Shown here one piece after another: positions 1-34,170 of a stretch of DNA of 34,170 nucleotides (position 1 is the first letter of the stretch; every line of letters begins with the position of its first letter). Below the pieces are notes generated by a model. It saw only the letters and a program-made list of their open reading frames with translations. It searched no databases and had not been told where the DNA came from. The DNA comes from an uncultured SAR86 cluster bacterium (lineage in GTDB: Bacteria > Pseudomonadota > Gammaproteobacteria > Magnimaribacterales > D2472), in the NCBI GenBank assembly GCA_902512655.1, contig CABXJR010000001.1, positions 115,896 to 150,065 on the forward strand, given 5' to 3'. The translations under genes and the position numbers were made by a program.

Positions 1-1
1 T

Positions 2-334
2 CCAAAAATTTCTTGTGAAATTTTTGCAAAAACCTCAGAAGACTACTTTCTAATAGATGTGCGAGAAGGAACTGAAATTATTGAAACAGGAAGCATAGCT
101 AATGCTGTAAACATCCCAAGAGGATTAATTGAAATGAAGCTCTCGCCTAACGATGATAATCAGAGCTTAAATGCTGATACTCCTATTGTTGTTTACTGTG
201 GCGGCGGAAGCAGAGCTTCTCTTGCTGGTAAAACCTTAAAAGATCTTGGGTTTAAGAATGTCCAAAATCTTGAAGGAGGCTACAGAGGCTGGAAAAAATT
301 TACTGAAAAGACTATAGCGGTAAAATTAAAATAG
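2..334 (+). CDS. Rhodanese-like domain protein (5' partial)
   Basis: The open frame runs in from the left edge; the track start at 59 is a GTG inside the conserved LIDVRE motif, so the real start lies outside the window. Single rhodanese domain: the DVRE motif, then NIPRG, then the active-site loop YCGGGSR with the catalytic Cys, and a final GGYRGWKK helix. Family members carry sulfane sulfur on this Cys; single-domain forms resemble GlpE/PspE. Only a few N-terminal residues of the domain seem to be missing, and whether a signal peptide precedes them cannot be seen. Its 3' end overlaps by 23 nt the convergent small gene on the minus strand. The fold is secure; the physiological substrate is unknown. 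Confidence 0.9.
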   Translation, partial: PKISCEIFAKTSEDYFLIDVREGTEIIETGSIANAVNIPRGLIEMKLSPNDDNQSLNADTPIVVYCGGGSRASLAGKTLKDLGFKNVQNLEGGYRGWKKFTEKTIAVKLK

Positions 335-560
335 CAAATATCACAGAAAGAAGTACAAAATCACGAGGGGTCTCTTGCTGATAGTTTGATTCAACTTCAG
401 AATCTGAGGATAAGGCTTCTGCAGACTCTTCTTGCACCATTATTTCTGCAGTTTCCTGGGTTGGAGTTTCTTGCGCTGCGTTTATATCTGCAGGAAGAAT
501 TGGATTGTCTGCAAAAACAAACAATGGCAATACTAGCAAACTAAGTTTAAAAAATTTCAT
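312..560 (-). CDS. Small exported, Glu-rich membrane-anchored protein
   Basis: 82 residues, no family recognised. The N-terminus (KFFKLSLLVLPLFVFA) is a good signal peptide, followed by an acidic Gln/Glu/Ser linker (about residues 20-65) and a hydrophobic C-terminal segment (FVLLSVIFAILILPL) that could be a membrane anchor without a basic tail. A Shine-Dalgarno-like GAGG lies just upstream of the ATG, which supports a real gene. It is last in a minus-strand run after the Cys/His duplicated protein (22-nt gap) and the methyltransferase-like protein. Its 3' end overlaps the rhodanese gene. Function unknown. Confidence 0.6.
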   Translation of the reverse strand: MKFFKLSLLVLPLFVFADNPILPADINAAQETPTQETAEIMVQEESAEALSSDSEVESNYQQETPRDFVLLSVIFAILILPL

Positions 561-582
561 TCTTTACCTCTATTTATAAAAA

Positions 583-1275
583 TTACTTAACACGTACCAT
601 TAAATGATCTGAGTGCTCCAGTATATCTAATTTTACATCAGCAAGCTCTTCTTCATGAATTGCTGACAATGCTTCTACTTTGGTAGCCCAATCTGCATAA
701 CTATCATAGCCACAGTAAAAATTCCAAGTAAGCTCTGGGCCCCAAAAATGTTCAGCCATATTACATCCGCCAAATGCTTGATCGTAAACATCAAATAATT
801 TTCTAGCATTAGCTTGTCGCTCATTATCAGTTAAATAAGGGCCGAAAGAATATTTAACTTCTAAAACATAAGGTGTTGGTTTGGTTAGGTTCCGAATAAC
901 CACAGCAGCTAACTTGTCTGTATGATCTCCGAATAGTTGCTTAGGGTTGCCCCCTGCAATTGGATTATTAGAATCGTTAATCTTTGCAAATTGTTCCCAG
1001 CTATCAAAATAGCAATAAGTCATAAATGATCTGCCTCCGCCAAACTGATGTCTAAGCATTCCACAAGAGTTATATCCATTTTCCTCTAGAGCCTCAATAT
1101 TTTTTAGGAGTGATTTTTTTAATCTCTCAGGGTTACCACCGGCAGGTTGAATATATGTTGAAATATAAACAAAGTTATTCTCATGAATGACAGTCTCTTT
1201 TTTGCCTTCTTCATGATGAGCAGCATACAAGCTTAGACTTAATGCAAAGGCCATAATTGAAAATATATTTTTCAT
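583..1275 (-). CDS. Exported protein with internally duplicated Cys/His domain
   Basis: 230 residues with a signal peptide (about 1-18), so the protein is probably periplasmic. The mature N-terminus starts AHHEE. Two domains of about 100 residues are clearly related: C71-GMLRH76-QFGG followed by YC88 matches C171-NMAEH176-FWG followed by YC188, an exact 100-residue period. The alternating strand/helix pattern suggests a pair of ferredoxin-like (dimeric alpha-beta barrel type) domains, but I do not recognise a named family. A strong AAGGAG sits 6 nt before the ATG. It is probably co-transcribed with the upstream methyltransferase-like gene (70-nt gap) and the downstream small gene. The conserved Cys and His could bind metal or form disulfides. 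Confidence 0.75.
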   Translation of the reverse strand: MKNIFSIMAFALSLSLYAAHHEEGKKETVIHENNFVYISTYIQPAGGNPERLKKSLLKNIEALEENGYNSCGMLRHQFGGGRSFMTYCYFDSWEQFAKINDSNNPIAGGNPKQLFGDHTDKLAAVVIRNLTKPTPYVLEVKYSFGPYLTDNERQANARKLFDVYDQAFGGCNMAEHFWGPELTWNFYCGYDSYADWATKVEALSAIHEEELADVKLDILEHSDHLMVRVK

Positions 1276-1345
1276 ATGATTCTCCTTAAAATCAAACTAT
1301 AAAATTAAATCTTATAATTGCATATTTTTATAAATATTAACATTG

Positions 1346-2152
1346 CTATTTCTCAAATAACAATGTCATTCTGTCTGACTCCCCTATTTCTTCATACTTT
1401 GATCTGTCTTGGTCTTTTAATCGATATGAGGGAGGCAAGGTCCAAACTCCTTTTGGATGATCGGCTGTATCCATTGGGTTTGCATTTATTTCAGATGTTG
1501 CAATAAGTTTAAATCCTACTGCCAATGCAGTTTCAATGGCCAGCGACTGAGAAACATAACCACTTGATCTCATAAATTCCATGCTAGATCCCTCTGGCGC
1601 TCGATGTTCAACAACTCCAAAATGCCCGCCAACTTTTAAGGAATTGTAGGCTTCTTGCATCACTGATTTCATGGCATCACGTGCCAACCAATTATGAAGG
1701 TTTCTAAATGTAACAACTAAATCTTGTGTTTCAGGTTTCGTGAAGGCTTGAGTTGGGGGGGTCTCGGCAGTTATTACTGTGATGTCATCAAATAAGGGGT
1801 TAGATGCAACCTTCTGATCGTAGGCTTCTCTAGAACGTTTGTAATAACCGCTACCTTCAGGATTGTAATGCGTTACAGAAAGTTTACCGTTTTTTTTAAG
1901 ATATGGAGCAAGAATCTCAGTATACCAACCACCCCCGGCAGCTAATTCTAGAACATGCATCGTAGGTTCAATTTTAAAAAATGAAAGAGTCTCGTAGGGA
2001 TTTCTAAAGTTATCTCTTGCAGAGTATTTAACATTTCTTTCTGGGTTACTTACTGCATCGAGCAACGCATCTTCGTGATGAGCAGATTCAATGTTTGTAG
2101 AAAAGCTAAAAGCAATTATTGATAGTCCCAAAATTTGATAAATATTTCTCAT
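1346..2152 (-). CDS. Exported class I methyltransferase-fold protein
   Basis: 268 residues. A signal peptide (about residues 1-24, ending IESA) precedes a mature start AHHED. The Rossmann SAM-binding motif I is visible as VLELAAGGGWYTEIL (67-81), followed by an acidic TAETPP region, LVVTFRNLHNW and GGHFGVVEHRAP, as in the predicted methyltransferases of the COG4798 type. Those are typically annotated as exported methyltransferases without known substrate. Since SAM is cytoplasmic, an exported member may be non-catalytic or may use a trapped ligand (inference). AGGAG lies well placed before the ATG. It is first gene of a likely operon with the two downstream small exported proteins and is divergent from doxX across a palindrome. 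Confidence 0.8.
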   Translation of the reverse strand: MRNIYQILGLSIIAFSFSTNIESAHHEDALLDAVSNPERNVKYSARDNFRNPYETLSFFKIEPTMHVLELAAGGGWYTEILAPYLKKNGKLSVTHYNPEGSGYYKRSREAYDQKVASNPLFDDITVITAETPPTQAFTKPETQDLVVTFRNLHNWLARDAMKSVMQEAYNSLKVGGHFGVVEHRAPEGSSMEFMRSSGYVSQSLAIETALAVGFKLIATSEINANPMDTADHPKGVWTLPPSYRLKDQDRSKYEEIGESDRMTLLFEK

Positions 2153-2168
2153 ATAAATCTCCTATTTA

Positions 2169-2186
2169 TAGATTAATATTAATCTA
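2169..2186. promoter_or_regulatory. Perfect 18-bp palindrome between divergent genes
   Basis: The sequence TAGATTAATATTAATCTA reads the same on both strands. It sits in the 61-bp gap between the divergent exported-methyltransferase and DoxX genes, about 17 nt from the former ATG and 27 nt from the latter. The position fits an operator for a dimeric regulator controlling both directions. AT-rich DNA produces such palindromes by chance, so this is a candidate only. Confidence 0.4.
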
Positions 2187-2213
2187 GTATTAACACTAAT
2201 AACAGGACATAAA

Positions 2214-2603
2214 ATGGAATGGTTAAAAAAATTTGATGGTTTATTTTTTGTTGCTGGAAGATCTTTGCTTGGCTTATATTTTATTGGGCCAGGATTGAGT
2301 AAAGTTTTTGATTTTACATCAACGCTTGCATTAATGCAGATGAAAGGTGTTCCTTTTAGCTCAGTGCTTCTACCTCTAACAATTATTATTCAATTACTTG
2401 GCGGTATTTTTTTAATTCTTGGAAAAAATTTAAGACTAACTGCATTCATACTATTTGGTTTGACTATTGTTATAAATATCTATATTCATAATTTTTGGAC
2501 ACTCAACGGAGATCCTTCGCAAGGTCATGAGATGCAAAATTTTGTTAAAAACCTAGCCATAGCTGGAGGTCTGTTAGTGCTGGCAACTAAAGATAAAAAC
2601 TAA
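2214..2603 (+). CDS. DoxX family membrane protein
   Basis: 129 residues with four predicted membrane helices. The N-terminal AGRSLLGLYFIGPGLSKVFDF matches the DoxX signature, and the length is typical. Members are inner-membrane proteins linked in various species to redox or sulfur metabolism or to membrane-associated oxidoreductases; the role here cannot be told. Start chosen at the ATG preceded by ACAGGAC. It is a single gene, divergent from the methyltransferase-like cluster, and its last 17 nt overlap the convergent Gly/Leu-rich gene. Confidence 0.85.
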   Translation: MEWLKKFDGLFFVAGRSLLGLYFIGPGLSKVFDFTSTLALMQMKGVPFSSVLLPLTIIIQLLGGIFLILGKNLRLTAFILFGLTIVINIYIHNFWTLNGDPSQGHEMQNFVKNLAIAGGLLVLATKDKN

Positions 2604-2862
2604 TAGTTTGAATAAACCCGATAATGCCTAACCAACCTAAATAGGCCAAGCGAGATATTTTTGAATTTTGGTGATTCCAGACTCCTAAAGCGCCAAAAGC
2701 TCCGCAAGCACCAAGGGGCGGAAACCAAAATCCAGCCAAGCCTAAAAAGCCCAGTAAGCCCAACAATCTAATTGGGCCACCAGATTGGCTTGGATGAACT
2801 TTATTTAGAAGACCTGTTAAACCGATAAGACCAAATAAGCCGACCAGCCCCAAGTAACTCAT
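2587..2862 (-). CDS. Gly/Leu-rich small membrane protein
   Basis: 91 residues, almost entirely hydrophobic, with a striking three-residue periodicity in GL (LGLVGLFGLIGLTGLL, then LLGLLGFLGLAGF) and two more hydrophobic stretches near the C-terminus. Probably three or four short membrane helices packed through glycine faces. I cannot name a family. It starts 3 nt after the stop of the RRM gene, which suggests co-transcription. The 17-nt overlap with doxX at the 3' end is compatible with a real gene in this compact genome. The low-complexity composition means the ORF needs homology support. Confidence 0.55.
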   Translation of the reverse strand: MSYLGLVGLFGLIGLTGLLNKVHPSQSGGPIRLLGLLGFLGLAGFWFPPLGACGAFGALGVWNHQNSKISRLAYLGWLGIIGFIQTISFYL

Positions 2863-2865
2863 CGA

Positions 2866-3105
2866 TTAATCTCTAGGACGAGACTCGTTAACGACTAATT
2901 TTCTACCATCAACTTCAGCATCATTCAATGCTTGGATGGCATTCTCTCCACCATCAGACATTTCAACAAAACCAAACCCTCGGGAACGATTAGTTTGACG
3001 ATCGGTGATGACTTTGGCTGAGGTAACTGTGCCGTGCTCAGCAAAAACTTGCTCAAGACTTGCATCATCGATACTCCAAGGGAGATTTCCAACATAAATA
3101 TTCAT
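2866..3105 (-). CDS. RNA-binding protein with a single RRM domain
   Basis: 79 residues made of a single RRM. RNP2 is IYVGNL (3-8) and RNP1 is RGFGFVEM (42-49), with the aromatic residues that stack on RNA. The C-terminus ends just after the domain in a short ESRPRD tail. Bacterial and cyanobacterial Rbp-type proteins of this size bind single-stranded RNA and often respond to cold. AAGGA is placed well ahead of the ATG. It is followed 3 nt later by the Gly/Leu-rich gene. Target RNAs are not inferable. Confidence 0.93.
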   Translation of the reverse strand: MNIYVGNLPWSIDDASLEQVFAEHGTVTSAKVITDRQTNRSRGFGFVEMSDGGENAIQALNDAEVDGRKLVVNESRPRD

Positions 3106-3172
3106 AAAATTCCTTCTTAATGAAAAACAAAAAACGAAGTGTACAGCATTTTACTATATAAAACTTAATATA

Positions 3173-4102
3173 TTAAACATTTAAAAAATCAGCTGTTTCC
3201 TCACCAAACTCAGACCACCACTCCATCCCCATAAGATGTATACGCTCTAAGTTAGCATCAGAAGTATCATCCATTCTTCGATTAACCAAGCCAGTAGCTG
3301 AATTAACCCTTAAATAATCTTTACCCATTAGATCCCTAGATATTTCATCAAACATACTTGATTCAAGCATAATTCCTAAGATGTCATGACGAAACCAATT
3401 CAAGGCCCCCCACTTAGCAGAGTTACGTCCATTAATTTTTCTTCTATTAATTCCAGCACCAATACTAAGAACTCTTATATTGCATCCAGGAAAAATTTTC
3501 TTGGCCTCTGAATAGCCTATCAAAGATGGGTTATTGGCCACAATACCCCCATCAATCAACCAAGTTCCGTCATCAATCTCTTGTGTAGAGTAATAAATAG
3601 GTGCAGCACTGGTTGCGCTTGCTGCACTAACCATTTTAATTCCAGGGGAATCATAAGAACTCAATAAACGAGGTTTTCTATTCTCAACATCATAGGCTAA
3701 AACTGCTACAGGTTTTTTAGCCTCTCCAAGCGACTGATCTTGAAAAAATTCCAATAATATTTCTCGCTTACCCTTGCCGTCATATTTTGGCTTTGTTTGT
3801 AAGAAAGAAGCATTATCCCAAAATGACTTAGACATTGTTTTAGCTAGATTTTCTTTTGACCAAAAAGTTTCTAATTCTAAACAACTGGCTTCTAAGCCCG
3901 CAATATTCAAAGCATTAATTCCACCAGCGCTAGTGCCAATAAAAAAATCAAAGATATCAAAAATTTTCTTTCCTGAAGCAATTTCTAATTGCTTAAGAAA
4001 AACCACTGCTGCAATTGCTCTTACGCCTCCCCCGTCAAAGGATAAAACTAGTTTTGTTTTTTTGGATGGAGTGAGAGATTTAAAAAAACGCCGAATATCC
4101 AA
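3173..4102 (-). CDS. Patatin-like phospholipase
   Basis: 309 residues. It has the patatin hallmarks: oxyanion loop DGGGVRAI (23-30), nucleophile elbow GTSAG with Ser58, and the DGG of the Ser-Asp dyad (Asp183) followed by IVANNP. The family hydrolyses acyl esters of phospholipids or neutral lipids. The start is TTG: the in-frame upstream codons are TCA and then a TGA stop, so no ATG is available. There is no signal peptide, so it is probably cytoplasmic or exported by another route. It is the last of four genes separated by only 2-3 nt (SDR, beta-lactamase-fold hydrolase, S1/P1 nuclease, patatin), which implies one transcript. Confidence 0.92.
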   Translation of the reverse strand: MDIRRFFKSLTPSKKTKLVLSFDGGGVRAIAAVVFLKQLEIASGKKIFDIFDFFIGTSAGGINALNIAGLEASCLELETFWSKENLAKTMSKSFWDNASFLQTKPKYDGKGKREILLEFFQDQSLGEAKKPVAVLAYDVENRKPRLLSSYDSPGIKMVSAASATSAAPIYYSTQEIDDGTWLIDGGIVANNPSLIGYSEAKKIFPGCNIRVLSIGAGINRRKINGRNSAKWGALNWFRHDILGIMLESSMFDEISRDLMGKDYLRVNSATGLVNRRMDDTSDANLERIHLMGMEWWSEFGEETADFLNV

Positions 4103-4105
4103 TGA

Positions 4106-4897
4106 TCAATTGCTCTCTAGATAAATTCTGTTTAAAGTTTGGCTAAGTCTAATTGCTCCCAATGCGATCCTTTCTTGAACGATTTCAAAATGGCTTTCCA
4201 TATATTTATTTGTCACAATTTTTAACTCATTGTGTCGATAACCAACAGATTTTTGCATTGCAATATCTCGACTCTCTTGAGCCCAAGATTCGATCTCATG
4301 AGAATGATCTACCTCTAAAAATATTTTTATCTTAGATGTCACATTAGCTAATAGGTAATCTTTACCATGAATAAATTCCATGTGATCAATAATCTGTCCG
4401 TCCCACAATTTATGCATATTGGTATTTTTACCATTTTCAAACTTGAGAAAATGCCTATTACCACCCAAATCCTCAGGATAACCAGCATGCATAGGCTGAT
4501 GAATATCTCCAGCAAAATGACCAACAAACCATAAAGCCTCTTCATTTTTACTAAATGACGTATTTTTATCTTTTAAAATATTTAGTTGCTCATAAAAAGA
4601 AGCAATAATGCACCCATTCTCAGGACACTTTGCAGCATAAGTATCTTGCTCAGAATCAGAGAGATTGATGTAATGCCATGATCTAGTATCTTTTCTTTCA
4701 CCTTTGATCCAGTCAGCCCAAAGACATGCTCTCCCAAAAGAGCCATGCTCTTCAATCAGTGGGTCTACTGCTTTTACGGCAGAAGGATTCAATAACTTAT
4801 AAGCCTCATCACAAACCATCTGATGCCCAGTATCCCACCACGCACTAGAATCCATAGATAAAATAAAAAGCGAAGTAAAAAATATTTTTTTAAACAT
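4106..4897 (-). CDS. S1/P1-type zinc-dependent nuclease
   Basis: 263 residues. The signal peptide ends at SSA, so the mature protein begins with Trp20, the N-terminal residue that coordinates zinc in this family. All nine expected ligands are visible: W20, H25, D62, H75, H127, D131, H137, H162 and D166, with spacings as in nuclease P1 (HFAGD, then DIHQPMH, then MHKLWD). Family members cleave single-stranded DNA and RNA and remove 3'-phosphates outside the cytoplasm. This suggests nucleic acid scavenging for phosphate or nucleosides. It has no clear Shine-Dalgarno and starts 2 nt after the preceding stop, so it is probably translationally coupled. Confidence 0.95.
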   Translation of the reverse strand: MFKKIFFTSLFILSMDSSAWWDTGHQMVCDEAYKLLNPSAVKAVDPLIEEHGSFGRACLWADWIKGERKDTRSWHYINLSDSEQDTYAAKCPENGCIIASFYEQLNILKDKNTSFSKNEEALWFVGHFAGDIHQPMHAGYPEDLGGNRHFLKFENGKNTNMHKLWDGQIIDHMEFIHGKDYLLANVTSKIKIFLEVDHSHEIESWAQESRDIAMQKSVGYRHNELKIVTNKYMESHFEIVQERIALGAIRLSQTLNRIYLESN

Positions 4898-4899
4898 AC

Positions 4900-6105
4900 T
4901 TAATGAAATTTAACTACAGATTTTGCAATGGATCGAAACATAGCAACATGCGCATCTTTTGAATACTGTATCTCTTGATAAAATTTATAGTTAGAAGAAG
5001 ATTTCGCAATAACAACATTGCTAATTGGATCAATGTAAATATATTGGTTATAAAGCCCAGCTGCTAAATAGTCAGAAGAAGGAAAACCAGGAACCCACCA
5101 TTGATAACCATAACCCCAGGTACTTGAAGAAAGATTATTTTCACCAGGTTGAAGATGAGGTCCATCAGTTAAATGTGATGCCTGTACCCATTGCTCTGGA
5201 ATAATTTGTTGATCATTCCATTTTCCATTATTTAAGTAAAGCTGGCCAAATTTAGCGTAATCACGCAAAGTAGCATTAAGGCCGCCGAGAGCCCATGCCA
5301 TGCCTGTATCATCAACCATATAATAGGCATCATGCTCCATTCCTATTTTGGTCCAAATTTTGTCTTCAAGAGTTTTAGCAACTGGCTGACCAGTTACCTC
5401 CTCTAACAACATCGCTAGCATCTGAGTGTCGATACTTACATAATGATTAAAGGTTCCAGGCTCTTTTCCATTTTTTAAATTTTTTGCAAAGTCTCTCATA
5501 GATGTGCCTTGCGCTATGGCTCGAGCAAATTTATTAATATCAGAGTTATAGTCTGTGTAATCTTCATTAAATATGATGCCTGATGACATTTGTAAAATGT
5601 CTTTAATAGGGACATTTTCGTAACCAGTTCCAATAAAATCTTTTAAATATTTTGTTATTGGATCTTCCAAGCTTTCAATGAGCCCATCGTGATAGGCTAT
5701 CCCAATGAGAGCTGAAAGAAATGATTTTGCAACTGACCATGAAATATGAGGTTGATCTTTTGAATTACCTTGCCAATAATTCTCATAGACCAAGGTCCCT
5801 TCATGAAGAATAATCAATCCATCTGACTTAAAGTAATCTAATGCCTCAACAAGGTTATGTTTCTTACCTTCCATTTCATAAAATTCAGGAAGTTCAAAGG
5901 GTTTTGTTTTAAAAATATGAGGTCTATCTGAGGCTTTTACTGTTGTAGTAGGAAAGACCTTATTCATATTCATAAAATTCTCGACAATCTTGTCCTCATC
6001 AAACAAATGAACAACGTTATAAACTCTTATTGCTTTAGGAATATAGATCAAGGCAGCAAAAAAAATAGCTATAAAAATCCCAATTAAAATTTTATTCAGC
6101 ATCAT
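4900..6105 (-). CDS. Serine hydrolase of the beta-lactamase (class C / esterase) fold
   Basis: 401 residues. An N-terminal hydrophobic helix (about 5-22) could anchor the protein in the inner membrane with the enzyme in the periplasm. The catalytic SxxK is S124-VAK127, followed by a Y-x-S motif (Y222-V-S224), in the arrangement of the 6-aminohexanoate-dimer hydrolase/EstB-type branch, and GYGYQWWVPG near the C-terminus. The branch includes esterases, amidases and D-aminopeptidases; the substrate cannot be assigned. Two consecutive ATGs (MM) are possible starts. It lies 3 nt after the SDR stop and 2 nt before the nuclease ATG. Confidence 0.88.
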   Translation of the reverse strand: MMLNKILIGIFIAIFFAALIYIPKAIRVYNVVHLFDEDKIVENFMNMNKVFPTTTVKASDRPHIFKTKPFELPEFYEMEGKKHNLVEALDYFKSDGLIILHEGTLVYENYWQGNSKDQPHISWSVAKSFLSALIGIAYHDGLIESLEDPITKYLKDFIGTGYENVPIKDILQMSSGIIFNEDYTDYNSDINKFARAIAQGTSMRDFAKNLKNGKEPGTFNHYVSIDTQMLAMLLEEVTGQPVAKTLEDKIWTKIGMEHDAYYMVDDTGMAWALGGLNATLRDYAKFGQLYLNNGKWNDQQIIPEQWVQASHLTDGPHLQPGENNLSSSTWGYGYQWWVPGFPSSDYLAAGLYNQYIYIDPISNVVIAKSSSNYKFYQEIQYSKDAHVAMFRSIAKSVVKFH

Positions 6106-6108
6106 TGA

Positions 6109-6948
6109 TTATTGGAACATTGATTGATCAAAGGCATCAAGATATTCATTTGAAATTTCTTCTAACTGACGTTTGTAACCTTTGTGAGTAAATATATAAA
6201 AATCTTTATTTTCAATTCCAGCAAAAATAGCTTGCGCAGCCTCAAACGGAGATATTGGATAAGTGTTTTGTGCATCCTCAGCTGCGACCTCCAATAAAGC
6301 TTTTGGGTTATTGTCTGAATCTTCTGACTCGACCTTCTGATTTGAACTGCTGCCGTATGTGCTATTTACAATATTGGTGGTTACTTCTCCTGGACAGACA
6401 ATGCTTACATCAACGTTTGAATTAGTTAATTCAGCTCGCAAGGATGTCATAAGGCCCCTGATACCAAATTTAGATGCTGAATAAAGTCCTAACATCGGAT
6501 AGGCTATAAACCCTGAGGTAGAACAAGTTGCAATGATGTGCGCTTCTTCTTTAGAAGATTGCATTTTTGGCAAAAAGGCATGCACTCCATTAAAACAACC
6601 TCCTAAATTTATATTAATTAGCCAGTCATACATATCTCGGTTTACTTGACTTAAAGGAGCAGGACCAAGCACTCCAGCATTATTAAATAGAAGATGACAA
6701 TTTTGGAATGTTTCAAAAGTTTGACTTGCAAGGTTTTCAACTTCATTTAGCTTGCTTACGTCAGTCACTCTAGCTATGGCCTCAACGCCTTTGCTTTTAA
6801 CTATCTCGAGCGTTTTATTTAATCCAGTCTCATCTACATCTGCTAATACAACCCGCATTTTATTATTAGCAGCAATCTCAGCGATTCCTCGACCAATACC
6901 GCTACCCGCTCCGGTTATTACAGCTACTTTATTTTCAAAATTTTTCAT
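6109..6948 (-). CDS. Short-chain dehydrogenase/reductase
   Basis: 279 residues, classical SDR. The nucleotide motif TGAGSGIG (12-19), an acidic residue at the end of strand 2 (VVLADVD, Asp37) that favours NAD over NADP, NNAG (89-92), and the catalytic S-Y-K set with Tyr156 and Lys160 (YSASK) are all visible. The substrate is a carbonyl or alcohol of unknown identity. An AAGGA precedes the ATG. It is the first of the four tightly packed genes, 51 nt downstream of the YeiH-family gene, so it may share that transcript. Confidence 0.93.
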   Translation of the reverse strand: MKNFENKVAVITGAGSGIGRGIAEIAANNKMRVVLADVDETGLNKTLEIVKSKGVEAIARVTDVSKLNEVENLASQTFETFQNCHLLFNNAGVLGPAPLSQVNRDMYDWLININLGGCFNGVHAFLPKMQSSKEEAHIIATCSTSGFIAYPMLGLYSASKFGIRGLMTSLRAELTNSNVDVSIVCPGEVTTNIVNSTYGSSSNQKVESEDSDNNPKALLEVAAEDAQNTYPISPFEAAQAIFAGIENKDFYIFTHKGYKRQLEEISNEYLDAFDQSMFQ

Positions 6949-6999
6949 TCATTCCTTCGTTTCAGCGCTCCCATTAAGATTATCTTATCTTAAATAAAA

Positions 7000-7908
7000 T
7001 TAAAAATACTTAACTAAAAAATATGCCGAAGGTATAACAATAGCCCATAAAATCATGGCTAATATTAAGGGTTTCCAACTCAATGATTTGAGCTCAACGG
7101 AATTAAATTGGCTTCCAATACAAAATAAACCCAGTAGAAGAAAGCCCTGACTGGTTATCTGAAGAGAATTGATTGTCTGCTCATTAAAATTAAATACGGT
7201 GTTAGCAATGATTGCTAACATAAAAAATATTATAAACCGAGGAAATTTAGTAGCTTGTGCTTGCTTATTAAATACCCAATTGGCAATAAGTAATAATGGT
7301 ATGAGCCATATAGTTCTTCCTAATTTTAATGTAGCTGCAACTTGAGCAGATTCATTGCTAAAAATTAGAGCCGAGCCAATAACTGAACCTGTGTCATGAA
7401 TAGCTAACGCTGACCAAGCACCAAATTCAAAATTAGTCATTTCTAAATAACTTCCAACAATAGGAAATGAAATAATTGCAAAAGCATTTAACAAAAAGAC
7501 AATCGTCATTGCTACCAACAATTCCTGAGGTTTAGCTTTTATAATTGGTGCCATCGCTGCCATGGCAGTCCCACCACAGATAGCTGCACCTGATGATAGC
7601 AAGAAGGCAATTCGATGATGAATTCCAAAAATTTTGCCGAGAAGCAAGCCTGAAAAGAAAGAAATAATCACAAATAGTGAAATCCAAGGGAAATATTCTG
7701 AGCTCACATTTAATGCATAAGGCAGACTAATGGTTGCACCCAAAAGCACAATACCAATCTGCAATGGGATAGTGCCAATCCGACGAGTAAAGAATGTTGA
7801 TGAAGGTTTGAGGAAATACGCAAAAAGGATTCCCATAAATATAGATAAGGCTGCGTTACCTATATATAGAGAAGCTAAAACAAGAAATGCAAATGTAAAA
7901 TAAAGCAA
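7000..7908 (-). CDS. YeiH/UPF0324-family membrane protein (putative anion exporter)
   Basis: 302 residues with nine or ten predicted membrane segments. Signature stretches are IPLQIGIVLLGATISLP, SGAAICGGTAMAA and AIHDTGSVIGSAL, all typical of the YeiH (UPF0324) family. Members are annotated as putative sulfate exporters, but few have been tested. The start is TTG, with AAAGGA well placed upstream; no nearby in-frame ATG fits better. The protein is near full length for the family (about 320-350). Next downstream on the same strand is the SDR-led cluster. Confidence 0.88.
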   Translation of the reverse strand: MLYFTFAFLVLASLYIGNAALSIFMGILFAYFLKPSSTFFTRRIGTIPLQIGIVLLGATISLPYALNVSSEYFPWISLFVIISFFSGLLLGKIFGIHHRIAFLLSSGAAICGGTAMAAMAPIIKAKPQELLVAMTIVFLLNAFAIISFPIVGSYLEMTNFEFGAWSALAIHDTGSVIGSALIFSNESAQVAATLKLGRTIWLIPLLLIANWVFNKQAQATKFPRFIIFFMLAIIANTVFNFNEQTINSLQITSQGFLLLGLFCIGSQFNSVELKSLSWKPLILAMILWAIVIPSAYFLVKYF

Positions 7909-7996
7909 TTACTGTATCCTTTATCCAAAAAAATTATGAGCATCTAATATTAAGCGTTATTTAACAAAAGAGAAAACTTTAAATGATTAACTTATT

Positions 7997-9781
7997 TTAT
8001 CTGATAGTTTTTTTTCTTAATCTTATGCTTTCTGGTGTGACTTCAACTAACTCATCGTCCTCAATAAACTCAAGAGCTTGTTCTAATGTATGTTGAATGT
8101 GTGGGGTTAAAATAAGATTCTCGTCTGTTCCAGCAGCTCTAATATTTGTTAGTTGTTTAGCTTTGGTTGGGTTAACTGGTAAATCATTATCCCTAGAATG
8201 TAATCCAACAATTTGACCTTTATATATTTCAAGCCCGTGACCAACAAACATGCGGCCTCTATTTTGCAAATTAAACAATGCGTAAGCTAAAGTTTTTCCT
8301 GTAATCATGGAAACCATTACCCCATTTTGGCGATTAGCAATTTCACCCTTTTTAGCAAGGCCGTAATGATCAAAAATACTAGTTAAAACTCCACTGCCAC
8401 TTGTTAAAGTAAGAAATTGTGATCTGAATCCAATTAGACCTCTTGATGGAGCTATAAATTCAAGCCTCATTCGACCATTTTCTGTGATAACTAATGACTG
8501 TAAATCTGCTTTTCTATTTCCCATCTCCTCCATAATTGCGCCTTGGTGTTCTTCTTGAATATCAATTACAACAACCTCATAGGGCTCATGAATCTCTTCT
8601 CCTACTTCTTTTTGAATTACCTGAGGTTTAGAAACAGCCAATTCATAACTTTCTCTTCGCATAGTTTCAATCAATACTGAAAGATGTAATTCTCCCCGCC
8701 CGGAAACCTTAAATTGATCTGGGCTTTCTCCCTCTTCAACTCTTAAGGCAACATTATGAATTAACTCTTGTTCTAGTCGATCTTTAATATTTCTTGAGGT
8801 GACGTATTTACCCTCTTTGCCACAAAACGGTGAATCATTAACTTGAAAAACCATGCTGACAGTTGGCTCATCAACTGATAGAGGTGGCAGGGGATTTACA
8901 TACTCAGGATCACACAGTGTATCGGAAATATTCAACGCCTCTATTCCAGTAATGCAAACAATATCACCAGCTTTTGCTTCTTCCGTTTCAACTCGCTCAA
9001 GCCCATGATGACCAAGAACTTGAAGGATTTTAGCCTTTCGTTCAACTCTATCCTTACCCACCACAATCACACGATCGTTTGGCTTAACACTTCCGCCAGT
9101 TATTCTACCTATACCAATTACCCCAACATAACTATTACTATCCAATGCTGAGATTTGCATTCTAAAGGGAGATTGTTGGTCGACTTCTGGAGCTGCAACT
9201 TTCTCAATGATCGTGTCCAGCAATGGAGTCATATCGTTTGCCAATTCATCGGGCTCATGCCCTGCCAATCCATTTATAGCTGAAGAATAAATAACGGTAA
9301 AATCTAGCTGCTCATCAGTCGCACCAAGATTATCAAATAATTCAAACACTTGATCGAGAACCCAGTGAGGCCTTGCTTCTGGCCGATCCACCTTATTAAT
9401 TACCAAAATTGGATGCAGCCCTTTTTCAAATGCTTTTTGTGTAACAAATCTAGTTTGGGGCATGGGCCCATCCACAGCATCAACCAGCAATAAAACTGAA
9501 TCAACCATGGAAAGCACTCTTTCAACCTCTCCACCAAAATCGGCATGGCCAGGAGTATCAACAATGTTAATCCTATGATCTTTCCAGTTTATAGCTGTAT
9601 TTTTTGCAAGAATTGTGATTCCCCGCTCCCTTTCTTGATCGTTGGAGTCCATAATTCTTTCAGTTGCCATGCTTTTTCGATCTAAAGTTCCTGATTGCTG
9701 CAATAACTTGTCAACCAGTGTTGTTTTACCGTGATCAACGTGGGCGATGATGGCAATATTTCTAAGCTTTTCTTTATTCAT
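7997..9781 (-). CDS. typA: Ribosome-associated translational GTPase TypA/BipA
   Basis: 594 residues, close to the 607 of E. coli BipA. The G motifs are all present: AHVDHGKTT (13-21), [19 protein letters not shown] and SAING, followed by the EF-G-like domains and the BipA-specific C-terminal region ([19 protein letters not shown], then [10 protein letters not shown]). The protein binds the 70S ribosome in its GTP form and acts in 50S assembly at low temperature and under stress. The gene is monocistronic and divergent from the DEAD-box helicase, another assembly factor. A perfect TATAAT lies about 25 nt upstream, but no Shine-Dalgarno is visible. Confidence 0.98.
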
Positions 9782-9802
9782 GATGGGTAATAATTGAGGA
9801 GG

Positions 9803-9808
9803 ATTATA
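9803..9808 (-). promoter_or_regulatory. Candidate -10 box for typA
   Basis: On the minus strand the gap upstream of typA reads CGTATAATCC, a perfect -10 hexamer 21 nt before the ATG. A transcript starting there would have a leader of only about 15 nt. I could not find a convincing -35 at 16-18 nt, so this is a candidate only. Confidence 0.4.
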
Positions 9809-9908
9809 CGAGAATATAAAAAAAGAAATACCCTGCTTGATAACTATTGTTAAATATATATTTAAAGCTGCATTGACCCTAGCTCAGTAAGTCTATACCC
9901 TGCAGTCA

Positions 9909-9924
9909 TCTGATAGATATCAGA
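9909..9924 (+). promoter_or_regulatory. Inverted repeat in the helicase 5' leader
   Basis: TCTGATA-GA-TATCAGA, with 7-bp arms and a 2-nt centre, sits about 24 nt upstream of the helicase ATG. CCTG/CAGG outside it could extend the pairing with a bulge. As DNA it could be an operator. As RNA the perfect arms would need to open slightly for a loop. Cold-inducible DEAD-box genes often have regulatory leaders, so a role is plausible but unproven. Confidence 0.3.
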
Positions 9925-9947
9925 CAGGCTTATATTAATAAATAAAA

Positions 9948-11270
9948 ATGTCATTTAAAGAACTCGGATTATCCGATCCAATTTTGCGATCTCTAGAGGA
10001 TCTAAAGCATTCTGAACCCTCGGAAATTCAAAAACAAGCAATACCAATTGTCTTATCAGGTAAAAATATAATGGCCGCTGCCCAAACTGGAACTGGTAAA
10101 ACAGGCAGTTTTGTTTTACCAATGATTGAACTGCTGCAAAACCAAGCAAAGCCATATAGAAAACATGTTCATGCATTAGTGTTAACTCCAACCCGAGAAT
10201 TAGCTGCTCAAGTAAGAGAAGATGTTTACACCTATGGAAAATTTACCTCTATCACTTCAGCTGCAATTTTTGGTGGTGCTAAGATTTTTCCTCAAAAATC
10301 TAAACTTAAAAAAGGTTTAGATATTCTTGTTGCAACTCCTGGAAGATTGCTTGATTTACATAATCAAAAATCGGTTAAATTAAATAACGTTCAAATTTTG
10401 GTACTAGATGAAGCTGATCACATGCTTGATATGGGGTTTATCCATGACATCAAAAAAATTATTGCTTTAACACCACCGGATAGACAAAATTTACTCTTTT
10501 CAGCTACATTTTCTCCAGAAATTAAAAAACTTGCGCAGTCGTTAGGCACAGGCCTTATAGAAATTGCAACTGATTCTCCAAACAGCACTGTTAGTGCAAT
10601 TAAACAAATTGTTTATAAAGTCGACAAGAACCAAAAATCTAACTTATTAAGCCACCTCATTCATTCTGAGCAATGGCCTCAAGCGCTTGTGTTTTCAAGA
10701 ACCAAACACGGGTCTGAAAAAATTGCTAAAAAACTCAATGCTGCAGATATACAAACAGCAACCATTCATGGTGATAAGACACAGGGAGCAAGAATGCGTG
10801 CACTCAGGGAATTTAAAGAGAAAGATGTAAGAGTCTTGGTTGCCACTGATGTTGCCGCAAGAGGGATTGATATTAGTAATCTTCCCTATGTAGTTAATTT
10901 CGATATGCCCACCTACCCCAATGATTACATCCACAGAATAGGAAGAACTGGTCGCGCAGGAAAAGCAGGAACAGCCATATCTTTTTTAAGCATAGATGAG
11001 CAAAAGTTCTTAAGAGGAATTGAAGAATTAATTGACAGCAAGATTCCACAAAAAATTGAAGAAGGATTTAAACCAACGGATAAAGCAGAAAACAGCTCTA
11101 GGCCAAAAAATTTTAGAAGTAAAAAGTCTGGGTTTCAAAAAAGGCAGGCCGCTAAAAAAGGTAAAGCGGATTTTAAAAAATCTAATACGGGATCAAAAGA
11201 TAGGCCAAGTCAAAATAAAAAGAAAAGATCTAAAGCTAAGACTCGGTGGAAAAAAGGGAAAGGTGTCTAG
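9948..11270 (+). CDS. DEAD-box ATP-dependent RNA helicase (RhlE-like)
   Basis: 440 residues. The motifs are in order: Q-motif (PSEIQKQAIP), Walker A AAQTGTGKT (44-52), PTRELAAQ, TPGRLLD, DEAD, SAT and HRIGRTGRAGKAG. The core ends near residue 370 and is followed by a lysine/arginine-rich tail of about 70 residues, typical of RhlE-type enzymes that grip structured RNA or ribosomal precursors. It is divergent from typA. No Shine-Dalgarno precedes the ATG (AATAAATAAAAATG). The stop codon TAG lies in the sequence CTAG, which also provides the stop of the convergent AhpD-like gene. Confidence 0.95.
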   Translation: MSFKELGLSDPILRSLEDLKHSEPSEIQKQAIPIVLSGKNIMAAAQTGTGKTGSFVLPMIELLQNQAKPYRKHVHALVLTPTRELAAQVREDVYTYGKFTSITSAAIFGGAKIFPQKSKLKKGLDILVATPGRLLDLHNQKSVKLNNVQILVLDEADHMLDMGFIHDIKKIIALTPPDRQNLLFSATFSPEIKKLAQSLGTGLIEIATDSPNSTVSAIKQIVYKVDKNQKSNLLSHLIHSEQWPQALVFSRTKHGSEKIAKKLNAADIQTATIHGDKTQGARMRALREFKEKDVRVLVATDVAARGIDISNLPYVVNFDMPTYPNDYIHRIGRTGRAGKAGTAISFLSIDEQKFLRGIEELIDSKIPQKIEEGFKPTDKAENSSRPKNFRSKKSGFQKRQAAKKGKADFKKSNTGSKDRPSQNKKKRSKAKTRWKKGKGV

Positions 11271-11854
11271 GCATGCTTGCCAGGTACCCAAGAAATTCCT
11301 TTCAGCAAATCTTGACCTGAAGTATTTGCATCCCCTTCCAGCGAAGTTGCCATAACATCATTCCAGCGATTTAAATATCCGAATAAAGCTATCACGCCCA
11401 TGATTTCAACAATATCATCATCAGACCAATAAACATGTAATTGCTTTTCTGTATCCTCAGCTACATTTACAGGAACCATGCTAGCCTCTTGCGCAAACTT
11501 CAAAGCTGCTTTCTCAGCATCTGTAAAAAAATCTTGATTCTTAAAATCCCAAACATGCTCAAGTCTCTCAGATGTCGAACCATAACGCTCAGCAGCTCTA
11601 ATGGTATGCGCCTGACAATATCTACATCCTGCAGTATTGCTACTCACGAAGGCAATTAAGCGTTTGAATTCCGAGGTTAATTGACCATGGTTCTCCATTA
11701 CAGCCATATTTAGCTCTATAAATGCTTTTGCAATATTTGGTCTTCTTTGCATGGTCAGAACTGAGTTAGGGCAAAAACCCAATGTTTCATTAAAAAAATT
11801 TACTAATTCTTTAACACTATCATCTAAAATATCTATGGGATTAACTAGCGGCAT
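11267..11854 (-). CDS. AhpD-like / carboxymuconolactone decarboxylase family protein
   Basis: 195 residues, all helical. The redox motif C77-RYC80-QAH83 (CxxCxxH) is the catalytic signature of AhpD-type peroxidase-related proteins. The downstream helix KAALKFAQEASMVP and the ALFGYLNRWNDVMA segment also fit the family. Such proteins work as alkylhydroperoxidases or disulfide reductases; the partner is unknown. No clear Shine-Dalgarno. The 3' end overlaps the helicase stop by 4 nt in the convergent direction. Confidence 0.88.
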   Translation of the reverse strand: MPLVNPIDILDDSVKELVNFFNETLGFCPNSVLTMQRRPNIAKAFIELNMAVMENHGQLTSEFKRLIAFVSSNTAGCRYCQAHTIRAAERYGSTSERLEHVWDFKNQDFFTDAEKAALKFAQEASMVPVNVAEDTEKQLHVYWSDDDIVEIMGVIALFGYLNRWNDVMATSLEGDANTSGQDLLKGISWVPGKHA

Positions 11855-11912
11855 TCAAAAACCATAACATAATTTACTTTTAAGGTCTGATGAATAATGA
11901 TTCAATAAATAT

Positions 11913-13067
11913 ATGAAAAAATTTAAAAAAGAAACTATTGCTGCCAAAGCCGGAATTGGATCTGACATACATCATGGATCAATTGTCCCCCCTCTATATC
12001 TCTCATCAAATTTTAAATACGAGGAACTTGGAAAAGAACAAGAATATGAATATACAAGAGAAACAAATCCAAGCAGAGATCATTTGATTAATGCTCTAAC
12101 AGATCTTGAGGATGGTGTAGGCGGCGAAATACTAAGCTCAGGAATGGCAGCTATCACGCTAGTGGCAAATATTTTAAATATTAATAGTAAAGTAATTCTT
12201 CCTCATGATTGTTATGGGGGAACACATAGACTTTTTTTATCTCTATCTGAAAAAGGAATACTAGATGCCTATTTTATTAATCAAGGTGAAGAATCCTTCT
12301 GCGAAAAAACTATCAGTGAAATTAACCCAGACTTGATATGGGTAGAAACACCATCCAATCCTTTATTACAGTCTGTGGATATTAAAAAAATATCAAAAGA
12401 AGCTAAAGCATGTGACGCCTTGGTAGCAGTTGATAATACTTTTCTATCTCCATCTTTACAAAATCCGCTTAAGCTAGGCGCAGATATTGTTATGCATTCA
12501 ACAACAAAATATATAAATGGTCATTCTGACGTTATTGGTGGAGCATTAATTACAAATGATCATGAGATTTTATCGAAACTAAAATTTTGGGCAAATGCCT
12601 TAGGCATTACCGGATCACCATTTGATAGTTATTTAACTTTGAGGGGTCTTAGAACTCTAAGTATCAGAATGGAGAAACATGAAAAAAATGCTGCAGCAAT
12701 TGTTGAACTTCTGTCGGCACATCCAAAAATAGATAAGGTTTATTATCCCGGTTTGCCAAGTCATCCATCACATGCAATAGCAAAAAAACAACAAAGTGGT
12801 TTTGGTGGGATGCTGAGCTTTGAAATATTAGATGATTTAGCAGGAGTGGAAAATTTTATCGAAGGAATGAATATTATTCCACTTGCAGCATCTCTTGGAG
12901 GGTTTGAGAGCCTTGTTAGTCATCCATACACTATGACCCACGGAAATCTTACTCCAAATCAAAAAAAAGAAGTTGGCATATCAGAAAGGTTAATTAGAAT
13001 TTCTGCTGGATTGGAAAACACCCAAGATCTTTTGGAGGCGGTGAATCTTGGATTAAAGAAAATTTAG
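11913..13067 (+). CDS. metB: Cystathionine gamma-synthase (Cys/Met PLP-dependent enzyme)
   Basis: 384 residues, full length for the family. The PLP lysine is Lys199 in HSTTKYINGHSDVIGG. Also visible are SSGMAAI, the VDNTFLSP active-site loop and the C-terminal SLGGFESLVSHP. The overall wording is very close to E. coli MetB. The reaction joins O-succinyl- or acetyl-homoserine with cysteine to give cystathionine. Other members of the family (gamma-lyase, O-acetylhomoserine sulfhydrylase) share these motifs, but the EYEYTRETNPSRD and PHDCYGG text points to MetB. No Shine-Dalgarno is visible. Confidence 0.88.
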   Translation: MKKFKKETIAAKAGIGSDIHHGSIVPPLYLSSNFKYEELGKEQEYEYTRETNPSRDHLINALTDLEDGVGGEILSSGMAAITLVANILNINSKVILPHDCYGGTHRLFLSLSEKGILDAYFINQGEESFCEKTISEINPDLIWVETPSNPLLQSVDIKKISKEAKACDALVAVDNTFLSPSLQNPLKLGADIVMHSTTKYINGHSDVIGGALITNDHEILSKLKFWANALGITGSPFDSYLTLRGLRTLSIRMEKHEKNAAAIVELLSAHPKIDKVYYPGLPSHPSHAIAKKQQSGFGGMLSFEILDDLAGVENFIEGMNIIPLAASLGGFESLVSHPYTMTHGNLTPNQKKEVGISERLIRISAGLENTQDLLEAVNLGLKKI

Positions 13068-13086
13068 TCAAATTAAAATCTTTCAA

Positions 13087-13398
13087 TCAATCTGAATCTT
13101 TTTTGATGCGATGTTCGCTCATAGAAATTTCATGATCAACGCAATCAAAATAACCAGATTGTTCAGGTGAATGATCACCAGCGACCACTGTGGCACCATC
13201 TTTCTTTCTCACTATAGGCGGGCCCTTAGGCACCATTCCTAAACATGAGGTCATGGCTGCACCCATATAACCTTCAACACCAAGATGAGCATATGGGTTT
13301 TTTGCCTGTTGATAAGGAGTTAATTCTTTGGTTTCGCAAGCGCTGAGACAAAATAAGACAAGGAAACTAAAAACTTTAAGAATAATTGAAAATTGCAT
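13087..13398 (-). CDS. Small putative lipoprotein
   Basis: 103 residues with a lipobox LSAC (Cys21) after a hydrophobic signal (about 1-20), so it is probably lipid-anchored. The mature part has three further cysteines (in KELT...SCLG, DCVDHE) and no recognised domain. It is convergent with metB and divergent from the KOR operon. It has no clear ribosome binding site, and the function is unknown. Confidence 0.7.
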   Translation of the reverse strand: MQFSIILKVFSFLVLFCLSACETKELTPYQQAKNPYAHLGVEGYMGAAMTSCLGMVPKGPPIVRKKDGATVVAGDHSPEQSGYFDCVDHEISMSEHRIKKDSD

Positions 13399-13484
13399 TC
13401 ATTTTAAAAAATATTTCTTATTTATACTTATAACATACAAAATTTCTGACTTAAAGGTACAGATACATTTAAATAAAAATTAGG

Positions 13485-13513
13485 TTGCATATTGCTTATT
13501 ATATGTTTATGGT
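13485..13513 (+). promoter_or_regulatory. Candidate sigma70-type promoter of the 2-oxoacid oxidoreductase operon
   Basis: TTGCAT (13485-13490) and TATGGT (13508-13513) are separated by 17 nt. Both are imperfect hexamers. A start near 13520 would give a leader of about 65 nt that consists almost entirely of the two hairpins described below, which makes the placement attractive. It is weak on sequence alone. Confidence 0.35.
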
Positions 13514-13527
13514 AAAACTAGATATTC

Positions 13528-13560
13528 CTATAAGAAAAGGTTTTTTCCTGTACCTTATAG
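13528..13560 (+). promoter_or_regulatory. Upstream hairpin in the operon leader
   Basis: CTATAAG (13528-13534) pairs perfectly with CTTATAG (13554-13560). Inside, AGG and CCT can pair around a run of six T. The pyrimidine stretch TTTTTTCC (13541-13548) can alternatively pair, with several G-U pairs, to the Shine-Dalgarno GGAGGGGA further downstream. The two states would be mutually exclusive. This is inference from base pairing by eye. Confidence 0.45.
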
Positions 13561-13561
13561 C

Positions 13562-13584
13562 TAATTTGGAGGGGAGCCAAATTA
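13562..13584 (+). promoter_or_regulatory. Hairpin carrying an exceptionally strong Shine-Dalgarno in its loop
   Basis: TAATTTGG (13562-13569) and CCAAATTA (13577-13584) form a perfect 8-bp stem around the loop AGGGGAG. The 3' arm ends 1 nt before the ATG at 13586. This is the strongest purine-rich RBS in the window, in a genome where many genes show none. Exposure of the loop and opening of the arm next to the ATG could set translation of the whole coupled operon. Alternatively it is a DNA operator. Confidence 0.5.
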
Positions 13585-13585
13585 T

Positions 13586-15589
13586 ATGGATACAAAATAC
13601 TTGTTTAAACGACATAATACCTATTGGGTAAAAGTTGCTGTTCCCAAAGATCTTCGAAAAGAATTAGGTTTTGATCTAAGAACCTCATTGCATACTCATG
13701 ATTTATCTGAAGCTCAAAAACTTAGAGAAGCTGTGGTTGAGGGTTTTAAGTCTCAAATATTCGCAGCCAAAGAAAACCTTAAAAAATCCAATGGAAAGGG
13801 TTTCGTTAAAACTTTTATGCCGATAACTGATACCTCTGATCCTCAGTATTACCATAAAGTTGTTGATTGTCAGTATGCATGCCCTGCTCACACGCCTGTA
13901 CCAGAATATATCAGAAAAATTTCACAAAATAAGTATACAGAAGCATATATGATTAATTGGGAATCAAATGTATTTCCTGGAATCCTTGGTCGAACATGCG
14001 ACAGGCCCTGTGAACCTGCATGCAGAAGAACAAGAACCCATGAGAAACCTGTTGCTATATGTAGGCTCAAAAGAGTCGCAGCTGATTTTAAGGATGATGT
14101 TTCTGATTTATTACCTAAAGCTCCTTCAATCAGCAATGGAAAGAGAATTGCCCTCATTGGAGGTGGGCCGGCATCATTAACTGTTGCAAGAGATCTAATT
14201 GTCATGGGGTATGAATGTACATTATTTGAAAAAGATCCTCAGGCCGGAGGCTTAATGCGAACGAATATTCCATCATTCAGACTGCCAGAGGAAGTCTTGG
14301 ATGCTGAGGTTAATCAAATTCTAGATATGGGATTAAATACAAAATTTAATTCTGAAATTACTAGCCTTAAAAATTTTTTAAATGAAGATTTTGAAGCAGT
14401 CTTTGTGGGCACTGGAGCACCAAAAGGGAAAGATTTAAACATTGGAGGTCGCAAAGAAGCAAAAGCAAATATTCATATTGGTATAGATTTTTTAACAAGT
14501 ATAGCCTTTAAGCATATTGATTCTATTGGAAAAAAAGTAATTGTTTTGGGGGGTGGGAACACAGCAATGGATTGTTGTAGATCCTCTTTAAGATTAGGCG
14601 CTGAAGATGTAAAGGTTTTTGTCAGAAGCCCTTTCTCGCAAATGAAAGCATCTGAATGGGAAATTGAAGATGCTATGGAGGAAAATATTCCAATTTTTGA
14701 GAACCATGTTCCTAAAAAATTTATTCATGATGAAGGAAAGCTAACCGGAATGGAATTTCAAAAAGTTGAAGCCGTCTTTGACTCAAAAGGCAATAGATCG
14801 CTGGTCCCAACTGATGATGATCCTGTCATTATTGAATGTGATGATGTGCTAGTAGCTATTGGTCAAGATAATTCCTTTGAATGGATAGAAAGAGATATTG
14901 GCCTAGAATTTGGAGAGTGGGATATGCCGGTTGTAAACCCTACAACCTTTCAATCTACACATCCGAAGGTCTTTTTTGGTGGGGATGCTGCTTGGGGTCC
15001 AGAAAATATTATTTGGGCGGCAGCACATGGACACCAAGCTGCAATTTCTATTCATAAATTTTGTCAAAATGAAGATATTAATAAAAGGCCAGAGCCTGGC
15101 ACGAATCTTGTTAGTCAAAAGATGGGGTTGCATGAATGGTCTTATGATAATGACATCTCTCAAGCAAAAAGATTTCTGGTTCCAAAAGCAGATCAAGAAG
15201 TTGCACTAAAAAGCTTAAAAATAGAAGTTGAAAAAGGCTTCGATGAAAATCTGGCAATGGAAGAAGCTCAAAGATGTTTAAATTGCGATGTTCAAACTGT
15301 TTTTTCTGAAAGTTTATGCATCGAGTGCGATGCTTGTGTAGATATTTGCCCAACAGATTGTATTAATTTCATGTTTAATGGTCCTGAAGGTGAGGTGAGA
15401 CAAAATATTAGAATTCCTGCATTAAATATTGAACAAGATTTATTGGTTTCTAAGATCTTACCAACAAAAAGAACCATGTTTAAAGATGAAGATGTCTGCC
15501 TGCATTGTGGCTTATGCGCTGAAAGATGCCCTACAGGCGCTTGGGACATGCAAACCTTCTTGTATGAAGAGGCCAAGGTATACTCATGA
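13586..15589 (+). CDS. GltD-like FAD/NADPH Fe-S oxidoreductase subunit with N-terminal integrase-arm-like domain
   Basis: 667 residues. Residues 1-65 (YLFKRHNTYWVKVAVPKDLR, then SLHTHDLSEAQKLREAV) look like the N-terminal arm domain (DUF6538-like) of tyrosine integrases, not a redox domain. From about 78 the protein is a GltD/DPD-type flavoprotein: Fe-S Cys C95, C99, C138, C142 and C146, an FAD motif IGGGPAS (191-197), an NAD(P)H motif LGGGNTAMD (321-329) and FGGDAAWGP (464-472). The C-terminus holds two 4Fe-4S ferredoxin motifs (C578/581/584/588 and C638/641/644/648). It likely moves electrons between NADP(H) and the KorAB-like subunits encoded downstream with 4-nt overlap. An internal ATG (13817) lacks an RBS at the right distance, so the full-length start is preferred. 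Confidence 0.88.
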   Translation: MDTKYLFKRHNTYWVKVAVPKDLRKELGFDLRTSLHTHDLSEAQKLREAVVEGFKSQIFAAKENLKKSNGKGFVKTFMPITDTSDPQYYHKVVDCQYACPAHTPVPEYIRKISQNKYTEAYMINWESNVFPGILGRTCDRPCEPACRRTRTHEKPVAICRLKRVAADFKDDVSDLLPKAPSISNGKRIALIGGGPASLTVARDLIVMGYECTLFEKDPQAGGLMRTNIPSFRLPEEVLDAEVNQILDMGLNTKFNSEITSLKNFLNEDFEAVFVGTGAPKGKDLNIGGRKEAKANIHIGIDFLTSIAFKHIDSIGKKVIVLGGGNTAMDCCRSSLRLGAEDVKVFVRSPFSQMKASEWEIEDAMEENIPIFENHVPKKFIHDEGKLTGMEFQKVEAVFDSKGNRSLVPTDDDPVIIECDDVLVAIGQDNSFEWIERDIGLEFGEWDMPVVNPTTFQSTHPKVFFGGDAAWGPENIIWAAAHGHQAAISIHKFCQNEDINKRPEPGTNLVSQKMGLHEWSYDNDISQAKRFLVPKADQEVALKSLKIEVEKGFDENLAMEEAQRCLNCDVQTVFSESLCIECDACVDICPTDCINFMFNGPEGEVRQNIRIPALNIEQDLLVSKILPTKRTMFKDEDVCLHCGLCAERCPTGAWDMQTFLYEEAKVYS

Positions 15590-17418
15590 ATAAGATTGCC
15601 TCCATCAATGAGTTCGTAATTAAATTTGCCAATGTTAACGGTTCAGGTTCAGCAAGTGCGAACCAAATGTTTGCAAAAGGGATATTTAGATCAGGCATAC
15701 CTGTTAGTCCTAAAAATATTTTTCCATCCAACATACAAGGTCTACCAACATGGTTTGAAATAAGAGCAAGCGAAAAAGGATATTTAGGGCGAAAAGCTGG
15801 TATTGATTTTATGGTCGCAATGAATCCTCAATCGTATGCTCAAGATGTAGCTGAAATTAATCCAGGGGGATACCTTTTGTATGACTCATCTTGGAAAAGA
15901 GACTTCAAACGAGAAGATATTAATATCATTGAAGTTCCTTTAACTAGCTTATGCGTTGATGAATTTGATAATCCTAAGACAAGGTTGTTATTTAAAAACC
16001 TTGTCTATGTTGGCGCCCTTTCATATTTGATGGATATTAATCAAGATATTTTTATCAAGCTAATTGAAGAACAATTTAAAGGCAAAGAAAAGCTTATTGC
16101 TCCAAATATTCAAGCCTTTGAGATTGGTTTTAAATACGCAAAAAAACATCTTGTTGATGCTTGTAAAATTAAGGTCAATCAATCAAACCTAACAGATGGA
16201 ATGATCCTCACCAATGGAAATAATGCAGGGGGATTGGGCTGCGTATATGGTGGAGCAACTGTATGCACTTGGTACCCTATTACCCCATCAACATCCCTAG
16301 CAGAATCTTACAAAAAATATTGTGATCAGCTTAGAGTTGATGAAAAAACTGGTAAAAATAAATTTGCCTTTGTTCAAGCCGAAGACGAACTTGCTTCAAT
16401 TGGAATGGCTATTGGAGCAAATTGGAATGGGGCAAGAGCTTTTACAGCTACCAGCGGTCCAGGAATTTCATTGATGACAGAATTTATTGGTTTGGCTTAT
16501 TTTGCTGAAATACCAGTGGTAATTTTTAATATTCAAAGAGGCGGTCCTTCAACTGGTATGCCAACAAGAACTCAACAATCTGATATCCTCTCATGCGCAT
16601 ATGCCTCTCATGGAGATACGAAACACGTGATGCTAATACCCTCTGATCCAAAAGAATGCTTTGAGTTTTCAGCTGATTCATTTGACATATCAGACCGGCT
16701 TCAAACTCCTATATTTGTACTGTCTGACCTGGACATTGGAATGAATGATTGGACATGCCCAGAATTTAATTGGGATGATAATAGAAAATTTGATAGAGGA
16801 AAGGTTTTATCTAAGGATGATCTAGATAATATGGAATCATGGGGTAGGTATCTTGATGTTGATGGAGATGGAATTCCATTTAGAACGCTACCAGGCACTC
16901 ATCCTGAAAAAGGGGCTTATTTTACACGCGGAAGCTCGCATGATGAATATGCAAGATATATTGAGGACGGGGAAGTTAATGCAAGGAATCTTTCAAGAAT
17001 TCTTAAAAAATTTGAAGGTGCTTATAAATTTCTACCTAAACCAATATTCAAACAAGAAACCAATGCTAGTTCAAACGGATTGATATACTTCGGCAGTACT
17101 GAAGCAGCAATGCAAGAATCCTTAGATCAACTCTCCTCTTCAGGTCTTCCAATAGACGCAATGAGAATAAGATCTTTTCCTTTTGGTCCTCAAGTCTGGG
17201 ATTTTATTGATCAGCATGAAACTATTTTTCTTGTTGAGCAAAACAGAGATGCTCAAATGAAAACTCTTATTGTCTCAGAGGGAAGTGTTAATCCAGAAAA
17301 ATTTATTTCAATATTATGTTTTGATGGATCGCCGATTACTGCTAACTTTATCTCAGAATCAATTGCTGATGTTCTATCAAATAAAAATACTGCGAAATCT
17401 GCTAAGGAAATAAAATGA
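15586..17418 (+). CDS. korA: 2-oxoacid:acceptor oxidoreductase, fused gamma-alpha subunit (KorA-like)
   Basis: 610 residues. The N-terminal gamma domain (about 8-190, starting NVNGSGSASANQMFAKG) is fused to the alpha (pyrimidine-binding) domain, which has GNNAGGLGC, YPITPSTSLAE (230-240), QAEDELASIGMA and QRGGPSTGMPTRTQQSD (317-333). This gamma-alpha fusion with a separate beta is the KorA architecture of aerobic 2-oxoglutarate:ferredoxin oxidoreductases such as those of mycobacteria. The substrate is most likely 2-oxoglutarate, with pyruvate or branched 2-oxoacids as alternatives. ATG overlaps the preceding stop as ATGA, and its own stop overlaps the next ATG the same way. Confidence 0.9.
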   Translation: MNKIASINEFVIKFANVNGSGSASANQMFAKGIFRSGIPVSPKNIFPSNIQGLPTWFEIRASEKGYLGRKAGIDFMVAMNPQSYAQDVAEINPGGYLLYDSSWKRDFKREDINIIEVPLTSLCVDEFDNPKTRLLFKNLVYVGALSYLMDINQDIFIKLIEEQFKGKEKLIAPNIQAFEIGFKYAKKHLVDACKIKVNQSNLTDGMILTNGNNAGGLGCVYGGATVCTWYPITPSTSLAESYKKYCDQLRVDEKTGKNKFAFVQAEDELASIGMAIGANWNGARAFTATSGPGISLMTEFIGLAYFAEIPVVIFNIQRGGPSTGMPTRTQQSDILSCAYASHGDTKHVMLIPSDPKECFEFSADSFDISDRLQTPIFVLSDLDIGMNDWTCPEFNWDDNRKFDRGKVLSKDDLDNMESWGRYLDVDGDGIPFRTLPGTHPEKGAYFTRGSSHDEYARYIEDGEVNARNLSRILKKFEGAYKFLPKPIFKQETNASSNGLIYFGSTEAAMQESLDQLSSSGLPIDAMRIRSFPFGPQVWDFIDQHETIFLVEQNRDAQMKTLIVSEGSVNPEKFISILCFDGSPITANFISESIADVLSNKNTAKSAKEIK

Positions 17419-18470
17419 CCTACATTGTTAAGCCCGCTAATCATCACCCAAACCTTGAAAAGAATAAACTTGGATTAACAAGACGAGATTATGAAGGAAC
17501 GATTTCAACTTTATGCGCTGGATGTGGCCACGATTCTATTAGTGCAGCAGTAATAGAGGCTTGTTATGATTTAAGCCTTTCTTCAGATCAAATTGCAAAA
17601 CTCTCAGGAATTGGCTGCTCATCTAAATCTCCCTCATATTTTCTAAATCAAGCTCATGGTTTCAATTCCGTCCATGGAAGAATGCCATCAGTTGCAACTG
17701 GAGCTAATCTTGGGAATAAAGACTTGCTTTATTTAGGTGTCTCAGGAGATGGTGATACTGCATCAATTGGAATTGGACAATTTATGCATGCAGCTAGAAG
17801 GCAGCTTAATATTACTTACATTGTTGAAAATAATGGAACATATGGCCTAACAAAAGGTCAGTTTTCAGCCACGAACGACCAAGGTTCTAAAAGTAAATAT
17901 GGAGAAATAAATACCTTATCCCCAATTGATCTGCCTACTATGGCAATTCAACTTGGTGCAGGATTCGTCGGAAGAAGTTTCTCTGGAGATAAAGATCAAC
18001 TAGTTCCCCTATTAAAAGCAGCAATGAAATTTAAAGGATTTTCGCTTATCGATATTATCTCTCCATGTGTAACTTTTAATAATCATGTTGGTTCTACAAA
18101 GAGCTATGACCACATTAGAGAGCACAACGAATCTATATCTAGCCTTGATTTCGTTCCAATTGGACAAGAAATTAAAACAAACTATGCTGCAGGGACTAAA
18201 GTTGATGTACCGTTGCATGACGGCGAGATGCTGACTCTTGAAAAACTCTCCAAACAATACAACCCACTCGACAAAGGTCAAGCGATTCAAAGCTTAAATG
18301 AAGCTGAAAAAAACGGAAAAGTACTCACAGGTTTGCTCTATATCAATCCTGATGTAAAAGACCATATTGAAATTCTAAATATATCAGATACGCCTCTAAA
18401 TCAGTTAACTGAAAATGAATTATGTCCAGGCTCAAAAAAGCTTAACAAAATTAATGCTAGCTTAAATTAA
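17415..18470 (+). CDS. korB: 2-oxoacid:acceptor oxidoreductase, TPP-binding beta subunit (KorB-like)
   Basis: 351 residues. The TPP site GDGDTASIGIGQ to NN (111-140) is complete. Four cysteines expected to hold the 4Fe-4S cluster are present: CAGCGH (C34, C37), GIGCSS (C68) and SPCVTFN (C218). It decarboxylates the 2-oxoacid on TPP and passes electrons through its cluster to the ferredoxin domains of the first gene product. AAGGAA lies before its ATG, which overlaps the korA stop. It is the last gene of the trio; the next gene is 44 nt away and may or may not share the transcript. Confidence 0.92.
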   Translation: MTYIVKPANHHPNLEKNKLGLTRRDYEGTISTLCAGCGHDSISAAVIEACYDLSLSSDQIAKLSGIGCSSKSPSYFLNQAHGFNSVHGRMPSVATGANLGNKDLLYLGVSGDGDTASIGIGQFMHAARRQLNITYIVENNGTYGLTKGQFSATNDQGSKSKYGEINTLSPIDLPTMAIQLGAGFVGRSFSGDKDQLVPLLKAAMKFKGFSLIDIISPCVTFNNHVGSTKSYDHIREHNESISSLDFVPIGQEIKTNYAAGTKVDVPLHDGEMLTLEKLSKQYNPLDKGQAIQSLNEAEKNGKVLTGLLYINPDVKDHIEILNISDTPLNQLTENELCPGSKKLNKINASLN

Positions 18471-18514
18471 ACTCTAACTATAACTACTCTGAAACATAAT
18501 TAACTGGGTTCTTA

Positions 18515-19168
18515 ATGAAATTTTTTTTAATCAAATCTGTACCAATAACAAAATGGAGCTCAGACAAACCATTAAACTTTTCACCCAAGCCATTAACTAT
18601 ATTTATTCTTTGTATTGGTTTAGTCTTATTTGGATTAGGCGAGTCATTGCTTATTACTGCTGCTATTGGGATGAGCCCATGGACAGTTTTGGCTGAAGGT
18701 TTATCAGTAACAACAGGATTAAGTATAGGCAAACTAACCTTTATCATTAGCCTTGGTGTTTTATTATTATGGATACCCCTAAAACAACATGCGGGAATCG
18801 GAACAGTGCTCAATGTGATTATAATTGCTGCAGTAATTGAATGGTCACTACCTTATCTACCTCATCCTGACAATTTTTTAGCCAAAACAATTCAAGCAAT
18901 CATTGGCACTTTAATAGTTGGTCTCGCAAGCGGCATTTATTTAATAGCAAATCTTGGTCCAGGCCCCAGGGATGGACTAATGACAGGCTGTCAGAGACTA
19001 ACAGATCTCCCAATCGCTTGGGTAAGAGTTTTTTTGGAAGTATTAGTCATAAGCATTGGGTGGAGTTTTGGAGGCACAATTGGTATTGGAACAGCAATCT
19101 TCGCATTTGGAGTTGGTCCAGCTGTATCTTTGGGTCTTTACTCTATTGCATCAATATCCAAAAAATAA
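18515..19168 (+). CDS. YczE-family integral membrane protein
   Basis: 217 residues with about five membrane helices and the YczE-like segments GLGESLLITAAIGMSPWTVL and NLGPGPRDGLMTG. The N-terminal 25 residues are hydrophilic and cytoplasmic. In Bacillus the family is linked to antibiotic synthesis and the mechanism is unknown; in marine bacteria the role is not known. It sits 44 nt after korB with no terminator between, so read-through from the KOR operon is possible. A bidirectional terminator follows it. Confidence 0.82.
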   Translation: MKFFLIKSVPITKWSSDKPLNFSPKPLTIFILCIGLVLFGLGESLLITAAIGMSPWTVLAEGLSVTTGLSIGKLTFIISLGVLLLWIPLKQHAGIGTVLNVIIIAAVIEWSLPYLPHPDNFLAKTIQAIIGTLIVGLASGIYLIANLGPGPRDGLMTGCQRLTDLPIAWVRVFLEVLVISIGWSFGGTIGIGTAIFAFGVGPAVSLGLYSIASISKK

Positions 19169-19179
19169 TTTTTATATAA

Positions 19180-19205
19180 AAAAGGGTGCTAATAAGCACC
19201 CTTTT
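19180..19205. terminator. Bidirectional rho-independent terminator
   Basis: AAAAGGGTGCT and AGCACCCTTTT form a perfect 11-bp stem around a 4-nt loop (AATA). The tails are U-rich on both strands. It lies between the convergent yczE-like and TonB receptor genes and can end both. Confidence 0.9.
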
Positions 19206-19223
19206 AAATTCAAGAGCTAACTC

Positions 19224-21755
19224 TTAGAAATTGTATCCAGCTTTTACATACCAGAAAGCGCCATCGATGCCATAAGGAGAAGTTTCATAATAGATTCCTC
19301 CAAGAACACTTCCAGGAACATCTTCAGCTACAGCTCCAGCCGAGCCATCCATCTTAAGAGCTTCAGTATCAAATAAGTTTTGAACACCGGCTGAAAGATA
19401 GAAATTATCGGTAAGATCAATGCTCACTGATGCATCAACAGTCCACTCAGCATCTGCGTCTGTACCAAACCAATCAGCGTGAACTGCATAGTATTCACCG
19501 TACATATTTGCACGAACGAATGAGCTAACTCTATCACTCCAAGTTTGAGCAATGGTTATAGTCATTCTATCTTCTGGCAGACCTTCTTCTAAGCGCTTAA
19601 CTTTTCCAGCGCCTGTTACTGCGCCAGAGTTTGTAACTTCTGTTTCTGTATGGTTCCATGCAGCACTTATATCTGCGTCAGCTCCCATCAAAACAGTGCT
19701 ATATGTTGCAACTATGTCAAAGCCTGTGGTTTCTGTATCAAAATCATTAGTAAAGTAATTCACTTGACCAATTAGCTCTGGACTAGGAATTCCAGCAGCA
19801 CCCATTGCTGCAACCTGAGCTGCTGTAGGAGCTGCATTACTTGTTAAAGCAACCCTATCTTCAAGCTCAATTACAAAGAAGTCAGCTGTAAGAGAATAAT
19901 CTCCTGAATCATAAACAAGACCAAACGAGGTATTGGTTGCTTCTTCAGGTTTTAACTGTCCAGCACCAAGTTTAAAACCAGGCAATGTTTGAGCCTGTGT
20001 GAGCTCACCCTCAACAAGAGTGGTTTGAGTATTTACTACGTTAACCTGTCCCTGAGTTGGAGCCCTAAAACCAGTACTTGTAGAAGCACGCCATGCTAGA
20101 TTATCAGAAACTTGATATCTTGCGTTTAGTTTAAAGTCATTAGTATCACCAAACGATGAATAGTCTTCGTATCTAAAAGAGCCTCCTAAAAGGAATTCAT
20201 CGCTAACTTGATTTTCTAGATCAAGATATAGTCCGTAACTTCTTCTGGTGAAAGCACCTTGAGAGTCTGGTGAGAAACCAGCAAAACCATGAGAACCAAC
20301 ATTGAATCCTTGCAAGGCGTATTTACCAGCCTTCCAAGAAGCCTCTTCACCTGAAATTACTTCAAATGTTTCTTCTCTCCACTCAAGACCATATGCAACA
20401 GTCATAGAATCAACTTGCCTTGTTAGATCAAAATTGAAAACTTTTTCTAACTCAATGTAAGAGCCAGTGTTAAAATTACGAGGAGTATCAGGACCCATTG
20501 AAGGATTCACAGTATTATTAAGACCAAAGTCAGCTTCATTTCTACCAACTGATCCACTAAGGTCATATGAATGGCCGCTTAAGAAGCCTTCAGTAATATC
20601 ACCCCTTCTTCCAATTGTAAGAGAGGTATCTGTAATATTGCCCAAAAACCTTGGTGTGTATCCACCAGGAGCAACTTGATTCATAATAAAGCAGCTTGTA
20701 TCAGCAGCAATTAAATCTCTTGTTGCATAATCGGATGGATCAATTAATTGAGATGTACCAGTTCCATATGCGCAGTTTCCATCAATATTACCAACTAGCC
20801 TATAGGGATCATCACCAACAGGATTAGTGAAAACCCCATCTCTGCCATCTGGATTACGATAATAAAATCCACCATCCACATCTCTTTCAGAGTAGTTACC
20901 AAACATATAAGACTCTGAACCATCACTATTTGTAACACCTGAGTTCATAAAGAAAGTAACATCATCATCAACTATTGGAGCACCCCAAATTTGACAAGGA
21001 TTTGCAACTGCTGAATTACCAGCAGCAACTAAATCCGCACAATCAGGTCTTTGCACACTTCTTGAAGTGTCATCAGCTTGTCTGATCTGGAAACTTGTTG
21101 TAACAAAGCCATCTTGACCAAGCGGCATACCATACTTACCAGCGATAGTAGTTGTGTTACCGTCTCCTTCTGTGTATTCACCTGTTTTGTATGAAAGACT
21201 TCCACCTTCTGAAATATCATCTAATACAAAGTTAATTACGCCGGCAATAGCATCCGAACCATATTGAGCAGACGCACCGTCTCTTAGGACTTCCACTCTT
21301 TTTAGTGCGATTGCTGGAATAACAGAAACATCTGCACCCTGTGAACCATCATTAACTCCACCACCCTGGAAAGCAATAACCGAAGCATGGTGACGTCTTT
21401 TACCATTAGTAAAAATCAAAGTAGCGTCAGCTGATAAACCTCTTAAATTAGCAGGACGAATCATACTTGCAGCATCACTAATAGGTTGCAAGTGAACATT
21501 TAATGAAGGAACGCTTCCTTGAAGCTGCATAAGTAAGTCGTCTGTACCAGTTTTACTGATATCCTCGGCACTTAATACATCAACTGGAACAGGTGAACTA
21601 GAAACTGATCTAGGTTTACCACGAGTACCAATACTAACAACTTCTTCTACGAATTCGTTATCTTGTGCAAATGAACCAACTGAAAGCATTGAGCTTACAG
21701 CTATAATTGTTGTTAAGGACAGTTTTGTAATAGTCCAAGTATCTTTATTTAACAT
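19224..21755 (-). CDS. TonB-dependent outer-membrane receptor
   Basis: 843 residues. Signal peptide about 1-30 (cleavage after SFA), a TonB box region EEVVSIGTRG, a plug domain (DVLSAEDISKTGTDDLL, then NLRGLSADATLIFTNGKRRH and VEVLRDGASAQYGSDAIAGVINF) and a barrel ending in an aromatic C-terminus (VKAGYNF). The ligand is not identifiable; the plug wording (GKRRH, GSDAIAGVIN) is of the type found in broad marine receptor families for carbohydrates, peptides or iron complexes. AGGGAG precedes the ATG. It is a single gene with its own terminator, and its upstream region holds an 18-bp palindrome. PutA is the adjacent upstream gene. Confidence 0.95.
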   Translation of the reverse strand: MLNKDTWTITKLSLTTIIAVSSMLSVGSFAQDNEFVEEVVSIGTRGKPRSVSSSPVPVDVLSAEDISKTGTDDLLMQLQGSVPSLNVHLQPISDAASMIRPANLRGLSADATLIFTNGKRRHHASVIAFQGGGVNDGSQGADVSVIPAIALKRVEVLRDGASAQYGSDAIAGVINFVLDDISEGGSLSYKTGEYTEGDGNTTTIAGKYGMPLGQDGFVTTSFQIRQADDTSRSVQRPDCADLVAAGNSAVANPCQIWGAPIVDDDVTFFMNSGVTNSDGSESYMFGNYSERDVDGGFYYRNPDGRDGVFTNPVGDDPYRLVGNIDGNCAYGTGTSQLIDPSDYATRDLIAADTSCFIMNQVAPGGYTPRFLGNITDTSLTIGRRGDITEGFLSGHSYDLSGSVGRNEADFGLNNTVNPSMGPDTPRNFNTGSYIELEKVFNFDLTRQVDSMTVAYGLEWREETFEVISGEEASWKAGKYALQGFNVGSHGFAGFSPDSQGAFTRRSYGLYLDLENQVSDEFLLGGSFRYEDYSSFGDTNDFKLNARYQVSDNLAWRASTSTGFRAPTQGQVNVVNTQTTLVEGELTQAQTLPGFKLGAGQLKPEEATNTSFGLVYDSGDYSLTADFFVIELEDRVALTSNAAPTAAQVAAMGAAGIPSPELIGQVNYFTNDFDTETTGFDIVATYSTVLMGADADISAAWNHTETEVTNSGAVTGAGKVKRLEEGLPEDRMTITIAQTWSDRVSSFVRANMYGEYYAVHADWFGTDADAEWTVDASVSIDLTDNFYLSAGVQNLFDTEALKMDGSAGAVAEDVPGSVLGGIYYETSPYGIDGAFWYVKAGYNF

Positions 21756-21826
21756 GTTATCTCCCTAAGAATAGATAAAAATATTTACGTTTAGTGTGTT
21801 TTATACACCAATTTGAAGTTTTTAGC

Positions 21827-21844
21827 TAATTTGAATTCAAATTA
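21827..21844. promoter_or_regulatory. Perfect 18-bp palindrome upstream of the first TonB receptor
   Basis: TAATTTGAATTCAAATTA reads identically on both strands, 72-89 nt before the receptor ATG. A half-site AATTTGAA recurs 18 nt closer to the gene (21810-21817). On the minus strand a -10-like TATAAA lies still closer to the ATG. The placement would suit a dimeric regulator near the -35 region. Confidence 0.45.
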
Positions 21845-21876
21845 TATGTGATTAAACTCTTTAAATATAAGACTTT

Positions 21877-21902
21877 TTAAGGTTGTTGATTAAGGTTGTT
21901 GA
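21877..21902. repeat. Tandem 13-bp duplication
   Basis: TTAAGGTTGTTGA occurs twice back to back with no mismatch, directly after the PutA stop and before the TonB receptor promoter region. It could be a recent slippage duplication or a pair of protein-binding sites. Confidence 0.7.
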
Positions 21903-21908
21903 AAAAAT

Positions 21909-24900
21909 TTAACCCTCATCATTTAAATTAATCAGGTCTATATTTCCACCTATAGCAACTGTATTTATAGTAATTACCCTTTCATCCATAAATTGCAAGA
22001 GATAATTAGGTCCGCCAGCCTTAAAGCCAGAACCAGACAAATTTTTCCCACCAAAGGGCTGAGTTTCAACCACAGCTCCGACAATATCTCTATTTATATA
22101 TATATTTCCACTAGATGTTTTTTTTGCAGCATCTAAAGCTTTTGCATCAATTCTTGTATGAATCCCAAAAGTAAGAGCAAAGCCTTTTGCGTTAATCGCT
22201 TCAATACATTCATTTAAAGTGTCTTCAGAAAATGAGGCTATGTGAAGAATGGGTCCAAACTGCTCTTCATCTGGTATTGAGCTTAATTCAAGCTCAATTA
22301 AAGTGGGTGCATGCCAAGAACCATCAATAGGAATGTCTTCTGTTGAAACTTGAAAAATATTATGGCCATCTGCATTCATTTTAGAAATATAGTTCTGGAG
22401 TTTTTTAAGAGCATTAGCAGTAATAATTGGTCCCACATCAACTCCCGGATCACTAGGAATACCAACTGTGAGATCATTCATCGCTCCTTTTAACATTGAC
22501 AGGAGTTCTGGATAAATTTCTTGATCAACTAAAAGTAATCTTAAAGCTGAACATCTTTGACCTGCTGAATTAAATGCTGAACGAATAATATCATCACATG
22601 CCCTTTCTAATAATGCGCTCGAATCAACAACCATTGTGTTTAAACCGCCAGTTTCAGCGATTAATGGAATAATTTTTCCAGGTTTAGATGATAAACTTTT
22701 ATGTATCATTTTTGCTGTTTGAAGAGAACCAGTAAACGCAACTAAGTCTATGGTCTTATTTGAAATAATAGCCTGTCCCAAGTCACCGTCACCAAGAAAT
22801 AAATGAAGTGAATCTTCCGGCAAACCTTTTTCAAAAAATAAATTAATAGCCTCAAAAGCAATAATGGGAGTATGTTCAGAAGGCTTAGAAATAATTGTGT
22901 TTCCGCCAGCCAAGGCGGCTGCGATTTGTCCAATTGTAATTGCAAGAGGAAAATTCCACGGACTAATACACAAAACAATCCCTTTTGGGCCATACTCCAA
23001 TATATTATCCTCTCCAGTGGGGCCTTTTTGAGAGATAGGCTTTAAATTAAGTGCTTGTTGAGCATAATATCTAAGAAAATCAACTGCCTCTCTGATTTCA
23101 TCTAGTGAGTCTTCAAGAGTTTTACCAGCTTCATGCATTAGCAAGTAGACGAATTTAGCTTGCTGATCTTCAAGCATGTCTGCTACAGAAATTAAGATTT
23201 CGTTTTTAGACTCAGTCGAGCAATTAGCCCATTCTTCTGAAGGATAGATAATTTTTTCATTAATGGATTCAAGATCACAGGTTTCTATGATGCCAATAGT
23301 CTTTTTGTTACATTTAGAAATTATCTCAATAGGAGAATTTTTTAGAGTTTCGTGCATTGATCTAGAATAGGCATGAAAGCTTATTTTAGAAAATTGATTT
23401 ACCTTTTTCATGAGGGCTTGAATGGAATCCTGCTCATTTAAATCAAATCCATCAGAGTTAATTCGTGGTAGGTATAAATTTCTTGGCAGCTCTAAATTAG
23501 ATATATTTAGATGATCGATCTTATCTTTAATTACCTCTGCTGGATTTTGGGCTAGATCACTCTCAGGAATATTGTTATTCAAGTACTTGTTTATAAATGA
23601 GCTATTAGCCCCATTTTCTAGAAGCCTTCTAACCAAATAAGGCAATAACTCTTTGTGACGACCTATTGGACAATAGATGGTTGTATCTGGAAATTGCTCA
23701 TAGGATGACTGGCAAGCTGAATATAACAATTCCCCCATTCCATATAGCCTCTGGAATTCTATCTTGTTGTTGCTGCCTTCACTAAGACTCATAATTGAAG
23801 CGATTGAGTGAGCATTATGAGTTGCAAAACTAACATCTAAGTTGTCACATTCTAGGAGCCTTTTTGCCGTTACAAGGTAATTGAGATCAGTAAGGTGTTT
23901 ATTTGTAAAAACAGGGTAACCCTTAAGCCCTTTTACTTGGGCGTTCTTAATCTCATAATCCCAATAGGCTCCCTTTACAAGTCGTACATGCATCTTATCT
24001 CTTTCTTTAGATAAATTATCAAGCCAATCAACAACGGCAAGCGATCTTTTTCCATAAGCCTGAACTGCCAACCCAAGACCAGGCCATGATTTGATTGCAG
24101 GATCCAAAGCAATATTTTCAATCAATTCCAAGCTTAAAGATAAGCGATCTTGTTCTTCTGCATCAATTGTTACAGCCACATCCTTTCTTGCGGCTTCAAC
24201 AACAAGATCCTTAAGTCTTGGAAGTAAAAATTTATTTACATTGTTAATATGAAGAGTGTCATATTTTGAATATAGCGCAGATAACTTAATAGAAATTCCA
24301 TTATTTAAACCTGCTGCAAGATTTATCTCAGATATTAAATGAATAGATTCCATGTAAGACTCAAAATACTGAGTTGATTGACCTTGATTTCGGGAGGCCT
24401 CTCCAAGCATGTCAAAAGAGCATGGGTGCGTCTTTAACCAGTCTGAATCCCTCAACTCTCTAATACTTTCTGCACATACAAACTCTTTGCTTAAAACTTG
24501 CATTGCTACCTGCACAGCCTCTCTAATAGAAGATTCTCCAATTTTCTTACCAAGTGCAATCAACCAATTATTACTAGCATGATTAGACGCCCGAAGAAAT
24601 TCTTTGGAAAATGCAAGCCCCCAAGTTGCAGAATTGACCAAAAAACTCTCTGCTTTCCCTAGATGCTCAGACCACTTAGCAGAAGTTAGCTTTTCATTAA
24701 TCAAAGCATCTCTGGTTGGGTTGTCAGGTATGCGCATTAATGATTCAGCTAGGCACATCAGAGCGATTCCTTCAGAATTAGATAATCCATATTGCTCCAT
24801 AAAAGCATCTAATTTTGTGCGTTTATTTTTATTAGTTCGACAATATTTGATTATTGATTGAGTATTCTGGGCTATTTCTGGATCATCTAAAAAATATGAT

Positions 24901-24965
24901 TCTCCTAGCAAAAACTTTGCCAATTCTTGCTCATCGACAAACTTAGCTTCACTGCTTAAAAACAT
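21909..24965 (-). CDS. putA: Bifunctional proline dehydrogenase / L-glutamate gamma-semialdehyde dehydrogenase
   Basis: 1018 residues, the short type of PutA without the N-terminal ribbon-helix-helix repressor domain. The FAD-dependent proline dehydrogenase domain (about 90-460) shows RLVKGAYWDYEI (328-339) and YLVRRLLENGANSSF. The aldehyde dehydrogenase domain shows SPWNFPL (668-674), Glu771 and the catalytic Cys805 in SAGQRCSAL. It oxidises proline to P5C and then to glutamate, with channelling between sites and electrons passing to the quinone pool. It sits 83 nt downstream of the ABC permease and has no visible repressor domain, so it must be regulated by another protein or not at all. 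Confidence 0.97.
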   Translation of the reverse strand: MFLSSEAKFVDEQELAKFLLGESYFLDDPEIAQNTQSIIKYCRTNKNKRTKLDAFMEQYGLSNSEGIALMCLAESLMRIPDNPTRDALINEKLTSAKWSEHLGKAESFLVNSATWGLAFSKEFLRASNHASNNWLIALGKKIGESSIREAVQVAMQVLSKEFVCAESIRELRDSDWLKTHPCSFDMLGEASRNQGQSTQYFESYMESIHLISEINLAAGLNNGISIKLSALYSKYDTLHINNVNKFLLPRLKDLVVEAARKDVAVTIDAEEQDRLSLSLELIENIALDPAIKSWPGLGLAVQAYGKRSLAVVDWLDNLSKERDKMHVRLVKGAYWDYEIKNAQVKGLKGYPVFTNKHLTDLNYLVTAKRLLECDNLDVSFATHNAHSIASIMSLSEGSNNKIEFQRLYGMGELLYSACQSSYEQFPDTTIYCPIGRHKELLPYLVRRLLENGANSSFINKYLNNNIPESDLAQNPAEVIKDKIDHLNISNLELPRNLYLPRINSDGFDLNEQDSIQALMKKVNQFSKISFHAYSRSMHETLKNSPIEIISKCNKKTIGIIETCDLESINEKIIYPSEEWANCSTESKNEILISVADMLEDQQAKFVYLLMHEAGKTLEDSLDEIREAVDFLRYYAQQALNLKPISQKGPTGEDNILEYGPKGIVLCISPWNFPLAITIGQIAAALAGGNTIISKPSEHTPIIAFEAINLFFEKGLPEDSLHLFLGDGDLGQAIISNKTIDLVAFTGSLQTAKMIHKSLSSKPGKIIPLIAETGGLNTMVVDSSALLERACDDIIRSAFNSAGQRCSALRLLLVDQEIYPELLSMLKGAMNDLTVGIPSDPGVDVGPIITANALKKLQNYISKMNADGHNIFQVSTEDIPIDGSWHAPTLIELELSSIPDEEQFGPILHIASFSEDTLNECIEAINAKGFALTFGIHTRIDAKALDAAKKTSSGNIYINRDIVGAVVETQPFGGKNLSGSGFKAGGPNYLLQFMDERVITINTVAIGGNIDLINLNDEG

Positions 24966-25048
24966 AAATTTATCTTAGTCAGTTTCTATTGTGATAAGCA
25001 AGAAAAGCACTAAAACATTTCAGAACTTTTATATGTATAACGAAATAG

Positions 25049-26137
25049 TTAGGAGGCAACTTTTTGCCAAACAAAGAACTTTGTGGCTATAAAAAAGCTG
25101 AAGAATATCCAAAATACAATGCCCAGAAAATTAAAATTAATAGCAAACAATGCCGCACCATCGTTTGAAATATTTCGCATTGTTGAAGCTATAACACTCA
25201 ATGGTAATCCACTAGCTACGGGTTGAATGAATGAAGGCAAGGAGGAAATTGGGAAGAAAATACCAGATAAAATTAATTGTGGAAAAGTAAACAATAATAC
25301 CAATGGGCGAATTGATTCCTGTGTTTTAGCAAGACTACCAAGAAAAAATCCTACACATAAAAATATAAATGCACCAAATAAAATTACGCCATATAGTGGT
25401 AAGAGTCCTCCAATGATATTAATCTTTAAAAGTCCAATTGCTAGACCTAAAATAACTGAAAGTTGGATTAAGATAATAAACATGCGTGCTAGAACAATCG
25501 AGATAATAAAATCTTTAGGTTGAATTGGCGTAACAAACAATCTTTTAAGAATACCCCTTCTGCGATACTCCACAATATTGAATCCACTCCCAGCGATGCA
25601 AAGATTCATCAGCATGTATGCCAAAATTCCAGGTAATAAAAAATCAATATATCTTTGTGGTCTAGATTTAACATCTTCAAGTTGAAGAGAAAACATAGGC
25701 TCAATATTTCTTATGTCCCGCTCAATAGAAAGGAGAGTTGCTTTAAGAGAATCTTTAATTGCATCCACTTGCCTCACTTGAGATGCATCAAGCAACAATC
25801 TTAATTTTCCAGGATTTGGGAATTGGTTAAATGTTTCAGGAATAATAATTACAGCCGTCTGATCTGCAGAAATTAACTCCTCTTTTAGCTCTGATTCAGA
25901 ACCCTCTTTAACCAGAAAAGTTTTTTCTTTTTTCACAAGTTCAACAAACTTAAATGAAAGCGCATCTAGAGACTGGTTAACTAAACCTAATTTTGTGGGG
26001 TTAGGTTCCCCGCCAGAAAATAAAAAAATACATGTAAAGATCAATGGAAAGAGTAAACTGAAGAAGAGTGACTGTCGATCTCTATAAAAGATCTTAATAA
26101 AGATAGAGGCTAGATGAATTTGAGGCTTGGTTAACAT
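25049..26137 (-). CDS. ABC-2 type exporter permease
   Basis: 362 residues. One N-terminal membrane helix (about 22-42) is followed by a large extracytoplasmic loop to about residue 165 and then five more helices (ILAYMLMNLCIAG, FIISIVLARMFIILIQ, YGVILFGAFIFLCVGFFLG and so on), the ABC2_membrane_3 architecture. It pairs with the ATPase encoded 3 nt upstream. Related exporters move drugs, polyketides, lipids or polymers. The substrate is unknown. Confidence 0.92.
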   Translation of the reverse strand: MLTKPQIHLASIFIKIFYRDRQSLFFSLLFPLIFTCIFLFSGGEPNPTKLGLVNQSLDALSFKFVELVKKEKTFLVKEGSESELKEELISADQTAVIIIPETFNQFPNPGKLRLLLDASQVRQVDAIKDSLKATLLSIERDIRNIEPMFSLQLEDVKSRPQRYIDFLLPGILAYMLMNLCIAGSGFNIVEYRRRGILKRLFVTPIQPKDFIISIVLARMFIILIQLSVILGLAIGLLKINIIGGLLPLYGVILFGAFIFLCVGFFLGSLAKTQESIRPLVLLFTFPQLILSGIFFPISSLPSFIQPVASGLPLSVIASTMRNISNDGAALFAINFNFLGIVFWIFFSFFIATKFFVWQKVAS

Positions 26138-26140
26138 AGT

Positions 26141-26905
26141 TTAATCTCTTAACCCATGGCCTGTTAGAACTAAAAATACATCCTCAATATTTCCATGGAT
26201 TGGCGTTTCATTTGGCTCGGGAGCATAATCTAAGATAAGTTGTTGCGGCGTATCTTGAGCAATAATTGAACCTTTGTCCATGATGGCAATTCTGTCACAA
26301 AGGTATTCTGCTTCTTCCATATTGTGGGTAGTTAATACAATAGTCATGCCCTCCTCATTTAAATCTTTGGCTAAATTCCATAGATTTCTTTTTGCCTGAG
26401 GATCTAGCCCGGTAGTTGGCTCATCAAGAAATAAAATTTTTGGATTGTTTACCAAAGCACATGCAATTGAAAATCTTTGCTTTTGGCCACCAGATAGATC
26501 ATCGGGGAAAGCATTGATCTTATTTTCTAAATCAACCTTAGCTAATATGAACCTTGGATCAATCGATTTTGAATACAAGTTAGCAAAAAGAATTAATAAT
26601 TCAGATAAATTCAATCTATCAAAATACTCATTTGATTGAAGTTGAACGCCAATAATTTTTTTTACTTCATATGGATGCTTTGTAACATCAACGCCATCAA
26701 TAAATACATTGCCCTTATCAATACTCGTAAGGCCTTCAAGCATTTCCAGGGTTGTTGTTTTTCCAGCACCGTTAGGACCTAGCAAGCCAAAAATTTCTTT
26801 TGGTTGGATGTTTAAACTAATTTTATTAACAGCAGCAAAAGTTTTCGCTGGATTGTCAGGACTGGGATAGTGTTTTTCTAGGTTGACTGCTTTAATAATT
26901 CCCAT
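26141..26905 (-). CDS. ABC transporter ATP-binding protein
   Basis: 254 residues. Walker A is GPNGAGKT (43-50), the signature is LSGGQKQRFSIA, Walker B is ILFLDEPTTGLD and the H-loop is TTHN. Fits the DRR/CcmA-type family that pairs with ABC-2 permeases. It lies 18 nt after the TPR-sulfotransferase stop and 3 nt before the permease, so all three are probably one operon. Confidence 0.96.
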   Translation of the reverse strand: MGIIKAVNLEKHYPSPDNPAKTFAAVNKISLNIQPKEIFGLLGPNGAGKTTTLEMLEGLTSIDKGNVFIDGVDVTKHPYEVKKIIGVQLQSNEYFDRLNLSELLILFANLYSKSIDPRFILAKVDLENKINAFPDDLSGGQKQRFSIACALVNNPKILFLDEPTTGLDPQAKRNLWNLAKDLNEEGMTIVLTTHNMEEAEYLCDRIAIMDKGSIIAQDTPQQLILDYAPEPNETPIHGNIEDVFLVLTGHGLRD

Positions 26906-26923
26906 TGGGTTCTTTCTTTTAAA

Positions 26924-28951
26924 TTATTTAATTAAAGCCACATCTTCTGGCTTTAGTAATTTGCTATCTAAATTATCTAATAGTGGTTTTAAATTTTTAG
27001 CATATGGCTTCCACCTATCCATACCCTTTTTGTTAATTGGTTGTCTGACTTGCTCTGAACTTGCGGTCCGAACTGATCTATCAGTTTCATGGAATGAGAT
27101 GCATTGCTCCTCAAAAGGTAACTCAAGATAATCAAGGATTCTTCTAACCTGTCCATCAAGATCCTCAATTACATCCTCGTTATTTACTCTCAAAATTTTA
27201 TTAGGTAAGACCTTGTCCCAATGATCCATAAGCCTTACATAACTATTGTAATAACTACCTGCCTCTTCAAGACCATATGTAAATTCTTGCCCTTGTGCAA
27301 ATAGTTGCTTGAACATACTGAAACAGCAATCCAATGGATATCGTCTTGCATCAATAATTTTTGCATTTGGCATGATTAAATGAATTAATCCAATATGCCT
27401 AAAATTGTTAGGCATCTTATCAGTATACATAGGCGCATCTTTCCTGTGCATTCGAGTATCTTCAATAAATTTTTTACCAAACTCCTCTCTTTGTTTAAGC
27501 GTCAATGACTTCATGCTTTTAGGATAATTACCCAACTTGCCGTATACATCATCTCCACGAAGACTTTGTGCTATAGACAAAATATTAGGAAGCTCTAGAG
27601 TTCCATCAATCATTGAATGGGAAGCCAGAATTTGCTCTATAAGGGTTGAGCCGGCCCTAGGTAAACCTAAAATAAATATGGGATCTTTTGTTGTATGCCC
27701 TCCATCGCCCAGATCTATAAAAAACTCTTCATCACAAACATCTATCTGTGCTTGAAGTTCTGCATCCATTCTTTCAATGGAGTACTTGCTTTGATCATTT
27801 TTAATTTTATTACCTTGTTGTAAATTGAAAAAAGCTTCATCAAACTCACCTATGACTTCACAGCCCTGAGCAAGAGCAAAATGAAAGTACGCTTTTTCTC
27901 TTAATGATAAGTCAACCCTCTTTACCTGCTCTCGCATACTGTTTAACTCATTGGGGTTGAAAGAGTATGTTTTTAAGTTTGCCAATGAGAAGTATGCTTC
28001 ACCATGATCAGACTTAATTTGATATGCAGATTGATAGCTTTTGATAGCTTGATCTGTATCTCCAAGAGTTTTTTGCGCATGTCCTTTTGAGGTATGTGTA
28101 CTAAAGTTATATGGATTGTTACTTAGAATGCTATCAAACATTTTGATTGCTTGGGCATGATCGCCGTTTTGCATCATTTCACTAGCTTTTTGTGCTTGAT
28201 AGACAGGGTTATCTGGGTATTGATCACAAAGAATGTTAACTTGCTCCATGGTTTTCGCAAATTTTTGTTTTTTTCTTAGAATTCCAGCATATTGCATCCT
28301 AAGATCTCCATCCTTAGGCTTGAATTCAACCGCCTTTTCTAGCAAAAATTCTGCGTCATCAAAATAGCCCAACCGATTGGCAATTTCAGACAAAAGTGAC
28401 ATGGCATATGTATGCGTTGGGTTCTTTTGTAGAAAAGCTCTACACTGCCTTTCAGCCAACCCCAATCTACCTTCATTAAGTATCTGATCAATATACAATA
28501 ATGCTGGCGGGAGTGATTCCAATTTTTTAATTTGCTGTTGAGCATGATCGGCAGCAGGTTGATTCTTATTTTTAACAAAATATTGGTAAAGCATATTCCA
28601 TGATGCGAGTAATGCTGGATTAAGTTCACATGCTTGTCTGTAATTAATGATGGCCTTCTCATCATTCCCCATGTCTCTATTTATGTGCCCAAGCTCTTGA
28701 TAAGCACGACCCATGTCAGGAGCATTTAAGAGTAAGTTTTCAATGTATTTTTGTGAGTCATCAAATTTTTTCAGATATCTGGATGAGACAGAAGCTAAAT
28801 ATAAAGCATCAATGTTATTGGGATGATCCCTAAGAATAATTTCAAAAAGCATGAGGGCATCTTCAAATCTATTTTCTTTTACAGCTTGAGTGGCCTCACT
28901 CAAATCTACTGATAAAGTTGGATCGTTAGTATTAGATTTATCTTCTTTCAT
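26924..28951 (-). CDS. TPR-repeat sulfotransferase
   Basis: 675 residues. The first 400 or so residues are about ten tetratricopeptide repeats (for example ALMLFEIILRDHPNNIDALYLA, FDDAEFLLEKAVEFKP). The C-terminal sulfotransferase domain carries the PAPS 5'-phosphosulfate loop FILGLPRAGSTL (426-437) and a RRYPLDCCFSMFKQ region near the expected 3'-phosphate site. Such TPR-sulfotransferases are frequent in marine bacteria and of unknown acceptor. No signal peptide: cytoplasmic. First gene of the ABC exporter operon, separated from the second TonB receptor by a terminator. Confidence 0.93.
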   Translation of the reverse strand: MKEDKSNTNDPTLSVDLSEATQAVKENRFEDALMLFEIILRDHPNNIDALYLASVSSRYLKKFDDSQKYIENLLLNAPDMGRAYQELGHINRDMGNDEKAIINYRQACELNPALLASWNMLYQYFVKNKNQPAADHAQQQIKKLESLPPALLYIDQILNEGRLGLAERQCRAFLQKNPTHTYAMSLLSEIANRLGYFDDAEFLLEKAVEFKPKDGDLRMQYAGILRKKQKFAKTMEQVNILCDQYPDNPVYQAQKASEMMQNGDHAQAIKMFDSILSNNPYNFSTHTSKGHAQKTLGDTDQAIKSYQSAYQIKSDHGEAYFSLANLKTYSFNPNELNSMREQVKRVDLSLREKAYFHFALAQGCEVIGEFDEAFFNLQQGNKIKNDQSKYSIERMDAELQAQIDVCDEEFFIDLGDGGHTTKDPIFILGLPRAGSTLIEQILASHSMIDGTLELPNILSIAQSLRGDDVYGKLGNYPKSMKSLTLKQREEFGKKFIEDTRMHRKDAPMYTDKMPNNFRHIGLIHLIMPNAKIIDARRYPLDCCFSMFKQLFAQGQEFTYGLEEAGSYYNSYVRLMDHWDKVLPNKILRVNNEDVIEDLDGQVRRILDYLELPFEEQCISFHETDRSVRTASSEQVRQPINKKGMDRWKPYAKNLKPLLDNLDSKLLKPEDVALIK

Positions 28952-29002
28952 TTTTTACATAATTTTAACAAAGAAAAATGAGTTATATTTCTCATGAAAT
29001 TA

Positions 29003-29028
29003 AAAAAGGGAGCATTAGCTCCCTTTTT
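29003..29028. terminator. Rho-independent terminator of the second TonB receptor
   Basis: AAAAAGGGAGC and GCTCCCTTTTT form an 11-bp stem around ATTA; on the minus strand it is followed by a run of U. It lies 19 nt downstream of the receptor stop (minus strand) and upstream of the sulfotransferase operon, isolating the two. Its layout copies that of the 19180 terminator. Confidence 0.88.
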
Positions 29029-29046
29029 ACTTTATATAAACTAAAA

Positions 29047-31662
29047 CTAGTTATTAAAAAATCTCTTGAATCTAATACCTACAGTAGTTGGTCTGATTAT
29101 ACTAACACGCTGCCTGTCAAAGACAAAAGTGTTACTAATTTCAGCTCTCTCATCAGTAATGTTATCGATATAAGCCTCAAATATCGAATCATCACTGCTG
29201 ATTCCGAAACGCACATTCATAAAGCTATAGCTATCTTGAATTGCTCTATTTGGCGCCATAATATCGGAGTAACTGTCATCTGAGAAAGTAAATTGAGCCT
29301 GAAAATGTGCTGTATTTCCGGAACCTATACCCCACTCTTTTCTTGCGCTTAAATTACCCTGTATTCCAGGAGCAAATGCCAATTCTGATCCCTCAACAAC
29401 ATCATTGGTAGGAACTAAGCTTTTAGTAATTTCTGAGTCCAATACGGAGAAAGCACCAGACAACACCCAACCATCAAGGTCAGGGGGAACATAAGTAAAG
29501 TCTCCTTCAAGACCGGTAATTTCAGCATCTGCTGCATTATCAGAGAAGAATAAGTTAACTATGCTAGGGTCAAAAATAGTAGACTGAAGCCCGCTAATAT
29601 CAACTATAAAGGCGCTACCATTGAATCTCAGTCGACCATCATCAAGAAGAGCCTTCCATCCAAATTCAAAGTTTGTAACTTCATCGGAATCAATTGAAGG
29701 TTTCACTGAATAAGTACCATCAGCATTTGTTCGACCAGCCGGCCTGTTTAACAAACCCGGTCTAAAACCTTCTGACCAAGTCAGATAATACATGATATCT
29801 TCAGATGGATTCCATGAATAAGTTATCTTCCCAATTGTTCCATCACTTTTAGCCTTATCAGGGTATCCATTTGGATTTCCTGGTGCATATTGAGCCGATA
29901 GATTAGATCCAAATTGCTGCGTATCAGGAGCACCGAATCCATTATAGAAAGAAGAGTTAGCACTTCCCTCAAAGTCAACTTCAATGTCATACCATCTAAC
30001 ACCAACAGTAAGCTCGGATGTTTCTGAGGTATCTATACTAAGCTCACCAAATACACCTTGTTGCTTATCAGTTCTCTTAATATCATTAAAGAAAATAACT
30101 GGTTCACTATATGGACCTGCTGAGTACCAACCCGGACTTGCATTATTAATTGCTCCAGTGACAGATGTGTCTGTTAAAGCATAGTTTGCAGCATAAGTAA
30201 TATCATTATCCACAGAACTTGGATATGTGAAGAGGTTTAATTCTCTTAGCTCTAGGTCACTAAAAAACACTCCAGCTGTAAGACTTGTAGTGTCGTTTAT
30301 TGGTGCATTAACCCTGAATTCATGAGTTGTAACCTCTGTTTTAGTTGTTGAATCAACCAATAAGTTTGGTGCCCCACATGTTCCAGTAGGAACATTACCA
30401 GGTGCTAACTTAGTATAAGTAACATAATAGTCACAGATATAGTAAGGCAGATACTGACCAACAAATAAATAGTCAGTGTAATCAACGTCTTGATCAGTTG
30501 TTCTGTCTGTATAAGCTCCAGTATAAAGAACCTCAAGATCTCCAATTGAACCCTTTAGAGTAAAACTCATGTTATCGAACTCATCTTCAATAGAATCATT
30601 TGTGTATCTTTGAACTTCTAAATCTTCCAATGTAGGATCAACAAAAAATACACCGTCAGCATCAATTGTTTGTGTTGCAAAGGTTGCTAGAGCATCCCAA
30701 TTGTCATTAATCTCATGAGCGATACTTGCTCTGAAACCTTCATAATCAACTGGGTTAGCATCTTCTTGAACAATTGCATCCGCATTCAAAAGTGTTGCGC
30801 CTGAAAGATCTGCTCCAGCTTGGATGCCGCCCCTAGACGATGATACTGCAAGACCGTTTTGTCTTACAGTTCCAGCTGCTCTAAAACGAGCAGATTGGCT
30901 TGCATCAAGTTTTCCAGCAACTTGATCAATGTAACCACCTCTTCGATCGCTATAAGCTACAAATCTTAAGGCTGTTGAATCACCCATGGGAATATTAGAA
31001 ACATATTCAAACTTGTTGCCAGCGCCTCCATCCGGCATAGCTCTAGCTTCGATTTCAAGACTGCTTGAAGATTCTCCTATTACGGGTTTGTTAGTAATCA
31101 TGCGAACAACACCAGCTTGCGAGCTAGCACCAAATAAAGTTCCTTGGGGTCCAGATAGAACCTCTACACGTCCAACGTCAGCCGCATAAACATCTAAATT
31201 TCTTCCAGGCTGACCTAATGGCTGCTCATCAAGATAAAATGCAACGTTAGGAGTTAAACCAGCAACACCAGCAGTAGTTAGGTTTGGGGTAGTAGAAGCA
31301 AGACCTCTTATATATATAGTGCTTTGGCCAGGCCCTGATCCACCAGCTGTAACGCCAGGTAATTGCATTAAATAATCTTCGAAGACATTTATTCCTTTTT
31401 GCTCAAGGGACTCTTCAGTAAGAGCATTAACGGAAAGAGGGACATCTTGAAGTCCCTCAGCCTTTTTCCTGGAGGTAACAACAACCTCTTCAATGGTTGC
31501 TTGAGATTGAGCTCCTAAATGTCCGCTGTATGCAGATGCATTTATAATAGCAAAAGCGGATATTGCAGAAATAACCTTGTTTCCAAAATTATCAAAAGCC
31601 TTGTGTCTAAAGGTCTTCTGAATATTCTTAATTACGTTACTTTTCTTAATGGTATTTATCAT
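29047..31662 (-). CDS. TonB-dependent outer-membrane receptor
   Basis: 871 residues. The N-terminus is long and basic before the hydrophobic signal core (VISAISAFAIINASAYSG), giving an extended signal peptide of about 50 residues. Then come the TonB box ATIEEVVVTSRK (56-67), the plug (LPGVTAGGSGPGQSTIYIRGL and VEVLSGPQGTLFGASSQAGVVR) and a barrel. The C-terminus is RFKRFFNN, not the usual final Phe, so the barrel end is slightly atypical. A strong AGGGGGGAA precedes the ATG. The plug style is that of the iron complex or broad-substrate receptors; the ligand is unknown. It has its own terminator. Confidence 0.95.
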   Translation of the reverse strand: MINTIKKSNVIKNIQKTFRHKAFDNFGNKVISAISAFAIINASAYSGHLGAQSQATIEEVVVTSRKKAEGLQDVPLSVNALTEESLEQKGINVFEDYLMQLPGVTAGGSGPGQSTIYIRGLASTTPNLTTAGVAGLTPNVAFYLDEQPLGQPGRNLDVYAADVGRVEVLSGPQGTLFGASSQAGVVRMITNKPVIGESSSSLEIEARAMPDGGAGNKFEYVSNIPMGDSTALRFVAYSDRRGGYIDQVAGKLDASQSARFRAAGTVRQNGLAVSSSRGGIQAGADLSGATLLNADAIVQEDANPVDYEGFRASIAHEINDNWDALATFATQTIDADGVFFVDPTLEDLEVQRYTNDSIEDEFDNMSFTLKGSIGDLEVLYTGAYTDRTTDQDVDYTDYLFVGQYLPYYICDYYVTYTKLAPGNVPTGTCGAPNLLVDSTTKTEVTTHEFRVNAPINDTTSLTAGVFFSDLELRELNLFTYPSSVDNDITYAANYALTDTSVTGAINNASPGWYSAGPYSEPVIFFNDIKRTDKQQGVFGELSIDTSETSELTVGVRWYDIEVDFEGSANSSFYNGFGAPDTQQFGSNLSAQYAPGNPNGYPDKAKSDGTIGKITYSWNPSEDIMYYLTWSEGFRPGLLNRPAGRTNADGTYSVKPSIDSDEVTNFEFGWKALLDDGRLRFNGSAFIVDISGLQSTIFDPSIVNLFFSDNAADAEITGLEGDFTYVPPDLDGWVLSGAFSVLDSEITKSLVPTNDVVEGSELAFAPGIQGNLSARKEWGIGSGNTAHFQAQFTFSDDSYSDIMAPNRAIQDSYSFMNVRFGISSDDSIFEAYIDNITDERAEISNTFVFDRQRVSIIRPTTVGIRFKRFFNN

Positions 31663-32092
31663 AGTTCCCCCCTAGGGATAAATTTTATTTAAAGTAGATT
31701 TCCAGAAAGAAAGGAGGCATAGAACCCACTTCCATAATGATTATTGTTTAAGTCAAAACTTAAGTTTTTTAAAGACATTCATAGACCATAGCAAATGAAT
31801 GAAAAAATTTTAAGTAAATATAGAAAAAACATGCTTTATTTTAGAAAAACTGCACTATTTATTGAAATTATTGAAAATTAGCACTCAGTTAATGACAAAC
31901 CCTGAAAAAATATTCAGCTTTAGCAATTCTTTTAGTTCGCTGCAATAGGATCAAGCCATGAAGTAATCAATCAAAACAAAACAAAAAAATTTATATACAG
32001 GAAGATTGAAAAAAGCAAAAATTTCAAATTTTTTGAAATTGCCCTACACTTAGCCAATTACATTTCACCATTCAATAAACTTACCTAATTAA
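31663..32092. promoter_or_regulatory. 430-bp intergenic region between the divergent TonB receptor and BCCT genes
   Basis: No convincing ORF. It holds the receptor RBS on the minus strand, a perfect 14-bp palindrome AAAACTTAAGTTTT (31755-31768) about 93 nt from the receptor start, overlapped by a TTGACT-like hexamer on the minus strand, and an inverted repeat near the BCCT promoter (described separately). Elsewhere it is low-complexity AT-rich DNA. Confidence 0.55.
32020..32040. promoter_or_regulatory. Inverted repeat near the BCCT promoter
   Basis: AATTTCAAA and TTTGAAATT (9-bp arms, 3-nt centre) lie 52 nt before the BCCT ATG. A weak promoter, TTCAAA-16 nt-TACACT, overlaps the repeat, so a protein bound here would block it. 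Candidate operator only. Confidence 0.35.
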
Positions 32093-33577
32093 ATGTTTAA
32101 AAAAATAGCTCCCAAACGCTTCTTGTTCTCTATATTTTTAATAACTGCTTTCATTGGAATCACCCTTACTAATTTAAAGGAAGCTGATCAGTTATTTGCT
32201 GATATCCAAACTCAAATTTCAGATAGTTTAGGTTGGTTAATTATCTTGCTTACTAATGGCTTTCTAATTTTTGTTATTTATTTAGCTTTCAGCAAACATA
32301 AAACTCTCATTCTGGGTGGGCCAGATGCTAAGCCAGAGTTCTCACGAGTGAATTGGATAGCCATGCTATTTAGTGCAGGCCTGGGTGTTGGATTATTGTT
32401 TTATGGTGTAGCTGAACCTATCATGCATCTTAGCTCCGATTTACTCCACAAAGAAAGTGCCTCTTTTTCAGATAAAGCAAATCTTTCAATGAATCTTGCC
32501 TATTTGCATTGGGGATTTCATGGTTGGGCAATTTATGGTGTCGTTGGGTTATGTTTTGCATATTTTGCCTATAACAACAAACTACCCTTTCGCGTAAGTT
32601 CTTTTTTCTCAGGACCATTAACAAAAAATATATGGGGAAGAGTATCTTTAGATGTCATAGCAATTATTGCCACAATATTTGGTATAGCAACATCGCTGGG
32701 ACTTGGAGCAAATCAAATTAACTCTGGTCTTAGTTACATGGGAGTTATTGAAGGCAGCTTTGTTAATACTATTGGGATTGTCATACTTATAACTCTAATG
32801 GGTCTAGTAAGTGTTGTTCTTGGTTTAAAGGTTGGCATTAAAATCTTATCTCAAATAAACATCGTCTTATGTATTATTTTTCTTTCATTTATTTTTCTTG
32901 CTGGGCCAACAAGTTATATCTTGGATGGCCTTGTACAAAATTTAGGTTCTTATGTTCAAAAATTATTAAGCCTATCCACAAACACTCAAGGTTATTCAGA
33001 TTCTTCATGGCAAAATGCATGGACTCTTTATTATTATTCTTGGTGGTTTGCGTGGTCTCCATTTGTAGGGTTATTTATTGCAAGAATATCTTACGGCAGA
33101 TCGATTCAAGAATTCCTAATAGGAGCTGTACTTGTTCCAACTTTTATTGTTTTTATCTGGATGGGTGTTTTTGGCAATGCAGCCATCTATCAAGAATTTA
33201 TAGAACCAACATCTCTTAGCACAGCAATTAATAATGACATAGCTATCTCCTTGTTTATTTTCTTAGAGCAATTCCCATTTTCACAAGTCGTCATGTGGCT
33301 GGCGATTGTAATAATATTAACTTTTTTTGTTACCTCATCTGACTCAGGAGCCTTGGTGACATCAATGTTAACTGCTGCAAAAAAAGAAAACTTTAAAGAC
33401 GAGCCGCCAATGATTTTAAGAATTATTTGGGCATTATCACTAGGTGTAATTTCAATTGTACTTTTAGCTGGGGGTGGCATTGGAGCTCTCCAAACATCGG
33501 TCATAGTTACAGGAGTTCCTTTTGCAATTTTGGTTTCATTTGCTGCAAGAAGTCTTCTCAAAGATCTCAATAAATGA
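32093..33577 (+). CDS. BCCT-family betaine/choline/carnitine transporter
   Basis: 494 residues and about twelve membrane helices. Family hallmarks include SAGLGVGLLFYGVAEPIMH, the HWGFHGWAIYG stretch and the tryptophan-rich box YYSWWFAWSPFVGLFIARISYGRS. Members import quaternary ammonium compounds (glycine betaine, choline, carnitine, DMSP) with Na+ or by exchange. The LG in the GLGVG motif replaces the Met of BetP. Its stop overlaps the ATG of the SnoaL-like gene (ATGA). No Shine-Dalgarno. Confidence 0.95.
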   Translation: MFKKIAPKRFLFSIFLITAFIGITLTNLKEADQLFADIQTQISDSLGWLIILLTNGFLIFVIYLAFSKHKTLILGGPDAKPEFSRVNWIAMLFSAGLGVGLLFYGVAEPIMHLSSDLLHKESASFSDKANLSMNLAYLHWGFHGWAIYGVVGLCFAYFAYNNKLPFRVSSFFSGPLTKNIWGRVSLDVIAIIATIFGIATSLGLGANQINSGLSYMGVIEGSFVNTIGIVILITLMGLVSVVLGLKVGIKILSQINIVLCIIFLSFIFLAGPTSYILDGLVQNLGSYVQKLLSLSTNTQGYSDSSWQNAWTLYYYSWWFAWSPFVGLFIARISYGRSIQEFLIGAVLVPTFIVFIWMGVFGNAAIYQEFIEPTSLSTAINNDIAISLFIFLEQFPFSQVVMWLAIVIILTFFVTSSDSGALVTSMLTAAKKENFKDEPPMILRIIWALSLGVISIVLLAGGGIGALQTSVIVTGVPFAILVSFAARSLLKDLNK

Positions 33578-33972
33578 TCTCTGAATCAGAAAAAAATAAA
33601 GAAATTGCAATTAAGTTTTTTGAAGCCTTGAGTTCTGGGTCTGAAACCTATTTAGATTTTTATAATGATGATTCAATTATCTGGACCGCTGGTGAAAATG
33701 ATATTGGTGGCACAAGAACTAAAAAAGAAATCATGACTTTTGCTCATGGTATTCTAGAAGCATTTCCAACCGGTATTAAATTCAATATTACTGGTATTAC
33801 TGCTGAAAATGAGAGAGTTGCTGTTGAGGTCCAAGGAGATGCTATTCATATTTCAGGCAAACCTTATAATAATTTTTATCATTTTTTACTTAAAATTAAA
33901 GATGGAAAAATAATGGAACTTAAAGAGTATATGGACACACAGTTAGCTGCAAAAATCCTTCTTGATAGCTAA
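33574..33972 (+). CDS. SnoaL-like / NTF2-fold protein
   Basis: 132 residues with the alpha-beta cone of the NTF2/SnoaL superfamily: an N-terminal helix AIKFFEAL, a FYNDDSIIW strand, a helix TFAHGILEAFPTGIKF, then strands ending HFLLKIKDGKIMELKEYMD. Members are isomerases, epoxide hydrolases or small-molecule binding proteins. The 4-nt overlap with the BCCT gene suggests it acts on what the transporter brings in (inference). No signal peptide. Confidence 0.82.
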   Translation: MISESEKNKEIAIKFFEALSSGSETYLDFYNDDSIIWTAGENDIGGTRTKKEIMTFAHGILEAFPTGIKFNITGITAENERVAVEVQGDAIHISGKPYNNFYHFLLKIKDGKIMELKEYMDTQLAAKILLDS

Positions 33973-34095
33973 AATTTAAGAACTTATCAATTTAAAAAAT
34001 TCATATAAAAATAAACTTTCTTATCTATTTTTCTTCTATGAAAAATTCATAAAATTTTTACAAAATCAGATCAAAAAAAACACCTAAAAAAACAA

Positions 34096-34170
34096 TGGAC
34101 AGTTGTATTTTCTAGGATTATTATCACAAGTTAATAAGAATGTATTTAGTATTTAAAAGGACTTTTTCAT
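34096..34170 (+). promoter_or_regulatory. Promoter and ribosome binding site of a gene starting at the right edge
   Basis: TGGACA (34096-34101), a 17-nt spacer and TATTAT (34119-34124) form a good sigma70-type promoter. AAAAGGA (34155-34161) is followed by the final bases ..CAT, so an ATG would begin at 34169 if the next base is G. The product lies outside the window. Confidence 0.55.

Follow-up and report, generated by a model that had tools for sequence, protein, structure and literature searches.

The leader of a 2-oxoacid:acceptor oxidoreductase operon in SAR86 probably serves as operator and ribosome-binding region for an operon under autogenous control, in which the first enzyme, through an N-terminal DUF6538 domain (hereafter the head), would bind boxes in front of its own gene and most likely repress it. 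We reached this reading from a window of 34,170 nucleotides, the whole stretch of DNA analysed, which comes from a SAR86 draft genome (0.95 Mb, 72% complete). The initial annotation of this leader had described two hairpins with the Shine-Dalgarno in a loop, and had proposed that two mutually exclusive RNA structures switch translation of the whole coupled operon under metabolite, temperature or protein control. The features of the leader and the operon are as follows.

13454-13461 (+), upstream box AAGGTACA, at about -64 from the predicted transcript start, located by sequence.
13485-13513 (+), probable promoter: TTGCAT (13485-13490), a 17-base spacer and TATGGT (13508-13513), in columns conserved in 12 genomes (TTGCAT-17-TATNGT).
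13528-13560 (+), hairpin 1, 7 bp: CTATAAG (13528-13534) with CTTATAG (13554-13560), in the RNAfold minimum-free-energy (MFE) structure.
13549-13556 (+), 5′-UTR box TGTACCTT, the reverse complement of AAGGTACA, overlapping the 3′ arm of hairpin 1; its TGTACC is conserved in all aligned SAR86 leaders.
13562-13584 (+), hairpin 2, 8 bp: TAATTTGG (13562-13569) with CCAAATTA (13577-13584) and the loop AGGGGAG (13570-13576), in the RNAfold MFE structure.
13586-13771 (+), DUF6538 head, about residues 1-62 of the first gene (PF20172, 41.4 bits against a cut-off of 27).
13586-15589 (+), first gene: the DUF6538 head fused to a GltD-like FAD/NAD(P) oxidoreductase with Fer4 clusters (Pfam, NCBIfam).
15586-17418 (+), korA-like gene for the 2-oxoacid:acceptor oxidoreductase alpha subunit, a gamma-alpha fusion (TIGR03710 above cut-off), overlapping the first gene by 4 bases.
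17415-18470 (+), korB-like gene for the TPP-binding beta subunit (TPP_enzyme_C; PorB/KorB-type NCBIfam models below their cut-offs), overlapping korA by 4 bases.

With a fused gamma-alpha subunit and a TPP-binding beta subunit (TIGR03710, TPP_enzyme_C), the operon is of the KorAB kind, and it has the same gene content and order as KorAB operons with a GltD-like partner, from which it differs by the DUF6538 head on the first gene. Directly 3′ of it, at 18515-19168 (+), lies a gene for a YczE-family membrane protein (NF052291, above cut-off). The first-gene product matched the Pfam domains DUF6538, Fer4_20 and Pyr_redox_2; PF00589 (Phage_integrase), the sign of a tyrosine recombinase, was not found in it. 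PF20172 matched all 40 heads of our alignment A1. Homologues of the first gene in Bacteroidetes and alphaproteobacteria (including OCS116) lack the head, and in the order searched the head occurs in 72 of 203 genomes, one per genome.

The fold of the head was modelled confidently (pLDDT 86.9) as three strands and a long helix, which we take to match the overall arrangement in integrase arm-binding and AP2-like domains. The full-length AlphaFold model was poor (mean pLDDT 57.7) except for the head and parts of the flavin domain. Fold searches with the head against the PDB and viral models gave no significant match, any solved DNA-binding domain included, and its weak viral matches included integrases and HNH endonucleases. 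A PDB sequence search with the head profile returned nothing, and scans of viral contigs with the head and two integrases confirmed no relatives.

The leader is strongly conserved within one SAR86 genus, beyond chance. Across 12 genomes of this genus, positions 13541-13600 kept a mean pairwise identity of 0.92-0.97 per 15-base window, compared with 0.63 at third positions of invariant-amino-acid codons, where 19 of 148 positions were invariant. Elsewhere in the 107 genomes of the family we found short partial matches only, and the hairpin leader is confined to the genus of the window. Because the promoter-like pair at 13485-13490 and 13508-13513 is conserved, the transcript is predicted to start near 13520, 5′ of both stems; a consensus promoter scan of the window did not list this TTGCAT-17-TATGGT pair.

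The stems, the loop and the Shine-Dalgarno were described correctly at the outset: sequence and coordinates agree, and RNAfold gave both hairpins as the MFE structure of the leader (-14.8 kcal/mol). The Shine-Dalgarno GGAGG occupies 13568-13572 in hairpin 2, the ATG of the first gene (13586) stands one T past stem 2, and TTTTTTCC lies at 13541-13548. The view of a regulatory leader before a coupled operon also held, since the leader is conserved, the downstream genes overlap and the Shine-Dalgarno sits in a hairpin loop. That such a ribosome-binding site is exceptional in the window was slightly overstated: its duplex (-9.8 kcal/mol) is the second strongest among the 25 gene starts checked, behind that of the gene at 29047-31662 (-), whose AGGGGGG reaches -10.8 kcal/mol. 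The window as a whole contains 13 stems of at least 8 bp with loops of at most 8, compared with 3-10 in ten shuffles.

A strong Shine-Dalgarno held in a hairpin loop speaks for an RNA switch, in which translation would respond to a metabolite, temperature or a protein through mutually exclusive structures, either hairpins 1 and 2 or a TTTCC:GGGGA pairing. Both stems are indeed conserved across the 12 genomes. However, the leader is no more stable than its composition predicts (z -0.40; 59 of 200 dinucleotide shuffles equally stable), and more distant relatives lose stem 1 yet keep the box in it, which persists in every aligned SAR86 leader of our first set. The covariation set comprised 11 distinct leaders and 18 pairs from the same genus. 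Stem 2 showed one compensatory pair (G-C to A-U) and a broken outer pair, both in a single divergent genome, in which stem 1 had two outer pairs broken and no compensation. Since the leaders vary so little, the missing covariation is weak evidence in either direction, but it lends no support to a two-state switch. We rejected the TTTCC pairing with the Shine-Dalgarno, which was about 2 kcal/mol worse than the MFE structure and had no independent support. In addition, the leader matched no RNA family in Rfam 15 at gathering thresholds. We therefore consider an RNA switch unlikely and not the best explanation of the leader; the two mutually exclusive structures were not borne out, while control by a protein, also among the options first named, was retained.

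Hairpin 2 with its Shine-Dalgarno is a separate, clade-specific element that probably sets translation efficiency. Its perfect 8-bp symmetry would also suit a DNA palindrome, TAATTTGG-N7-CCAAATTA, bound by a second regulator, and the symmetric substitution in the divergent genome fits a dimer site and an RNA stem equally well. Against this, the element is placed exactly around the invariant Shine-Dalgarno, one base from the start codon, and the family yielded no other copy of the leader, which leaves a second regulator rather unlikely.

The preferred reading, an operator for the headed enzyme, depends on the boxes. Upstream of headed SAR86 genes we counted 201 boxes in 14.2 kb (14.2 per kb), covering 71 of 71 distinct promoters, whereas the background, measured over 1.2 Mb from three genomes, was 0.13-0.17 per kb. 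The headless control (56 homologues) gave 3 boxes in 18.9 kb, which equals the background; it excludes G107, a genome of family f2 whose apparently headless GltD-like gene begins at a contig end. The loci are related, so these counts overstate independence, and the motif was discovered in these same regions, which gives the first count less weight than the background, the headless control and the plasmid integrases described below. More independent lines are a hexamer test on thinned sequences, the repeat period in integrases and the diversity of the bodies. After close relatives were thinned, GGTACA ranked first in enrichment among all hexamers in four groups independently and second in the genus of the window, and the aligned boxes read AAGGTACA in all groups, the GC-rich one included. 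Head and box together were found with four bodies: the GltD-like flavoprotein, IscS, KorA and an NfnA-like subunit.

Across SAR86 upstream regions the box is read in either direction and frequently forms the palindrome GGTACATGTACC, which suggests that the target is double-stranded DNA. The exact GGTACATGTACC was found in 1 of 107 genomes of the window's family, because the palindrome belongs to family f3. In this family, 18 of 19 distinct headed genes with R-Y also contain AAGGTACA in their coding sequence (codons 8-11), through unusual AGG-TAC codons; codon use would lead one to expect the box at codons 8-10 in 6%. In the genus of the window, the upstream copy (13454) is retained in 4 of 12 members, and the other 8 keep one box only. 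Within the 430 kb of the source genome that were sampled, the boxes at 13454 and 13549 form the single GGTACA pair within 200 bp, which suggests that they serve self-regulation and not a large regulon.

These same comparisons bear on whether head and promoter merely moved together as a cassette, their co-occurrence reflecting descent without a functional link. The transfer of a gene fusion could bring its upstream DNA along. Yet the flanks and the number, position and orientation of the boxes have diverged while the box was kept from a GC content of 35% to 67%, and the extra box inside the f3 coding sequence was kept through unusual codon choice. We regard passive co-transfer as very unlikely.

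Headed enzymes also occur outside SAR86. A class-wide search returned other DUF6538 proteins, most of which Pfam identifies as tyrosine recombinases, with Phage_integrase (PF00589) present in many; in one the head is fused to KorA, and two AAGGTACAGG boxes precede the gene. The order of this fusion contains further genomes with heads at least 53% identical; there the head sits either on KorA or on an NfnA-like FAD/NAD subunit whose gene is followed by those for GltD-like, KorA and KorB proteins. The box was present in 36 of 36 non-SAR86 gammaproteobacterial headed loci with usable upstream sequence, in many near -62 to -65. Outside SAR86 we counted 62 boxes in 9.6 kb of upstream DNA versus 27 in the remaining 80.6 kb of the same loci. 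In the operons whose gene order was read, the head was on the first gene whichever the enzyme.

In DUF6538 integrases the box takes the form of tandem repeats with a 13-bp period adjoining int. Among 33 upstream regions, a set that is mostly integrase-type with some members that are fragments or lack a Phage_integrase match, the 13-bp period gave 6 pairs when an exact match was required and 17 when up to two mismatches were allowed, whereas the other spacings from 7 to 30 gave none and no more than 4, respectively; some of the integrases had no recognisable box. The period was first noticed in chromosomal cases and then recurred in plasmid loci gathered afterwards. Read by eye, several plasmid cases have an apparent tRNA 3′ end on one side and the start codon of int on the other, which is where recombination sites usually lie. 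Since the plasmid tandem boxes sit there, the simplest reading would make DUF6538 an arm-type DNA-binding domain of recombinases. In SAR86 itself, a 156-aa ORF (L325/L381, genome G060, genus g8 of family f1) that matches DUF6538 below threshold and is preceded by two GGTACA boxes is perhaps a remnant integrase.

Binding of the box by the head is something we infer, and the boxes might instead be bound by an unlinked transcription factor while the head does something else, for example making a protein-protein contact. However, the boxes accompany the head on four unrelated bodies and on integrases, headless homologues remain at background, and no second clustered site was found in the sampled 430 kb, which makes an unlinked factor improbable.

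In the mechanism that we propose instead, the head of the first protein would bind the AAGGTACA boxes that lie in the promoter and 5′ UTR of its own gene, and the bound enzyme would regulate, most likely repress, its own operon. The signal would come from the enzyme part, likely its own cofactor, its substrate or its iron-sulfur state. Initiation or elongation would be blocked at the 5′-UTR box (about +30), either by this box on its own or through a loop to the one near -64. Physical binding by the head, repression as the sign and sensing by the enzyme are all things we infer.

The nearest parallel is trifunctional proline utilization A (PutA), a flavoenzyme with an N-terminal DNA-binding domain that is the autogenous repressor of its own operon (PMC5293562). 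The window enzyme is similar in that an N-terminal head, with putative DNA binding, is fused to a flavoenzyme whose own promoter carries conserved boxes. PutA, however, uses a ribbon-helix-helix head on one enzyme, whereas a DUF6538 head is found here on four enzymes with another operator; the domains of the window protein (DUF6538, Fer4_20, Pyr_redox_2) include no ribbon-helix-helix head on a proline dehydrogenase. On the recombinase side, IntS of KplE1 represses its own gene, with recombination sites overlapping the int promoter (PMC2951348), and DUF6538 integrases have their tandem boxes at the corresponding place. The headed enzymes differ from IntS in having metabolic bodies and no Phage_integrase among their Pfam matches.

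A third comparison is with IscR, which is itself an Fe-S protein and whose gene is the first of its own operon (PMC11475020). In family f3 the iron-sulfur assembly genes are controlled from the same promoter region: the headed gene is divergent from iscR-iscS-iscU-iscA with the boxes in between. In such f3 intergenic regions, for example at L055 some 165 bp 5′ of the headed gene, a near-palindrome like ATTCCTGACTAAATTTGTCAAGAAT recurs close to iscR and is similar to a type 1 site of IscR. By the models used, the head has no relation to Rrf2. In family f2 the isc promoter carries AAGGTACA boxes, and an Rrf2/IscR match was found in 0 of 40 genomes, 13 of them at least 90% complete, compared with 83 of 107 in family f1; as many genomes are incomplete, single absences mean little and the absence of IscR from f2 rests on the group.

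The bodies in f2 are the GltD-like flavoprotein or the cysteine desulfurase IscS. Where iscS directly faces the headed gene, the distance from a box to the assigned start of iscS is 20-52 bp and in most cases about 40 bp. Other f2 genomes, in which no full-length GltD-like gene was found, carry the head on IscS itself, again with a box at roughly this distance. In f2 genomes such as L296, L297 and L301, fdx and iscA form one fused ORF adjoining iscU. Because f2 lacks an IscR match and has boxes before iscS, the headed enzyme may have replaced IscR in this family; the order of events would have been loss of IscR, a box before iscS and then transfer of the head onto IscS. More broadly, and tentatively, DUF6538 with its AAGGTACA operator could be a portable, recombinase-derived autoregulation module, placed on the first gene of iron-sulfur or ferredoxin-linked operons and reporting the state of the enzyme, which in f2 replaced IscR and ended in a self-regulating IscS.

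We found no mention of DUF6538 in the literature searched, and this Pfam domain of unknown function now gains a testable function and a target sequence. Our results suggest that a domain of mobile elements was recruited repeatedly for the regulation of core metabolism, onto no fewer than four enzymes. Among bacterial groups of the surface ocean, SAR86 is one of the most abundant (PMC11582366). The apparent loss of IscR in one SAR86 family raises the question of how iron-sulfur assembly is controlled there, for which the headed GltD-like protein or the headed IscS would be the candidate regulators.
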